From Azospira oryzae (GTDB lineage: Bacteria; Pseudomonadota; Gammaproteobacteria; Burkholderiales; Rhodocyclaceae), in NCBI RefSeq assembly GCF_004217225.1, contig NZ_SHKM01000001.1:1278137-1342136 (forward strand): DNA of 64,000 nt, given 5' to 3'. The notes beneath the pieces were generated by a model. It did no database searches. It was not told the DNA's origin and worked only from the letters and a program-made list of their open reading frames with translations. Position 1 is the first letter of the stretch. Every line of letters starts with the position of its first letter. Both the position numbers and the translations under genes were made by a program. Shown piece by piece: positions 1 through 64,000 of this stretch.

Positions 1-371
1 TGCCGGTGATCTTCCTCACCGGCCACGGCGACGTACCCATGGCCGTCTCCTCCCTGAAGAAGGGCGCCTTCGATTTCGTCGAAAAGCCCTTCAACGACAA
101 CGAACTGGTGAACCGGGTCATCGAGGCCATGGATGCGGACGCCCGCAACCAGGAAAAGCAGGCCATCAGCGCCTCCGTCCAGTCCCGCCTGGACACCCTC
201 ACCACCCGGGAGCGGCAGATCATGGAACTGATCCTGGTGGGCAAGTTCAATAAGGTCATCGCCGACGAACTGCAGATCAGCATGCGCACGGTGGAAGTGC
301 ACCGGGCCCACCTGTTTGAGAAGATGGGCGTGCGCACCGCCGTGGAACTGGCCCAACTGCTCAAGCCCTGA
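1..371 (+). CDS. FixJ/NarL-type response regulator, C-terminal part
   Basis: The reading frame is open at the left edge, so only the last 123 or so residues are present. They hold the end of a receiver domain, with the FLTGHGDVPMAV segment and the conserved KPF lysine-proline pair, then a LuxR-type helix-turn-helix (TTRERQIMELI ... KVIADELQISMRTVEVHRAHLFEKMGV). This is the FixJ/TodT architecture, a DNA-binding activator phosphorylated by a sensor kinase that probably lies left of the window. The PAS-GGDEF-EAL gene starts 11 bases after the stop and may be co-transcribed. The target genes cannot be told from the sequence. Confidence 0.9.
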   Translation, partial: PVIFLTGHGDVPMAVSSLKKGAFDFVEKPFNDNELVNRVIEAMDADARNQEKQAISASVQSRLDTLTTRERQIMELILVGKFNKVIADELQISMRTVEVHRAHLFEKMGVRTAVELAQLLKP

Positions 372-382
372 GGTATTCCGTC

Positions 383-2305
383 ATGAAACCGCCCGCCCCC
401 GCCGCCCCCTCCCCCAATGGACAGGCCGGCCTGGTGGCCGGGCTCTACGGCCTTCTGGCGGCCCTCTGGATCGCCCTCTCGGACCGGCTGGCGGCCCTGG
501 TGGCGGGCGACACGGCCCAGCTGACCCTGATCCAGAACTACAAGGGCTGGGCCTTCGTCGCCATCACCTGCACCCTCCTCTTCTTTCTCGTGCGCCGTTC
601 CCTGTCCCGGCTCCAGGGCTCCTACCGGGCCCTGGCGGAAAGCGAGGCCCTCTACGAATCCCTGGTCCAGGTCATGCCCCAATGTCTCTACCGCATGGAC
701 CGGGAAAGCCGCATCACCTTCGCCAACCGGGCCCTGGAACGCCACCTGGGCAAGCCCCGGGAAGCCATCCTGGGCCATTCGCCGCGGGAGGTGTATCCGG
801 CGGATCTGGCGGCCAAGTACCGCCAGGACGACCTGCGGGTGCTGCAGGGCGAGACCCTCAACCTGATCGAGGAAATGGTTTCCCTCGATAGCGAGCAGCG
901 CAAGCGCTACATCGAGATCGTCAAGACGCCCACCTACGCCCCCGACGGCAGCATCAACGGCATCCAGGGAATTTTCTGGGACATCACGGCACGCAAGAGC
1001 GCCGAGGAACAGATCGAATACCTGGCCCACCACGATCCCCTCACCGACCTGCCCAACCGGGTGCTGCTGCGCGACCGCTTCCTCCAGGCCCAGGGCCAGG
1101 CGGCCCGCAGCGCCAACCGGGTGGCCATCCTGTTCCTCGACCTGGACCACTTCAAGCTGGTGAACGACACCCTGGGCCACCCCATCGGCGACCGCCTGCT
1201 GCAGGCCGTGGCCGAGCGCCTGCGCCGCGGCGTACGGGAGACGGACACCATCAGCCGCCAGGGCGGCGACGAGTTCGTCATCGTCCTGCCCGAACTGGCG
1301 GACCCGGAAAGCGCCGGCAGCATCGCCGGCAAGCTGATGGAGCAGATGCACGAGCCGGTGCGGGTGAACGGCCACCGCCTCAACGTCACCTTTTCCCTGG
1401 GCATCGCCCTCTACCCGGACGACGGCGAGGATTTCGACACCCTGATGAAGAAGGCCGACACGGCCATGTACTCGGCCAAGGAGGCGGGGCGCAACACCCT
1501 GCGCTTCTTCACCGCCGCCATGAACGTCGAGGCCGCTGCCCGCCTCAAGCTGCAGAACCGCCTGCAGCGGGCCCTGGAGAAGGAAGAACTGGTGCTGTAC
1601 TACCAGCCCCAGTTCGACCTGGCCAGCGGCCGCATCCTCGGCGCCGAGGCCCTGCTGCGCTGGCGGGACCCGGAGCGGGGCCTGGTGCCCCCCGGGGAAT
1701 TCATTCCGGTGGCCGAGGACACGGGCCTCATCGGCCCCATCGGCGAATGGGTTATCGGCGAGGCCTGCCGCGAGCTGCGGCGCTGGCACGAGGCCGGGGC
1801 CACGGACCTGACCATGGCGGTCAACCTGTCGCCGGTGCAGTTCCGCCGCAGCCGCCTGGTGGAAATCGCCGCCCGGGCCCTGCAGGAAAACCGCCTGCCG
1901 GCCGAGTGCCTGGAATTCGAGCTGACCGAGTCCCTGCTGATCCGGGAGGACGCGGCCATCCTGGAAACCCTCACCGCCCTCAAGGGCCTGGGGGTGAAGC
2001 TGTCCATCGACGATTTCGGCACCGGCTATTCCAGCCTGGCCTACCTGAAGCGTTTCAACGTGGACAAGCTGAAGATCGACCAGAGCTTCATCCGCGAGCT
2101 GTGCAGCAATCCGGACGACGAAGCCATCGTCAGCGCCGTCATCACCATGGCCCGCCAGCTGCGCCTGCGCACCGTCGCCGAGGGGGTGGAAAACGCCGAG
2201 CAGGCCACCATGCTGCGCCGCTTCGACTGCGACGAGGTGCAGGGCTTCCTCTTCGGCCGTCCCATGCCCGCCGCCGACTTCCAGGCCCTCCTGGGCCACC
2301 GCTGA
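383..2305 (+). CDS. membrane PAS-GGDEF-EAL c-di-GMP enzyme
   Basis: This 640-residue protein has two hydrophobic segments near the N-terminus (about 13-35 and 54-73). A PAS domain follows (about 85-205), then GGDEF (about 215-370) and EAL (about 390-635). The GGDEF motif is intact at residues 294-298 and is preceded by RETD, a canonical RxxD inhibitory site. The EAL motif is intact (EALLRW from residue 422). Both diguanylate cyclase and phosphodiesterase activities are therefore possible; which dominates cannot be read from sequence. The PAS domain suggests sensing of a small ligand or redox state. It lies just after a response-regulator gene. Confidence 0.93.
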   Translation: MKPPAPAAPSPNGQAGLVAGLYGLLAALWIALSDRLAALVAGDTAQLTLIQNYKGWAFVAITCTLLFFLVRRSLSRLQGSYRALAESEALYESLVQVMPQCLYRMDRESRITFANRALERHLGKPREAILGHSPREVYPADLAAKYRQDDLRVLQGETLNLIEEMVSLDSEQRKRYIEIVKTPTYAPDGSINGIQGIFWDITARKSAEEQIEYLAHHDPLTDLPNRVLLRDRFLQAQGQAARSANRVAILFLDLDHFKLVNDTLGHPIGDRLLQAVAERLRRGVRETDTISRQGGDEFVIVLPELADPESAGSIAGKLMEQMHEPVRVNGHRLNVTFSLGIALYPDDGEDFDTLMKKADTAMYSAKEAGRNTLRFFTAAMNVEAAARLKLQNRLQRALEKEELVLYYQPQFDLASGRILGAEALLRWRDPERGLVPPGEFIPVAEDTGLIGPIGEWVIGEACRELRRWHEAGATDLTMAVNLSPVQFRRSRLVEIAARALQENRLPAECLEFELTESLLIREDAAILETLTALKGLGVKLSIDDFGTGYSSLAYLKRFNVDKLKIDQSFIRELCSNPDDEAIVSAVITMARQLRLRTVAEGVENAEQATMLRRFDCDEVQGFLFGRPMPAADFQALLGHR

Positions 2306-2616
2306 ACACCTTGCGGGGCCGCCCCGGCCTCCAAGCCTCCACCGTCCGCCGCGCCGCGTCTTGGCGGCCCCGGTCGGCCACCCGACAGGCGCCTTGGTCT
2401 CCTGAAGCCGAAGAATCGCGCTGCGACGAAATGTCGCCAACGATTGGGCGACTTCTATTTGAGAATAATTCCCATCCAAAGTATATTAGCAGCCGTTCTT
2501 GCGCCTCCGCTTCGGAGCCCGCCGGAGGCCGCCGCCGTACCGCGCGCCTCATCGGCTATGGCGCGGGTCCCCATTTTCGATTCGCAACCCCACTCCCAAT
2601 CACATACAAGAAAATC
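2306..2616 (+). promoter_or_regulatory. Intergenic region with Fur-like box before the siderophore receptor
   Basis: This 311-base gap holds no convincing gene. Around 2440-2490 it becomes AT-rich. The 15-mer TGAGAATAATTCCCA at 2460-2474 matches the Fur 7-1-7 consensus TGATAATNATTATCA at 11 of 14 defined positions. It lies about 145 bases upstream of the receptor start, far enough to overlap a promoter with a long leader. Iron-dependent repression of the downstream receptor is what the family would predict. The site call is mine from eye alignment only. Confidence 0.5.
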
Positions 2617-4740
2617 ATGTCTGTCAGCCTGAAACTGAAGCCGCTCGCTGCGGCCGTACTGCTACTCGGCACAAGTCACTGCGCCCTGGCCGAGGAACCT
2701 TCCCTGACCCTGTCTGAAATCAATGTGGTGGGACGCAGCGAAGGGCAGGACTACTACAGCGACGAGGCCGGCGTGGCCCGTTCCGAGACGCCCCTGCGGG
2801 AAGTCCCCCAGTCGGTGCGGGTCGTTCCCCGCCAGGCCATCGACGACATCGGGGCGGTACGCCTCGAGGAAGCCTACGACTATGTCAGCGGCGTCAATCG
2901 CCAGAACAGCTTTGGCGGCCTGTGGGACAACTTCTCCATCCGCGGCTTTGCCGGCAACCCGGACACGGGAGCCAATTTCCTGCGCAACGGCTTTGCCGGG
3001 AACCGGGGCTACAACGCTCCCCGGGACATGGCCAACGTGGAACGGCTGGAAGTGATCAAGGGCCCCGCATCGGCCCTGTACGGCGGCAGCGAACCCGGGG
3101 GCATCCTCAACATCGTCACCAAGAAGCCCCAGTTCAAATCCGGCCACGCCCTGGAAATGTATGTCGGCAGCTACGACACCTACCGGACGACCCTCGATTC
3201 CACCGGCCCCATCAGCGACACCCTGGCCTACCGACTTAACCTGGCCTATGAGGACAAAGGCAGTTTCCGCGAGCAGGTGGACAGCCAGCGCTACCTGGTG
3301 GCGCCCTCCTTCACCTGGCTCCTGGGCGCCGGCACCATCGTCAATTACGACCTGGAGCTGCTGCGCCAGAAAGCGCCCATGGACCGGGGGGTGATCGCGG
3401 TCAATGGCAAGGTGGGCAGCATTCCCCGGGAGCGCTTCCTGGGAGAGCCGGGGGACGGTGACATCACCATCGACAACAAGACCCACCATCTGACGGTGGA
3501 ACATGAACTGGCCGATGCCTGGAAAGCCAAGTTTGGTCTGGCCTACCGTACCACCAGCCTGGAAGGCTATTCCACCGAGGCCAGCCCCCGCACTGCCGGC
3601 AGCATCCGCTGGACCAGCGCCGGCGCTCCCGTCATCGAGCGGGAGCGGCGCTACCGGGACTACAGTTCCAACGACCTGTCGTTCCAGGGCGAAATCCTCG
3701 GCAAATTCAGCACCGGCTGGCTCCAGCATGAAGTGCTGACCGGCGTGGATAGCTACCGTTTCGAACTGGACCAGCTGATGCGGCGGGGCCGCTCCACCAC
3801 CACCTACGGCCTGGATGTGCTCAACCCCGTCTATGGACAGACGCCGCTGGCCCTGACCGCCACGCCCACCAACACCCTGGAAACCCAGCATGCCACCGGC
3901 TTCTTCCTGCAGGACCAGATGAGCCTGGCGGAACGCTGGCGCCTGCTGCTGGGCCTGCGCCACGACCGCTTCCGACAGGAAATCCTCAACCGGAACACGG
4001 GTATCAGCACCTCCCAGGAACACAGCGTCACCACCCCCCGCGTCGGCCTGACCTGGCTGGCCACCCCCACCCTGTCCGCCTATGTCCTGGCCAGTGAATC
4101 CTTCCGCGCCAACAACGGCGTCGATGCGGCCAGCCAGTCCTTTGCGCCGGAACGGGGCGAGTCCAGGGAAGCCGGCCTCAAATACGAATCGCCCGACAAG
4201 CGCTACGGCGGCACCCTGGCCCTGTTCGAGATCGACAAGAAGAACGTGCTGACCAACGACCCGGCCAATGCGGGTTACGCCATCGCCGCCGGCGAGGCCC
4301 GCAGCCGCGGCCTGGAATTCGATTTCTCCGGACAACTGACCAGCAAGGTGCGGGTGCTGGCCAACTACGCCCATATCGATGCCGAGATCACCAAGGACAG
4401 CAACGCCGCCCTGGTCGGCGCCCGGCTGATCAACGTGCCGAAGAACAGCGGCAGCGTACTGGCCATGTATGAAGACGGCCTGGCCGGCGGCCGCTACGGC
4501 CTTGGCGCCGGCGCCACCTATGTGGGCAAGCGGGCCGGCAATTCCATCGACAGCTTCGAACTGCCCAGCTACACCACCATGCGGGCCATGGCCTACTGGA
4601 AGCCGAGCAAGACCCTGCGCTTCTCCCTGGATATCGACAACCTGTTCGACAAGACCTACTACGCCAGTTCCTACGACGTGTACTGGGTGACGCCGGGCGC
4701 GCCCCGCACCGTGACCCTGGGCATGCAGGCCAAGTTCTGA
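2617..4740 (+). CDS. TonB-dependent siderophore receptor
   Basis: This 707-residue outer-membrane receptor starts with a clear signal peptide (MSVSLKLKPLAAAVLLLG, cleavage after CALA). A TonB-box-like segment (LTLSEINVVG) and a plug domain follow, with the usual ERLEVIKGPASALYGGSEPGG signature near residues 145-170. The rest is a beta-barrel that ends in phenylalanine (MQAKF), as outer-membrane proteins do. Its length and plug resemble the FhuA/FoxA/FpvA ferric-siderophore group; the actual ligand is unknown. The frame is open far upstream, but the signal peptide fixes the start at 2617. The next gene overlaps the stop by one base, so translation is probably coupled. Confidence 0.93.
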   Translation: MSVSLKLKPLAAAVLLLGTSHCALAEEPSLTLSEINVVGRSEGQDYYSDEAGVARSETPLREVPQSVRVVPRQAIDDIGAVRLEEAYDYVSGVNRQNSFGGLWDNFSIRGFAGNPDTGANFLRNGFAGNRGYNAPRDMANVERLEVIKGPASALYGGSEPGGILNIVTKKPQFKSGHALEMYVGSYDTYRTTLDSTGPISDTLAYRLNLAYEDKGSFREQVDSQRYLVAPSFTWLLGAGTIVNYDLELLRQKAPMDRGVIAVNGKVGSIPRERFLGEPGDGDITIDNKTHHLTVEHELADAWKAKFGLAYRTTSLEGYSTEASPRTAGSIRWTSAGAPVIERERRYRDYSSNDLSFQGEILGKFSTGWLQHEVLTGVDSYRFELDQLMRRGRSTTTYGLDVLNPVYGQTPLALTATPTNTLETQHATGFFLQDQMSLAERWRLLLGLRHDRFRQEILNRNTGISTSQEHSVTTPRVGLTWLATPTLSAYVLASESFRANNGVDAASQSFAPERGESREAGLKYESPDKRYGGTLALFEIDKKNVLTNDPANAGYAIAAGEARSRGLEFDFSGQLTSKVRVLANYAHIDAEITKDSNAALVGARLINVPKNSGSVLAMYEDGLAGGRYGLGAGATYVGKRAGNSIDSFELPSYTTMRAMAYWKPSKTLRFSLDIDNLFDKTYYASSYDVYWVTPGAPRTVTLGMQAKF

Positions 4741-5885
4741 TGCCCGGCGGAAATCAGCGCATCAACGCCATCGACGCCCTGCGGGGCCTGGTCATGGCGC
4801 TGATGGTGGTGGACCACGTGCGGGAGTTCTTTTTCCTGCACCAGCAGGTCGCCGACCCGATGGACCTGCACACCACCTCGCCCGGGCTGTTTTTCACCCG
4901 CTTCGCCAGCCACTTCTGCGCCCCGGTCTTCGTTTTTCTCACCGGGCTTGGCGCCTGGTGCTACGGGCAACGGCACCTTGGCGCCGGCGGCGATCCCCGG
5001 CGCGCCGCCAGCGCCTTCCTGGCCAAGCGCGGCCTCTTCCTGGTGCTGCTGGAGCTGAGCCTGATCAACTTCGCCTGGACCTTCGCCTTCCCCCCCAGGA
5101 TGCTCTATCTGCAGGTGATCTGGGCCATCGGCCTGTCCATGCTGGCCCTGGCCGCCCTGCTGTGGCTGCCCCGGGCAGGACAACTGGCCCTGGGGCTCCT
5201 CATCATCGTCGGCCACAACCTGCTCGACAGCCTGCACTTCCCTCCGGGCACGGCAGCCCATGCCGTGTGGGCCGTCCTGCACGACCGCGCCATCATCGAG
5301 CTGGCCCCCGGACTGGCGGCCCGCACCTCCTACCCGGTCCTGCCCTGGATCGGCGTCATCCTGCTGGGTTACGGGCTGGGGCCCTGGTTTGCCCAGGGCA
5401 GTGCGCCGGAGCAGCGCCAGCGCCGCCTTGCCCTGGCGGGCCTGGGCGCCCTCGCCCTGTTCGTCCTGCTGCGGGGGCTGGATGGCTACGGGGACCATCC
5501 CCTGGCCGGCGCCGGAACGGGCCTGGCCACCCTCATGGACTGGCTGAACCTGACCAAATATCCGCCCTCCCTGCTGTTCCTGCTGCTGACCCTGGGGAGC
5601 GGACTGCTCGGGCTGGCCGTCCTGGAACGACACTCCTGGAATTTCCTGGCGGTGCTGGGGCGGGTGCCAATGTTCTTCTACGTCGTCCATCTCTACGCCC
5701 TGCATCTGCTCAATCTGCTCTGCCTGGCGCTGTGGGGGCCCACCCAGGGCGAGCGCTACGGCTTCGGGCAGGTCTGGCAGATCTGGGGCCTGGCCCTGCT
5801 ATCGGTCCCGGCCCTGTATCCCCTGTGCCGGCGTTTTGCCGACTACAAACGCCGGCATCCCGGCGGCTGGCTGTCCTACTTCTGA
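4740..5885 (+). CDS. DUF1624/heparan-alpha-glucosaminide acetyltransferase-like membrane protein
   Basis: This 381-residue polytopic membrane protein begins with INAIDALRGLVMALMVVDHVREFFF, the hallmark of the DUF1624 family, which is related to the catalytic domain of heparan-alpha-glucosaminide N-acetyltransferase. The DHVR segment carries the histidine often conserved in this group. About nine or ten hydrophobic segments follow. Its start codon shares one base with the receptor stop (TGATG), so the two are translationally coupled. A role in modifying a siderophore or an envelope glycan would fit the context but is inference. A hairpin lies just after the stop. Confidence 0.8.
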   Translation: MPGGNQRINAIDALRGLVMALMVVDHVREFFFLHQQVADPMDLHTTSPGLFFTRFASHFCAPVFVFLTGLGAWCYGQRHLGAGGDPRRAASAFLAKRGLFLVLLELSLINFAWTFAFPPRMLYLQVIWAIGLSMLALAALLWLPRAGQLALGLLIIVGHNLLDSLHFPPGTAAHAVWAVLHDRAIIELAPGLAARTSYPVLPWIGVILLGYGLGPWFAQGSAPEQRQRRLALAGLGALALFVLLRGLDGYGDHPLAGAGTGLATLMDWLNLTKYPPSLLFLLLTLGSGLLGLAVLERHSWNFLAVLGRVPMFFYVVHLYALHLLNLLCLALWGPTQGERYGFGQVWQIWGLALLSVPALYPLCRRFADYKRRHPGGWLSYF

Positions 5886-5892
5886 CCCCCTT

Positions 5893-5923
5893 CTCCGGCG
5901 CCCCCCGTCTTACGGCGCCGGAG
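5893..5923. terminator. Hairpin between convergent genes
   Basis: A 10-bp perfect stem (CTCCGGCGCC at 5893-5902, GGCGCCGGAG at 5914-5923) with an 11-base loop separates two convergent genes and overlaps the stop codon of the minus-strand GGDEF gene. There is no T-run on either side, so it is a weak intrinsic terminator at best. Confidence 0.4.
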
Positions 5924-7103
5924 CAGCCGGCGAAACCCCGCCCCCCTCTTCACGGGTCCCGGCAGCAGCCACCTCGATGCGGTTGCGGCCGTTGGCCTTG
6001 GCCAGGTACATGGCGTTGTCGGCCCGGGACAGGAGGCAGTCCAGGTTGGTGTCGGCCGCTTCCAGGGCGGCGACGCCGATGCTCACCGTCACCGGCGGCA
6101 GCTGGGCCGGGCCTTCGGCGGTGGTCAGGCGGATGCGCTCGGCCACCTGGCGGGCCTGTTCCAGGTCCGCATCGGGCAGCAGCACCACGAATTCCTCGCC
6201 GCCGTAGCGGCCGAAATGCTCACCCCGGCGCAGCACGGCGCCGACCCGCTGGACGAAGCCCTGCAGCACCAGGTCGCCGGCCTGGTGGCCGTAGGTGTCG
6301 TTGATCTTCTTGAAGAAATCCAGGTCCAGCATGAGCAGGCAGAGGGCGCGGCCGTGGCGCCGGGCCCGGGCCATCTCCCACTCGCACACTTCGACGAAGG
6401 CCCGGCGGTTGAGAATCTGGGTCAGGGAGTCGTGGCTGGAGAGATATTCCAGCTCGCCCCGCAGGCGGTCCGTGGCCAGCAGCACGTAACCCACGGTGAT
6501 CATCAGGGTGCAGATGGGGTAGGCGGTGAGATAGACCACCTGGATCGGCGTCTGCTCCAGGAAATCGCTGCCCAGGCCGGGCACCAGGGCGCTGCTGCCG
6601 CGCAGCAGCAACACGCCGATCTGGGCCAGCAGCACCAGGCAGAAAAAACGGCTGATGAAGCCGGGGCGCCCGTAGCGGAACACCACCAGCAGCTGCCGCC
6701 CGTAGAACAGGGGCAGGCTGAGGCCGGCCACTGCCAGGCGGGCATTGGTATCCGGCTGCACCAGCAGGAACCAGGTAAGCAGCCCCAGCCCGACGCCGCT
6801 GACCAGGGCCTGGAAGCGCCAGGAAGGCTGGCGCTGGTAGAACAGCTCGGTGCCGCTGAGCCAGAGGGAAAGGGCCGTGTACAGCAGCAGGCTGGCCAGG
6901 AGCACGGAAAGCGCATCGGGGATCAGCCCGCGCAGGCCGAACAGCAGGCCGGAAAAGACGCCCACCAGGGTGCCGCCGGCCCAGTGGCCGATGCCCCGGA
7001 TGCGCTGGGGGAAACTGCGGGTGACGAAGAACAGCACCACGGCCATGAGGGCGGTCATGAAACCGGCCAGGAGGATGACGGTGCGCAGGTCAATATGGGG
7101 CAT
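5910..7103 (-). CDS. Membrane-anchored diguanylate cyclase (GGDEF)
   Basis: The 397-residue protein has about six hydrophobic segments in its first 200 residues, resembling 7TM/MASE-type sensor modules, followed by a C-terminal GGDEF domain (about 220-380). The catalytic motif is GGEEF at residues 301-305, so synthesis of c-di-GMP is likely. The product-inhibition site position reads RRGE rather than RxxD, so feedback inhibition may be weakened. The start overlaps the end of tilS by 14 bases, placing it third in an accA-tilS-dgc operon. Confidence 0.9.
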   Translation of the reverse strand: MPHIDLRTVILLAGFMTALMAVVLFFVTRSFPQRIRGIGHWAGGTLVGVFSGLLFGLRGLIPDALSVLLASLLLYTALSLWLSGTELFYQRQPSWRFQALVSGVGLGLLTWFLLVQPDTNARLAVAGLSLPLFYGRQLLVVFRYGRPGFISRFFCLVLLAQIGVLLLRGSSALVPGLGSDFLEQTPIQVVYLTAYPICTLMITVGYVLLATDRLRGELEYLSSHDSLTQILNRRAFVEVCEWEMARARRHGRALCLLMLDLDFFKKINDTYGHQAGDLVLQGFVQRVGAVLRRGEHFGRYGGEEFVVLLPDADLEQARQVAERIRLTTAEGPAQLPPVTVSIGVAALEAADTNLDCLLSRADNAMYLAKANGRNRIEVAAAGTREEGGGVSPAAPAP

Positions 7104-8503
7104 CGGGATCGTCGCAGGGCAAGGGTGACAGTGACAGGCTGGCGCTCTCGGCCGGCCGCCATTCGGGCAGCCAGCCGGGTGCGTCGGCCCGGGCCAGGCA
7201 GTCGGCGGCGATGCCGATGCCGGGCACCCAGGCCAGGGTCTGGCCGACCCACAGCAGGGGCAGGCGCTGCCGCTGCCAGGGCGGAATGTCCGCTTCCTGC
7301 AGCAGCTTTTTCAGGGGACGCCGGGGCCGGCCCGGCAGCTGCATGGTTTCGCCTCCCTGACGCAGGCGGAAGCGGGCAGCCTCGCCGCACAGAGCGAGGG
7401 CCACGCCCTGGCCGATCGCCTCCCGCCCGCCGATACTGCCGAAGGCCCAGGGGACGGGCATGACGAAGGGGCCTGCCGGCTCCGCCAGGGAAGACGGGGG
7501 TTGCAGGGGCTCATGGTCCAGGAACACCGTTCCGCGCCACAAGCGGACCACCCACTCGCTACAGCGCCATTCCACCTGGCCGTCAGGCCGGGGGCAGGCC
7601 AGCTGCTGCCACAGTTCCGCCAGGGCCCGGGCCTCGGGCATGGGGGCGCCATGGCGGCGCAGCCAGCAGCGCAGCAGGTTGCGCCCCCGGGCACTGGAGA
7701 GGCCGGCCAGGGCCGCCTGCTGCAGGCGGGAGCCGACGGCGGCCTTGGCCAGATCCTGGGCCGCCAGTTCCTCCAGCAGGTCCTCCGCCTCCCCCGCCAG
7801 CACCGCCGCCCGGCCGAGGCTGGCGGCGGCGGGAAAGCGGGACTGCAGCAGGGGCAGGGCCTCGTGCCGCAGGAAATTGCGGGCGTAGGCCCGGTCGCCG
7901 TTGCTCTCGTCCTCGATCCAGCCCAGGCCCTCGGCCGCCAGCCAGGCTTCCAGTTCGGCCCGGGAGGTTTCCAGCAGGGGACGCAGCAACGGCAGGGGCC
8001 CATGGCCCGGACGCGGCAGCAGGCGCCGCCCCGGCATGGCCGCCAGACCCCGCAGGCCGCTGCCCCGCAGCAGGTTGAAGAGCAGGGTTTCGGCCTGGTC
8101 GTCCCGGTGGTGGGCCAGGATCAGGGCATCGGCCGTAAGGCCGGCGAAGACCTGGTAGCGGGCGGCCCGGGCCGTTGCCTCCAGGCCCGCCGGACGGGCC
8201 TCGGGCAGACTGACCCGGTGCACCTGCAGGGGCACGCCGAGGCGAGCGCAGAGGTCGCCGCAGAAGGCGGCCCAGGCATCGGCATGGGGCGACAGGCCGT
8301 GGTGCACATGCACCGCCTGCAGACGCCAGCCCCGCGCCGGCGCCTGGGCCGCCAGGGCCGCCAGCAGGGCGACGGAATCCCGGCCGCCGGAAAGGCCGAC
8401 GGCGAGGACGGGCGTAGTGGAAAGGGGGGAAGCGGGAAGAACGGAATGGGGATCGGCCGCCGCCAGCAACCGGGCCAGGCGGTCGGCGATCCGCCGGGGC
8501 AGG

Positions 8504-9472
<969 letters not shown>

Positions 9473-9565
9473 CGAGATAGGGAAATTTTGGCAGGCGCGT
9501 ATTCTACCCCAAACCCCCCGGATACTCCCCATTGCCCGGGAAAGGCCGGCGGCGCTGGAGGATGC

Positions 9566-11746
9566 TCAGGCCGCCGCACGGGCGGCCAGGCGCACCCCCA
9601 GTTCGTCCAGCAGCCGCAGCAGGGCGTCGGAGGAGGCGAACATCTGCCCCAGCAGGGCCATGGTGGCGGGTGCTGCCGGACTCTGCCGCGCCGCCTCCAG
9701 GCCCCGGGCCTGCTGCGCCAGTTCCCCCAGCAGGCGGAAGCACTCCCGCACCTGGGCCGGGGCGCCGCCCGGCGCCGCAATCATCAGCCACTGGCTGAGG
9801 CCGCAGGCATCGAAGGCCGGCAGCGCCGCCTCCGCCCTCTCCGCCAGCCGGGCAGACACCCGCTCGCGCCACTGGCGGTGCTCGTGGCGCAGGTGGAACA
9901 GCTCGTACAGCCCCTGGTGCCAGGCCAGGCCCTGCAGGGCCGTCCATTCCCGGCGGGCCCGGTAGCCCGCCACCCAGGGCAGGACCGCCTCCGCCGCCAT
10001 GGGCCGGCCGATGCCGAAGCCCTGGCCGATATGGCAGCCCATGGCCACCAGCAGCATGCCGTGCTCCGGGTCTTCCACCCCTTCGGCCACCAGTTCCCGG
10101 CCGAAGACCTGGGCGATCTGCACCACGGCCTGGATGATGGCCGGGTCTTCCCGCTGCTCGAACAGGTTGCGCACGAAGAACTGGTCGATCTTGATGGTGG
10201 CGGCAGGCAACTGGTGCAGATAGGCCAGGGAGGAGTAGCCGGTGCCGAAGTCGTCCAGGGCGAAACGCACGCCCATGCCGGCGCAGGCCCGCATCACCTC
10301 GCGCACGTGGGCCATGTCATCCAGGATGGAGGACTCGAGAATCTCGATTTCCAGGGAGTCGGCCCGGGCGCCGGGCACGTCGGCCAGGGCATGGCGCACC
10401 CGCTCGGGAAAATCGGGCAGTTGCAGGTGGCGGCCGGCGATATTGACGCTGATGCAGGTTTCCAGCCCGGCGCGGCGCCAGGAGACGGCCTGGGCCAGGG
10501 CCTCGCGCATGGCCCACTCGCCGAGACGGATGATGAAGTCGCTGCTTTCCACCACCGGCAGGAATTCTCCCGGCGGCACCATGCCCCGCTCCGGATGGAA
10601 CCAGCGCAGCAGGGCCTCGAAGCCGAGCACCCGGCCGCTGGGCATGTCCACCTTGGGCTGGTAGTACAGCCGCAGTTCCTTGTTCTCCATGGCCAGGTCG
10701 AGTCGCCGCAGCATCTCCCGGCGGGCGTGGGTGCGCTTGTCCTGCTCGCCGTCGAAGAGGCGGAAATAGCCCCGGGCCTCCTGCTTGGCCTGGTGCAGGG
10801 CCATCTGGGCGTGGCGCACCAGGGTGTCGCCATCCTCCGAATCGGCGGGTAGCAGGGCAATGCCGGCGGAGAAGGTGATTTCCACCGCCTCGCCGTCGAT
10901 TTCCAGGGGCGTGCGGTTGGTCTGCAGGGTGCGCACGATGCGCTCGTCCACATCGTCCCAGCCCCCCAGGTCGGGCAGCAGCAACATGAATTCGTCGCCG
11001 GCGATGCGGGCCAGCAGTTCCCCCGGCTGCAGGGATGCGCCGAAGCGCTGCCCCAGGGCCACCAGCACCCGGTTGCCCAGGTCGCTGCCGCGGGCCTCGT
11101 TGAAGGCGCGGAAGTCGTCCACATCCAGGTGCACCAGGGCCAGCCAGCGGCCCGTGGCCCGGGCCCGGACCACGGCCTGGTGCAGGGTGTTGTTGAACAG
11201 GATGGCGTTGGGCAGGCCGGTGAGCGGGTCGTAGTAGGCCGTCTGCTCCACCCGGTGCAGCACTTCCAGCTCGTAGCTGCGGCACAGGGTGATGGAGCGT
11301 CCCAGGCGCTCCAGGATGGGGGAGAACAGCTCCGGCAGGGAAAGACGGGTGGCCGGTCTGGCCGCCCCCAGCAGCAGGATCACCCCCTGCCCCGGCACCG
11401 GCAGCCGCAGCACCACCCCCAGGGGCTTGCGCAGGGCCAGGCCGGCCAGCAGTGCCCCGGCCTCGAACAGGGCCGGGCCGCCCTGCACCAGGGCGGCGGG
11501 CAGTGCCAGGGATTCGCCCTGGCGCCGGATCAGGTGGTAGTCGCCGATGGCCAGTTCCAGGCGACAGCGGCCGTCGGCCGCCCCCTCTTCCTCCACCAGC
11601 CACAGGCCGACGGGGAAGCCGGTGTGGTACATGAAGCGCTGCAGGGTACGCACCATCAGCGGCGCCACATTGACCTCGCCGCCGATGGTCAGCGCCAGGT
11701 CGTAGAGGATGGCCAGGGCCTGTTCGTCGTTTACCGCACCGACCAC
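9566..11746 (-). CDS. GGDEF-EAL protein with CZB-like C-terminal tail
   Basis: The protein has an N-terminal GAF-like region (about 1-170), a GGDEF domain, an EAL domain and a roughly 130-residue tail. The GGDEF motif reads AGDEF (residues 249-253), a variant seen in both active and inactive cyclases. The EAL motif (EALLRW from residue 377) and the downstream DDFGTGYSS loop are intact, so phosphodiesterase activity is likely. The tail (RHEHRQWRERV ... DACGLSQWL) resembles a chemoreceptor zinc-binding (CZB) domain but lacks the later histidines. I propose the GTG at 11746 as start (726 residues); it overlaps the stop of the FIST gene by 16 bases. A single FIST-GGDEF-EAL protein split by a frameshift is the alternative. 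Confidence 0.82.
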   Translation of the reverse strand: MVGAVNDEQALAILYDLALTIGGEVNVAPLMVRTLQRFMYHTGFPVGLWLVEEEGAADGRCRLELAIGDYHLIRRQGESLALPAALVQGGPALFEAGALLAGLALRKPLGVVLRLPVPGQGVILLLGAARPATRLSLPELFSPILERLGRSITLCRSYELEVLHRVEQTAYYDPLTGLPNAILFNNTLHQAVVRARATGRWLALVHLDVDDFRAFNEARGSDLGNRVLVALGQRFGASLQPGELLARIAGDEFMLLLPDLGGWDDVDERIVRTLQTNRTPLEIDGEAVEITFSAGIALLPADSEDGDTLVRHAQMALHQAKQEARGYFRLFDGEQDKRTHARREMLRRLDLAMENKELRLYYQPKVDMPSGRVLGFEALLRWFHPERGMVPPGEFLPVVESSDFIIRLGEWAMREALAQAVSWRRAGLETCISVNIAGRHLQLPDFPERVRHALADVPGARADSLEIEILESSILDDMAHVREVMRACAGMGVRFALDDFGTGYSSLAYLHQLPAATIKIDQFFVRNLFEQREDPAIIQAVVQIAQVFGRELVAEGVEDPEHGMLLVAMGCHIGQGFGIGRPMAAEAVLPWVAGYRARREWTALQGLAWHQGLYELFHLRHEHRQWRERVSARLAERAEAALPAFDACGLSQWLMIAAPGGAPAQVRECFRLLGELAQQARGLEAARQSPAAPATMALLGQMFASSDALLRLLDELGVRLAARAAA

Positions 11747-12885
11747 GAACCGCTCCAGGGAAGACCCACCAGGGTGGCGTTGTGGAACAGGGGGTAGCCG
11801 CCGCAGACGGCGGCCCCGATCTCGCCCAGGGAAAGGGCGCCCCACAGCTTGACCGGCCCCAGGCGCCGGGCCAGTTCGGCCAGCTCCCGATCCATCCCGG
11901 CCGGGCCCATGTGCATGCGTCGCCCGGCACAATAGAAGAGCAACAGGTCGGCGCCGGAGCGCGGCATGGCGGCCAGGCTGGCGGCCAGCTGGGGCACGCA
12001 GCGCTCGGCGCCGCTGCGGGCGTCGAGCAGGGTCAGCACCGAATTGGGCGGAATCTCGCCGACGCAGATGATGCCGCCGCCCTCGTCCAGGGCCACGGGA
12101 ATGCGCACCAGCACCTCGCCGTCGGCCCGCAGGATGCCGAAGGGGAAATGCACGGCGTAGGTATAGAAGTTGTCCCGGTCGATGCTGACCCCGTACTGGC
12201 TGGCCATCATTTCCCCATAGACCTCCAGGGCCGGCCGCCAGTCGATCTGGACGATGCGGTTGCCGCTGGCGGAGGTGGCGGTGATGACCTGTTCGGGCAC
12301 CTGGAAGCCGTGTTCGAGCACGGCGCCCTGGTGGCCCGGCAGAAGCTGCAGCAGCACTCCGTCGGCGATGCAGTGCTCCTGGTCGAACAGGCAGGGGATG
12401 GCAACGAAACGCTCGCTGCCCGCATTGACCCCGGCGTAGTGCACCCGGTCGGCCAGGGCCAGGTACCAGGCATCCAGGTGGGTGGCGATGTTCGGCACCA
12501 GGGCATCGAAGATGCAGAACAGGGTGGCCTCGGTGTCGTCGTCCAGCTGGGCATCGACATAGGCGGCGAGACGGCTGGCCAGGGGCGCCACCGCCTCGGC
12601 CCGGGACACGCCCTCCACCAGCAGGGGCGGCGGCGCTCCGTGCAGGGGCAGCAGCACCACTCCCCGGGGCAAGGCCCCGTCTTCCTGCAGCAGGGCCGGG
12701 AAGACCGCCCCGGCCAGGCTGACGCCGGCGCTGCGGCAGGCTGCCTGCAGCAGGGGCACGGCCTCGGCGCTGGCCTCGGCCACCAGGGCGAGGACGGAAT
12801 ACCCGGGCAGGCTCTCATGCCAGGCCGCCAGCACGGCCTCCAGGGCCTGGCCGGTCGGGGCTTCCAGATAGCGGGGGGAATCCAT
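11731..12885 (-). CDS. FIST domain sensory protein
   Basis: This 384-residue soluble protein has the FIST_N/FIST_C arrangement: PLHGAPPPLLVEGVSRAEA, HYAGVNAGSERF and a C-terminal GADLLLFYCAGRRMHMG segment followed by GALSLGEIGA and HNATLVGL. FIST modules are predicted small-ligand (amino-acid-like) sensors found with c-di-GMP enzymes and kinases. I chose the ATG at 12885 because the upstream 21 codons look non-conserved. The protein ends abruptly after the FIST_C strand, and the GGDEF-EAL gene starts inside its last codons, so the two probably form one sensing unit. Confidence 0.85.
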   Translation of the reverse strand: MDSPRYLEAPTGQALEAVLAAWHESLPGYSVLALVAEASAEAVPLLQAACRSAGVSLAGAVFPALLQEDGALPRGVVLLPLHGAPPPLLVEGVSRAEAVAPLASRLAAYVDAQLDDDTEATLFCIFDALVPNIATHLDAWYLALADRVHYAGVNAGSERFVAIPCLFDQEHCIADGVLLQLLPGHQGAVLEHGFQVPEQVITATSASGNRIVQIDWRPALEVYGEMMASQYGVSIDRDNFYTYAVHFPFGILRADGEVLVRIPVALDEGGGIICVGEIPPNSVLTLLDARSGAERCVPQLAASLAAMPRSGADLLLFYCAGRRMHMGPAGMDRELAELARRLGPVKLWGALSLGEIGAAVCGGYPLFHNATLVGLPWSGSWSVR

Positions 12886-13087
12886 GGTGGAAGACGGGAA
12901 ACGGGAACGATTTGGGGCGCCCATTGTCGCACAGCCCCCCGCAGCCACGGCTGCAATCCGTCACGGATCGGCCACCAGCGCCAAATCCATGGCACAGGAA
13001 GGGTTGTTTTGCCGCCCGCCCCGGGGCGAGAATGGCAAAAAAAGGGCGCGGCTTTTCCGCAGTCCCACATTCTCAGGGAAAACTCAT

Positions 13088-13588
13088 ATGCAACGATTGC
13101 TGGCAACGGCCCTGCTGGCCGCCCTCCTGCCTGCCGCGCCCCTCGGTGCGGCGGAAAACCTGCCGCCGGTGGAAGTGTTCGCCCCGGTGCCCTGCCTGGC
13201 CTGCATCGACTGGGCCGAGCACCTGCGGCAGAACGGCTTCAGCGTCACCATGAAGGAAACGGCGGACATGGCGGCCCTGAAAAAGCGCCTGAAAGTCCCC
13301 GCCGCGGTGGAGTCGGTACATACGGCCCGGGTCGCCGGCTACTTCATCGAAGGCCATGTGCCGGCCGAGGACATCAAGGAGCTGCTCAAGGAAAAGCCCA
13401 AGGCCCGGGGCCTGGCCGTGCCCGGCCTGCCCGCCGGGGCGCCGGGACGGGAGGCTTCCAACCCCAGCTGCGAGCGGGGCTGCACGGTGCTCGATTCGAC
13501 GCCGGAGCAGCGGGAAGTGCGACGGGAGCTGTACGACACCCTGCTGGTGGATCTCAAGGGCCAGACCCGCATCTTCAACCGGCACTAG
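13088..13588 (+). CDS. Secreted DUF411 family protein
   Basis: The 166-residue product has a signal peptide (MQRLLATALLAALLPAAPLGAAE) and a DUF411 core. It has a CLACIDWAEHL motif, here CxxC instead of the usual CGCC, then GYFIEGHVPAEDIKELLKEKP and GLAVPGLP. DUF411 proteins are often found near copper-handling genes and are thought to bind metal. The usual methionines of the PGMPxGSPGME segment are replaced here (PGLPAGAPGRE), so metal affinity may differ. The C-terminal extension after residue 120 contains two more cysteines. A paralogue sits at 56162-56578. Confidence 0.8.
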   Translation: MQRLLATALLAALLPAAPLGAAENLPPVEVFAPVPCLACIDWAEHLRQNGFSVTMKETADMAALKKRLKVPAAVESVHTARVAGYFIEGHVPAEDIKELLKEKPKARGLAVPGLPAGAPGREASNPSCERGCTVLDSTPEQREVRRELYDTLLVDLKGQTRIFNRH

Positions 13589-13697
13589 GCGGGGCCAGGG
13601 CCGGTCCGGGGACGGCCTTACGACGGCAACATGGGGGTGCTACACTCAGGGCCACAACACAGGCCCCAGGGCCCCGTATAACCATAGCGCCCCGACC

Positions 13698-14429
13698 ATG
13701 CCCGATCCCGCCCCCGCCAAGGACATCGCTCCGGAAATCCCCGCCGAGAACCGGGTCAACCTGGACGAAGCCCGCCTGCAGATAGGCGACGCCCTGCAGC
13801 TGCAACCCAACGGCGACGCCAACGCCGCCCGCCACTACGTCAAGCTGATCGGCTTCACCAAGGGCGCCAGCGTCCTGGTCAGCACGCCCAAGGTGGACGG
13901 CGCCTACATTTTCGTGCGGGACGGCCAGAACTACGTGGTGCGGGCCTTCTCCGGCAAGAACGCCTACGCCTTCTCCACCACGGTGGTGCGTTCCGTGGCC
14001 GTACCCTATCCCTACCTGCACCTGTCCTACCCCAAGGACGTGCGCGCCCTGGTGGTGCGCCGCGGCGCCCGGGCCAAGGTCAATCTCATCGCCAGCGCCC
14101 GCCGCCTCGACGCCCAGGGCCAGGAAAGTCCGGACGCCTGCGCCGCCAGCATCCGCAACGTCAGCATCTCCGGCGCCATGCTGGCCTCGCCCCATCCCCT
14201 GGGGCTCCAGGGCGACAGCATCCGCCTCTCCTTCAAGATCGCCCTGGCCGACATCATTTCCCTGGTGACCCTGGATGCGGTCATCCGCGCCGTCAATCCG
14301 GGCGGCGAAGACCTGGGCCCCGGCATGATCGGCTACGGCCTGGAATTTGTCGGCGGCGAAGCCCAGGACCGCATCACCCTCACCGCCTTCGTCTACCAGA
14401 AGCTGCTGGAGCAGGACGCGGCAACTTAG
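13698..14429 (+). CDS. YcgR-like PilZ domain c-di-GMP receptor
   Basis: The 243-residue protein has an N-terminal YcgR-type beta-barrel region (about 25-115) and a C-terminal PilZ domain (about 118-235). The c-di-GMP signature is intact: RRGAR (RxxxR) at the start of the domain and NVSISG (N/DxSxxG) about 40 residues later. Proteins of this layout act as flagellar brakes or motility effectors when c-di-GMP rises. No flagellar gene is in the window, so the partner is unknown. It stands 109 bases after the DUF411 gene and has its own ATG preceded by a short AT-poor spacer. Confidence 0.88.
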   Translation: MPDPAPAKDIAPEIPAENRVNLDEARLQIGDALQLQPNGDANAARHYVKLIGFTKGASVLVSTPKVDGAYIFVRDGQNYVVRAFSGKNAYAFSTTVVRSVAVPYPYLHLSYPKDVRALVVRRGARAKVNLIASARRLDAQGQESPDACAASIRNVSISGAMLASPHPLGLQGDSIRLSFKIALADIISLVTLDAVIRAVNPGGEDLGPGMIGYGLEFVGGEAQDRITLTAFVYQKLLEQDAAT

Positions 14430-14448
14430 AACCAGAGCGGAAGCCGCC

Positions 14449-14829
14449 ATGTTGCACTACCTGCCGCCGGCCATACTGCTTGCTGTTCTCCTGGCACCAC
14501 CGCTTTGCCTGGCTCGCTGGCCAGACAGATTTTCCTGGCCGACGCGTTACGCCCTCGCCGCTCTCCCCCTGCTGTACACCACAGGAGGCTGGCAGCTAGG
14601 GCTTGCCGGAGTGAATTTCTTCGCTTGCCAAGGCCACAGCAAGGACCTGCACGATTGCTGGCGCTGGGGCCTGGATTTCACGCCCCTGGTCGACCACGGT
14701 CTGTTCCTCATAATTCCTGGCCTATACATTGCCCTGCCCCTGTCCTGCTGGCTGCTGCTAAATACGGGAGCAAGACAGCTCGGCGCCTGGTACCTTCGCC
14801 TGTTGCAGGAAAGAAAAGGCAAGCGCTGA
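14449..14829 (+). CDS. Small hypothetical membrane protein
   Basis: I do not recognise this 126-residue product. It has three likely membrane segments (about 3-22, 33-52 and 83-106) and a basic C-terminus (RLLQERKGKR). A central stretch, FFACQGHSKDLHDCWRWG, has two cysteines that could form a disulfide outside the membrane. It begins 20 bases after the PilZ gene and ends just before a strong terminator, so it may be the last gene of that unit. Its base composition is somewhat less GC-rich than the neighbours, which could mean recent arrival. Confidence 0.6.
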   Translation: MLHYLPPAILLAVLLAPPLCLARWPDRFSWPTRYALAALPLLYTTGGWQLGLAGVNFFACQGHSKDLHDCWRWGLDFTPLVDHGLFLIIPGLYIALPLSCWLLLNTGARQLGAWYLRLLQERKGKR

Positions 14830-14860
14830 AGCGACGGGCATAAGCGACGGGCATATCACC

Positions 14861-14897
14861 AAGAAAAAAGCCGAACGGAACGTTCGGCTTTTTTCTT
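14861..14897 (+). terminator. Rho-independent terminator
   Basis: The stem AAGCCGAACG / CGTTCGGCTT with a GAA loop is followed by TTTTTCTT. The A-run on the left arm makes it work on both strands. It ends the transcript of the PilZ and small membrane protein genes and also faces the end of the minus-strand thioredoxin gene. Confidence 0.9.
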
Positions 14898-15021
14898 GCC
14901 TTGCCCTAGGCGAATGGGGGCGGCGCCAACTGTCATTGCTGAGGTTGCCACCGCTCCTGAAACACCGCCCCGGCTGGTCTTGCTCGTAGCACTTGCTGTT
15001 ACGGTTCCAGAGCGGACAAAC

Positions 15022-15678
15022 CTAGTCAGCGCTCCCAGCGGGCGGCCCGGCACGCTGGCGCAGACGCTCCTGGAAGGCCTGGGGATGCCCCAGGTAGGCG
15101 GAGACGTCGATGCTCTGCAGGCCCTCCGCCGTTTCGAGGACGAAAGTGGGAAAGCCCTGGGCGCCGACCCGGGCCATGAATTCCCGGGTGTCGCGGAAAT
15201 GGGCCTGCACCGCCTCGCCCGACAGTTGCGTCAGAGTCTCGGCAAAGGCGGCGGCATCGAGCCCGAGGGATGCGGCCAGTTCCACCAGCACCGACGGCTC
15301 GGCGATGCGGCGGCCTTCTTCATAGTGGGCCACCTGCAACCGGGCCAGCATGTCCAGCCCGCGGCCGGCCAGCTGCTCGGCGGCCAGCATGGCGGCGGTG
15401 GGCGGCTCGGAGTCGAAGACGGCGCCGTTGTCCCGGAGCAGGCCGTCCGTGTAGGCAGGGCCGAAGGGCTGGCCGCTCAACTGGGCGATCCGCTGGTCAT
15501 GGGGTTGGACATAGGCGCGCAGCTGGGGCGTCACCGCCTGGCGTCGGGCGCCGGCCATCATGCCGCCGCTGCGGGGCCGCACCGGCAAGACATCGCGGGC
15601 CGCCCGCACCAAGGGGGCGGCGCCATAGCACCAGCCGCACAGCGGGTCGTAGAGGTAATGCAGGATCGGGGCAGTCAT
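15022..15678 (-). CDS. DsbA-family thioredoxin-fold protein
   Basis: The 218-residue protein begins with LHYLYDPLCGWCYGAAPLV, the pattern of the DsbA/FrnE/HCCA isomerase group, with a CGWC redox motif at residues 14-17. The all-alpha insertion and the C-terminal GAQGFPTFVLET segment with a cis-proline (FPTF) complete the thioredoxin fold. There is no signal peptide, so it is likely cytoplasmic, as in the FrnE-like subgroup linked to oxidative stress. It follows the metallo-beta-lactamase-fold gene by 91 bases on the same strand and may be co-regulated by the divergent LysR gene. Confidence 0.83.
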   Translation of the reverse strand: MTAPILHYLYDPLCGWCYGAAPLVRAARDVLPVRPRSGGMMAGARRQAVTPQLRAYVQPHDQRIAQLSGQPFGPAYTDGLLRDNGAVFDSEPPTAAMLAAEQLAGRGLDMLARLQVAHYEEGRRIAEPSVLVELAASLGLDAAAFAETLTQLSGEAVQAHFRDTREFMARVGAQGFPTFVLETAEGLQSIDVSAYLGHPQAFQERLRQRAGPPAGSAD

Positions 15679-15769
15679 GGTTCGGGAATTCCTTGGATGG
15701 AGGCGACAAATCAGGATCGTGCCGCCGCCCGGATGGCAGCGGCGCGGTGCTGGCGCAGGGTTTGAGGGC

Positions 15770-16672
15770 TTACCAGTGCATCTCGCCCTTGTTGACCTTG
15801 GCACCGATCTCCAGGGCCACGCCCAGACCGGCCCGGGGGTAGGCCTGCTGCATGGCGGCGATCAGCTCGGCGGCATTGGAGGCTTTGGCAGCTTCCGCGT
15901 CGAAGCGTTGCAGGTAGCTGCGGGTGTAGCCGATGGCGCTGGCATCCAGGGCCGTGCCGGGGGCCATGTGGCCCGGCACCACCAGGGCGGGCTGCAGCGC
16001 CTCGATCTCGTCCAGCTGGGCGAACCAGGCCTGGCGCTGGCTCGCCGTCCGGGTATCGGCGGTCCAGACGTGCAGGTTGCCGAAGATGGCGATATTGCCG
16101 ACCACGGCCCGCAGCGACGGAATCCACACATAGGGGCGATGGGCCAGCTCGCCGCTGGTGCCGCGCACTTCGACGGTCTCGCCGTCGACGCTGAGGCGGG
16201 TGCCCTGCAGCAGTTCCGGCACGATCGGCTGACGGGGCCCGTTGGCGCCCATTTTCGGCCCCCAGAAGGCCATCTTGGCGGCCATTTTGGCCTGGATCTT
16301 TTCCCGCACCGCCGGCGTGGTCAGCACCCGGGCCTGGGGGAAATGGGCTTTGAGCACCTCGGCCCCGAAATAGAAATCCGGGTCCGCATTGCTGATGAAA
16401 ATGGTCGTCAGGGTCTTGCCGCTGTCCAGCACATTGGCCGCCACCCGCAGGGCATCGGCCCGGGTGAAACCGGTGTCGATGACCACGGCTTCGCTCTTGC
16501 CGCTCACCACCACCGCATTGACGTGGAAGCTGTGGCCGTCGGCGTTGTACACCTGTACCTGCAGCGGCGCCGGGGTCCGGGCGGCACCCTGGCTTTGGGC
16601 ATGGCCGGGGGCGACGATGCCGAGGGTCAGGGCGGGAATGGCGAAGCGGGCGATGCGCTTGAGGGAAAACAT
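15770..16672 (-). CDS. Secreted metallo-beta-lactamase-fold protein with altered metal motif
   Basis: The 300-residue product has a signal peptide ending near GHAQ. The fold is recognisable from VVIDTGF near residue 70, the DADALR-like helix, and LVVPGHMAPG late in the protein. The canonical HxHxDH zinc motif, however, reads NADPDF (in ISNADPDFYFGAEVL). At least three metal ligands are therefore missing while the late VPGH histidine remains. Either a different metal site is used or the protein is not a hydrolase. It is divergent from a LysR regulator across 108 bases, the usual layout for a LysR target. Confidence 0.8.
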   Translation of the reverse strand: MFSLKRIARFAIPALTLGIVAPGHAQSQGAARTPAPLQVQVYNADGHSFHVNAVVVSGKSEAVVIDTGFTRADALRVAANVLDSGKTLTTIFISNADPDFYFGAEVLKAHFPQARVLTTPAVREKIQAKMAAKMAFWGPKMGANGPRQPIVPELLQGTRLSVDGETVEVRGTSGELAHRPYVWIPSLRAVVGNIAIFGNLHVWTADTRTASQRQAWFAQLDEIEALQPALVVPGHMAPGTALDASAIGYTRSYLQRFDAEAAKASNAAELIAAMQQAYPRAGLGVALEIGAKVNKGEMHW

Positions 16673-16780
16673 GGAAGTCTCCGTGCATGGATGGGTTGTG
16701 ATGACAGGGCGAACTTTATCTATTGCAAAATGGTTGATAAAGTTCGATCCAGTTGATTATTTATTGCACAAATCGATCAA
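16673..16780. promoter_or_regulatory. Divergent promoter region with repeated AT-rich motifs
   Basis: This 108-base divergent region between the LysR gene and the metallo-beta-lactamase-fold gene is clearly AT-rich against its surroundings. It carries TATTGCAAAA (16721-16730) and TATTGCACAAA (from 16762), and GTTGATAA (16733) and GTTGATTA (16752), as direct repeats. Such pairs are plausible LysR binding sites for autoregulation and target control. No exact operator family can be assigned. Confidence 0.45.
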
Positions 16781-17707
16781 ATGGACCGCCTGACCGCCGT
16801 ACGCGTCTTCGTTGAAGTGGCCGACCGGGGCAGCCTGACCCAGGCCGCCGAGCACCTGGACATGTCGGCGGCCATGGTCAGCCGCTACCTGGCGGCGGTG
16901 GAGGACTGGTTCGACGCCCGCCTGCTGCACCGGACCACGCGCAAGGTCAGCCTCACCGACGCCGGCCTCGCCGCCCTGCCCTCCTGCCGGCAACTGCTGG
17001 AGATAGCCACCGAGGCCCGGCACCTGGCCGCGGCCCGCAACCGGGAGCCGGCCGGGGTGCTGCGCGTCACCACCGCCGGCTCCTTTGCCGACGCCCAGCT
17101 GACGGCGGCCCTGGCGGACTTCCAGCGGCAGCATGAGCAGGTGGAAATCGTCCTCTCGGTGGGGGACAAGCCCACCGACCTGGTGGCGGAACGGGTCGAT
17201 CTGGCGGTACGCATCACCAACACCCTGGACCCGGCCATGATCGCGCGGCCCCTGGCCCGCTGCCGTTCCCTGCTGTGTGCCGCGCCCGCCTACCTGGAAC
17301 GATATGGCAAGCCCGAAACGGCCGAGGACCTGCAGCGGCACCGCTGCATCGCCCACGCCTTCGGCATCGGCAAGCAGTACCGGTTCACGCGCAACGGCGC
17401 CGACCTTGCGGTGCCGGTGAACTGGAGCTTCCACACCAACGAGACGGCGGTGCTGCGGCGGGCCGTGCTGTGCGGCGCCGGCATCGGCATGCTGCCCACC
17501 TACTACCTGGGGGACGACCTGGGCGCCGGCCGCCTGGTGCCCCTGCTGCCGGACCATGAACCGGAAGTGCTGGGCATCCACGCCATCTACCTCTCCCGCC
17601 AGCACCAGCCCCTGGCCCTGCGCCTGCTGGTGGACTTCCTCGCCGAGCGCTTTGCCGGCGATCCGGCGCCGTGGGATCGGGGACTCGATCTGCCCGACCT
17701 CTCCTGA
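16781..17707 (+). CDS. LysR-family transcriptional regulator
   Basis: This 308-residue regulator starts with MDRLTAVRVFVEVADRGSLT, followed by the LysR helix-turn-helix (QAAEHLDMSAAMVSRYLAAVEDWF, LLHRTTRKVSLTDAG). The effector-binding domain spans about 90-295. Its form resembles the CrgA/DmlR subgroup. The likely target is the divergent metallo-beta-lactamase-fold gene and perhaps the thioredoxin gene beyond it; the inducer is unknown. It ends at a strong bidirectional terminator shared with rhlE. Confidence 0.92.
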   Translation: MDRLTAVRVFVEVADRGSLTQAAEHLDMSAAMVSRYLAAVEDWFDARLLHRTTRKVSLTDAGLAALPSCRQLLEIATEARHLAAARNREPAGVLRVTTAGSFADAQLTAALADFQRQHEQVEIVLSVGDKPTDLVAERVDLAVRITNTLDPAMIARPLARCRSLLCAAPAYLERYGKPETAEDLQRHRCIAHAFGIGKQYRFTRNGADLAVPVNWSFHTNETAVLRRAVLCGAGIGMLPTYYLGDDLGAGRLVPLLPDHEPEVLGIHAIYLSRQHQPLALRLLVDFLAERFAGDPAPWDRGLDLPDLS

Positions 17708-17757
17708 ACGGCCGGGGCGACGACGGCCCCGCCAGGGTGCCGCCCCGGCGCCAGACG

Positions 17758-17793
17758 AAAAAAAGGCCGGCGCATTGCTGCGCCGGCCTTTTT
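17758..17793. terminator. Bidirectional terminator between lysR-type gene and rhlE
   Basis: The stem GGCCGGCGCA / TGCGCCGGCC (17765-17774, 17779-17788) has a TTGC loop and is flanked by seven A residues and five T residues. It serves both convergent genes. Confidence 0.92.
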
Positions 17794-17811
17794 CATGGGG
17801 ATCGCCCTGGC

Positions 17812-19239
17812 TTAGTGGTGCCGGGTGCCGTTGCGGTGGTTGCCGCCGCTGCGGGGCGTACCGCCGTTGCCGCTGGCGGCACCGCCGCCGCTGCGACTGC
17901 GGCCTTCGCCGCCCTGGCCACGGCCGCCACTGCCGCCGTTACCGCCGCTGCGGTTGCCGCCGCCGTTGTTGCCGAAGCTGCGGCCCGGCTGGCCCTGCCC
18001 CTGGCGCTGGCCTTGGCCTTGGCGTTGTCCCTGGCCCTGGCGCTGGCCGCCGCGGTTCTGGGGCGGTGCCGGGGTCGGGTTGGCGCTGGGCTCGAAGCCG
18101 GGCAGCACTTCCTTCTCCAGGTCCTTCTTGATCAGACGTTCGATGCTGCGCAGGTTGTCCCGCTCGTCGTGGCAGACCAGGGAGATGGCCTCCCCTTCGG
18201 CGCCGGCGCGGCCGGTGCGGCCGATGCGGTGCACGTAGTCCTCGGCCACGTTGGGCAGCTCGTAGTTCACCACATAGGGCAGCTGGTCGATGTCGATGCC
18301 CCGGGCGGCGATGTCGGTGGCCACCAGGGCCACCAGCTTGCCTTCCTTGAACTCGGTCAGGGCCCGCACCCGGGCGCCCTGGGTCTTGTTGCCGTGCAGG
18401 GCGGCGGAGCGGATGCCTTCCTTGTCCAGGCGGCGGGAAAGGGCATCGGCGCCGTGCTTGGTGCGGGTGAAGATCAGCACCTGGTTCCAGCCCCGGTTCT
18501 CGAAGAGGTGCAGCAGCACGTCCTTCTTCTTTTCCCGGTCCACGTGAATGACCTTCTGGCTGACGGTTTCCACGGTGGTGTTGCGGCGGGCCACTTCGAT
18601 GGACTGGGGGTCGTGCAGGAAGCTCCTGGCCAGTTCCTTGATCTCGTCGGAGAAGGTGGCGGAGAAGAGCAGGTTCTGGCGCTTGCCGTTGGGCGGCAGC
18701 AGGGCCAGGATCTTGCGGATGTCGCGGATGAAGCCCATGTCCAGCATGCGGTCGGCTTCGTCCAGGACCAGGATTTCGATGCCGGAAAGGTCCAGGGTGC
18801 GCTGGTTGATGTGGTCCAGCAGGCGGCCCGGGCAGGCCACCAGGATGTCCACGCCGCGCTTCAGGGCGGCGATCTGGGGATTCATGCCGACACCGCCGAA
18901 CATGGACATGGACTTCAGGGGCAGATGCTGGCCGTAGGTACGGACGCTTTCTTCCACCTGCAGGGCCAGTTCCCGGGTCGGCGCCAGGATCAGCACCCGG
19001 GGCTTGCGCGCCAGGCGGTTGAGGGGGCTTTCGCCGGCCTGGGCCTGGGACAGCAGCTGCAGGATGGGCAGGGTGAAGCCGGCGGTCTTGCCGGTGCCGG
19101 TCTGGGCGCAGGCCATCAGGTCGCGGCCGGCGAGGACGGCGGGAATGGCCTGTTGTTGAATGGGGGTGGGTTCGGTGTAACCCTGCTCGGCAATGGCGCG
19201 CAGGATTTCGGCCTTGAGGCCGAGATCGGTAAACAGCAT
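17812..19239 (-). CDS. rhlE: DEAD-box ATP-dependent RNA helicase RhlE
   Basis: The 475-residue helicase has the expected motifs in order: Q-motif region ([14 protein letters not shown]), Walker [24 protein letters not shown] (DEAD), SAT (FSATF), and in the second domain ARGID and HRIGRTGR. It remodels RNA in ribosome assembly and RNA decay. After about residue 375 a low-complexity basic tail follows, with a GQRQGQ repeat and then Gly/Arg/Ser/Asn-rich sequence, as in RhlE proteins. The long 5' leader has a strong hairpin (19317-19391), which suggests post-transcriptional control. Confidence 0.95.
17986..18052 (-). repeat. Short tandem repeat in the rhlE tail
   Basis: Tandem CTGGCCCTGGCGCTGGCC-like units encode the QGQGQR repeats of the helicase tail. 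Copy number is likely to vary between strains by slippage; the reading frame is kept because the unit is a multiple of three. Confidence 0.6.
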
Positions 19240-19703
19240 GGATGCTCCTGGTGGGTAGCCCTTGGGCCCTGCGTGCGCTGCGGCACGAACCAGTCGAGGC
19301 GAACTACGGGGATGGGGTAATTCACGCGGCGGGCAGAGGGCCCGGCCGGAGGGATTTCAACGAAATCACGACGCCCGCCGTGACTGATTACGGCGACGCG
19401 AGGCGCGCAGTGTAGCACGGTCCCCCGCCCCCCGGGCCGCCATTCGCCCCCGGGTTGCCGGAAACCTTCGCTTACACGGATGTAAATGTCTGCAAAAACG
19501 GCCGCCGGCCACCCGGCAGGTCCGGGGATAATTGTTAAGATTCAATCACCGGGCCGCATCCGAGCCGCTTGCGGCCCCCAGGCAAACTGCCTGCCAGCGG
19601 CTTGCCCGCGGCCAATCCGGGCCGCCGCAGCGTCCCGTCGGCACCCGCCGTTCCGCTCTTCTCCACCACTGTCCTGGCCCACCGTCGCCCCCACCGGAAT
19701 CCC
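19240..19703. promoter_or_regulatory. Divergent 464-base region: rhlE leader and efflux operon promoter
   Basis: On the minus strand a possible -10 (TACACT, 19414-19409) would give rhlE a leader of about 160 bases. That leader contains a long stem: GTAAT plus TCACGCGGCGGGC (19317-19334) pairs with GCCCGCCGTGA plus ATTAC (19373-19391). A smaller stem sits inside (GATTT-CAACG-AAATC, 19353-19367). On the plus strand, upstream of the efflux operon, there is an AT-rich stretch around 19470-19555. It includes TTACA-CGGA-TGTAA (19472-19485), a possible operator. I see no gene here. Confidence 0.5.
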
Positions 19704-21248
19704 ATGCCGCTCTCCCCGCCCCCCTTCCTCCGCCGCCCCGCCGGCCGCACCCTGCTCCTGCTGGCCCTGGCCGGCAGCCTGGGGGGCTGCACCCTGTTCA
19801 CCCCGGCACCGGACCTGGAGCAGCGCCGCCTGCAGGTAAGCGTGCCGGAGCAATGGCAGGGCCCAGCCCCGGCACGGGCCGAGACAACCGCGGAGGCCAC
19901 CACCGAGGCCGATGAGGCTGCCGTGCTGGCCCAGTGGTGGACCCGCTTCAACGACCCGCTGCTCGACCAGCTGATCGCCCAGGGCCTTTCCGCCTCGCCG
20001 GACCTGCGCAGCGCCCAGGCCAAGCTGCGCAGCGCCCGGGCCAGCCGGGACCTGGCCGCCGCCGACTACTACCCGGGCCTCAGCGCCTCCACCGGCGCCA
20101 CCGGCAGCAAGGCCAGTCCCGCCGTCAGCGGCGGCAGCAGCCGGCGCACCACCATCTACGACGCCGGCTTCGACGCCAGCTGGGAGCCGGACATCTTCGG
20201 CGTGGTGCGCCAGGACGTCAGCGCCGCCGATGCGGACGTGGCCGCCCAGGCCGCCACCCTGGAATACGCCCGGGTCACCCTGGTGGGCGAGGTGGCGCGC
20301 AACTACGTGGAGCTGCGCACCTACCAGGAACGCCTGCAGATCGCCCGGGACAACGCCAGCAGCCAGGCCGAAACCCTGGAGATCACCCAGTGGCGGCAGC
20401 AGGCCGGCCTGGCCACCGAACTGGACGTGGAACAGGCCCGCACCAGCCTGGAACAGACCAGGGCCACCATTCCCGCCCTGGTGAGCAACGTCGCCGCCTC
20501 CCAGAACCGCCTGGCCGTGCTCCTGGGCCAGACCCCGGGCAGCCTGCAGGAACGGCTCGGCAGCGCCCGGCCCCTGCCGGCGGCGCCCCGGGAGATTGCC
20601 GTCGGCATTCCCGCCGACGCCCTGCGCCGCCGCCCCGACGTGCGCGCCGCCGAGCGCACCCTGGCGGCAGAAACGGCCCGGGTCCATGCCCGGGTGGCGG
20701 AACGCTATCCCAGCTTCACCCTCAGCGGCAGTTTCGGCTGGCAGGCCCTCACCTCCGGCGCCCTGGGCGGCAGCGGCACCGTGGCCCGCTCCCTGGCGGG
20801 CACCCTGGCCGCCACCCTGTTCGACGGCGGCCGCCTGAAGAGCCGCATCGCGGTGCAGGACGCCGCCCAGGAACAGGCCCTGATCGCCTACGAGCAGAAA
20901 ATTCTGACGGCCCTGGAAGATACGGAAAACGCCCTGGCCGCCTACGCCGCCGGCCGGGAGCAGGAGGCCACCCGCCGCCGCGCCGCCGAGGCGGCCCGCA
21001 ACGCGGCCCAGCTGGCGCGGCAGATGTACCAGGCCGGCCTGACGGACTTCCAGAAGGTGCTGGATACCGAACGCACCCGCCTCAGCGCCGAGGACAGCCT
21101 GGCCACGGCCCGCCTGGCCGTGCTCAGCGCCGTGATCCAGCTCTACAAGGCCCTCGGCGGCGGCTGGAGCGCCCCCGAGGCCCCGGCGGACGCCATCGCT
21201 GCCTCCGCTGCCACACCCCTTTCGACACAGGAAAAGACCGCCCCATGA
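19704..21248 (+). CDS. NodT-family outer-membrane efflux lipoprotein
   Basis: The 514-residue product is a TolC/OprM-type outer-membrane factor with a lipoprotein signal (LLLLALAGSLGGC, cysteine at about 32). It has two copies of the outer-membrane efflux domain, including the VARNYVELRTYQERL and GLTDFQKVLDTER helices typical of NodT proteins. It forms the exit duct for the pump encoded next. The start at 19704 is set by the signal sequence. The stop overlaps the next gene's start (ATGA), so it is the first gene of a tightly packed four-gene operon. Confidence 0.92.
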   Translation: MPLSPPPFLRRPAGRTLLLLALAGSLGGCTLFTPAPDLEQRRLQVSVPEQWQGPAPARAETTAEATTEADEAAVLAQWWTRFNDPLLDQLIAQGLSASPDLRSAQAKLRSARASRDLAAADYYPGLSASTGATGSKASPAVSGGSSRRTTIYDAGFDASWEPDIFGVVRQDVSAADADVAAQAATLEYARVTLVGEVARNYVELRTYQERLQIARDNASSQAETLEITQWRQQAGLATELDVEQARTSLEQTRATIPALVSNVAASQNRLAVLLGQTPGSLQERLGSARPLPAAPREIAVGIPADALRRRPDVRAAERTLAAETARVHARVAERYPSFTLSGSFGWQALTSGALGGSGTVARSLAGTLAATLFDGGRLKSRIAVQDAAQEQALIAYEQKILTALEDTENALAAYAAGREQEATRRRAAEAARNAAQLARQMYQAGLTDFQKVLDTERTRLSAEDSLATARLAVLSAVIQLYKALGGGWSAPEAPADAIAASAATPLSTQEKTAP

Positions 21249-22531
21249 CCTCGCCCCAGGACAACCCCACCGGCGCCCTCCAGGACCTCCTCAAGAAGGC
21301 CGCCGGCAGCGGCGCCCAGCCCCTCTGGCAGCGTTATCCCAAGCGCTTCCTGGCGGGGGGCGCCATCGCCGTGCTGGCCCTCGCCCTGCTTCTTTCCGGC
21401 GGCAAGAAGAGCCAGGGCCAGTTCCTCACGGAAACCGTGGACAGCGGCCCCCTGGTGGTCACCGTCTCCGCCAGCGGCACCCTGGCGCCGACCAAGTCGG
21501 TGGACGTGGGCAGCGAGCTTTCCGGCACCCTGGAGTCGGTGCTGGTACAGGAGAACGAGCAGGTGAAAAAGGGCCAGCTGCTGGCCCAGCTGGACATCTC
21601 CAAACTCAAGGACCAGGTGGTCAAGTCCCAGGCCGCCGTGGCCGCCGCCGAAGCCAGCGTGGCCCAGGCCGTGGCCACCGTGGCCGAGGCCCGGGCCAGC
21701 CTCTCGCGCATGCGTCAGGTGGCGGAGCTGTCCGGCGGCAAGGTGCCGGCCAAGACCGAACTGGAAACGGCGGAAGCGACCCTGCTGCGGGCCCAGGCCA
21801 ACGAGGCCAGCGCCCGGGCGACGGTGACCCAGGCCCGGGCCACCCTGAAGTCGGACGAGACCAATATCGCCAAGGCCACCATCCGCTCCCCGGTGGACGG
21901 GGTGGTGCTGACGCGCAAGGTGGAACCGGGCCAGACCGTGGTCGCCGCCATGACCACCCCAGTGCTCTTTTCCCTGGCCGAGGACCTGACCCAGATGGAA
22001 CTGCAGGTGAAGGTGGACGAGGCCGACGTGGGCAGCGTGCAGGTGGGGCAGCAGGCCAGCTTCACCGTCTCCGCCTGGAGCGGGCGCAAGTTCCCGGCCC
22101 AGATCCAGCGGGTCGGCATCGGCGCCACCACCACCGACAACGTGGTCACCTACAAGACCGTGCTCAAGGTGGCCAACAACGACCTGGCCCTGCGCCCGGG
22201 CATGACCGCCACCGCCGAGATCATCACCGCCAGCCGGGACAAAGCCCTGCTGGTGCCCAACGCCGCCCTGCGCTTCACCCCGCCCCAGGCGGCCGGCGGC
22301 GACCAGCGCAGCCTCCTCTCCCGCCTCATGCCCGGGCCGCCCCGGGAGCCGGAGAAGAAGCGCAAGGACAACGGCGCCGCCGCCACCCAGGTGTGGGTAC
22401 TGCAGGAGGGCCAGCCGGTGGCCGTGGCCGTCACCCCGGGGGTCAGCAACGGCCGCTATACGGAGATACTGGGCGGCGACCTGCAGCCGGGCATGGCCGT
22501 CATCACCGAATACCAGGAGATGCGCCCGTGA
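21245..22531 (+). CDS. macA: MacA-like periplasmic adaptor
   Basis: The 428-residue adaptor has one N-terminal membrane anchor (about 32-52), a lipoyl half-motif (GTLAPTKSVDVGSELSGTL), a long alpha-hairpin rich in Ala (about 115-215) and the second lipoyl half (IRSPVDGVVLTRKVEPGQTV). Beta-barrel and membrane-proximal domains follow. A basic linker (PREPEKKRKDN) near 365-375 is unusual. In MacAB-TolC systems it couples the ABC transporter to the outer-membrane duct for export of macrolides, peptides or lipids. It overlaps both neighbours by four bases. Confidence 0.9.
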   Translation: MTSPQDNPTGALQDLLKKAAGSGAQPLWQRYPKRFLAGGAIAVLALALLLSGGKKSQGQFLTETVDSGPLVVTVSASGTLAPTKSVDVGSELSGTLESVLVQENEQVKKGQLLAQLDISKLKDQVVKSQAAVAAAEASVAQAVATVAEARASLSRMRQVAELSGGKVPAKTELETAEATLLRAQANEASARATVTQARATLKSDETNIAKATIRSPVDGVVLTRKVEPGQTVVAAMTTPVLFSLAEDLTQMELQVKVDEADVGSVQVGQQASFTVSAWSGRKFPAQIQRVGIGATTTDNVVTYKTVLKVANNDLALRPGMTATAEIITASRDKALLVPNAALRFTPPQAAGGDQRSLLSRLMPGPPREPEKKRKDNGAAATQVWVLQEGQPVAVAVTPGVSNGRYTEILGGDLQPGMAVITEYQEMRP

Positions 22532-23256
22532 GTTCCGGCAACGGCGCGGCGCCGCCCCTGATCCAGTTCCGCCGCATCACCAAGACCTACGGCCAGGGCC
22601 AGGCCGAGTTCCAGGCCCTGCGCGGCGTCGACCTGGAAATTGCCGAAGGGGACTTCGTCGCCGTCATGGGCCCCAGCGGCTCGGGCAAATCCACGGTGAT
22701 GAACATCCTCGGCTGCCTGGACAGCCCCAGCAGCGGCGACTACCTGTTCCAGGGCGTGCCGGTGCAGGACCTCTCCCGCAACCAGCGGGCCCTGCTGCGC
22801 CGCCACTACCTGGGCTTCGTCTTCCAGGGCTTCAACCTGCTGGCCCGCACCTCGGCCCAGGAGAACGTGGAACTGCCCCTGCTCTACCGCGGCGAGTCGC
22901 CGGAAGCGCGGCACCGGGCCTCCCGGGAAGCCCTGGCCCGGGTCGGCCTCAACGGCTGGGAGCACCACACCCCGGCCGAGCTTTCCGGCGGCCAGCAGCA
23001 GCGGGTGGCCATCGCCCGGGCCATCGTCACCAATCCCCTGGTGCTCCTCGCCGACGAGCCCACCGGCAACCTGGACAGCCAGCGCAGTCACGAAATCATG
23101 GAACTGCTGGTGAGGCTGAACCGGGAACAGGGCATCACCATCGCCATGGTCACCCACGAGCCCGACATGGCCGCCTACGCCAGCCGCATCGTCCATTTCG
23201 TGGACGGCCGGGTGGCCAGCGACGAACGCACCGCGGAGCCCGCCCCATGTTCCTGA
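22528..23256 (+). CDS. MacB-type ABC transporter ATPase
   Basis: The 242-residue ATPase has Walker [10 protein letters not shown], the Q-loop region, the ABC signature [14 protein letters not shown], Walker [13 protein letters not shown] and the H-loop (VTHEPDMA). It belongs to the LolD/MacB/FtsE group. The start is GTG at 22528, set by the four-base overlap (GTGA) with the adaptor gene and by alignment to the family. Unlike E. coli MacB, ATPase and permease are separate genes here. Confidence 0.92.
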
Positions 23257-24458
23257 ACGCCATCCTCCTGGCCCTGCGGGAGATCCGCCGCAACCTGATG
23301 CGCTCCTTCCTGACGGTGCTGGGCATCGTCATCGGCGTCGCCGCCGTCATCACCATGGTGACCCTGGGAAACGGCGCCACCCGCATGGTGGCCGAGCAGA
23401 TTTCCAGCCTCGGCAGCAACCTGCTCATCCTGCGCCCCGGCCAGCGCCTCGGCCCCGGACGGGACAGCGCCGGCGCCCCCAATTTCCGCGCCGCCGACGT
23501 GGAGGCCCTGCTCACCCAGGTGCCCTCCCTCAAGGCCGTGGCGCCGGTGGTGAGCAGCACCGTGACCCTGGTGGCCGGCGCCGAGAACTGGTCTTCCAGC
23601 GTCACCGGCAGCACCAACGCCTATTTCGTCGCCGGCAACTGGAAGCTGGCCGCCGGCCGCCAGTTCAGCGACGAGGAAATGCGCGCCGGCAAGGCAGTGT
23701 GCGTCATCGGCAACACGGTCAAGCAAAAGCTCTTCGCCGGCCAGAGCCCCCTGGGCAACGCGGTGCGGGTGAAGAACTTCTCCTGCGAGATCGTCGGCAT
23801 CCTGGCCAGCAAGGGCCAGGGCGCCATGGGCATGGATCAGGACGACGTGGTGCTGATGCCCCTGGTGACGGCCCAGCGCCGCCTCACCGGCAAGACCCAG
23901 GACGTCTCCACCCTGATGCTGTCCCTCAAGGACGGCGCCAGTTCCCCCCGGGTCATGGAGCAGATCCGGCAGCTGATGCGGGAGCGGCGCAAGCTGGCGG
24001 AGAACGACGACGACAACTTCAACCTGATGGACACCAAGCAGATCGCCGAAGCCCTCTCCGGCACCATCGGCACCATGACCACCCTGCTCGGCGCCGTGGC
24101 CGCGGTGAGCCTGCTGGTGGGCGGCATCGGCATCATGAACATCATGCTGGTGTCGGTCACCGAACGCACCCGGGAGATCGGCATCCGCCTGGCCATCGGC
24201 GCCCTGGAGAACGAGGTGCTGCTGCAGTTCCTCATCGAGGCCGTGGCCCTCTCCGCCTTCGGCGGCCTGGTCGGCATCATTCTGGCCCTGCTCGCCTGCC
24301 TCGGCCTCTCGGCCCTGATGGGCATGCCCTTCCTCTTCAATCCGGGCATCAACCTGCTGGCCTTCGGCTTCTCCGCCGCCATCGGCGTCATCTTCGGCTA
24401 CGTCCCGGCCCGCCGCGCCGCCGGCCTGGACCCCATCGAGGCCCTGCGCCACGAATGA
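23247..24458 (+). CDS. MacB-type ABC transporter permease
   Basis: The 403-residue permease has the FtsX/MacB layout: one N-terminal membrane segment (about 19-42), a large periplasmic MacB_PCD domain (about 45-250) and three C-terminal membrane segments (about 270-395). The loop with RTREIGIRLAIGA couples to the ATPase. With the ATPase, adaptor and outer-membrane factor it completes a MacAB-TolC-like exporter that uses mechanotransmission rather than substrate passage through the membrane. It overlaps the ATPase gene by 10 bases and ends 16 bases from the convergent sensor kinase gene. Confidence 0.92.
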   Translation: MFLNAILLALREIRRNLMRSFLTVLGIVIGVAAVITMVTLGNGATRMVAEQISSLGSNLLILRPGQRLGPGRDSAGAPNFRAADVEALLTQVPSLKAVAPVVSSTVTLVAGAENWSSSVTGSTNAYFVAGNWKLAAGRQFSDEEMRAGKAVCVIGNTVKQKLFAGQSPLGNAVRVKNFSCEIVGILASKGQGAMGMDQDDVVLMPLVTAQRRLTGKTQDVSTLMLSLKDGASSPRVMEQIRQLMRERRKLAENDDDNFNLMDTKQIAEALSGTIGTMTTLLGAVAAVSLLVGGIGIMNIMLVSVTERTREIGIRLAIGALENEVLLQFLIEAVALSAFGGLVGIILALLACLGLSALMGMPFLFNPGINLLAFGFSAAIGVIFGYVPARRAAGLDPIEALRHE

Positions 24459-24474
24459 GGCCACCGCCCCGGGT

Positions 24475-25539
24475 CTAGGCCTGGGGCAGCACCACCTCGA
24501 ACAGGGCGCCGCCCCGGCTGCCCCGCAGGCAGCGGATGCGGCCGCCGTGGGCTTCCACCACCGCCCGCACCACCGCCAGGCCCAGGCCGCTGCCGCCGCT
24601 GGCCCGGCTGCGGGAATCGTCGCCGCGCTGGAAGGCGTCGAACAGATGGGGCAGCAGTTCTTCCGGCACCCCGGGTCCGTCGTCCTCGATCTGGAAGACG
24701 AAAGCGCCCTCCCCCAGGCGGCAGGAAATGGTGATCTCACCGGGCTGGGCATAGCGCCGCACATTGTCGAGCAGGGCCATGACGATCTGCCGGATGCGGG
24801 TGACGTCGCACAGCACCGGCGCCGCCTCCAGCCGCAGGCGCAGGCGGAAGCCGGCGGCCACCAGTTCCGGCTCCAGCAGGCTGGCGATGCGCAGGATTTC
24901 CGCCGCCAGGTCGCTGCGCTCCAGGTGCAGGTTGAGGTGGCCGCTGTCGGCCAGGCTCAGCACCCGCAGGTCCTCGATCAGCCGCGACAGGCCTTCCACC
25001 TGGGTCAGCAGGCTGTGGAACTGCACCGGGTCCGGTTCGAACACGCCCTCCGCCAGCCCCTGCAGACGCCCGCGCAGGATGGTCACCGGCGTGCGCAGCT
25101 CGTGGGCGATGGCCGCGTTCCAGGTGGAAAACTCGCTGCTCATGCGCTGCAGGCGCTCGGCCATGGCATTGAAGTCCCGCACCAGGACGGCGGTTTCGCC
25201 CAGGGCGTTGGCGCCGGCCTCGGCCCGGGCATCCAGGTCGCCGTGGGCCAGGCGACGCACGCTGTCGGCCACCGAATTGAGGGGCTGCAGGATGCGCCGG
25301 GCCAGGCGGGAGGCGGTATACACGGCCCCCAGCAGCCCCACCAGGGTGACCCCGATCATCCAGCCCCATTCGGGCCCGGTGGGGGGCCAGGCATCGGGAG
25401 TGGAGGAGACCATGGCCGGATTCACCTCCATGGCCACGGCGTAGAAGATGTAGAAGCTGACGTGGATGAACAGGGTCACCCCCAGGGCCACCGCCGACAT
25501 GGAGATGACCAGCTGCCGGCTGAGGCCGCCGGGAAACAT
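24475..25539 (-). CDS. baeS: BaeS-like sensor histidine kinase
   Basis: The 354-residue kinase has two membrane segments (about 10-36 and 58-78) with a short periplasmic loop, a HAMP domain (RILQPLNSVADSVRRLAHGDL), an H-box (AHELRTPVTIL), an N-box (LLDNVRRYA), and G boxes (DDGPGVP, GGSGLGLAVV). It follows the response regulator with a one-base stop/start overlap. BaeS senses envelope damage and toxic compounds and controls drug-efflux genes in enterobacteria. Here it lies between two efflux operons, which supports that role. The assignment to BaeS rests on context, the BaeR-like box and regulator similarity. Confidence 0.85.
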   Translation of the reverse strand: MFPGGLSRQLVISMSAVALGVTLFIHVSFYIFYAVAMEVNPAMVSSTPDAWPPTGPEWGWMIGVTLVGLLGAVYTASRLARRILQPLNSVADSVRRLAHGDLDARAEAGANALGETAVLVRDFNAMAERLQRMSSEFSTWNAAIAHELRTPVTILRGRLQGLAEGVFEPDPVQFHSLLTQVEGLSRLIEDLRVLSLADSGHLNLHLERSDLAAEILRIASLLEPELVAAGFRLRLRLEAAPVLCDVTRIRQIVMALLDNVRRYAQPGEITISCRLGEGAFVFQIEDDGPGVPEELLPHLFDAFQRGDDSRSRASGGSGLGLAVVRAVVEAHGGRIRCLRGSRGGALFEVVLPQA

Positions 25540-26249
25540 CAGGCATTCCCTTCCAGGCAGTAGCCGACGCCGCGCACGCTCACCGGCAGGCCGCCGACCC
25601 CGGCCTCCTCCAGCTTGCGCCGCAGCTTGCTCAGGTGGCTGTCCACGGTCCGTTCCAGGGCATCGCTCTCCGGCAGGCAGGCGTGCAGCAGCTCGCTGCG
25701 GGAAAAGACCCGGCGCGGCATGCGGGCCAGATGGGCGAGCAGGCGGAACTCGGTCAGGGTCAGGGCCAGGAGTTGCTCACCCTGATCACTGCGGACGCTG
25801 ACGCGGAAGGCGTCCAGGTCGATTTCCAGGGGACCGGTGCGCAGGATGCCGGCTCCCCCATTCCCCTCCCCGCCGCCCAGGGTGCGGCGCAGCACGGCCC
25901 GGGCCCGGGCCGCCACCTCGGCCGGATTGAAGGGCTTGACCACGTAGTCGTCGGCGCCCATGCGCAGGGCCGAAAGCTTGTCCACATCCTGGTCATGGGC
26001 GGTGATCATGATGATGGGCGTGCTGCCGCGGCGGCGCACCTCGGCCAGCACCTGCCAGCCATCCAGGAGGGGCATGCGCACATCCAGCAGGAGCAGGTCG
26101 GGCCGCAGGGAGAGGTGCAGTTCCAGGGCCTCCCGGCCGTTGGCGGCGTGGGCGCTGCGCAGCCCCTCCCGCGCCAGATAGGCCCGCAGGATGTCGGCGA
26201 TTTCCGGTTCGTCCTCGGCAACGAGGACCAGGGCCGCCGGGGAATTCAC
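25539..26249 (-). CDS. baeR: BaeR-like OmpR-family response regulator
   Basis: The 236-residue regulator has a receiver domain with the acidic pair (AEDEPE), the phosphoacceptor aspartate in LLLLDVRMP and the lysine in VKPF. An OmpR/PhoB winged helix follows (LTEFRLLAHLARMP, VDSHLSKLRRKLEE, VRGVGYCLE). I chose GTG at 26249: a GGGAGG Shine-Dalgarno sequence sits five bases upstream, while the longer frame to 26351 lacks one and encodes non-conserved residues. It is divergent from the RND operon, and a BaeR-like box lies between them. Confidence 0.88.
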   Translation of the reverse strand: MNSPAALVLVAEDEPEIADILRAYLAREGLRSAHAANGREALELHLSLRPDLLLLDVRMPLLDGWQVLAEVRRRGSTPIIMITAHDQDVDKLSALRMGADDYVVKPFNPAEVAARARAVLRRTLGGGEGNGGAGILRTGPLEIDLDAFRVSVRSDQGEQLLALTLTEFRLLAHLARMPRRVFSRSELLHACLPESDALERTVDSHLSKLRRKLEEAGVGGLPVSVRGVGYCLEGNA

Positions 26250-26431
26250 CGCCGCCTCCCATTTTCCGGGCGCAGCCGGGGTGCCGATGCTTCCGGCAAT
26301 GTCCCTTTCCTTCCTGGGCGCTTCTCCATCATTTCTCCACATTTCCGCCACGGATAGTCAATTTCATCCGCCTACACTGGCCCGGTCATCACTATGCCGT
26401 CCCTGCCCTTCGCAGGACCCAGCCCCAAGCC
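26250..26431. promoter_or_regulatory. baeR-RND divergent promoter with BaeR-like box
   Basis: The sequence TTCTCCATCATT at 26322-26333 matches the core of the published E. coli BaeR box (TTTTTCTCCATDATTGGC) at all but the D position. A second TTCTCCA follows 11 bases later (26333-26339), one helical turn on, as OmpR-family dimers prefer. The box is about 95 bases upstream of the RND adaptor start and 75 bases upstream of baeR, so it could serve both promoters. Confidence 0.6.
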
Positions 26432-27592
26432 ATGAAAAAAAGCTTACCGCAACTGCGGCCGTTCCTTGTTTCCCTGTTCGCCCTCACCCTGGCCGCCTGC
26501 GGCGGCGGGGAGCCCCCCCAGGAAATGCCGCCGCCCATTGTATCCACCATCGTCGTGGAAACGCGCCCGGTCCATCTCGAAGACGAGTTGCCCGGCCGGG
26601 TCAGCGCCCTGCGCACGGCGGAAATCCGGCCCCAGGTCGGCGGCATCGTGCTGCGCCGGCTGTTCGAGCAGGGTGCCGAAGTGCAGGCCGGCCAGCCGCT
26701 GTTCCAGATCAACCCGGCACCCTTCAAGGCCGAGGTGGACAGTGCCGCCTCGGCCCTGAAGCGGGCCATCGCCGCCATGGAGCGGGCCAAGCTGCAGGTG
26801 GACCGCTTAAAGCCCCTGGTGGATGCGGATGCGGTGAGCCAGCAGCTCTTCGACGACGCCCTCTCCCAGTACAACCAGAGCTCGGCCGACGTGGCCCAGG
26901 CCAAGGCCGCCCTGGCGCGCCGGCAACTGGACCTGGACTTCGCCACCATCCGTTCCCCCATCGCCGGCCGCATCGGCGAGGAGCTGGTGACCGAGGGCGC
27001 CCTGGTGGGCCAGAGCGACGCCAACCCCATGGCCCGGGTGCAGCAGATCGACCAGGTCTATGTGGATGTGCGGCAGCCGGCCTCCATGCTGGAAGCCATC
27101 CGCAAATCCGCCGGCCAGAGCGCCAGCAGCGACGGCGGCAAGGACGGCAACGTGAAAATCCTCGACGCCCAGGGCAATCCCTATCCGGTCTCCGGCCACA
27201 TCCTCTTTTCCGGCATCAATGTGGATGCGGGCACCGGCGACGTGGTCATCCGCATCCGGGTGAACAACCCGGAGCGGCATCTGCTGCCGGGCACGTTCGT
27301 GCGGGCCAAAGTGCCCCAGGGCGGCGACATCCAGGGGCTGCTGGTGCCGCAGCAGGCCGTGTCCCGCTCCTCCACCGGCCAGGCCCGGATCTGGGTGGTG
27401 GGCCAGGACGGCAAGGCCGGGGTCAAGAACGTGGAACTGGGCAAGCTGGTGGAACGCCAGTACCTGGTGCGCAACGGCCTCGTCGCCGGCGAGCGGGTCA
27501 TCGTCGAAGGCCAGGACCGGCTGCAGCCGGGCATGCCCGTCTCGGCCCAGCCCTGGGCCCTGGCCGCTGACGGCAAGACGGTGGCGCCATGA
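26432..27592 (+). CDS. RND efflux periplasmic adaptor (MexA/AcrA family)
   Basis: The 386-residue lipoprotein starts with MKKSLPQLRPFLVSLFALTL and a lipobox ending LAAC. It has the lipoyl motif (VSALRTAEIRPQVGGIV), an alpha-hairpin (about 95-165), the second lipoyl half (IRSPIAGRIGEELVTEGALV) and beta-barrel and membrane-proximal domains. It links the inner-membrane pump to the outer-membrane duct. The ATG overlaps the next gene's start by four bases (ATGA). Control by the divergent baeSR genes is likely. Confidence 0.94.
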   Translation: MKKSLPQLRPFLVSLFALTLAACGGGEPPQEMPPPIVSTIVVETRPVHLEDELPGRVSALRTAEIRPQVGGIVLRRLFEQGAEVQAGQPLFQINPAPFKAEVDSAASALKRAIAAMERAKLQVDRLKPLVDADAVSQQLFDDALSQYNQSSADVAQAKAALARRQLDLDFATIRSPIAGRIGEELVTEGALVGQSDANPMARVQQIDQVYVDVRQPASMLEAIRKSAGQSASSDGGKDGNVKILDAQGNPYPVSGHILFSGINVDAGTGDVVIRIRVNNPERHLLPGTFVRAKVPQGGDIQGLLVPQQAVSRSSTGQARIWVVGQDGKAGVKNVELGKLVERQYLVRNGLVAGERVIVEGQDRLQPGMPVSAQPWALAADGKTVAP

Positions 27593-30500
27593 GACTGCCT
27601 GCCTTCTTCGTCCGGCGCCCCATCTTCGCCTGGGTGATCGCCCTCTTCATCATCCTGCTGGGCCTCATCGCCATTCCCCAGCTACCCATCGCCCGCTACC
27701 CCACGGTGGCGCCGCCCATGGTCAGCATCTATGCCGTGTATCCCGGCGCCACGCCCCAGACCATGAACGACGCGGTGGTGGGGCTGATCGAGCGGGAGCT
27801 TTCCAGCGTCAAGAACCTGCTCTACTTCGAGTCCTCCACCGACACCTCCGGTTTCGCCCAGATCACCGCCACCTTCAAGCCGGGCACCAACCCGGAGCTG
27901 GCCCAGGTGGACGTGCAGAACCGCATCAAGACGGTGGAGCCGCGCCTGCCGGCCGTGGTGCGGCAGAACGGCCTCAAGTTCGAATCGGCGGCCTCCTCCT
28001 TCCTCATGTTCATCAGCCTCAAGTCCGACGACGGCCGCCACAGCGAGGTGGCCCTCAACGACTACATGGCGCGCAACATGGTGGAGGAACTGCGGCGGGT
28101 GGACGGGGTCGGCCGGGTGCAGCTGTTCGGCTCCGAAGCCGCCATGCGCATCTGGGTGGACCCGGCCAAGCTGGTGGCCTACAAGCTTTCCATGAGCGAC
28201 CTGAGCGACGCCGTGACCCAGCAGAACACCCAGATCGCCCCGGGCCGGGTCGGCGGCGCCCCCACGGTGGAAGGCCAGCGGGTCACCTTTCCGGTCTCGG
28301 TGCAGGGCCAGCTGACGACCCCCGAGCAGTTCGCCGCCATCGTCCTGCGGGCCAATCCGGACGGTTCCAAAGTGGTGCTGGGCGACGTCGCCCGGGTCGC
28401 CCTGGGCGCCCAGAGCTACGGCGAGTCGAACCGGGAGAACGGCAAGCTCGCCGCCGCCCTGGGGGTGCAGATGTCCCCCGGCGCCAATGCGGTGCGCACC
28501 TCGGCCGCGGTCAAGGCGCGCCTGGCCGAGCTGGCCAAGACCATGCCGCCGGGCATGAGCTATTCGGTGCCCTTCGACACGGCCCCCTTCGTGCAGATTT
28601 CCATCGAGAAGGTGGCCCAGACCCTGCTCGAAGCCATGCTGCTGGTGTTCCTGGTGATGTACCTGTTCCTGCAGAACGTGCGCTACACCTTCATTCCCGC
28701 CATCGTCGCCCCCATCGCCCTGCTCGGCACCTTCACCGTGATGCTGGCCACCGGCTTCTCGGTCAATGTGCTGACCATGTTCGGCATGGTGCTGGCCATC
28801 GGCATCATCGTGGACGACGCCATCGTGGTGGTGGAGAACGTGGAGCGCCTCATGGCCAGCGAGGGGCTGTCGCCCAGGGAGGCAACCCTCAAGGCCATGA
28901 AGGAAATCTCCGGTGCCGTGGTCGGCATCACCCTGGTGCTGATCGCCGTGTTCATTCCCATGGCCCTGGCCGGCGGCTCCGTCGGCGTCATCTACCGCCA
29001 GTTCACCCTGTCCATGGCGGTCTCCATCCTCTTCTCCGCCTTCCTCGCCCTGACCCTGACGCCGGCCCTCTGCGCCACCCTGCTCAAGCCGGTGGACGGC
29101 GCCCACCACGAGAAGGGCGGCTTCTTCGGCTGGTTCAACCGCATGTTCGAGCGCATGACCGGCCGCTACGAAACCCGGGTGGTCGCCATGGTACGGCGCA
29201 GCGGTCGGGCCATGGCCGTCTTCCTGGCCATCACCGGGGTGCTGGCCCTGGGCTTCTGGCAGCTGCCTTCGGCCTTCCTGCCGGAGGAGGACCAGGGCTA
29301 CTTCATCACCTCCATCCAGCTGCCCTCCGATGCCACCACGGAGCGCACCCTGGACGTGGTCAAGGCCTTCGAGGCCCATGCCGTCGGCCGTCCCGGCATC
29401 GAGGCGGTGCAGGCCGTGCTCGGCTGGGGTTTCTCCGGCTCCGGCCCCAACGCCGCCATCATCTTCACCACCCTCAAGGAATGGCACGAACGCCAGGGCG
29501 CCACCGCCCCCGCCGAGGTGATGGCCGCCCAGGAAGCCATGGGCGTGGCCCGGGAAGGCATGGTCATCAACCTGATGCCGCCGGCCATCGAGGAGCTGGG
29601 CACCTCGTCCGGCTTTTCCATGCGCCTGCAGGACCGGGCCAACCAGGGCTACGCCACCCTCATGGCAGCCCAGCAGCAGCTGCTGGCCATGGCCGCGGAA
29701 AGCAAGCTGGTAACCGGCGTCTATCCGGAAGGGCTGCCGCCAGGCAGCAGCGTCCGCCTCGACATCGACCGGCAGAAGGCCGAGGCCCTGGGCGTCTCCT
29801 TCGCCAACATCAGCGACACCCTGTCCACCGCCATGGGTTCCCTCTACGTCAATGACTTCCCCAATGCGGGACGCATGCAGCAGGTCATCATCCAGGCCGA
29901 GGCCCGTTCCCGCATGCAGGTGGAGGACATCCTGCGCCTGCACGTGCGCAACAACGCCGGCGGCATGGTGGCCCTGAGCGAGGTGGTGACGCCTCAATGG
30001 AGCGATGCGCCGCTGCAGCTGGTGCGCTACCTGGGCTATCCGGCCGTGCGCATTGCCGGCAGCGCCGCCCCGGGCGCCTCCAGCGGCGAGGCCATGGCCG
30101 AGATGGAGCGCCTGGCGGCGAAGCTGCCGCCCGGCTTCGCCGTGGAGTGGACCGGCCAGTCCCTGCAGGAGCGCCAGTCGGCGGCCCAGGCGCCGCTGCT
30201 GATGGCCCTCTCCATGCTGGTGGTGTTCCTGGTGCTGGCGGCCCTATACGAGAGCTGGACCATTCCCCTGGCGGTGATGCTGGTGGTGCCCCTGGGCCTG
30301 ATCGGCGCCGTCTTCGCGGTGTACGCCCGGGGCATGCCCAACGACGTCTTCTTCAAGGTGGGCATGATCACGGTGATCGGCCTCTCGGCCAAGAACGCCA
30401 TCCTCATCATCGAATTCGCCAAGCAGCTGCACGAGCAGGGCATGGGCCTGATCGAGGCCGCCGCCGCGGCCGCCCGCCTGCGCCTGCGGCCCATCCTCAT

Positions 30501-30729
30501 GACCTCCCTGGCCTTCGCCCTGGGCGTGGTGCCCCTGATGCTGGCCAGCGGCGCCAGCGCCGAGACCCAGCACGCCATCGGCACCGGCGTTTTCGGCGGC
30601 ATGATCACCGCCACCGTGCTGGCCGTGTTCCTGGTGCCGGTGTATTTCGTCTTCGTCCTCAGCCTGAGCGAGCGGCTGGCCGCCTCCGCCACCCTGCAAC
30701 GCCTGCGCCAGCGCTGGAACAAGGATTGA
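27589..30729 (+). CDS. RND multidrug efflux transporter (HAE1, MexB/AcrB-like)
   Basis: The 1046-residue pump has the twelve-segment RND plan with two large periplasmic loops. Proton-relay residues are visible as paired aspartates in IVDDAIVVVENV and a lysine in LSAKNAILIIEFAK. The N-terminus (FFVRRPIFAWVIALFIIL) and the ELSSVKNLLYFESSTD porter segment are typical of the hydrophobe/amphiphile efflux-1 family. Length equals MexB/AcrB. Substrates probably include drugs, detergents or solvents, but specificity cannot be read off. Confidence 0.96.
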   Translation: MRLPAFFVRRPIFAWVIALFIILLGLIAIPQLPIARYPTVAPPMVSIYAVYPGATPQTMNDAVVGLIERELSSVKNLLYFESSTDTSGFAQITATFKPGTNPELAQVDVQNRIKTVEPRLPAVVRQNGLKFESAASSFLMFISLKSDDGRHSEVALNDYMARNMVEELRRVDGVGRVQLFGSEAAMRIWVDPAKLVAYKLSMSDLSDAVTQQNTQIAPGRVGGAPTVEGQRVTFPVSVQGQLTTPEQFAAIVLRANPDGSKVVLGDVARVALGAQSYGESNRENGKLAAALGVQMSPGANAVRTSAAVKARLAELAKTMPPGMSYSVPFDTAPFVQISIEKVAQTLLEAMLLVFLVMYLFLQNVRYTFIPAIVAPIALLGTFTVMLATGFSVNVLTMFGMVLAIGIIVDDAIVVVENVERLMASEGLSPREATLKAMKEISGAVVGITLVLIAVFIPMALAGGSVGVIYRQFTLSMAVSILFSAFLALTLTPALCATLLKPVDGAHHEKGGFFGWFNRMFERMTGRYETRVVAMVRRSGRAMAVFLAITGVLALGFWQLPSAFLPEEDQGYFITSIQLPSDATTERTLDVVKAFEAHAVGRPGIEAVQAVLGWGFSGSGPNAAIIFTTLKEWHERQGATAPAEVMAAQEAMGVAREGMVINLMPPAIEELGTSSGFSMRLQDRANQGYATLMAAQQQLLAMAAESKLVTGVYPEGLPPGSSVRLDIDRQKAEALGVSFANISDTLSTAMGSLYVNDFPNAGRMQQVIIQAEARSRMQVEDILRLHVRNNAGGMVALSEVVTPQWSDAPLQLVRYLGYPAVRIAGSAAPGASSGEAMAEMERLAAKLPPGFAVEWTGQSLQERQSAAQAPLLMALSMLVVFLVLAALYESWTIPLAVMLVVPLGLIGAVFAVYARGMPNDVFFKVGMITVIGLSAKNAILIIEFAKQLHEQGMGLIEAAAAAARLRLRPILMTSLAFALGVVPLMLASGASAETQHAIGTGVFGGMITATVLAVFLVPVYFVFVLSLSERLAASATLQRLRQRWNKD

Positions 30730-30731
30730 CC

Positions 30732-32141
30732 ATGCGTTTATCTCCCCTCAGCCTTTCCCTCCTCTTGGCCCTCGGCGGCTGTTCCCTGGCGCCGGCGCTG
30801 CCAAAGCCGGCCCTGCCCGTGCCCGACACCTACGGCACTGCCCCGGTTGACGAGGCGACGGCAAAATCGGCGACTGCTTCCGCCGCCGCCATCGGCTGGC
30901 GCCGCATGTTCGGCGACCCGCGCCTGCAGCGCCTGATCGAAGTGGCCCTGGAACACAACCGGGACCTGCGCCTGGCCGTGCTCAACGTCTCCCAGATGCA
31001 GGCCCAGTACGACATCCAGCGCAGCTACCGGGTGCCCGGCGTCGATGCCGGGCTGGAAGGCTCGCGCCAGCGCAGCTCCAGCGACGGCGGCAACAGCACC
31101 GCCATCCAGGAGACCCGTTCCGCCAGCCTGGGCATCAGCGCCTTCGAGGTGGACCTGTTCGGCCGCGTCAGCTCCCTCTCGGAAGCCGCCTTCGCCCGCT
31201 ACCTGACCAGCGAGCACGGCCTGCGGGCGGCCCGCCTCAGTCTCATCGGCGCCGTGGCCGAGGCCTATTTCGCCGAGCGCCTGGCCGACGAGCAACTGCG
31301 CCTGACCGAACTGACCCTGGCGGACTGGCGCCAGTCCCTGGACCTGGCGCGCAAGCTGAAGCTGGCCCAGCAGAGCAGCGGCCTGGACATCGCCCAGGCC
31401 GAAGGCCAGGTCGCCACCGCCGAAGCCGATCTGGAAAGCCGCCAGCGGGCCCTGGCCCAGGCCCGCAACGGCCTGGCCCTGCTGCTCGGCACGGAGCCGC
31501 CGGCGGACCTGCCGCCACCCACGCCCCTGGCCCAACAGCCGGTGCTGACCCAGCTGCCGCCGGGACTGCCGTCGGACCTGCTGGCCCACCGGCCCGACAT
31601 CCAGCAGGCGGAACAGGCCCTCATCGCCGCCAACGCGGACATCGGCGCCGCCCGCGCCGCCTTCTTCCCGCGCCTGCTGCTGACCTTGTCCGTGGGCGCC
31701 ATCAGCCCCTCCTTCGGCAGCCTCTTTGCCGGCGCCCACCAGACCTGGGCCTTCACACCCCAGATCAGCCAGCCCATCTTCCAGGGCGGGCGCCTGCGGG
31801 CCGAACTGCGGCTGGCCGAACTGCGCCGCTCGGCCGCCGTGGTCGAGTACGAGAAGGCCATCCAGACCGCCTTCCGCGAAGTGCGCGACGGCCTCGCCGG
31901 CAGCGCCACCTTCGGCCGCCAGATCCAGGCCCAGGAGCGGGCCGTGGCCAGCGCCGAGCGGCGCCGGGAGCTGTCCACCCTGCGCTACCGGGCCGGCCTG
32001 GACAGCCGCCTGGAACTGCTCGACGCCCAGCGCCAGGCCTATGCCTCCCAACTGGGTCTGCTGGAACTACGGCGGGACGACATCCGCAACGCCATCGGCC
32101 TCTACAAGGCCCTCGGCGGCGGCCGCCTGGAACAGGGCTGA
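30732..32141 (+). CDS. NodT-family outer-membrane efflux lipoprotein of the RND pump
   Basis: The 469-residue lipoprotein (signal LSLSLLLALGGC) is an OprM-like duct with two efflux domains, including IGWRRMFGDPRLQRLIEVAL and FRAGLDSRLELLDAQRQ-like helices. It begins two bases after the pump gene and completes a three-gene tripartite RND operon. It is distinct in sequence from the duct gene at 19704, so each pump here has its own outer-membrane partner. Confidence 0.94.
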   Translation: MRLSPLSLSLLLALGGCSLAPALPKPALPVPDTYGTAPVDEATAKSATASAAAIGWRRMFGDPRLQRLIEVALEHNRDLRLAVLNVSQMQAQYDIQRSYRVPGVDAGLEGSRQRSSSDGGNSTAIQETRSASLGISAFEVDLFGRVSSLSEAAFARYLTSEHGLRAARLSLIGAVAEAYFAERLADEQLRLTELTLADWRQSLDLARKLKLAQQSSGLDIAQAEGQVATAEADLESRQRALAQARNGLALLLGTEPPADLPPPTPLAQQPVLTQLPPGLPSDLLAHRPDIQQAEQALIAANADIGAARAAFFPRLLLTLSVGAISPSFGSLFAGAHQTWAFTPQISQPIFQGGRLRAELRLAELRRSAAVVEYEKAIQTAFREVRDGLAGSATFGRQIQAQERAVASAERRRELSTLRYRAGLDSRLELLDAQRQAYASQLGLLELRRDDIRNAIGLYKALGGGRLEQG

Positions 32142-32319
32142 GGGCCGCAGCAGCTCTCGATCTCCAGCCCGGCATGGCAGACAGGCCGTAGGGCTAAGGC
32201 GAGGCCGGCGCCTGCCGCCGGCCCAATGGCAACAAATTGTGTCCGGGCTCAACGGGGCGCCGGGGCCCGGCGTTATTTCCGCCAAGGGAGGCCTCCTGTC
32301 TCCCGCTGCGGAGATTGCC

Positions 32320-32763
32320 ATGCCTACCCCCCGTTTCATCCCTCCCCGCCTCGCCCGCCTGCTGCTGGCCCTGGCCGCCACCCTGCTGGTGACGGCGCCG
32401 GCCCGGGCCGATCAATGGTCGGTACGGGCCATGCCCGCCGGCCTGGCCATCGGTATCGAGATCGGCACCCCGCCCCCGCCGCCCCGCTACGAAGTGATGC
32501 CGCCGCCCCGGGGCGGCTATCTGTGGGCCCCGGGCTACTGGGCCTGGGACGGCTACAACTACGTCTGGCTGGAAGGCCGCTGGCTGCGCCAGCGCCCGGG
32601 CTACATTTACGTGCCGGGCCGCTGGGAGCAGCGCCACCAACACTGGTATTTCAACGAGGGCAACTGGCAGCCCCGCCACCACCATCATCCGGGACCCGGC
32701 TACGGCCCGGGGCCGGGGAACTGGCACGGCGGGCCGCCGCCCCGGGGCCATCACCACCACTAG
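32320..32763 (+). CDS. Secreted YXWGXW-repeat protein
   Basis: The 147-residue product has a signal peptide (cleavage after APARA). Aromatic repeats follow: GGYLWAPGYWAWDG, YVWLEGRWL and YIYVPGRWEQ, with NWQP at the end. These are the YXWGXW/BcpO-related repeats of small secreted proteobacterial proteins. The C-terminus is rich in His, Gly and Pro (two HHHH runs), which could bind metal. Function of the family is unknown; some members sit beside efflux or envelope-stress genes, as here. It is 178 bases after the RND operon and may have its own promoter. Confidence 0.78.
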   Translation: MPTPRFIPPRLARLLLALAATLLVTAPARADQWSVRAMPAGLAIGIEIGTPPPPPRYEVMPPPRGGYLWAPGYWAWDGYNYVWLEGRWLRQRPGYIYVPGRWEQRHQHWYFNEGNWQPRHHHHPGPGYGPGPGNWHGGPPPRGHHHH

Positions 32764-33030
32764 GTCGGTCCCCGCCATTGCCGAAGAAAAGGGAATGACA
32801 TGCTTAACCTGCCCGGGGCATTTGCCGGTAGTCCGCGCCTGTTTCGGGGGTAAAAGCCACCATGGCTGAGAGGCAATAAGGACGGCCTTCTTCGGCATGG
32901 CACGGCTGACATTCCCGTCCCTATTGCCTCCTGGGGCAATGCTGTTTTCGGCCGCCGGCAGCGCGAACCCATTCCCTTTGGGGAGGGCGGTTCGCTCTCT
33001 CCGGGATGGCAGATCAAATGTGTGGCTGCC
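32764..33030. repeat. Intergenic inverted-repeat element with nested hairpin
   Basis: This gap has no gene. Its outer arms AAAGGGAATG (32788-32797) and CATTCCCTTT (32970-32979) are a perfect inverted pair. Inside, GGCAATAAGGACGG (32872-32885) pairs 13 of 14 with CCGTCCCTATTGCC (32915-32928), around a core CTTCGGCATGGCACGGCTGA. The inner hairpin and core recur at 38590-38646 between accD and folC. It looks like a REP- or MITE-type dispersed repeat. Confidence 0.6.
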
Positions 33031-33060
33031 AAAGAAAAAGCCCCCGGCAAGCGGGGGCTT
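33031..33060 (-). terminator. metZ: Terminator of metZ
   Basis: On the minus strand the stem AAGCCCCC / GGGGGCTT with a seven-base loop is followed by TTTTTCTTT. It lies about 43 bases past the metZ stop and ends the long minus-strand biosynthetic run. Confidence 0.9.
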
Positions 33061-33102
33061 TCTCATCTGCGACGCGCGGCCGGCAAGGCCGTCCCGACGG
33101 CC

Positions 33103-34290
33103 TCAGAGCTGGGCCAGGCCCCGCTCCAGATCGGCCTGCAGGTCCTGCACCGCTTCCAGGCCGACGGCGATGCGCAGCAGGCCGTCGCCGATGCCGGCGG
33201 TGGTCCGGGCCTCGGCGCTGATGCGGCCGTGGGTGGTGGTGGCCGGGTGGGTGATGGTGGTCTTCACGTCGCCCAGGTTGGCGGTGATGGAGAGCAGACG
33301 GCAGTTGTCCACCACCTTCCAGGCCTCCGGCTTGCCGCCCTTGACCTCGAAGGAGACGATGGCGCCGCCGCTCTTCTGCTGGCGCATGGCCAGGGCGTGC
33401 TGGGGATGGGAGGCCAGGCCGGGGTAGAAGACCCGGGCCACCTTGGGGTGGGCTTCGAGCCAGGTGGCCAGCTCCAGGGCATTGGCGGACTGGGCGGCCA
33501 TGCGGATCTTCAGGGTTTCCAGGCCCTTGGCCAGGACCCAGGCGTTGAAGGCGGAGAGGGTCGGCCCGGCGGTGCGCAGGAACTTGAAGACCTCTTCGGT
33601 GAGTTTCTTCGAGCCCACCACGGCGCCTCCCAGGACCCGGCCCTGACCGTCCAGGTACTTGGTGGCCGAATGCACCACCAGGTCGGCGCCCAGTTCCAGG
33701 GGCCGTTGCAGGGCGGGGGTGCAGAAGCAGTTGTCCACCGCCACCAGGATGCCCTTGGCGTGGGCGATCTCGGCCAGGGCGGCGATATCGGCCACTTCCG
33801 TCAGGGGGTTGGAGGGCGTCTCCAGGAAGAACAGCTTGGTTTCGGGACGGATGGCGGCGGCCCACTCTTCCGGACGGGTCTGGCTGGCGTAGGTGGTGCT
33901 GATGCCGAAGCGGGCCAGGATGTTGTTGAAAAGCTGGATGGTGGCGCCGAAGAGGCCGGCGGAGGCCACCACGTGGTCGCCGGCCTTCAGATGGGCCATG
34001 ACCAGGGACATGATGGCGGACATGCCGCTGGCGGTGCAGATGGCGCTCTCGGCCCCCTCCAGGGCTGCCAGGCGGTCCTGGAACAGGCTCAGGGTGGGGT
34101 TGGAGAAGCGGGAATAGACATTGCCCTCCTCCTCGCCGGAGAAGCGGGCGGCGGCCTGGGCCGCGTTCTCGAAGACGAAGCTGGAGGTCAGGTACAGCGC
34201 CTCGGAATGCTCGTTGAACTGGCTGCGCTCCTGGCCGGCGCGCACCGCCAGGGTTTCCAGCTGCCAGTCGTTGTTGCTGTCGATGCTCAT
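33103..34290 (-). CDS. metZ: O-succinylhomoserine sulfhydrylase
   Basis: The 395-residue PLP enzyme makes homocysteine from O-succinylhomoserine and sulfide, the direct-sulfuration route to methionine. Features are TSSFVFENAAQAAARF, YSRFSNPT, AICTASGMSAIM, VDNCFCTPALQRPLELGADLVVHSATKYLDG with the PLP lysine in the last segment, and the C-terminal SANLGDVKTTITHPATTTH loop. The product YVLxGQGRVLGG-type variant (LDGQGRVLGGAVV) is typical of MetZ rather than MetB. It follows purF in the same direction after 77 bases, as in many betaproteobacteria. Confidence 0.93.
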   Translation of the reverse strand: MSIDSNNDWQLETLAVRAGQERSQFNEHSEALYLTSSFVFENAAQAAARFSGEEEGNVYSRFSNPTLSLFQDRLAALEGAESAICTASGMSAIMSLVMAHLKAGDHVVASAGLFGATIQLFNNILARFGISTTYASQTRPEEWAAAIRPETKLFFLETPSNPLTEVADIAALAEIAHAKGILVAVDNCFCTPALQRPLELGADLVVHSATKYLDGQGRVLGGAVVGSKKLTEEVFKFLRTAGPTLSAFNAWVLAKGLETLKIRMAAQSANALELATWLEAHPKVARVFYPGLASHPQHALAMRQQKSGGAIVSFEVKGGKPEAWKVVDNCRLLSITANLGDVKTTITHPATTTHGRISAEARTTAGIGDGLLRIAVGLEAVQDLQADLERGLAQL

Positions 34291-34306
34291 GGGGGTTCCT
34301 TAATGA

Positions 34307-34349
34307 CCAAGCCCGTTCGGGAAATCCGGAACGGGCCTGGTGGTTTTTT
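34307..34349 (+). terminator. Hairpin between purF and metZ
   Basis: CCAAGCCCGTTC (34307-34318) pairs with GAACGGGCCTGG (34329-34340), allowing one G-U pair. A TTTTTT run follows on the plus strand only, although both neighbouring genes are on the minus strand. It would stop antisense transcription, or act as a structured metZ leader. Confidence 0.5.
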
Positions 34350-34367
34350 CTCTGCTCCGGTGGGCGC

Positions 34368-35906
<1,539 letters not shown>

Positions 35907-35951
35907 AGAACACCACCTGTCTGTTACAAAACTTGGGCCGGAAGCCGGAGG

Positions 35952-36446
35952 CTACCGGTACTTGATCCTTTTCGCCACCTCGTCGGGCAGCCAGGGCCTG
36001 GCCAGCAGCACCGCCGTCTCGAAGGGCGGCGCCAACTGGGCCTGGGCCCACCAGCTCGCCTTGGGCAGGGAAGTCATGCCCCCGGCGGCAAACAGCAACA
36101 ACACGATCAGGGCGCCCCGGGCCACGCCGAAGACCACGCCCAGGAGCCGGTCCGCCAGGCCCAGGCCGAGGGCCCGGATCAGGCCCCGCACCGCCAGCCG
36201 CAGCAGAGCCAGCAGCAGCAGGACGCCGACGAAGACCAGGATGTAGCCGGCCACCAGGCGCCACACCGGATCGGCGATGAGGCCGGAGAGGAACACCTGG
36301 GCGGCTTCCGGACCGAAGGCCCGGGCAGCGAGGAAGCCGAGGATCCAGGCCACCAGGGCGATGATCTCGCCCACCACGCCGCGCCAGGCGCCCAGCAGCA
36401 GGGAGGCCAGGATGATGCCGATGATGGCAAAGTCCAGTGCGGTCAT
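35952..36446 (-). CDS. cvpA: CvpA family membrane protein
   Basis: The 164-residue protein has four membrane segments and begins MTALDFAIIGIILASLLLGAWRG, the CvpA signature. The family is needed for colicin V production in E. coli and for envelope homeostasis; the biochemical role is unsettled. It lies between a SPOR protein gene (12 bases upstream) and purF, as in most proteobacteria. Confidence 0.93.
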   Translation of the reverse strand: MTALDFAIIGIILASLLLGAWRGVVGEIIALVAWILGFLAARAFGPEAAQVFLSGLIADPVWRLVAGYILVFVGVLLLLALLRLAVRGLIRALGLGLADRLLGVVFGVARGALIVLLLFAAGGMTSLPKASWWAQAQLAPPFETAVLLARPWLPDEVAKRIKYR

Positions 36447-36458
36447 TGCCGGTCGTGC

Positions 36459-37196
36459 TTATTTCGCGGAGACGATGCCGTTGACACCGATTTTCTTCAT
36501 TTTATCCAGGGCCTTTTCCGCCGCTTCCTTGCTCGGGAAGGGGCCGGCGCGTACGCGGGTCTTGGCGCCCTGGGGGGAATCCAGGTTCTCGGTGTAGGAC
36601 TTGACGCCGATTTCGTTGAGCTTGGTCTGCAGCACCTTGACGTTGCCGGGGTTGGCAAAGGCACCGATGAGGATGACGTGCTGGCCGGCCGCGGCCGCCG
36701 GCTTGGCGGCTTCGGGCTTGCCGGCACCGAGCAGGGCGGCGGCGCGCTTGGCTTCGGCCTCGGCCTTGGCCTTCTCGGCAGCGGCGGCCTTGTCGGCGGC
36801 AGCCTTCTCCGCCGCCTGCTTTTCCGCAGTCCTGTCCACGGGCTTGGCGGCAGGCTTTTCTACCGGGGCGGGCGTGACGACGGGGGGCTTTTCTGCCGGC
36901 TTGGCGGGGGCCTCGGCGGCCGGGGCCACGGCGACCACGGGGGGCGGTGCCAGTTCGGTCCTGGCCGGGGCGGAGGGCTTGGCCGGCGCCGGCGTCGTCA
37001 GGGCCTGGGGATTGAAGGCGGTCTGGTCCTGGCCGGGGATGCGGATCTGCACGTCGGGGGTGGGCGGCGGCGGTGCCTGGTCCATGACCATGGGCAGCAC
37101 GATGGCGGCGAACGTGACGAAGGCCACGGCCCCCACCAGGCGGCGCCGGGCACGTTTTTTCAGTTGCAGTTGTGCGTCACTGTCCGTCACTTGCAT
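36459..37196 (-). CDS. SPOR domain protein (DedD-like)
   Basis: The 245-residue protein has a short cytoplasmic start, one membrane segment (RLVGAVAFVTFAAIVLPMVMD, about 18-38), a long Pro/Ala/Lys-rich periplasmic linker and a C-terminal SPOR domain (about 165-245, QHVILIGAFANPGNVKVLQTKL ...). SPOR domains bind denuded septal peptidoglycan, and DedD helps cell constriction. I chose ATG at 37196, 13 bases after the folC stop, since the longer frame runs into folC. The linker holds an alanine/lysine helix-like stretch (AEKQAAEKAAADKAAAAEK). Confidence 0.9.
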   Translation of the reverse strand: MQVTDSDAQLQLKKRARRRLVGAVAFVTFAAIVLPMVMDQAPPPPTPDVQIRIPGQDQTAFNPQALTTPAPAKPSAPARTELAPPPVVAVAPAAEAPAKPAEKPPVVTPAPVEKPAAKPVDRTAEKQAAEKAAADKAAAAEKAKAEAEAKRAAALLGAGKPEAAKPAAAAGQHVILIGAFANPGNVKVLQTKLNEIGVKSYTENLDSPQGAKTRVRAGPFPSKEAAEKALDKMKKIGVNGIVSAK

Positions 37197-37209
37197 GCCC
37201 GAAGCACCT

Positions 37210-38526
37210 TTAGCTGGGGGTTTGACCCGGTTGGCGATGTCGCTGGCCCACATGGGGCAGCACACCGGCCACCGTATGGAAGGATCCGAAAACCAGGATT
37301 CTATCATTCTCGGCAGCCTGCTTCAGGGCTGCCTGCCATGCGGCGTAGGGGGAATCGTGGCAGTGCACCTCGCCGCCGAGGCCGGCCACGGCCTCCGCCA
37401 GCTGCACCGCAGAGGCGCCCCGGGGTACCGCCAGGTCGGCCAGCAGCCAGGTATCCACCTTGCCTTTGAGGGCGGCCAGGGTGGTGGCGATGTCCTTGTC
37501 GCCGAGCATGCCCACCACCGCGTGGGTGCGGTTGTAGAAGCCCATGTTGCCCAGGTTGTCGGCCAGCACCTGGGCCGACTGGGGATTGTGGGCCACGTCC
37601 AGGACCACCGCCGGCTGGCCGGGCAGGACCTGGAAGCGGCCGGGCAGCTCGGTCTCGATGAGGCCGGCGCGGATGGCGCCCATGGAGACGGGCAGGCGGT
37701 CCTTGAGGTAGTCCAGGGCGGTCAGGGCGGCGCTGGCGTTGGCCAGCTGGGCCGTGCCGCGCAGGCCGGGGAAGGCCAGGGCGCGGCGCTGCAGGGCCTC
37801 GCCCTGGCGCAGCCAGTAGCGCCATTGCAGGCGGTCCTCGGCGCTTTTCTCGAAACCGAAGTTGCGGCCGATGAGTTTCAGCTCGGCACCGATGGCGGCG
37901 GCGTGGTCCAGCAGGGACTGGGGCGGCTTGGCGTCGGCGCAGATGGCGGGCTTGCCGGGGCGGAAGATGCCCGCCTTTTCCCGGCCGATGTCTTCCCGGG
38001 TGGGGCCCAGCCAGTCGGTGTGGTCCAGGGCGATGCCGGTGACCACGGCCACGTCCGGCTCGTAGATGTTCACCGCATCGAGGCGGCCGCCCAGGCCCAC
38101 TTCCAGGACGATGGCCTCGACCCCGGCAGCGGCGAAGACTTCCCAGGCGGCCAGGGTGCCGAATTCGAAATAGGTCAGGGCCTCATCGCCCCGGGCCGCT
38201 TCCACCCGGGCGAAGGCGGCGCACAGGGCCTCATCCGCCACCGGCTGGCCGTTGAGGCGCACCCGCTCGTTGTAGCGCAGCAGATGGGGGGAACTGTAGG
38301 AGCCCACCTTGCAGCCGGCCCGGTCCAGGATGTTCTCCAGATAGGCGCAGACCGAACCCTTGCCGTTGGTGCCGCCGACGGTGACGACCGGGCAGAACTC
38401 GCTCTGCCCCAGGGCTGCCTTGACCCGGGCCACCCGCTCCAGGCCCAGCTCGATGCCGGCCTGGCCCTTGGGATGGAGGGATTCGAGATGGGTGAGCCAG
38501 TCGGACAGGGTGGTGGGGGATGACAT
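37210..38526 (-). CDS. folC: Bifunctional folylpolyglutamate / dihydrofolate synthase
   Basis: The 438-residue Mur-ligase-fold enzyme adds glutamate to folates. Motifs are VTVGGTNGKGSVCAYLENIL (P-loop), SYSSPHLLRYNERVRLNG, VLEVGLGGRLDAVN, VVTGIALDHTDWLG and the C-terminal VLDVAHNP. The start is ATG at 38526; eleven further upstream codons are open only because a CACAGAG repeat element runs into the frame. That element begins 10 bases upstream of this start codon, so its hairpin lies against the ribosome-binding site, and no strong Shine-Dalgarno sequence is left. Confidence 0.95.
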   Translation of the reverse strand: MSSPTTLSDWLTHLESLHPKGQAGIELGLERVARVKAALGQSEFCPVVTVGGTNGKGSVCAYLENILDRAGCKVGSYSSPHLLRYNERVRLNGQPVADEALCAAFARVEAARGDEALTYFEFGTLAAWEVFAAAGVEAIVLEVGLGGRLDAVNIYEPDVAVVTGIALDHTDWLGPTREDIGREKAGIFRPGKPAICADAKPPQSLLDHAAAIGAELKLIGRNFGFEKSAEDRLQWRYWLRQGEALQRRALAFPGLRGTAQLANASAALTALDYLKDRLPVSMGAIRAGLIETELPGRFQVLPGQPAVVLDVAHNPQSAQVLADNLGNMGFYNRTHAVVGMLGDKDIATTLAALKGKVDTWLLADLAVPRGASAVQLAEAVAGLGGEVHCHDSPYAAWQAALKQAAENDRILVFGSFHTVAGVLPHVGQRHRQPGQTPS

Positions 38527-38536
38527 AGAAAGGCTA

Positions 38537-38728
38537 GCCACAGAGGGCACAGAGATCACAGAGGAAAGTCAAAAGCACCTACCCTGGAAGGCAGGAGGGA
38601 CGCGGACTTCGGCCATGGCAGGCTGAAGAATGGCGTCCCTGTTGCCTCCCGGGGCACAGGTCCACACAGTTTGCTCCGGCCTTACGGCTGGAGAGAAAAC
38701 CCTCTGTGTTCTCTGTGCCCTCTGTGGC
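38537..38728. repeat. CACAGAG inverted-repeat element, copy 1 (accD-folC)
   Basis: The 192-base element has terminal inverted repeats of 28 bases that match at all but one position. The outer part is GCCACAGAGGGCACAGAG with a nine-base period (CACAGAGGG, CACAGAGAT, CACAGAGG). Inside is a nested hairpin (GGCAGGAGGGACGC 38590-38603 with GCGTCCCTGTTGCC 38633-38646) around TTCGGCCATGGCAGGCTGAA. It starts 11 bases after the accD stop, with a T-run between on the minus strand. Confidence 0.85.
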
Positions 38729-38739
38729 AAAAAAGATTT

Positions 38740-39606
38740 TCAGGCAGCCGCAGGCAGCTTCTGCAGCAGGGCCAGCAGCTGGGCGATCTTGTCGCGCATT
38801 TCGCGGCGGTCCACGATCAGGTCGATGGCGCCCTTTTCCAGCAGGAACTCGGAGCGCTGGAAGCCTTCCGGCAGCTTTTCCCGCACCGTCTGCTCGATCA
38901 CCCGGGGACCGGCGAAGCCGATCAGGGCATTGGGCTCGGCGATAACCACGTCGCCAAGGAAGGCGAAGGAGGCGGAGACACCGCCCATGGTGGGATCGGT
39001 GAGCACGGAAATGAAGGGCAGGCCGGCTTCCGACAGCTTGGTCAGGGAAGCGGTGGTCTTGGCCATCTGCATCAGGGAGAACAGGCCTTCCTGCATGCGG
39101 GCGCCGCCGGAGGCGGTGATGCAGATGAAGGGCACGTTCTGTTCCAGGGCCACCTGGACGCCGCGGATGAAGCGCTCACCCAGCACGGAGCCCATGGAGC
39201 CGCCCATGAAGTTGAATTCGAAGCAGGCCACGACCACGGGCAAGGTCTTGATGGCGCCCTGCATCACCACCAGGGAATCGGTCTCGCCGGTGTCTTCGGT
39301 GGCGTCGTTGAGGCGCTCCGGATAGCGGCGGCTGTCCTTGAACTTGAGGCTGTCCACCGGCAGCACTTCGGCGCCGATCTCGAAACGGCCTTCCGGGTCC
39401 AGCAGCAGGTCCAGGCGTTCCCGGGAATTGAGGCGGTTGTGGTGGCCGCACTTGGGGCAGACGTGCAGGTTGCCTTCCAGGTCGGTGGCGTAGAGCACCG
39501 CCTCGCAGGACGGGCACTTGCGCCACAGGCCTTCCGGCAGGTTGGACTTGCGCGGCGCGCCTTCACGCTTGATCTTCGGGGGCAGCAGTTTCTGCAACCA
39601 GCTCAT
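38740..39606 (-). CDS. accD: Acetyl-CoA carboxylase carboxyltransferase subunit beta
   Basis: The 288-residue subunit has the N-terminal four-cysteine zinc finger (CPSCEAVLY ... [12 protein letters not shown]) and the crotonase-like core ([36 protein letters not shown]). It pairs with AccA. The gene follows trpA, with a repeat element between them. The trpFBA-accD-folC order is a known proteobacterial arrangement. Confidence 0.97.
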
Positions 39607-39639
39607 GGCGTTCTCCGGTACTTTTTTAAATTCGGGTTG

Positions 39640-39768
39640 GCCGCAGAGGGCACAGAGATCACAGAGTTAAAACAGTTCCTGGACAACGCGACAGGGCCTG
39701 ATCAAAAGCCCTCGCGGCATGACTGTCCTGTCGGTTTTACTCTCTGTGTCCTCTGTGCCCTCTGTGGC
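39640..39768. repeat. CACAGAG inverted-repeat element, copy 2 (trpA-accD)
   Basis: This 129-base element has 27-base terminal inverted repeats (three mismatches) of the same CACAGAG periodic sequence as copy 1. The interior holds a smaller hairpin, CGACAGG (39689-39695) with CCTGTCG (39727-39733), around CCCTCGCGGCATGACT. It starts seven bases after the trpA stop with TTTTTT between, and ends 33 bases before the accD start. Confidence 0.85.
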
Positions 39769-39775
39769 TAAAAAA

Positions 39776-40579
39776 TTACTTGCTGGCGGCATCCACACCG
39801 CGGCGGATGTCGGCCACCAGGCCCTTGACGCGGGCCACGGCGTCATCCGGGTACTTTTCCATTTCCTCGATGATGCGGCTGCCCACCACCACGGCGTCGG
39901 CCATGCCGGCGATGCGCTTGGCGGTCTCCGCATCGCGGATGCCGAAGCCCACGCCCACGGGCAGGCCGGTGGCTTCGCGGATCTTGGGAATGCGTTCGGC
40001 CACTTCGTCGAAGTTGAGGGCGCCGCTGCCCGTCACCCCCTTGAGGGAAACGTAATAGACGTAACCCCGGGCCAGCTGGCCCACCTGATTGATGCGGGCA
40101 TCGGTGGAGGTGGGAGCGAGGAGGAAGATGGTGTCCAGGTCCCGGGCGTTCATGGCGGCGCAGAAGGCGGCGCTTTCCTCCGGGGTGTAATCCACCACCA
40201 GCACGCCGTCCACACCGGCCTCGGCGGCGGCGGCGACGAAGGCTTCCATGCCCATGGCCTCGATCGGGTTGGCGTAGCCCATGAGGACGATGGGAGTCTC
40301 GCCGTCCTTCTCACGGAATTCGCTGACCATGGCCAGCACCTGGCGCAGGCTGACGCCCTTGGCCAGGGCCCGCTCGGAGGCACGCTGGATGGTGGGGCCG
40401 TCGGCCATGGGATCGGAGAAGGGCACGCCCAGCTCGATCACGTCGGCGCCGGCTTCCACCAGGGTGTGCAGCAGGGTGACGGTGAGGGCCGGATGGGGAT
40501 CGCCGGCAGTGATGAAGGGAATCAGGGCCTTCTTGCCCTGGGCCTTGAGCGCGTCGAAAGTCTGTTGGATGCGGGACAT
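39776..40579 (-). CDS. trpA: Tryptophan synthase alpha chain
   Basis: The 267-residue subunit cleaves indole-3-glycerol phosphate to indole, which is channelled to TrpB. The catalytic glutamate and aspartate lie in [21 protein letters not shown], and the phosphate-binding loop is [13 protein letters not shown]. The start ([11 protein letters not shown]) follows trpB by 11 bases. It is the last trp gene of the cluster; accD follows after the repeat element. Confidence 0.97.
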
Positions 40580-40590
40580 GGGGCGGGCTC

Positions 40591-41787
<1,197 letters not shown>

Positions 41788-41930
41788 GGTAGGACTCCAG
41801 AAGACGAACGTTGAGAAGGACGGGGACTGCTTAGTCAGCCGCCGTCTCTCAGGTGTGGTCCGCCAGGTGGTGGCGCCAGTGAGTGCGAGTATGTCCGCCC
41901 GGTTTCTTGCGCATAAATCAGTTCGTCAAA

Positions 41931-42578
41931 TCAATCGTTGTCGGCACTGCGAACGGCGGCGATGAAGGCCCGGATCTTGGCGGCATCCTTGATGCCCTTG
42001 GCCGCTTCGACGCCGGAGGACACATCCACCGCCGCCGGGCGCACCCGCCGTACCGCCTCCGCCACATTGTCCCCGTCCAGGCCGCCGGAGAGCACGATGC
42101 TCTGGGCCAGGCCGGCCGGGATGAGGGACCAGTCGAAGGTCTTGCCGCCGCCGCCGTAACCATCGACGAAGGCATCCAGCAGGATGGCCCGGGCCGAAGG
42201 GTAAGCAGCCGCGTATTGTACCAAATCCAGATCGGGCCTTACGCGGGCCGCCTTGAGGTAGGGCCGCAGGTAGCGCCGGCACTGGCTTTCCGTCTCGTCG
42301 CCGTGGAATTGCAGGACCTCCAGGGGCACTTTGGCCAGCACGGCCTCCACCTGGGCCGGTTCCGGATTCACGAACAGCCCCACCGCCGCGACGAAGGGCG
42401 GCAGCCGCCGGACCAGTTCCGCCGCCCGTTCGGGCGTGACGTAGCGCGGGCTGGGCGGGTAGAAGACGAAGCCGATGGCGTCGGCGCCGGCGGCCACGGC
42501 GGCATCCACGTCCGCCTCCCGGGTCAGGCCGCAGATCTTGATGCGGGTCTTGGTACGGGCATGGGTGGCGCTCGTCAT
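41931..42578 (-). CDS. trpF: Phosphoribosylanthranilate isomerase
   Basis: The 215-residue TIM-barrel enzyme has the conserved start [26 protein letters not shown], the catalytic Cys in KICG, VGLFVN, LQFHGDE, the aspartate in LLDAF, and the C-terminal [10 protein letters not shown] and DVSSGVE. The start overlaps the truA stop by four bases (ATGA), so it is translationally coupled to truA. Confidence 0.96.
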
Positions 42579-43402
42579 GGTTCCAGGCTCCAGATTTGGG
42601 GCAGCACCGTGGTCTCCGGCAGGCCCCAGTGGGGTTCGTAGCTGACGCCGGCCAGGTAGAGGCCGGAGGGACTGAAGGTGGGGGCCGCCAGGCGCCGGTC
42701 CCGGGCCGCCAGCAGTTCGCCGATCCAGGCCGGCTCGTGCTTGCCCTTGCCCACATAGACCAGGCTGCCCACCAGGTTGCGGATCATGTGGTGCAGGAAG
42801 GCGGTGGCCTCGAAGTCGAACACTACCAGCTCGCCCTGGCGGCTGACCCGGGCCTGTCGCAGTTCCTTCACCGGCGTCTTGGCCTGGCACTCGGCGGCGC
42901 GGAAGGTGGAGAAATCGTGTTCTCCCAGGAGCAGGTCGGCCGCCGCCTGCATTTTCGCCACGTCCAGGGGCAGATGGAACCAGCCCACCCGGCCGGCGGC
43001 CAGACCCGGCCGCACCGGGCGGTTGAGCAGCAGGTAGCGGTAGCGCCGCCCCCGGGCGGAGAAGCGGGCATGGAAATCGGCGGGCACGGCCTGGGCCCAG
43101 CGCACGGCGACGCCGTCGGGCAGATGGGAATTGACGCCCCGCACCCAGGCCGATTCGGGCCGGGACACGGGCGCGTCGAAATGCACCACCTGGGAAGTGG
43201 CATGGACGCCCGTATCGGTGCGGCCGGCGCAGGTGGTGGCCACCGGCACCCCGGCAATGGCGCCCAGGGCGGCCTCCAGGGCATCCTGCACGGTGCGGCC
43301 GCCGGGCTGGGTCTGCCAGCCGTGGAAGGCATTGCCGTCGTACTCCAGGCCCAGGGCGATGCGGCCCGGGGTGGTGGTGGAAAGAACAGTGGATTCGCTC
43401 AT
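42575..43402 (-). CDS. truA: tRNA pseudouridine(38-40) synthase
   Basis: The 275-residue enzyme carries [18 protein letters not shown] at the start and the catalytic aspartate in [18 protein letters not shown]. The insert and [15 protein letters not shown] are typical of TruA. I take the ATG at 43402, which overlaps the upstream gene's stop (ATGA). A GTG three codons earlier is possible. Confidence 0.96.
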
Positions 43403-44028
43403 GGCAACCACAGCGGAGAGGCAAGCAGGACGAGGATGCTGAGGCCCATGCCGGCGAGAAGCAGACGGTCAGGGCCTGGCAGGGGATGCAGTTCCACCTC
43501 CAGGACGCTTTCCTGCTCCTGGGCCGGCATCTCCAGAAAACGGCGCCAGTCCTGGCCCCGGGGCCAGGCTTCGGCGGAATCCACGTGCCGCATTACCAGC
43601 AGCAGGCGGGCGATGCCCCGCTCCGGCGCCAGCCCCAGGTAGCGCAGGGGCTGCAACAGGGTCAGCAGGCCCTGGGCCAGGGCCGCCGGCCGGGTGCGAT
43701 GCAACAGCCAGGAGACGGCCAGCAGCACCGTCGCCAGGCGCAGGCACTGTTCCAGGCCGAGGAACACCCCTTCCCGGGAAGGGCTCCAGGCGTGGTCGTA
43801 GAGGGGCGTGCCCGGGGTGCCCAGGGCGAAGACGAGGAAGAGGGATAGCAGCAGCCAGCGCGTGCGCCGCAGCAGGGTGCGGCAACGCCCGGCCACACCG
43901 TCGGCCCGCAGCAAAGGCAGGACCAGGGCGGCCGCCAGGAGCGCCGGCAGGGCCTGGGCTGCCAGGGCCAGGAGCAGGCACAGCAGCAGGCGCACGGCCG
44001 GATGACGGGCGGAGGGCGTCGTCGGCAT
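43399..44028 (-). CDS. CbiQ/EcfT-like membrane protein
   Basis: The 209-residue protein has five or six hydrophobic segments and resembles the CbiQ/EcfT transmembrane component of energy-coupling-factor vitamin or metal importers. The usual coupling helix AARG motif is replaced by PERG ([18 protein letters not shown]). No ATPase or substrate-binding S-component gene is nearby. It may therefore use subunits encoded elsewhere or do something else. It lies between fimV and truA and is coupled to truA by a four-base overlap. The start at 44028 skips a non-conserved extension that runs through the fimV terminator. Confidence 0.65.
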
Positions 44029-44101
44029 GGCAGCGGGCAAGGGCGGGGCGGAACGGTTCAAGAAGAGGGCCAGGGGGTGCGAAGCCCGCACTGTAAAACA
44101 A

Positions 44102-44133
44102 ATGCCGCAGCCGGGATACCCGGGCTGCGGCAT
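44102..44133 (-). terminator. fimV: Terminator after fimV
   Basis: On the minus strand, ATGCCGCAGCCCGGG pairs with CCCGGCTGCGGCAT (one bulge), followed by TTGTTTTA. It lies 26 bases past the fimV stop and should limit read-through into the EcfT-like/truA/trp genes. Confidence 0.8.
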
Positions 44134-44158
44134 GGAGGGGGCGGAACGACGACGGCGC

Positions 44159-47100
44159 TCAGCTGCCGACGCGCTCCATCAGGGTGCGGGCCACGTCCTG
44201 CTGTTCGGCATTGCCTTCGCCGAGCACTTCCTGCAGCAGTTCCCGTGCCCCTTCCAGATCGCCCATTTCTTCATAGGCCTTGGCCAGATCCAGCTTGGTC
44301 GCCACTTCCTGCCAGCGGGCATCGTCGCCCTCGGCATCGGCAGCCTGCTCGGCTTCCAGCTGAGCCTCCAGCTGGGCGCCCAGTTCCGGATTGACCACGG
44401 TTTCGGCGGAGTCGAAGGACGGAGCCGGTGCAGCACTCACCTCCTCCATCGCCAGCTCGGGCATGACCACGGTTTCATCCGCCGCCGGCGTCAGGGTGGT
44501 CTCGGCCGCGGCTGCAGCAAGGTCATCCAGGCTGAGGGCTTCGTCGGCAACTTCCGGCAGCACCACGGTGTCGTCGGCGGCACTGACGGCCGGCTCGGCA
44601 GCCGGCGCGGGCGCCGCATCCAGGTCCAGATTGATGCTGGAGAGATCGAAGGCGCGGGGCGCCTCTTCCACCGGCAGGGCCTCGTCATCCAGCTGGATGT
44701 CCAGGTCGCCGCCGGGGGCTTCCGCGGTGATGGAAACAGGCTCTTCGGCCCCGGCCCCCAGATCGAGGTCGAAGTCGATGATGTTGTCGGCAGGAGCCGC
44801 CGGGGCTGCCTCAGGGGCCGCTTCCGGCAGCTGGAAGTCCAGCACTTCGGGCTCGGCAGCGGCGGCAGGGGCGGGCTCGGCCGCACCCAGATCCAGGTCG
44901 AAGTCCATGGCGCCGGACAGGGCGGCTTCAGGTTCGGCAGCGACGTCGGCAGCGGTATCGGCCTGGGGCGCGGCAGGAGCCTCGAGACCCAGGTCGAAGT
45001 CCAGGCTGACCAGGTCGGGCACCGGCTCGGCCGCCGCTTCCTGGGGCGCTTCCACCACCGGCAGGGGCTCCGCTTCGGCAGCGGCTTCAGCCAGCTGGGA
45101 CAGGGTGCCGGGCATGGTCACCGTGTCCTTCAGCTGCTCGGCGCCGACGATCATGGTGGCATCGGGATCGAAATCGGCAGCAGCAGCCGCGGTCGCCGCG
45201 GGTGCCGGGTTGCCGCCGTAGAGCGGGTTGGCCGGGTCCAGCTTGGCGCCCATGGCGGCAGCCTTTTCCCACTCGGCGCCAACGCCGCCGGTCTGGGCGT
45301 AAAGCTCGCTGGCCAGGGTTTCGAACTGCTTGACGGCCTTGCGGTTGGAGTAGATTTCCAGCAGCTTGACGTGGATGGCGAAGCGCTTGGGATCCTTCTG
45401 CATGGCTTCGAGAAGGATTTCCTCGGCCTGGGCATCCCGGCCGTAGGCCATGTACACATCGGCTTCGGCCACCGGATCCACTTCGTCGGTATCGATGGTG
45501 CCGGGGCCGGCCTGGCTGAAATCGGTGGCCGGGGTGTTGGAGGTATCCACGCTCTGGCCGCCGGTGCTCTTGAACACGGAATTGGCGCCCAGGCTCGGCT
45601 GGGACAGGGAGCTGGTGGGCGGCAGGGTGGCCTCGCCGGCGGGAGCCTGGCGACGGCGACGGACCACGGCCAGGGCGCCGAGGCCGGCGATGGCGACCAG
45701 GCCGCCGCCCAGGAGGGGCAGGTTGTCCAGCAATTCGTCCACCAGACTGGGCTCTTCCACCGGGGCCGGCGGCGGCACCACCACCGGCGGCTTCGGTGCC
45801 GGCGTGGGCTCAGGCTTGGTTTCCGGTGCAGCAGCTTCGGCCGGTTTGTCCTCCGGCTTGGCGGCCTCGGCGGGCTTGGCGTCCTCGACCTTGGGCGGTT
45901 CGGGCTTGACCTCGGGCTTGGGCGGTTCCACCGGCGCCGTTTCGGCAGGCTTGGCAGGGGCGGCGGCGGGCAGCGGGGCCGCTGCGGCCGGCTTGGCCGC
46001 GGCCTGCTTCTGCAGATCGGCCAGGTTCTGGTTCTTCAGTTCCAGCAGTTTCTGCAGTTCGCTGACGTTCTTCTCCAGGGCCGCCATGCGTTCATTGGCG
46101 TCCTTGAGGGCCTTGTCCTTGGCAATCAGATCCTCTTCGCTGGCCTTGCCGGCACCGGCCTTGCCCGTGGCCGGACCTTCGGTCTTGGCGACCTTCACCT
46201 GGTCCTTGGGCGCAGCGGCCGGTGCCGCCTTGTCTTCCACCTTGGCGGTGACGCGGCCGGCAACGGCCTGGGTGGCGCCGTCGTCCTTGGGCGCCTCCTG
46301 GGCCACGGCCCCGGCCAGCTTGCGGCGGTAGGCATTCCAGTCCGAGGACTGGGCGAAGACGATCTTGCGCGCCTCGCTCTCGGAGACAGCAGCGACGGAC
46401 TCCTTGTCCGGCACCGCCAGAATCTTGCCGGCCTTGAGGCGGTTCATGTTGCCGCCGTCAAAAGCCTCCTTGTTGGCCCGGTACAGGCCCACCAGCATCT
46501 GCTCCAGGGAGACGCCCTCGTGCACGGTCTCGCCGGCAATCTTGCGCAGGGTGTCGCCCTTCTTCACCTCGACGCTGCCCACGGCAGCAGCGGGCTGCTC
46601 GGCGGTCTTTTTCTCGGCGGCGGGCCGTGCCTCTGCCACCGGCTTTTCTTCCGCCGCCACCTTGGGTTTGCGGCTGGCAGTCACCTTGGCAGGTTTCTCT
46701 TCCACGGCCCGGGCGGCCGGCTTTTCTTCCACGGGCGCCAGGGGACGGGTTTCAAGACGGGGAGGCTGCTTGGCCTCGACCGTGGACACCTGGGCACCGC
46801 CCTTGATGGCCATTTCCGGCGGATCGAGAAGGAAGGTGTATTCGCGCACCAGGCGGCCGGAGGGCCAGCTCAGCTCCAGCAGCATGTCCACGAAGGGGTC
46901 GTTGATGGGCTTGTCCGAACTGATGCGGATGACCGGCTGGGCGCCCTTCTGGTCCAGGGAAAATCTGATGCCGAGCAGGGTGGAAGCGTATTCGATGCCG
47001 GCCTGGGCAAAGGCATCCTGGGAGGCCAGGCGGGCCGTCATGTTGGACAGTTCCGCCTTGGTGGCGGAAACCTCCACTTCGGCGCGCAAGGGCTGCCCCA

Positions 47101-47197
47101 GACCGGAATAAACGGTGATCTTTCCCAACCCTGCCGCATCCGCCGCGAAAGGCATACACGCAAGCGCGGTTGCCAGGAGCGAGGCACGAATTTTCAT
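44159..47197 (-). CDS. fimV: FimV/HubP-family polar peptidoglycan-binding protein
   Basis: The 1012-residue protein has a signal peptide (KIRASLLATALACMPFAADA), the FimV N-terminal domain (AGLGKITVYSGLGQPLRAEV), a LysM-type segment (VEVKKGDTLRKIAGET ... KAGKILAVPD), a coiled coil (about 350-400) and a Pro/Lys/Ala-rich stretch. One membrane segment follows (LLGGGLVAIAGLGALAVV, about 495-515), then a long acidic cytoplasmic region and a C-terminal TPR-like FimV domain (LDLAKAYEEMGDLEGARELL). FimV organises the cell pole for type IV pili, twitching and chemotaxis. Repeated FDLDLGA-type acidic units lie between about 690 and 900. Confidence 0.95.
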   Translation of the reverse strand: MKIRASLLATALACMPFAADAAGLGKITVYSGLGQPLRAEVEVSATKAELSNMTARLASQDAFAQAGIEYASTLLGIRFSLDQKGAQPVIRISSDKPINDPFVDMLLELSWPSGRLVREYTFLLDPPEMAIKGGAQVSTVEAKQPPRLETRPLAPVEEKPAARAVEEKPAKVTASRKPKVAAEEKPVAEARPAAEKKTAEQPAAAVGSVEVKKGDTLRKIAGETVHEGVSLEQMLVGLYRANKEAFDGGNMNRLKAGKILAVPDKESVAAVSESEARKIVFAQSSDWNAYRRKLAGAVAQEAPKDDGATQAVAGRVTAKVEDKAAPAAAPKDQVKVAKTEGPATGKAGAGKASEEDLIAKDKALKDANERMAALEKNVSELQKLLELKNQNLADLQKQAAAKPAAAAPLPAAAPAKPAETAPVEPPKPEVKPEPPKVEDAKPAEAAKPEDKPAEAAAPETKPEPTPAPKPPVVVPPPAPVEEPSLVDELLDNLPLLGGGLVAIAGLGALAVVRRRRQAPAGEATLPPTSSLSQPSLGANSVFKSTGGQSVDTSNTPATDFSQAGPGTIDTDEVDPVAEADVYMAYGRDAQAEEILLEAMQKDPKRFAIHVKLLEIYSNRKAVKQFETLASELYAQTGGVGAEWEKAAAMGAKLDPANPLYGGNPAPAATAAAAADFDPDATMIVGAEQLKDTVTMPGTLSQLAEAAAEAEPLPVVEAPQEAAAEPVPDLVSLDFDLGLEAPAAPQADTAADVAAEPEAALSGAMDFDLDLGAAEPAPAAAAEPEVLDFQLPEAAPEAAPAAPADNIIDFDLDLGAGAEEPVSITAEAPGGDLDIQLDDEALPVEEAPRAFDLSSINLDLDAAPAPAAEPAVSAADDTVVLPEVADEALSLDDLAAAAAETTLTPAADETVVMPELAMEEVSAAPAPSFDSAETVVNPELGAQLEAQLEAEQAADAEGDDARWQEVATKLDLAKAYEEMGDLEGARELLQEVLGEGNAEQQDVARTLMERVGS

Positions 47198-47325
47198 ATT
47201 GGTATCTTTAGTTTTGGCCACGGCGCCACCCTGAGCGTCGATTTTGGAAGAAATAAAATAACATCAGCAAGTTAGCCATGCAAGCTAATCTTTATTCTAA
47301 TGTAGTTATCCCTTTTGTATAACAA
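47198..47325 (-). promoter_or_regulatory. fimV: AT-rich fimV upstream region
   Basis: This stretch is markedly AT-rich for the window and includes TTAGC-CATGCAA-GCTAA near 47270-47287 as an imperfect palindrome. It is the likely fimV promoter region; I cannot place the -10 and -35 with confidence. Confidence 0.4.
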
Positions 47326-47348
47326 AACCGGGGCTCTCGGCCCCGGTT
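47326..47348 (-). terminator. asd: Terminator of asd
   Basis: AACCGGGGC pairs with GCCCCGGTT, and on the minus strand TTTTGTTAT follows. It lies 22 bases past the asd stop. Confidence 0.85.
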
Positions 47349-47370
47349 CTGGTATTGGCTCCCGGCCAAA

Positions 47371-48507
47371 TCAGGCTTCGAGCAGGATGCGCAGCATGCG
47401 GCGCAGGGGTTCGGCAGCGCCCCACAGCAGCTGGTCGCCGCAGGTGAAGGCGGCCAGGTACTCGGGACCCATGGCCATCTTGTGCAGACGGCCGACGGGC
47501 ACGGTCAGGGTGCCGGTGACGGCGGCAGGGGTCAGCTCGCGCTCGGAAATCTCGCGCTCGTTGGGCACCACCTTGGCCCACTGGTTGGCCTTGGCCAGCA
47601 TGTCGCTGATCTCGTCCAGGGGCACATCCTTCTTCAGCTTGATGGTGAGGGCCTGGGAGTGGCAGCGCATGGCGCCGATACGCACGCAGAGGCCATCGAT
47701 GGGAATGGAGCCCTGGCTACGGAAAGCGGGCTTGCCCAGAATCTTGTTGCATTCGGCGCCGCCCTTCCATTCTTCCTTGGACTGGCCGTTTTCCACGGGC
47801 ACGTCGATCCAGGGGATCAGGCTGCCGGCCAGGGGGGTGTTGCGGAAGTTCTTCTTGGGGAAGGCGTCGGAACGGATGGTTTCGGCCACCTTGCGGTCGA
47901 TTTCCAGGATGGCGGAAGACGGGTCGGCCAGCAGGTCGGCCACGGAAGCGTGGATGGTCCCCATCTGGGCGATCAGCTCGCGCATGTTCTGGGCACCGGC
48001 ACCGGACGCGGCCTGGTAGGTCATGGAGGTGGCCCACTCGATCAGGTCGTTCTGGAACAGGCCGCCCAGGCCCATCAGCATCAGGGAGACGGTACAGTTG
48101 CCGCCGATCCAGTTCTTGCCGCCCTTGGCCAGGGAGTCCTGGATGACGTTCTTGTTCACCGGGTCGAGGATGATCACGGCGTCGTCGGCCATGCGCAGGG
48201 CGGAGGCGGCGTCGATCCAGTGGCCGTTCCAGCCGGCGGCGCGCAGCTTGGGGAAAACTTCCTTGGTGTAGTCGCCACCCTGACAGGTGATGATGATGTC
48301 GCAGGTCTTCAGGGCGTCAATGGAAGTAGCGTCCTGCAGGGGAGCAGCCGCCTCCTTACCACCGAACACCGGGGCCTTGCCGCCGGCGTTGGAAGTGGAG
48401 AAATACACCGGTTCGATATGGGCAAAATCACCCTCTTCCACCATGCGCTGCATGAGGACGGAACCGACCATACCGCGCCAACCAACCAGACCAACTCGCT
48501 TCATCAC
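47371..48507 (-). CDS. asd: Aspartate-semialdehyde dehydrogenase
   Basis: The 378-residue enzyme makes aspartate semialdehyde, the branch point to lysine, threonine, methionine and meso-diaminopimelate. Motifs are [15 protein letters not shown] (NADP loop), the active cysteine in [28 protein letters not shown] and the substrate-binding [12 protein letters not shown]-like segment ([14 protein letters not shown]). Length fits the E. coli-type enzyme. An AAGGAAG ribosome-binding site precedes the start. Confidence 0.97.
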
Positions 48508-48597
48508 TGCTTCCTTGGGTAAGAACTTAATGAATATGTAACGGTATCACAGGCGGCGAGGTTTACCACCCCGCCGCCGTCAAGGTTTTGCCTGGGA

Positions 48598-49662
48598 TTA
48601 CAGGGCGGCCAGGACGGCGTCGCCCATCTGCCTGGTGCCCACCTTGGTGGTGCCCGGCTCGTAGATGTCGCCGGTGCGGTAACCCTGGGCCAGCACCTTC
48701 TTCACGGCGTTTTCCACCTTCACGGCGGCTTCTTCCATATTGAAGGTGTAGCGCAGCATCATGGCGGCGGAGAGGATGGTGGCCAGGGGATTGGCCACGC
48801 CCTTGCCGGCGATGTCCGGGGCGGAACCGTGGGAGGGCTCGTAGAGGCCCTTGTTGTTGGCGTCCAGGGAGGCGGAGGGCAGCATGCCGATGGAGCCGGT
48901 GAGCATGGAGGCTTCGTCGGAGAGGATGTCGCCGAACATGTTACCGGTGACCATCACGTCGAACTGCTTGGGATTGCGTACCAGCTGCATGGCGGCGTTA
49001 TCCACCAGCATGTGGGACAGTTCCACGTCCGGGTATTCGGGGGCCAGTTCGTTGGCGATGTCGCGCCACAGCTGGGTGGTTTCCAGCACATTCATCTTGT
49101 CCACCGAGCACAGCTTCTTGTTGCGCTTGCGGGCGGCTTCAAAAGCCACGCGCAGGATGCGGCGGATTTCGGACTCGCTGTAGTGCATGGTGTTGAAGCC
49201 GAAGCGCTGCTTCTGGCCGTCGATCTCGCGCTCCTCGATGCCGCGGGGCTGGCCGAAGTAGATGTCGCCGGTCAGTTCGCGCACGATGAGGATGTCCAGG
49301 CCGGCCACCACTTCGGGCTTCAGGGTGGAAGCATTGGCCAGTTCCGGGTAGAGGATGGCGGGGCGCAGGTTGGCAAACAGGTTGAGTTGCTTGCGAATGC
49401 CCAGCAGGCCGCGCTCGGGGCGCTGTTCCCGGGGCAGGGTGTCCCACTGGGGGCCGCCCACGGCGCCCAGCAGCACGGCATCGGCTTCCTGGGCCAGCTT
49501 CTGGGTGGCTTCCGGGTAGGGGTTGCCGGTGGCATCCACGGCACAGCCGCCGAGCAGGGCGGTTTCCATTTCAAAGCCCAGGTTCAGGGCTTCCAGCACG
49601 CGCACGGCTTCCGCCATGATTTCGGGACCGATGCCGTCACCGGGGAGAACGCAAATTTTCAT
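48598..49662 (-). CDS. leuB: 3-isopropylmalate dehydrogenase
   Basis: The 354-residue NAD enzyme oxidises 3-isopropylmalate in leucine synthesis. Motifs are [28 protein letters not shown], the [12 protein letters not shown] catalytic lysine region and [18 protein letters not shown]. The start [10 protein letters not shown] at 49662 is clear; codons further upstream come from repeat copy 3, which ends 22 bases before the start. Confidence 0.97.
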
Positions 49663-49684
49663 TTTCAGAACCTTAAAGGACTTG

Positions 49685-49795
49685 GCCACAGAGGGCACAG
49701 AGAACACAGAGGTTGAAACCTCGCGGTGCCACGGACACCTGCGTTAACAGGCCAAATCCGCTGCCTTTCTCTGTGAACTCTGTGCCCTCTGTGGC
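49685..49795. repeat. CACAGAG inverted-repeat element, copy 3 (leuD-leuB)
   Basis: This is the shortest copy (111 bases). Its 27-base terminal inverted repeats carry two mismatches. The interior includes CCTCGCGGTGCCACGG, similar to the centre of copy 2, and a small CGCGGTG/CACCTGCG hairpin. It starts 10 bases after the leuD stop, again with a T-run between. Confidence 0.85.
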
Positions 49796-49805
49796 AAAAA
49801 TTAGA

Positions 49806-50444
49806 TCAGGAAAACAGCCAGGGCTGTTCGGCCCGGCGGCGCTCCTCGAAGGCCTTGATCTTGTCGGCATGGCGCAGGGTCAGGCCGATGTCGTCCCAGC
49901 CGTTGAGCAGGCATTCGCGACGGAAGGCATCCACTTCGAAGGGAATGGCGTGACCATCGGGGCGCACCACCTTCTGCTGCTCCAGATCCACCACCAGCTT
50001 GAAGCCCGGGGTGTATTCGGTGAGGCCGAACAGGGCATCGATCTCGGCCTTGGGCAGGACGATGGGCAGGATGCCATTCTTGAAGCAGTTGTTGAAGAAG
50101 ATGTCGGCGAAGGATTCGGCGATGACCACGCGGAAGCCGTAGTCCAGCAGGGCCCAGGGGGCGTGCTCGCGGGAGGAGCCGCAGCCGAAGTTGCTGCGGG
50201 TCAGCAGCACGGAGGCGCCCTGGTAGCGCTGCTGGTTGAGCACGAAGTTCGGATTCAGGGGCCGCTTGGAGTTGTCCATGCCCGGCTCGCCGTGATCCAT
50301 GTAGCGCCACTCGTCGAAGGCATTGGGACCGAAGCCGGAACGCTTGATGGACTTGAGGAACTGCTTGGGGATGATGGCATCGGTATCGACGTTGTTACGG
50401 TCGAGGGGGGCCACCAGGCCGTCGAGTTTGGTGAATGCCTGCAT
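49806..50444 (-). CDS. leuD: 3-isopropylmalate dehydratase small subunit
   Basis: The 212-residue subunit works with LeuC to isomerise isopropylmalate. Features are [31 protein letters not shown] and the swivelling-domain signature [20 protein letters not shown]. Its start shares one base with the stop of the entericidin-like gene (TAATG). Confidence 0.97.
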
Positions 50445-50566
50445 TATTTGGTCGCCTTCTGGATGGCCTCGCCACCCTTTTCGATGTCCTGGCCGATACC
50501 GCGCACGGTGTTGCAGCCGGCGGACAGGAAAGCCAGGGCTGCGAGAATCAGGGTCAGTTTCTTCAT
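50444..50566 (-). CDS. Entericidin A/B-family lipoprotein
   Basis: This 40-residue lipoprotein has a signal [18 protein letters not shown] with a clear lipobox cysteine at residue 18 and the conserved mature part [20 protein letters not shown]. Entericidins are small membrane lipoproteins, in E. coli an antidote (EcnA) and a bacteriolytic toxin (EcnB); most family members are uncharacterised. A GAGGAG ribosome-binding site precedes the start. It sits between leuC (20 bases away) and leuD (one-base overlap), so its translation is tied to leucine synthesis. Such insertion is seen in other betaproteobacteria. Confidence 0.9.
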
Positions 50567-50586
50567 GGCTCTAATCTCCTCGGTCT

Positions 50587-51993
50587 TCAGAGAATGTCAC
50601 GCACGTCGGCGAAATGACCGGCGATGCCGGCGGCAGCGGCCATGGCCGGACTCACCAGATGGGTACGGCCACCGGGGCCCTGACGGCCTTCGAAATTGCG
50701 GTTGGAGGTGGAAGCGCAACGCTCGCCCGGCTCCAGCCGGTCGGCATTCATGGCCAGACACATGGAGCAGCCCGGCTCGCGCCACTCGAAGCCGGCGGCA
50801 ACGAAAATCTTGTCCAGGCCTTCGGCCTCGGCCTGGCGCTTGACCAGACCGGAGCCCGGCACCACCAGGGCCAGCTTGACGTTGGCAGCCTTCTGGCGGC
50901 CGCGCACCACGGCGGCGGCTTCGCGCAGGTCCTCGATGCGGGAATTGGTACAGGAACCGATGAAAACCTTGTCGATGGCGATCTTCTTGATTTCCAGATT
51001 GGGCGTCAGGCCCATGTACTGCAGGGCCCGCTCCATGCCTTCGCGCTTCACCGGATCGGCTTCCTTGGCCGGGTCCGGCACGGTGGCGCCGATGGGCACC
51101 ACCATTTCGGGGGAGGTGCCCCAGGTCACCTGGGGCTGGATTTCCTCGGCCTTCAGATCGACGGTGCAGTCGAAGCAGGCGCCTTCGTCGGACTTCAGGG
51201 TGCGCCAGTAGGCCACCGCCTTGTCCCAGGTCTCGCCCTTGGGCGAGAAGGGGCGGTCCTTCAGGTAATTGATGGTGGTGTCGTCCACCGCCACGAAACC
51301 CATGCGGGCGCCGGCCTCGATGGCCATGTTGCACAGGGTCATGCGGCCTTCCATGGAGAGGCCGCGGATGGCGGAGCCGCCGAATTCGATGGCATAGCCG
51401 GTACCGCCGGCGGTGCCGATCTTGCCGATGATGGCCAGGGCCACGTCCTTGCCGGTGACGCCCTTGCCCAGCTTGCCCTCGACGCGGATCAGCATGGACT
51501 TGGACTTCTTCTGGATCAGGCACTGGGTGGCCATCACGTGCTCCACCTCGGAGGTGCCGATGCCGTGAGCCATGCAGGCGAAGGCGCCGTGGGTGGAGGT
51601 GTGGGAGTCGCCGCAGACCACGGTCATGCCTGGCAGGGTGGCGCCGTTTTCCGGGCCCACCACATGCACGATGCCCTGCCGCATGTCCTTGAAGGGCCAG
51701 TAGGCGAGAGCGCCCACTTCACGGATGTTGGCGTCCAGGGTTTCCACCTGCTGGCGGGAAATGGGGTCCTTGATGCCCTCTTCCCAGTGGTCCGTGGGGG
51801 TATTGTGGTCGGCGGTGGCGACGATGGAGGAGACGCGCCAGGGCTTGCGGCCGGCCAGCTTCAGACCCTCGAAAGCCTGGGGGCTGGTCACTTCATGGAC
51901 CAGGTGGCGGTCAATGTAAATCAGCGCAGTGCCATCGGCTTCTTCATGTACCACATGGTTCTGCCAGAGCTTGTCGTAGAGGGTTTGCGGCAT
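50587..51993 (-). CDS. leuC: 3-isopropylmalate dehydratase large subunit
   Basis: The 468-residue aconitase-family subunit carries the 4Fe-4S ligands in [18 protein letters not shown] and [12 protein letters not shown], plus DHNTPT and [12 protein letters not shown]. It is the first gene of the leuC-ecn-leuD-leuB series. No obvious leucine leader peptide or riboswitch is visible in the 92 bases before it. Confidence 0.97.
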
Positions 51994-52085
51994 TTTTGTT
52001 CCGGCCTTGGGAAAAGGGTGGAAATTTTATCGCAAAAAGGCGTTTTCAGGGCCGCCCGGGGCCTGGGGGACTGGAAACCCCTGTC

Positions 52086-52958
52086 TCATTTCCGTCGTTT
52101 TGCCGGTTTCTCGGCGCCTTCCCTGGCGGCATCCTTCGCCGGCTCTCCCGCCTTTTCCCGCTCCCCTCCGGACGCGGCCTCCGGGGCCGCTTCGCTGTGG
52201 GGCACGTAGTAGCCCATGGCCTCGGGCAGCCACTGCTGGATCTGGCGGATGCGGGTGCCGTCCGCCGGGTGGGTGGAAAGAAACTCCGGCGGCTTGCCTT
52301 CCCGCTTGCTCTCCTCGGCCATGCGCTGCCACAGGGCCAGGGCCGCATGAGGGTCGTAGCCGGCCTTGGCCATGTAGATCAGGCCCATGCGGTCCGCCTC
52401 CGATTCCTGCAGGCGCGAATAGGGCAGCAGGTAGCCCACCGCCGCCCCGGCGCCGAGCAGGCCGGCGTACATATTGGCCTTGCGCGAGTCGCTGGCGGAA
52501 ACCACCACCGCAGCCGTCAGCCCGGCCACCAGCATCTGCTGGCTCATGCGTTCGCCACCATGGCGGGCAATGGCGTGGGCCACCTCGTGGCCGACCACCG
52601 CCGCCAGGCCCGCATCGTCCCGGGTCAGGGGCAGGATGCCCGTATAGACGGCCACCTTGCCGCCGGGCAGGCAGAAGGCATTGATGGCCTTATCGTTCTC
52701 CACCACCTTGAATTCCCACTGGTAGTTCTTGCCCGTGGCGGCGGCAATGCGCTTGCCCACCCGCTGCAGCTGGGCATTGAGGGCCGGATCGTCGGAAATC
52801 TTTTCCTTTTTCAGAATGTCCTCGTAGGAACGCAGCCCCATCCGCACCTCCTCCCCTTCGCCGAGCAGCAGCAGCTGGCTGCGCCCGGTCAGGGGCACCG
52901 TCTGGCAGGCGGTAAAGAGGAGGACGGCGGAGGCAAGAAGCCAGGGACGCAGGTTCAT
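52086..52958 (-). CDS. M48-family metalloprotease lipoprotein
   Basis: The 290-residue protein has a lipoprotein signal (LASAVLLFTAC), then an M48 peptidase core. The zinc motif is HEVAH in VVGHEVAHAIARHGGERMS, and the third ligand is in LQESEADRMGLIYM. The GKVAVYTGILPL strand is typical of the LoiP/YggG/BepA-like group of periplasmic proteases. A Lys/Glu/Ala-rich C-terminus follows. It starts 30 bases after the MFS gene on the same strand. Confidence 0.92.
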   Translation of the reverse strand: MNLRPWLLASAVLLFTACQTVPLTGRSQLLLLGEGEEVRMGLRSYEDILKKEKISDDPALNAQLQRVGKRIAAATGKNYQWEFKVVENDKAINAFCLPGGKVAVYTGILPLTRDDAGLAAVVGHEVAHAIARHGGERMSQQMLVAGLTAAVVVSASDSRKANMYAGLLGAGAAVGYLLPYSRLQESEADRMGLIYMAKAGYDPHAALALWQRMAEESKREGKPPEFLSTHPADGTRIRQIQQWLPEAMGYYVPHSEAAPEAASGGEREKAGEPAKDAAREGAEKPAKRRK

Positions 52959-52988
52959 GGCGCAATCAATCCGAAAGAAAGTGAATAC

Positions 52989-54155
52989 TCAACGCACCGG
53001 GGCCGCCGGGGCTGACTCGTCCCGCACCCAGCCGGCCACCAGGACCAGGCCGCAGACGGCAAACAGGGCGCCGATGCCGAAGGTGGCGGCATTGCCCAGG
53101 CCGTCCCAGGTCCAGCCGCTGACCAGGCCGCCGAGGAGGCCGCCGGCACCGAAGGAGAGACTGGAATAGAGGGCCTGCCCCCGGGCCTGGCAGCGCCCCG
53201 GAAACCAGCGGTTGATGGCGGCGATGGCCGCCGCATGGTAGGCGCCGAAGGTGAGGCCGTGCAACAGCTGGGCGCCGAGCAGGACCGACAGGGAATCCAC
53301 GCCCCAGCCGATGAGCAGGAAACGCAGCACGGCGGCGGCAAAGCTGGCCAGCAGCACCTGGCGCAGGGAGAAGCGGCGCAGCAGGCGGGCCATGAAGAAG
53401 AAGACGCCGATCTCGGCGATCACGCCGAGAAACCACAGGCTGCCCACCAGGGTCTTGCTGTAGCCGTGGTCGGCCAGGTAGATGGAATAGAACAGGTAAA
53501 GGGCCCCATGGGCCGCCGACATGAGAAAACAGGCCCCCAGCAGGGCCCGCACCCGGGGCTGGGCCAGGATGGTGGATACGGGCGGCGTCGCCACGTGCTG
53601 GGGCGGCGTCGGGCTCTCCGGCACCAGCAGGGCGAAGGCCAGGATGCCGCCCATGAGGGCGAAGGACATCCACAGCACACTGGCCGGCGGCAGGTAATCG
53701 AGCAGGGCGCCGGTGGCCAGCACGGTGACGATGTAGCCGATGGAGCCCCAGATGCGTACCCGGCTGTAGCGGGCCGGTTCGGCGTGGAGATGGTCGAAGA
53801 CCACGGTTTCCATGAGGGGCAGGGCCGCCGACCAGAAGAAGGCCAGCAGGGCCATGGCGCCGAGCAGGGGCACCAGGGTCTGGGCGAAGAAGAACAGGTT
53901 GAAGACCACCACGCTGACCCCGGCCGCCAGCCGCACCAGGGGAATGCGCACGTGCAGGTGGTCCGCCAGCCAGCCCCAGACGGCAGGGGAGCACAGGCGC
54001 ATGAGGGCCATCTGGCTTAGGATCAGGCCGATTTCCCAGGAGGAAAGGCCCAGGGACTGGAGATAGAGCCCGAAATAGGGCTGGAAAACGCCGACGAAGG
54101 CGAAATGGAAGAAGTAGTAGCCAGAGAGGCGCCAGTACGGCAGGGATGGGTGCAT
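52989..54155 (-). CDS. MFS transporter (HcaT/MFS_1-like)
   Basis: The 388-residue transporter has twelve predicted membrane segments and resembles the MFS_1_like group, which includes the putative 3-phenylpropionate permease HcaT (HPSLPYWRLSGYYFFHFAFVG at the start, GLSSWEIGLILSQMALMRL). The substrate is unknown. The start codon lies within the 3' arm of a nine-base stem and no good ribosome-binding site is visible. The gene stands downstream of aroC on the same strand. Confidence 0.85.
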   Translation of the reverse strand: MHPSLPYWRLSGYYFFHFAFVGVFQPYFGLYLQSLGLSSWEIGLILSQMALMRLCSPAVWGWLADHLHVRIPLVRLAAGVSVVVFNLFFFAQTLVPLLGAMALLAFFWSAALPLMETVVFDHLHAEPARYSRVRIWGSIGYIVTVLATGALLDYLPPASVLWMSFALMGGILAFALLVPESPTPPQHVATPPVSTILAQPRVRALLGACFLMSAAHGALYLFYSIYLADHGYSKTLVGSLWFLGVIAEIGVFFFMARLLRRFSLRQVLLASFAAAVLRFLLIGWGVDSLSVLLGAQLLHGLTFGAYHAAAIAAINRWFPGRCQARGQALYSSLSFGAGGLLGGLVSGWTWDGLGNAATFGIGALFAVCGLVLVAGWVRDESAPAAPVR

Positions 54156-54176
54156 CCGGCAATTTTACCGGATGCA
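54151..54176 (-). promoter_or_regulatory. Hairpin covering the MFS gene start codon
   Basis: TGCATCCGG (54151-54159) and CCGGATGCA (54168-54176) form a perfect nine-base stem with an eight-base AT-rich loop. The ATG of the MFS gene is within the arm. It could block translation or be the aroC transcript end. Confidence 0.5.
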
Positions 54177-54222
54177 CGGCCCCGGGCTCATGCCTTCGCC
54201 GCGGGGCCTGACGGGGGACCGA

Positions 54223-55329
54223 TCAGCCGCGGCCGGGAGCGGCCGGCAGGCGGGGCGTGGCACAGACCACATCGCCGCACTGGGCGCGGTGGCGCAGGGC
54301 ATGGTCCATCAGCACCAGGGCCAGCATGGCCTCGGCGATGGGCGTGGCGCGGATGCCGACGCAGGGGTCGTGGCGGCCTTCGGTGGCCACTTCCACCGCA
54401 TTGCCCTGCACATCCACCGAACGGCGCGGCTGGGCAATGGAAGAGGTGGGCTTGATGGCCATGTTCACCACGATGTCCTGGCCGGTGGAAATGCCACCGA
54501 GGACGCCGCCGGCATGGTTGGAGAGGAAGCCGGCGGGAGTCATCTCGTCGCCGTGCTCGCTGCCCTTCTGGGCGATGCTGGCAAAACCGGCGCCGATCTC
54601 CACACCCTTGACGGCGTTGATGCCCATCATGGCGTAGGCGATTTCCGCATCCAGGCGGTCATAGACCGGCTCGCCCCAGCCCGGCGGCACGCCGGTGGCG
54701 GTGACGGTAATCTTGGCACCGACCGAATCCAGGGACTTGCGCAGGGCATCCATGTAGGCCTCCAGTTCCGGCACGATGGCGGCGTTGGGGGCGAAGAAGG
54801 CATTGCCGTCGATGGCGGCGGCGTCCACGAAGGGAATCTCGATGGGGCCCAACTGGCTCATCCAGCCCCGGATGCTGATGCCGTAGCGCTGCTGCAGCCA
54901 CTTGCGGGCGATGGCGCCGGCGGCCACGCGCACCGCGGTTTCCCGGGCGGAGGAACGACCGCCGCCGCGGTAGTCGCGGAAGCCGTACTTCTGGGTGTAG
55001 CCGTAATCGGCATGGCCGGGACGGAAGGTGCTGGCGATATTGCCGTAGTCTTTGCTGCGCTGGTCCTGGTTGCGGATCAGGAGGCCGATGGGCGTGCCGG
55101 TGGTCTTGCCCTCGAAGACGCCGGAAAGAATCTCCACCGTATCCGGCTCCCGCCGCTGGGTGACGTGGCGGGAGGTGCCGGGCTTGCGCCGGTCCAGTTC
55201 GGCCTGGATGTCGGCCTCAGTCAGCTCCAGCCCGGGAGGGCAGCCATCGACGACGCAGCCGATGGCCGGGCCGTGGGATTCGCCGAAGGAAGTGACCGTG
55301 AACAGGGTGCCGAAAGTATTGCCGGACAT
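54223..55329 (-). CDS. aroC: Chorismate synthase
   Basis: The 368-residue FMN-dependent enzyme makes chorismate, precursor of the tryptophan made by the trp genes in this window. The start [28 protein letters not shown] and segments [34 protein letters not shown] and [14 protein letters not shown] are all canonical. Confidence 0.97.
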
Positions 55330-55427
55330 GGGCGCAGAAACCTTGTGCTGGAAAGGTTTCGGAGTTTATCACAGGCCCGCCCGGCGCCCTCCCCGGCCAG
55401 GACGGCCGAGGCGTAAACAGGCCGATT

Positions 55428-56081
55428 TCAGAAGGGCGGCGGCGACTCGAAGCGGAGGACCTCGTCGGTGATGGGATGGCGGAATTCGAGACGGGAGGCG
55501 TGCAGCAGCAGACGTTCGGCCCGCACCTGGGCCGGCCCGGCATACAACTCGTCCCCCAGGATGGGATGGCCGATGGCCGCCATGTGCACCCGCAGCTGGT
55601 GGGTACGGCCGGTCACCGGCTCCAGTTCCACCCGGGAACAGTCTGCGGCGACATCGCTGGCCAGGCGGCGGAAACGGGTCAGGGAAGGCTTGCCCTCCTG
55701 GAAATCCACTTTCTGCCGGGGCCGGTTGGGCCAGTCCACGATCAGGGGCAGATCCACCTCCCCTTCCTTGTCCTGCAGCACGCCGGCCACCACCGCCTGG
55801 TAGCGCTTGCTCACCTTGCGCTCGCGGAACATCTCGAACAGCTTTTTCTGCATGGCCGGCCCCCGGGCCAGCACCAGCAGGCCGGAAGTGTCCATGTCCA
55901 GCCGGTGGGCGATCATGGCGTCGGCAAAGACTGCCTGCACCCGGGACACCAGGCAGTCCGCCTTGTCCTCGCCGCGGCCGGGCACGGAAAGCAGGCCGGC
56001 CGGCTTGTTGACCACCACCAGGGCGCCGTCTTCGTAGAGCAGGTCGAGGCCTGCATCGGGGGGAGGCTGATAGGAAATCAC
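55428..56081 (-). CDS. rluA: RluA-family pseudouridine synthase
   Basis: The 217-residue enzyme has no S4 domain and equals E. coli RluA in size. The catalytic aspartate is in HRLDMDTSGLLVLARG; the RVELEPVTGRTHQLRVHMAAIGHPI segment is conserved. RluA itself modifies 23S rRNA and some tRNAs; this exact target is inferred from length. It lies 98 bases upstream of aroC on the same strand. Confidence 0.85.
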   Translation of the reverse strand: MISYQPPPDAGLDLLYEDGALVVVNKPAGLLSVPGRGEDKADCLVSRVQAVFADAMIAHRLDMDTSGLLVLARGPAMQKKLFEMFRERKVSKRYQAVVAGVLQDKEGEVDLPLIVDWPNRPRQKVDFQEGKPSLTRFRRLASDVAADCSRVELEPVTGRTHQLRVHMAAIGHPILGDELYAGPAQVRAERLLLHASRLEFRHPITDEVLRFESPPPF

Positions 56082-56161
56082 GGAAGCTGCCAGGTCGCAA
56101 AAAAGGCGCAGCCTACCTCAAGAAGGCGCCGCCCGGCCACCGCCGGCCCGGGAACTGCGGC

Positions 56162-56578
56162 TCAGGGCGCCGCCGGGAAGGGGGCGGAACGGCCGCCCCA
56201 GAACATCAGCTCGCTCTGGCCGGCGGGCGCCGGCGTGCCGGCCCGGGCCAGACCCAGGGCCACGGGCTTTTCCTTGAGCAGCTGGCGGATCAGGGCCGGC
56301 GGCACCGGCCCCTCGATGATGTAGCCGCCGGTGCGGGCAGTGACGAAGGAGGCGAAATTCTCCGGCACCGCCAGCCAGCGGCGGGTGGAGGCCACGCTCA
56401 CCACTTCGTTGCGGCGCACGGTAAAGCCGTTGGCGCGCAACTGGGCTTCCCATTCACCGCAGGGACGGCAGGCGGATTCGTGGAAAATCTCGATCACCGG
56501 TGCCCCGCCCTCCTGGGCATGCAGGGGCAGGGCCGGGGCCAGCAGGGCCAGGCACAGCAGCAGGCGGCGGTTCAGCAT
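56162..56578 (-). CDS. Secreted DUF411-like protein
   Basis: The 138-residue product has a signal peptide (LLLCLALLAPALPLHA) and matches the protein at 13088-13588: ESACRPCGEWEAQLRANGFTV and GGYIIEGPVPPALIRQLLKEKPVALGLA. The motif is CxxC (CRPC), and the EGHVPA histidine is changed to proline (EGPVPP), so a metal ligand may be lost. The start ATG overlaps the stop of the ankyrin gene by seven bases, so the pair is coupled. Confidence 0.75.
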   Translation of the reverse strand: MLNRRLLLCLALLAPALPLHAQEGGAPVIEIFHESACRPCGEWEAQLRANGFTVRRNEVVSVASTRRWLAVPENFASFVTARTGGYIIEGPVPPALIRQLLKEKPVALGLARAGTPAPAGQSELMFWGGRSAPFPAAP

Positions 56579-57084
56579 CCGGCTTTCCCCGGCTTGCAGC
56601 CTTTGAGCATCCACAGGGAAATGATGCCCACCGCCTCGTTGGCCATGGTCTTGCGGCCCATGCTGGTGACCGTGCGGCCGTTGCTGGTCACCGCATTGAC
56701 GTCGGCGCCGGCCTGCAGCAGCAGGGTGGCGTTGGCCGACTTGTCGGCGTAGGCCGCCAGATGCAGGGGGGTGGCGCCCTCCCCGTCCCGGGCATTGACG
56801 TCGGCGCCGGCGGCCAGCAGGGCCTTGACCACGCCGCTGTCCGGATTGGTGGCGGCCAGGTGCAGGGGGGTGGAGCCCATGTCGGTGCGGGCGTCCTTGA
56901 GGCCGGGCTGGCGCTTGAGCAGGGCCTGCATCTCGGCGGCCGTGCCCAGGCGGGCCACGTCGTGCACCGGCTGGTCCGGCGACAGGCTCTGGGCGTGGGC
57001 ATGGGGCGCCAGGAAAACGGAGAGGAACAGGCTGAAGACGACGCCGATGCAAAGGCCGATCAGGGAGCGGAGGGCATAGGGCAT
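56572..57084 (-). CDS. Periplasmic ankyrin-repeat protein
   Basis: The 170-residue protein has a signal peptide ending HAHAQ and about three ankyrin repeats (DMGSTPLHLAATNPDSGVV, EGATPLHLAAYADKSANA, LLQAGADVNAVTSNG). Such exported ankyrin proteins in proteobacteria (AnkB-like) often sit near catalase or metal genes. I chose ATG at 57084 because it places the signal peptide at the start. The C-terminus has a single cysteine pair (KGCKPGKAGC). Confidence 0.82.
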   Translation of the reverse strand: MPYALRSLIGLCIGVVFSLFLSVFLAPHAHAQSLSPDQPVHDVARLGTAAEMQALLKRQPGLKDARTDMGSTPLHLAATNPDSGVVKALLAAGADVNARDGEGATPLHLAAYADKSANATLLLQAGADVNAVTSNGRTVTSMGRKTMANEAVGIISLWMLKGCKPGKAGC

Positions 57085-57346
57085 GGCACGGTCTCCGGCG
57101 ACGCAGGAGGGAAAGGCGGGGAACTGGCGTGGGCGCATGGTTTGAGCGGAGTCCGGGAATTTCGTTGGATGCAGCGTAGCATCTACCACCCCCTCGCGGC
57201 TTGTCTTTCACCTGCATCAAAACCCGGAGGCGCCGGGGCGGTCGAAATAACCAGACGTTATCTCTTTAGTCCCACCTGATCTTTGTTCGCCGGGCGCCAT
57301 GGTTTAGATTGGCGCCATTCTCCGCATACCGCCCAAAGGAAATTCC
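57085..57346 (+). promoter_or_regulatory. cysK: cysK promoter with LysR-type palindrome
   Basis: A perfect 5-5-5 palindrome, ATAAC-CAGAC-GTTAT, lies at 57247-57261. A plausible promoter follows: TTGTTC (57283-57288), 16-base spacer, TAGATT (57305-57310). The palindrome is therefore near -60, the place where activators of the LysR type such as CysB bind. The rest of this 262-base gap shows no gene. Confidence 0.5.
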
Positions 57347-58279
57347 ATGAAAATCGCCAAGGATGTGACCCAGCTGGTGGGCAAGACCCCCCTGGTCCAA
57401 CTCAACCGCGTCGCTGCCGGCATCGAGGGCACCGTGGCCCTGAAGCTGGAATATTTCAACCCGGCCCACAGCGTCAAGGACCGGATCGCCGTGGCCATGA
57501 TCGACGCGGCCCAGGCCGCCGGCAAGATCAAGCCCGACACCATCGTCCTGGAACCCACCTCCGGCAACACCGGCATCGGCCTGGCCATGGTCTGTGCCGC
57601 CCGCGGCATCAAGGCGGCCTTCGTCATGCCCGAAACCATGAGCCGGGAGCGCAAGCTGCTGCTCAAGGCCTACGGCGCCGAGCTGATCCTCACCCCCGGC
57701 CCCGAAGGCATGGGCGGCGCCATCAAGAAGGCCCAGGAGCTGGCCGAGAGCGACTCCCGCTATTTCATTCCCCAGCAGTTCGAGAACCCGGCCAACCCGG
57801 AAGTGCATCGCAACACCACCGCTGAGGAAATCTGGGCCGACACCGACGGCCAGGTGGACATTTTCGTCGCCGGCGTCGGCACCGGCGGCACCGTCACCGG
57901 CGTCGGCGAAGTGCTGAAGGCCAAGAAACCCAGCGTCCAGGTCTTCGCCGTGGAGCCCGATGCCTCCCCGGTGCTCTCCGGCGGCGCCAAGGGCCCCCAC
58001 CCCATCCAGGGCATTGGCGCCGGCTTCGTGCCCGCCGTGCTCAACACCCAGGTTTACGACGGCGTGGTGCGGGTCAAGAACGACGACGCCTTCGCCACCG
58101 CCCGCCGCCTGGCCACGGAAGAAGGCCTGCTGGTGGGCATTTCCTCCGGCGCCGCGGTGTGGGCCGCCCTGGAAATCGCCAGGAAACCGGAAAACAAGGG
58201 CAAGCTGACCGTGGTGGTGATCCCCTCCTTCGGCGAACGCTACCTGTCCACCGCCCTCTACCAGCACCTGGAAGTCTGA
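57347..58279 (+). CDS. cysK: Cysteine synthase
   Basis: The 310-residue PLP enzyme makes cysteine from O-acetylserine and sulfide. The PLP lysine is in [14 protein letters not shown], the phosphate or substrate loop in [11 protein letters not shown], and [10 protein letters not shown] and GISSGAA are conserved. CysK rather than CysM is favoured by length and by the [11 protein letters not shown]-terminus. A strong hairpin follows the stop. Confidence 0.94.
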
Positions 58280-58292
58280 CCCCGGATGCTCC

Positions 58293-58320
58293 CGAACGCC
58301 CCGGCCCGCCGGGGCGTTCG
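58293..58320 (+). terminator. Hairpin after cysK
   Basis: CGAACGCCCCGG pairs perfectly with CCGGGGCGTTCG around a four-base loop. No T-run follows, so it may be a partial terminator or a 3'-end stabiliser before the downstream hydrolase gene. Confidence 0.65.
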
Positions 58321-58347
58321 GCTGTCCGGGCACGGCAGGAAGCGCCC

Positions 58348-58884
58348 ATGAGCAATCCCCATCCCGTCCTCATCGTGCCCGGCTTCGGCAACTCCGGGCC
58401 CGACCATTGGCAGAGCCGCTGGCAGGCTGCCGAGCCCCATTTCCGCCGGGTCGAGCAGCAATCCTGGGAGGCACCCCATTACACAGACTGGCGCCATGCC
58501 CTGGAAGCGGCCGTGGCGGCGGCACCCAACCCGCCCATCCTGGTGGCCCACAGCCTGGGCTGCCTGCTGGTGAGCCGCTGGGCGGAAGAAAGCCGCCTGC
58601 CGGTACAAGGCGCCCTACTGGTGGCGCCCCCCGACCCCCAGGGGCCGGCCTTTCCGGCCGAGGCCAGGGGTTTCTCGCCCCTGGCCCGTAGCGCCCTGCC
58701 CTTTCCCAGCCTGGTGGTGGCCAGCCGGGACGATCCCTACGGCCACCTCATCTTCGCCGCCCAGTGCGCCGCCCTGTGGGGCAGCCGCTTCGTGGACGCG
58801 GGCTACTGCGGCCACATCAATGCCGACAGCGGCCTCGGCGACTGGCCCTGGGGCCGGGAACTGTTGCGCAGCCTCGAGGCCTGA
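58348..58884 (+). CDS. RBBP9/YdeN-type serine hydrolase
   Basis: The 178-residue alpha/beta hydrolase has HPVLIVPGFGNSGPDHWQSRW, the RBBP9/YdeN hallmark. The nucleophile serine is in VAHSLGCLLV, the acid likely in SRDDPYG and the histidine in CGHINADSGLG. The natural substrate of this family is not known. It begins 68 bases after cysK and may be a second gene of that unit. Confidence 0.85.
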   Translation: MSNPHPVLIVPGFGNSGPDHWQSRWQAAEPHFRRVEQQSWEAPHYTDWRHALEAAVAAAPNPPILVAHSLGCLLVSRWAEESRLPVQGALLVAPPDPQGPAFPAEARGFSPLARSALPFPSLVVASRDDPYGHLIFAAQCAALWGSRFVDAGYCGHINADSGLGDWPWGRELLRSLEA

Positions 58885-58894
58885 AGCACCGGCC

Positions 58895-59377
58895 TCAGTG
58901 GGCCATGGGCTTCCAGCCCGGGTGGTCGAAGTAGCGGCCGTAATCCTCCAGGGCGCCGAGCACCTTGGCGGCGCCGCGGCGGGGATCGCCGCCCTTGCTC
59001 TTGCCGGCCATGGCCTCGATGCCGGCGCCCAGGTCGGCCAGCACCAGATGCAGCATGGCGTCGGCTTCCGGTGCCAGTTTGCAGGCGGCAACGATGCCGC
59101 CCACCTCCCGCTCCAGACTCGCCGCCAGCTTGGCGTAGCCGGCCCGGTTCAGGCGGTTGCCGTGGATTTCCGCCAGACGGGGCTCCATGGCAGCCTGGAT
59201 ACGGCTCATGCCGTCCCGCAGGGGCGCATCGGTGGCCCACTTCTGGCCCTGGTTGAGCTGCAGGGTCGGCGTGGCGGCGCCGTGGTGGTGATGGCTGTGG
59301 TCCGCCGCCAGGCTGGATGACAGGGGCGCCGCCAGGGCCAGCAGGCTAAGGACGGTCACGAGGGGTTTCTTGTTCAT
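58895..59377 (-). CDS. His-rich periplasmic protein
   Basis: I do not assign a function to this 160-residue protein. It has a signal peptide (TVLSLLALAAPLSSSLA), followed at once by DHSHHHHG. A helical region follows (NQGQKWATDAPLRDGMSRIQ, LASLEREVGGIVAACKLAPEAD) with one cysteine and a C-terminal WKPMAH. The His cluster after the cleavage site suggests binding of a metal such as copper, nickel or zinc in the periplasm. It converges with the hydrolase gene 10 bases away. Confidence 0.65.
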   Translation of the reverse strand: MNKKPLVTVLSLLALAAPLSSSLAADHSHHHHGAATPTLQLNQGQKWATDAPLRDGMSRIQAAMEPRLAEIHGNRLNRAGYAKLAASLEREVGGIVAACKLAPEADAMLHLVLADLGAGIEAMAGKSKGGDPRRGAAKVLGALEDYGRYFDHPGWKPMAH

Positions 59378-59563
59378 GTGCTCACTCCGGTTTCTCTAGG
59401 GGCCCCTATGCTCCCCATCCGGCCAGGGAAATAACATGATCCGTCTTAAAACGAGGCGGCGGCAGAAGGTCGCAGCGCCGGCAGGAAACGGCGGCTGCCA
59501 TGACCCGGCAGGGGAAGCCCAAGCCCTGCCGGCAAGGGGCATTCCGAGCTTTTGGCGTCTACG

Positions 59564-59580
59564 TGCACCAAATTGGTGCA
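59564..59580 (+). promoter_or_regulatory. gdhA: NtrC-type palindrome at the gdhA promoter
   Basis: TGCACCAAATTGGTGCA is a perfect 8-1-8 palindrome and matches the NtrC consensus TGCACC-N5-GGTGCA exactly. Its right end overlaps a likely -10, CATAAT (59579-59584), 38 bases before the gdhA ATG. No sigma-54 -24/-12 element is visible downstream. Repression of gdhA under nitrogen limitation is the simplest reading. Confidence 0.7.
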
Positions 59581-59618
59581 TAATTCCCGGCGTTTTTTTC
59601 ATCTTCCGAAAGCACGCC

Positions 59619-60965
59619 ATGAACGACACCCTGGATTCCTTTCTTGCCCGCCTGCAACTCCGGGACCCGCAACAGCCGGAGTTTCTCCAGGCCGTGAAGG
59701 AGGTCCTGGAAACCCTGTGGCCCTTCCTCCAGGAAAATCCCCGCTACCGCCGCCTGGGCCTGCTGGAACGCATCGTCGAGCCGGAGCGGGCCATCATGTT
59801 CCGCGTGCCCTGGGTGGACGATGCCGGCCAGGTCCAGGTCAATCGGGGCTACCGCATCCAGATGAGTTCGGCCATCGGCCCCTACAAGGGCGGCATCCGC
59901 TTCCACCCCTCGGTCAATCTCTCCATCCTCAAGTTCCTGGCCTTTGAGCAGGTGTTCAAGAACTCCCTCACTACCCTGCCCATGGGCGGCGGCAAGGGCG
60001 GCGCCGACTTCGACCCCAAGGGCAAGAGCGACCTGGAGGTGATGCGCTTCTGCCAGGCCTTCATGGCCGAACTGCACAAGCACATCGGCGCCGACATCGA
60101 CGTACCGGCCGGCGACATCGGCGTCGGCGGCCGGGAGGTGGGCTACATGTTCGGCATGTACAAGAAGCTGGAAGGGGAGTTTTCCTCCGTCCTCACCGGC
60201 AAGGGCCTGGACTACGGCGGCAGCCTGATCCGCCCCGAAGCCACCGGCTACGGCACCATCTACTTCGTCGAGAACATGCTGGCCACCCGCAACATGGGTC
60301 TGGAAGGCCTGCGCGTCACCGTCTCCGGCTCCGGCAATGTGGCCCAGTTCGCCGCCCAGAAGGCCATGCGCCTGGGAGCCAAGGTCATCAGCGTTTCCGA
60401 CTCCGGCGGCACCGTGCACGACCCGGACGGCATGACCGAAGAGAAGTGGTCGGCCCTGCACCACATCAAGGAAGTGCAGCGGGGCCGGGTCGAGGACTAT
60501 GCCCGCCAGTTCGGCCTCACCTTCCTGCCGGGCCAGCGGCCCTGGTCCATTCCCTGCGACGTGGCCCTGCCCTGCGCCACCCAGAACGAGCTGGACGGCA
60601 ACGACGCCCGCACCCTGCTGCAGAACGGCGTGCGCTGCGTCGCCGAGGGCGCCAACATGCCCTCCACCCTGGAAGCGGTCCATGCCTTCCTCGAGGCCGG
60701 CATCCTCTACGCCCCGGGCAAGGCCTCCAATGCGGGCGGGGTCGCCGTCTCCGGCCTGGAAATGAGCCAGAACGCCCTGCGCCTGTCCTGGACCCGGGAC
60801 GAGGTGGACCAGCGCCTGAAGCAGATCATGCTCTCCATCCACGCCGCCTGCGTCGGCCACGGCAGCGGCCGGGGCCAGCGGGGCAGCATCAACTACGTGG
60901 CCGGCGCCAACATCGCCGGCTTCGTCAAGGTGGCCGATGCCATGCTGGCCCAGGGCGTGGTCTGA
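59619..60965 (+). CDS. gdhA: NADP-type glutamate dehydrogenase
   Basis: The 448-residue hexameric enzyme aminates 2-oxoglutarate when ammonium is plentiful. Motifs are VNRGYRIQMSSAIGPYKGGIRFHPSVN, the catalytic lysine region LPMGGGKGGADFDPKGKSD, and the nucleotide-binding VSGSGNVAQFAA. Length and sequence fit the small bacterial NADP enzyme. The start at 59619 gives the conserved N-terminus; the NtrC-like palindrome lies just upstream. Confidence 0.95.
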   Translation: MNDTLDSFLARLQLRDPQQPEFLQAVKEVLETLWPFLQENPRYRRLGLLERIVEPERAIMFRVPWVDDAGQVQVNRGYRIQMSSAIGPYKGGIRFHPSVNLSILKFLAFEQVFKNSLTTLPMGGGKGGADFDPKGKSDLEVMRFCQAFMAELHKHIGADIDVPAGDIGVGGREVGYMFGMYKKLEGEFSSVLTGKGLDYGGSLIRPEATGYGTIYFVENMLATRNMGLEGLRVTVSGSGNVAQFAAQKAMRLGAKVISVSDSGGTVHDPDGMTEEKWSALHHIKEVQRGRVEDYARQFGLTFLPGQRPWSIPCDVALPCATQNELDGNDARTLLQNGVRCVAEGANMPSTLEAVHAFLEAGILYAPGKASNAGGVAVSGLEMSQNALRLSWTRDEVDQRLKQIMLSIHAACVGHGSGRGQRGSINYVAGANIAGFVKVADAMLAQGVV

Positions 60966-60988
60966 TCCCGGCGCCAAGGCCAAAACAA

Positions 60989-61013
60989 AAGGCCCCGCAT
61001 GCGGGGCCTTTTT
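60989..61013. terminator. Terminator between gdhA and fadD
   Basis: AAGGCCCC and GGGGCCTT flank a GCATGC centre and are followed by TTT, with an A-run on the other side. It can stop both convergent transcripts. Confidence 0.88.
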
Positions 61014-61034
61014 CATGGGACCAGGTGCGGCGGA

Positions 61035-62702
61035 TCAGGCCGCTTCCTTCAGGGCCCGGCGCAGGATCTTGCCCACGTTGGTCTTGGGCAGGTCGTCGCG
61101 GAACTCCACCAGATGGGGCACCTTGTAGCCGGTGAGGTTCTCCTTGCAGTGGGCGATGAGCTGCTCCTTGGTCACCGACTTGTCCTTGAGCACCACGAAA
61201 ATCTTCACCGCCTCGCCCGAATGCTCGCTCGGCACACCCACCGCGGCCACTTCCATGACCGCCGGATGCATGGCCACCACGGCCTCCACCTCGTTGGGAT
61301 ACACATTGAAGCCGGACACCAGGATCATGTCCTTCTTGCGGTCCACGATGCGCACGAAGCCCTTCTCGTCCATGACACCCACGTCGCCGGTGCGCAGGAA
61401 GCCGTCGGCGTAGAACACCGTGGCGGTTTCATCCGGGCGCAGCCAGTAGCCCTTCATCACCTGGGGGCCGCGGATGCAGATTTCGCCGGCCTGGCCCACC
61501 GGCAGGTCGTTGCCCAGGTCGTCGCGGATGACGATCTCGGTGGAGGAGATGGGCAGGCCGATGGCGCCGTTGAATTCGCCCAGGTCCAGGGGATTGATGG
61601 TGGCCGCCGGCGAGGTCTCGGTCAGGCCGTAGGCTTCGATCAGGGGCTTGCCGGTGACCTGGCGCCACTTCTGGGCCACTGATTTCTGCACCGCCATGCC
61701 GCCCCCCAGGGCCGCGCGCAGGGCCGAGAAATCCAGCTTGGCGAAGTCCGGGTTGTTGAGCAAGGCGTTGAACAGGGTGTTCACCCCGGTGATGACGGTG
61801 AACTTGTACTGGGCCAGTTCCTTGACGAAGCCCGGAATATCCCGGGGATTGGTGATCAGCACATTGGTGGCGCCGATCTTGAGGAAGGTCAGGCAGTTCG
61901 CCGTCAGGGAGAAGATGTGGTACAGCGGCAGGGCGGTGATGATCAGCTGCTGGTCCTTGTGCAGGAAAGGCTCGATCCAGGCGTGGGCCTGCTGCAGGTT
62001 GGCGATGATGTTGCGGTGGAGCAGCATGGCGCCCTTGGCCACGCCGGTGGTGCCGCCGGTGTATTGCAGATAAGCGATGTCCTCGTGGCCCACCTGCACC
62101 GGACGTAGGGTGGCGCCCTTGCCCCGGACCATGGCGGCCTTGAACTTGACGTGGCGCGGCAGCTTCCAGGCCGGCACCATCTTCTTCACGTGGCGCACCA
62201 CCAGATTGACCACGGTGCCCTTGAGCAGGCCCAGCATGTCGCCGAGGGAGGTGACGATGACGTGCTTCAGGCCCGGCACCAGGGGAAGGGCCTGCTCCAG
62301 GGTGTGGGCGAAGTTCTCGACGATGACGATGGCCTCGGCGCCGGAATCCTTCAGCTGGTGTTCCAGTTCCCGGTGGGTATAGAGGGGGTTGCAGTTCACC
62401 ACCACGTAGCCGGCCCGCAGGGCGCCGAACATGCACACCGGATACTGCAGCAGGTTGGGCATCATCAGGGCGACGCGGGCGCCCTGGGGCAGCTTCAGCA
62501 CGTCCTGCAGATAGGCGGCAAAGTCCCGGGAGAGCCGGTCCAGCTCGCCGTAGGTGATGCCCACGCCCATATTGATGTAGGCCACCCGGTCCCGGTACTG
62601 GGCACAGCTCTGCTCGAAAAGCTGGCCCAGGGACTTGAATTCGTTGACGTCGATAAACTCCGGCACGCCTTGCGGGTAACTCCGCAGCCAGATCTTTTCC
62701 AT
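61035..62702 (-). CDS. fadD: Long-chain fatty-acid-CoA ligase
   Basis: The 555-residue adenylate-forming enzyme activates fatty acids for beta-oxidation. The AMP-binding loop is [20 protein letters not shown], and [21 protein letters not shown] and the C-terminal lysine region ([12 protein letters not shown]) are conserved. The start [12 protein letters not shown] at 62702 has an AGGAGGAG ribosome-binding site. A PsrA/FadR-type palindrome is 58 bases upstream. Confidence 0.94.
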
Positions 62703-63032
62703 GGTTTGGTCTCCTCCTATGGCAGTGGCCAAGGGTCTTGTGGGTTTTCTTATTGACGGTTCAAACGACCGTTTGAAATCATTGTAACCCGAGTTTCACC
62801 CCCTTGGTAGTGGGACAGCCGGGGCCCGGGGGAAATCCCCTAGGCCCTGCCGATTCATCGCCTCACCCGGCCCCCGGCGGCCATCGCCACGGCCCTGCCG
62901 CCAGCCCCGGCAAAGGCTCCTCGGGCTGCGCCCCGGAACACCTCCCGGGCTTTTCCCGGGCCGTAAACGCCGCTGCCCGCCGGACCTGGAAGGCACGGCG
63001 GGCAGCTTGGCATGGGAGGCTACGGCGGCGGA
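62703..63032 (-). promoter_or_regulatory. fadD: fadD upstream region with PsrA/FadR-type operator
   Basis: TTCAAACGACCGTTTGAA at 62760-62777 is a perfect 8-2-8 palindrome. It fits the PsrA motif (G/C)AAAC-N2-4-GTTT(G/C), which in Pseudomonas and related proteobacteria controls fatty-acid degradation genes. Further on, CTGCCCGCCG (62973-62982) pairs with CGGCGGGCAG (62996-63005), a hairpin past the end of the CBS gene. No gene is visible in these 330 bases. Confidence 0.6.
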
Positions 63033-63482
63033 TCAGGCGGAGCCTTCCTCGTCCGGCCAGTTCTTGATGTAGTTCTTCAGCATCTTGTTCTCGAAGTTCT
63101 GTTCCTCGAGCACGGACTTGGCCACATCGAGGAAGGAGAGCACGCCCATCAGGGTGGTGCCGTCCATCACCGGCACGTAGCGCTGGTGGTTTTCGATGAG
63201 CAGGTGGCGCAGCTCGTTGGTTTCCATATCGGGGCTGGCCGTGATGGGCGCGGAGAGCATCACGTCCTCGACCTTGACGCTGGCCAGGTTGCCCTTGTGC
63301 CGGTGCACCGCCTTCAGCACTTCGCGGAAGGTCAACATGCCGACCATCTTGCCGCCGCCCATGACCACCAGGGAGCCCACGTCGTTTTCGGCCATGGCGG
63401 CCACGGCGTTGTCCAGGGTCTGCTGGGGCATGGCCGTGAACAGCACCGTTCCCTTGATCGCCAGAATATCCCGCACATGCAT
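63033..63482 (-). CDS. Two-CBS-domain protein
   Basis: The 149-residue cytoplasmic protein consists of two CBS repeats (MPQQTLDNAVAAMAENDVGSLVVM ... GMLTFREVLKAV; ITASPDMETNELRHLLIENHQRYVPVMD ... GVLSFLDVAKSVL). Pairs of CBS domains bind adenosine nucleotides and regulate partner proteins. Nothing in the sequence shows the partner. It is monocistronic between fadD and the nuclease gene. Confidence 0.92.
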   Translation of the reverse strand: MHVRDILAIKGTVLFTAMPQQTLDNAVAAMAENDVGSLVVMGGGKMVGMLTFREVLKAVHRHKGNLASVKVEDVMLSAPITASPDMETNELRHLLIENHQRYVPVMDGTTLMGVLSFLDVAKSVLEEQNFENKMLKNYIKNWPDEEGSA

Positions 63483-63607
63483 GTCTGTTCCCCTTGTCGC
63501 TTATGTTCGCTGTCGTCGCTGTCTCATTGTCTCCGGCACCTGGGGAGGGCCGGACCCGGATTAGTGATCGGATGTTAGTTCATCCCCTGCAATAGGGAAA
63601 GTGGCGT

Positions 63608-64000
63608 TTACCCCAAATCGGACAGCATTTCTTTCACCTCCAGCAGGGTGCCGTCGCCGAACACCAGGGCGGCGCGTACGGGCTTCTGCCCATAGAGGGG
63701 GGTCAGCAGTTCCCGGTATTCCGCCACCTGGCGACGGTACTCGGCCAGGCGCTTGGTGTCGGCGCGGGAACTCTTGTAATCCACCACCCACACCGCCTCC
63801 GGCGTTTCCACCAGACGATCGACCCGCTTCACCTGGCCTTCGGCGTTGCTGATCTCGGCCTCGTTGCGGGCCACCAGGGACGGGTCGAGCAGGAAGGCCA
63901 GCTCGGGCCGGGCCATCAGGCGCCGGGCGGCGGCCTCGGCTTCCTCGCCGCCGGCTTCGCTGGCCGTGGCGCCGCCCACCTTGCGCCACCAGTCCGGCTC
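63608..64000 (-). CDS. UvrD/RecB-like exonuclease, C-terminal nuclease end
   Basis: The frame is open at the right edge, so the N-terminus is missing. The visible 130 residues carry a PD-(D/E)XK nuclease core of the RecB/AddA type: NEAEISNAEGQVKRVDRLVE with the catalytic aspartate, then VWVVDYKSSR with the aspartate-lysine pair, followed by the YRRQVAEYRELL helix. Full-length relatives are ATP-dependent helicase-nucleases that process DNA ends for recombination. Confidence 0.82.
   Translation of the reverse strand, partial: EPDWWRKVGGATASEAGGEEAEAAARRLMARPELAFLLDPSLVARNEAEISNAEGQVKRVDRLVETPEAVWVVDYKSSRADTKRLAEYRRQVAEYRELLTPLYGQKPVRAALVFGDGTLLEVKEMLSDLG

Follow-up and report, generated by a model that had tools for sequence, protein, structure and literature searches.

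A perfect NtrC-type palindrome upstream of gdhA in Azospira oryzae points to probable direct repression of glutamate dehydrogenase in low nitrogen

The gdhA gene of Azospira oryzae is preceded, in the 64,000-nucleotide stretch of DNA analysed here (the window), by a perfect palindrome that resembles a binding site for NtrC, raising the question of whether NtrC acts on this gene directly and, if so, whether as an activator or a repressor. In enteric bacteria, gdhA is controlled via Nac, a LysR regulator that stands between NtrC and gdhA. The original prediction for the Azospira locus, made from the DNA letters, was that NtrC occupies the palindrome at the gdhA -10 element and represses the gene without an intermediary when nitrogen is low. 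Here, the locus is compared with its counterparts in a second Azospira species, in the family, in the rest of the order, and in more distant bacteria, and the features on which the argument turns are collected in Table 1.

Table 1. Features at and around the gdhA locus, in window positions.
Feature	Position	Strand	Basis or remark
Divergent gene for a 160-aa small protein	58895-59377	-	By eye, a signal peptide and a His-rich stretch near the N terminus
Putative NtrC-type operator, perfect 17-nt palindrome TGCACCAAATTGGTGCA	59564-59580	.	Sequence, second Azospira species, family enrichment
Candidate -10 element CATAAT	59579-59584	+	5/6 to TATAAT; its first two bases are the operator's last two
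Conserved T-run CGTTTTTTTC	59591-59600	+	Conserved in Azospira sp. I13 by alignment; presumably the start or early leader
gdhA, NADP-specific glutamate dehydrogenase, 448 aa	59619-60965	+	NF006929 over cut-off; PF00208, PF02812
Likely terminator AGGCCCCGCATGCGGGGCCTTTTT	60990-61013		By eye; between gdhA and the convergent gene
Long-chain acyl-CoA ligase gene	61035-62732	-	Convergent with gdhA

The GdhA protein shares 94% identity with its counterpart in Azospira sp. I13 (genome G020), a member of the same genus. A longer gdhA frame opening at 59436 was considered and rejected: the 61-codon in-frame upstream extension is not coding-like, with a GC3 of 0.61 as against 0.92 in gdhA, and stops interrupt the corresponding frame in Azospira sp. 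I13. The start codon at 59619 therefore stands, and the palindrome ends 38 bp before this ATG. On the other side of the intergenic region, the small protein encoded by the divergent gene has no Pfam or NCBIfam match, and Azospira sp. I13 appears, by an unaligned comparison, to have a similar divergent frame in the corresponding position.

The palindrome matches all 14 fixed positions of TGCACCA-N3-TGGTGCA, which we take to be the consensus of the NtrC dyad and which was checked at glnA; the perfect fit that had been claimed for a site within 59552-59621 is thus confirmed. The exact pattern TGCACC-N5-GGTGCA occurs a single time in the window, at this site, and although the shorter TGCAC-N7-GTGCA occurs three times in the 3.45-Mb Azospira genome, only this copy carries the full TGCACC/GGTGCA arms. 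Under the base composition of the window, the exact matches expected by chance number 0.40 per genome for the 12-base pattern and 7.5e-7 for the 14-base pattern in any one stretch of 250 bp. A chance origin of the palindrome is rejected on the strength of the single full-arm copy, these low expectations, and an enrichment of similar sites in the family. Looser resemblance is another matter: the window holds seven matches with at most two mismatches, the gdhA site included, against a shuffle mean of 6.63, so that weaker matches mean nothing by themselves. At three or fewer mismatches, the genome has 436 motif matches on each strand (31 for the pattern read backwards), most of them uninformative, and their surroundings were inspected at glnA, ntrBC, and three amtB genes.

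If the palindrome is an operator, similar sites might be expected before gdhA in related bacteria. Matches to gdhA were found in 61 of 150 family genomes, one of which carries two copies; setting aside two fragments (G087, G093) and one genome outside the set of retrieved upstream regions (G017) leaves 59 loci in 58 genomes, and removing the two Azospira loci (G000, G020) leaves 57 from outside the genus. The 250 bp upstream of gdhA contain a site matching at least 11 of the 14 positions in 31 of these 57, as compared with 0.81 expected from dinucleotide shuffles of the same regions (maximum of 4 in 200). Control windows within the gdhA coding sequence gave no site at this level in 28 and three at 10/14. 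Several sites may occur together: among upstreams L123-L181, two or three sites matching 11/14 or better lie within 250 bp at 14 of the 33 site-bearing loci, L135 having three, an arrangement that may serve cooperative repression.

Outside this set, the best 80 of 594 loci comprise 17 from Pseudomonas, Stutzerimonas, and Halopseudomonas, 50 from distant phyla including Bacteroidota, and 13 that were left ungrouped. The Pseudomonas group is enriched for degenerate sites, with at least 10/14 in 13 of 17 loci (1.63 in shuffled sequence) and at least 11/14 in 5 of 17 (0.21 shuffled); none of the 17 reaches 12/14, which counts against the proposal. The distant phyla are at background, with at least 10/14 in 2 of 50 loci against 1.83 shuffled. 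Of the ungrouped loci, L043 duplicates the G020 record; among the remaining 12, L062 (Herminiimonas) has a score of 11, L065 and L089 each have 10, and the last nine fall at 8 or 9.

The second part of the question concerns the promoter on which such a site would act. In the alignment with Azospira sp. I13, GGTGCATAAT is kept, and GTGCACCA, TTGGTGCATAAT, and GGCGTTTTTTTC are common to both species upstream of gdhA. The TGCACCA/TGGTGCA arms and the adjoining TAAT are retained, two central bases of the palindrome are changed, and much of the flanking sequence differs. Among 297 family genomes, an operator fused to TAAT was found in two, each an Azospira with a single copy, located at gdhA. The claim that the site sits on the gdhA -10 thus fares well in one part, the two-base overlap with CATAAT being conserved, and less well in another: the sigma-70 promoter scan returned no match at its threshold, and no -35 element was identified for CATAAT. 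TTGGCG at 59552-59557 was rejected for that role, as it lies farther from CATAAT (21 bp) than a usual -35 would, and it does not occur uninterrupted in Azospira sp. I13. Given the scan result, the sigma-70 promoter of gdhA is a plausible candidate, its assignment resting on one conserved hexamer.

The relatives add to this picture. A -10-like hexamer, defined by a simple rule based on the consensus (A at position 2, T at position 6, and at least 4/6 matches), starts between -2 and +20 from the end of the site in 21 of 33 gdhA loci, as compared with 10.1 expected from random placement, and a count of 21 was reached in none of 2000 trials. In 10 of the 33 loci the hexamer starts at +18 to +20, an interval picked post hoc, for which the fair comparison is the best of all three-wide windows; this equalled the count of 10 in 1 of 2000 random placements. 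A site 18-20 nt before the -10 would cover the -35 region and the Azospira site would lie on the -10 itself, and in both positions a bound NtrC would be expected to block polymerase. An alternative is that NtrC binds the palindrome while gdhA is really transcribed from a promoter at another point of the divergent intergenic region, such that the site would act as a roadblock or exert a weak modulation. This would accord with the lack of a sigma-70 match at the scan threshold, and with the position of the site in many relatives, about 95-140 bp before the matched GdhA start as opposed to 55 bp in Azospira. However, both Azospira species retain TTGGTGCATAAT amid neighbouring bases that vary, and in the relatives, too, -10-like hexamers closely follow the site, making it unlikely that the promoter lies elsewhere.

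Whether NtrC is the protein that reads the site can be approached through the co-occurrence of the two. The search for ntrC covered 59 of the 61 family genomes with gdhA (all except G087 and G093) and found the gene in 54. Among these, a site at or above 11/14 lies before gdhA in 33 of 54 loci, as compared with none of five where ntrC was not found. Sampling of the rest of the order matched 31 genomes, reduced to 28 by removal of G152 (partial) and of G000 and G062 (already counted); here the site is present in 8 of 17 loci with ntrC and in 1 of 11 where it was not found. Combined, the site is present at 41 of 71 loci where ntrC occurs, but at 1 of 16 where it was not found (Fisher p 1.7e-4); the sequences are related, and neither this nor any other p value is corrected for kinship. 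Two observations count against the association. Sites of this quality are lacking despite ntrC in 30 of 71 loci (21 of 54 family loci, and 9 of 17 from elsewhere in the order), and a single exception of the opposite kind, G288 (L236), has a 13/14 site 197 bp before gdhA with no ntrC match at threshold. In G158, from the same genus as G288, ntrC is present and the best gdhA site reaches 8/14.

The palindrome could in principle belong to another regulator, such as NtrX or an unrelated dimeric repressor, and be merely NtrC-like. Short palindromes are common to several regulators, the window contains 12 perfect ones with 7-bp arms (the gdhA site among them), and the centre of this one, CAA-N-TTG, is presumably NtrX-like. 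Yet precisely this centre has become CATTTTG in Azospira sp. I13 with both arms unchanged, the presence of the site tracks that of ntrC, and a site of the same type (at least 11/14) stands before glnA in 29 of 30 genomes, these being all but two (G034, G149) of the 32 in which the 250 bp before gdhA hold a site of that quality. Recognition by a different protein is accordingly very improbable.

The comparison with glnA also bears on which sigma factor is involved. All 30 genomes have a sigma-54 promoter at glnA, with scores of 0.86-1.00 on a simple set of weights based on the consensus. Among the 34 gdhA loci whose 400 bp upstream contain a site, by contrast, 2 reach a score of at least 0.85, which is background for mononucleotide shuffles (5%). 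At Azospira gdhA there is no sigma-54 promoter downstream of the site, the best score in 400 bp being 0.79, at 375 bp upstream and before the site; this agrees with the earlier impression that gdhA has no visible promoter of this kind. A classical enhancer, from which NtrC would activate gdhA or the divergent gene at a sigma-54 promoter, has in its favour that NtrC is a sigma-54 activator and that Azospira glnA shows just such a layout, but it is hardly credible and was rejected on these background scores and on those toward the divergent gene, which reach 0.79 in this genome and 0.69 in Azospira sp. I13.

The regulator and its partners are encoded in the Azospira genome. The ntrC gene lies at C2:249602-250975, exceeding the cut-offs of both TIGR01818 (693 bits, cut-off 558.6) and NF008176 (650, cut-off 620), and its product contains the GAFTGA motif. 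At the same locus is ntrB (NF008293 360, cut-off 240), and both ntrB and glnA are located upstream of ntrC. Azospira glnA has a 12/14 NtrC-type site starting 108 bp before its sigma-54 promoter, which argues that the motif is in use in this genome. A Glu_synthase-domain match in a 1610-codon open frame fits the large subunit of GOGAT; with this gene present, ammonium assimilation via GS-GOGAT could continue. Elsewhere on the same contig, three NtrC-like sites (10, 11, and 10 of 14) precede a third amtB-like gene (L042, G000:C2:240311-240378), where a strict sigma-54 pattern had no match in 240200-240420.

A site without a sigma-54 promoter would, most simply, repress when occupied. In the mechanism we propose, nitrogen scarcity would lead NtrB to raise the level of active NtrC, a dimer of which would bind the palindrome and cover the upstream edge of the sigma-70 -10 of gdhA. 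RNA polymerase would then be unable to use the promoter and glutamate dehydrogenase would be shut off, while NtrC would at the same time activate glnA via sigma-54 and so direct ammonium assimilation to GS-GOGAT. From the sequence and its comparison we infer that NtrC binds, that gdhA has a sigma-70 start, and that the gene is repressed in a nitrogen-dependent way. Direct repression of gdhA by NtrC in low nitrogen is the best reading because the site recurs in the family, its presence tracks ntrC, a sigma-54 promoter is absent, and -10-like hexamers lie nearby; we give it a probability of roughly 0.8, and on this central point the original prediction gains support. As with Nac control in enteric bacteria, low gdhA expression would be expected in low nitrogen, but in Azospira the NtrC-type site lies on gdhA itself.

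Regulation of this type is already known, and is to that extent less new than had been implied. In Pseudomonas putida, gdhA is directly repressed by NtrC (Hervas, Canosa, Santero 2010, as described in the accessible portions of PMC5072197, PMC5648810, PMC6237917, PMC6537436), and the portion of PMC5648810 available states that this repression is independent of NtrC phosphorylation. On these partial accounts, the Azospira case would share with P. putida the regulator, the target gene, and the predicted sign under nitrogen limitation, and enrichment of sites upstream of gdhA is common to the Pseudomonas group. The layouts differ, however: most sites in that group are degenerate and lie about 90-120 bp before the start, whereas the betaproteobacterium Azospira has a single perfect palindrome that runs into a -10-like hexamer. 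Excerpts of PMC3870243 describe E. coli glnAp1 and glnLp as sigma-70 promoters repressed by NtrC, the mode of action predicted for Azospira, although the E. coli case is autoregulation of the glnALG operon and the Azospira target is gdhA.

In Herbaspirillum seropedicae, another betaproteobacterium, glutamate dehydrogenase activity was equal in an ntrC mutant and its parent at 20 mM ammonium, according to the available part of PMC5648810; this opposes a strong effect there, although at 20 mM ammonium NtrC should be little active, and low nitrogen was not covered. A regulon survey places NtrC control of gdhA in Moraxellaceae, Rhodobacterales, and deltaproteobacteria, and not in betaproteobacteria, in the portion available (PMC5343134). 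Azoarcus BH72 is said in excerpts of PMC3916325 to lack a low-affinity glutamate dehydrogenase and is thus no test of gdhA control. Among the matches listed, themselves partial texts that leave subscription literature largely uncovered, there was no report of direct NtrC repression of gdhA for the family of Azospira.

What is new, then, is the likely spread of this control through a betaproteobacterial family and, in Azospira, the apparent placement of the operator on the -10. A wider proposal can be offered tentatively. In betaproteobacteria with this glutamate dehydrogenase and NtrC, direct repression of gdhA would be usual, as in Pseudomonas, with the operator either over the -35 region (the -10 starting 18-20 nt later) or, as in Azospira, merged with the -10; the Nac relay of enterics would then be a derived substitute. 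The Azospira -10 would take its first bases from the operator, making operator and promoter one element, at which a single NtrC dimer might suffice whatever its phosphorylation.

Direct control of glutamate dehydrogenase by NtrC thus likely extends to a betaproteobacterial family that is unlisted in the accessible part of the PMC5343134 survey. Azospira gdhA would offer a single-site promoter on which repression through occupancy of the -10 by NtrC could be tested, and the case raises the question of whether direct control by NtrC came first, with the enteric Nac relay being exceptional.
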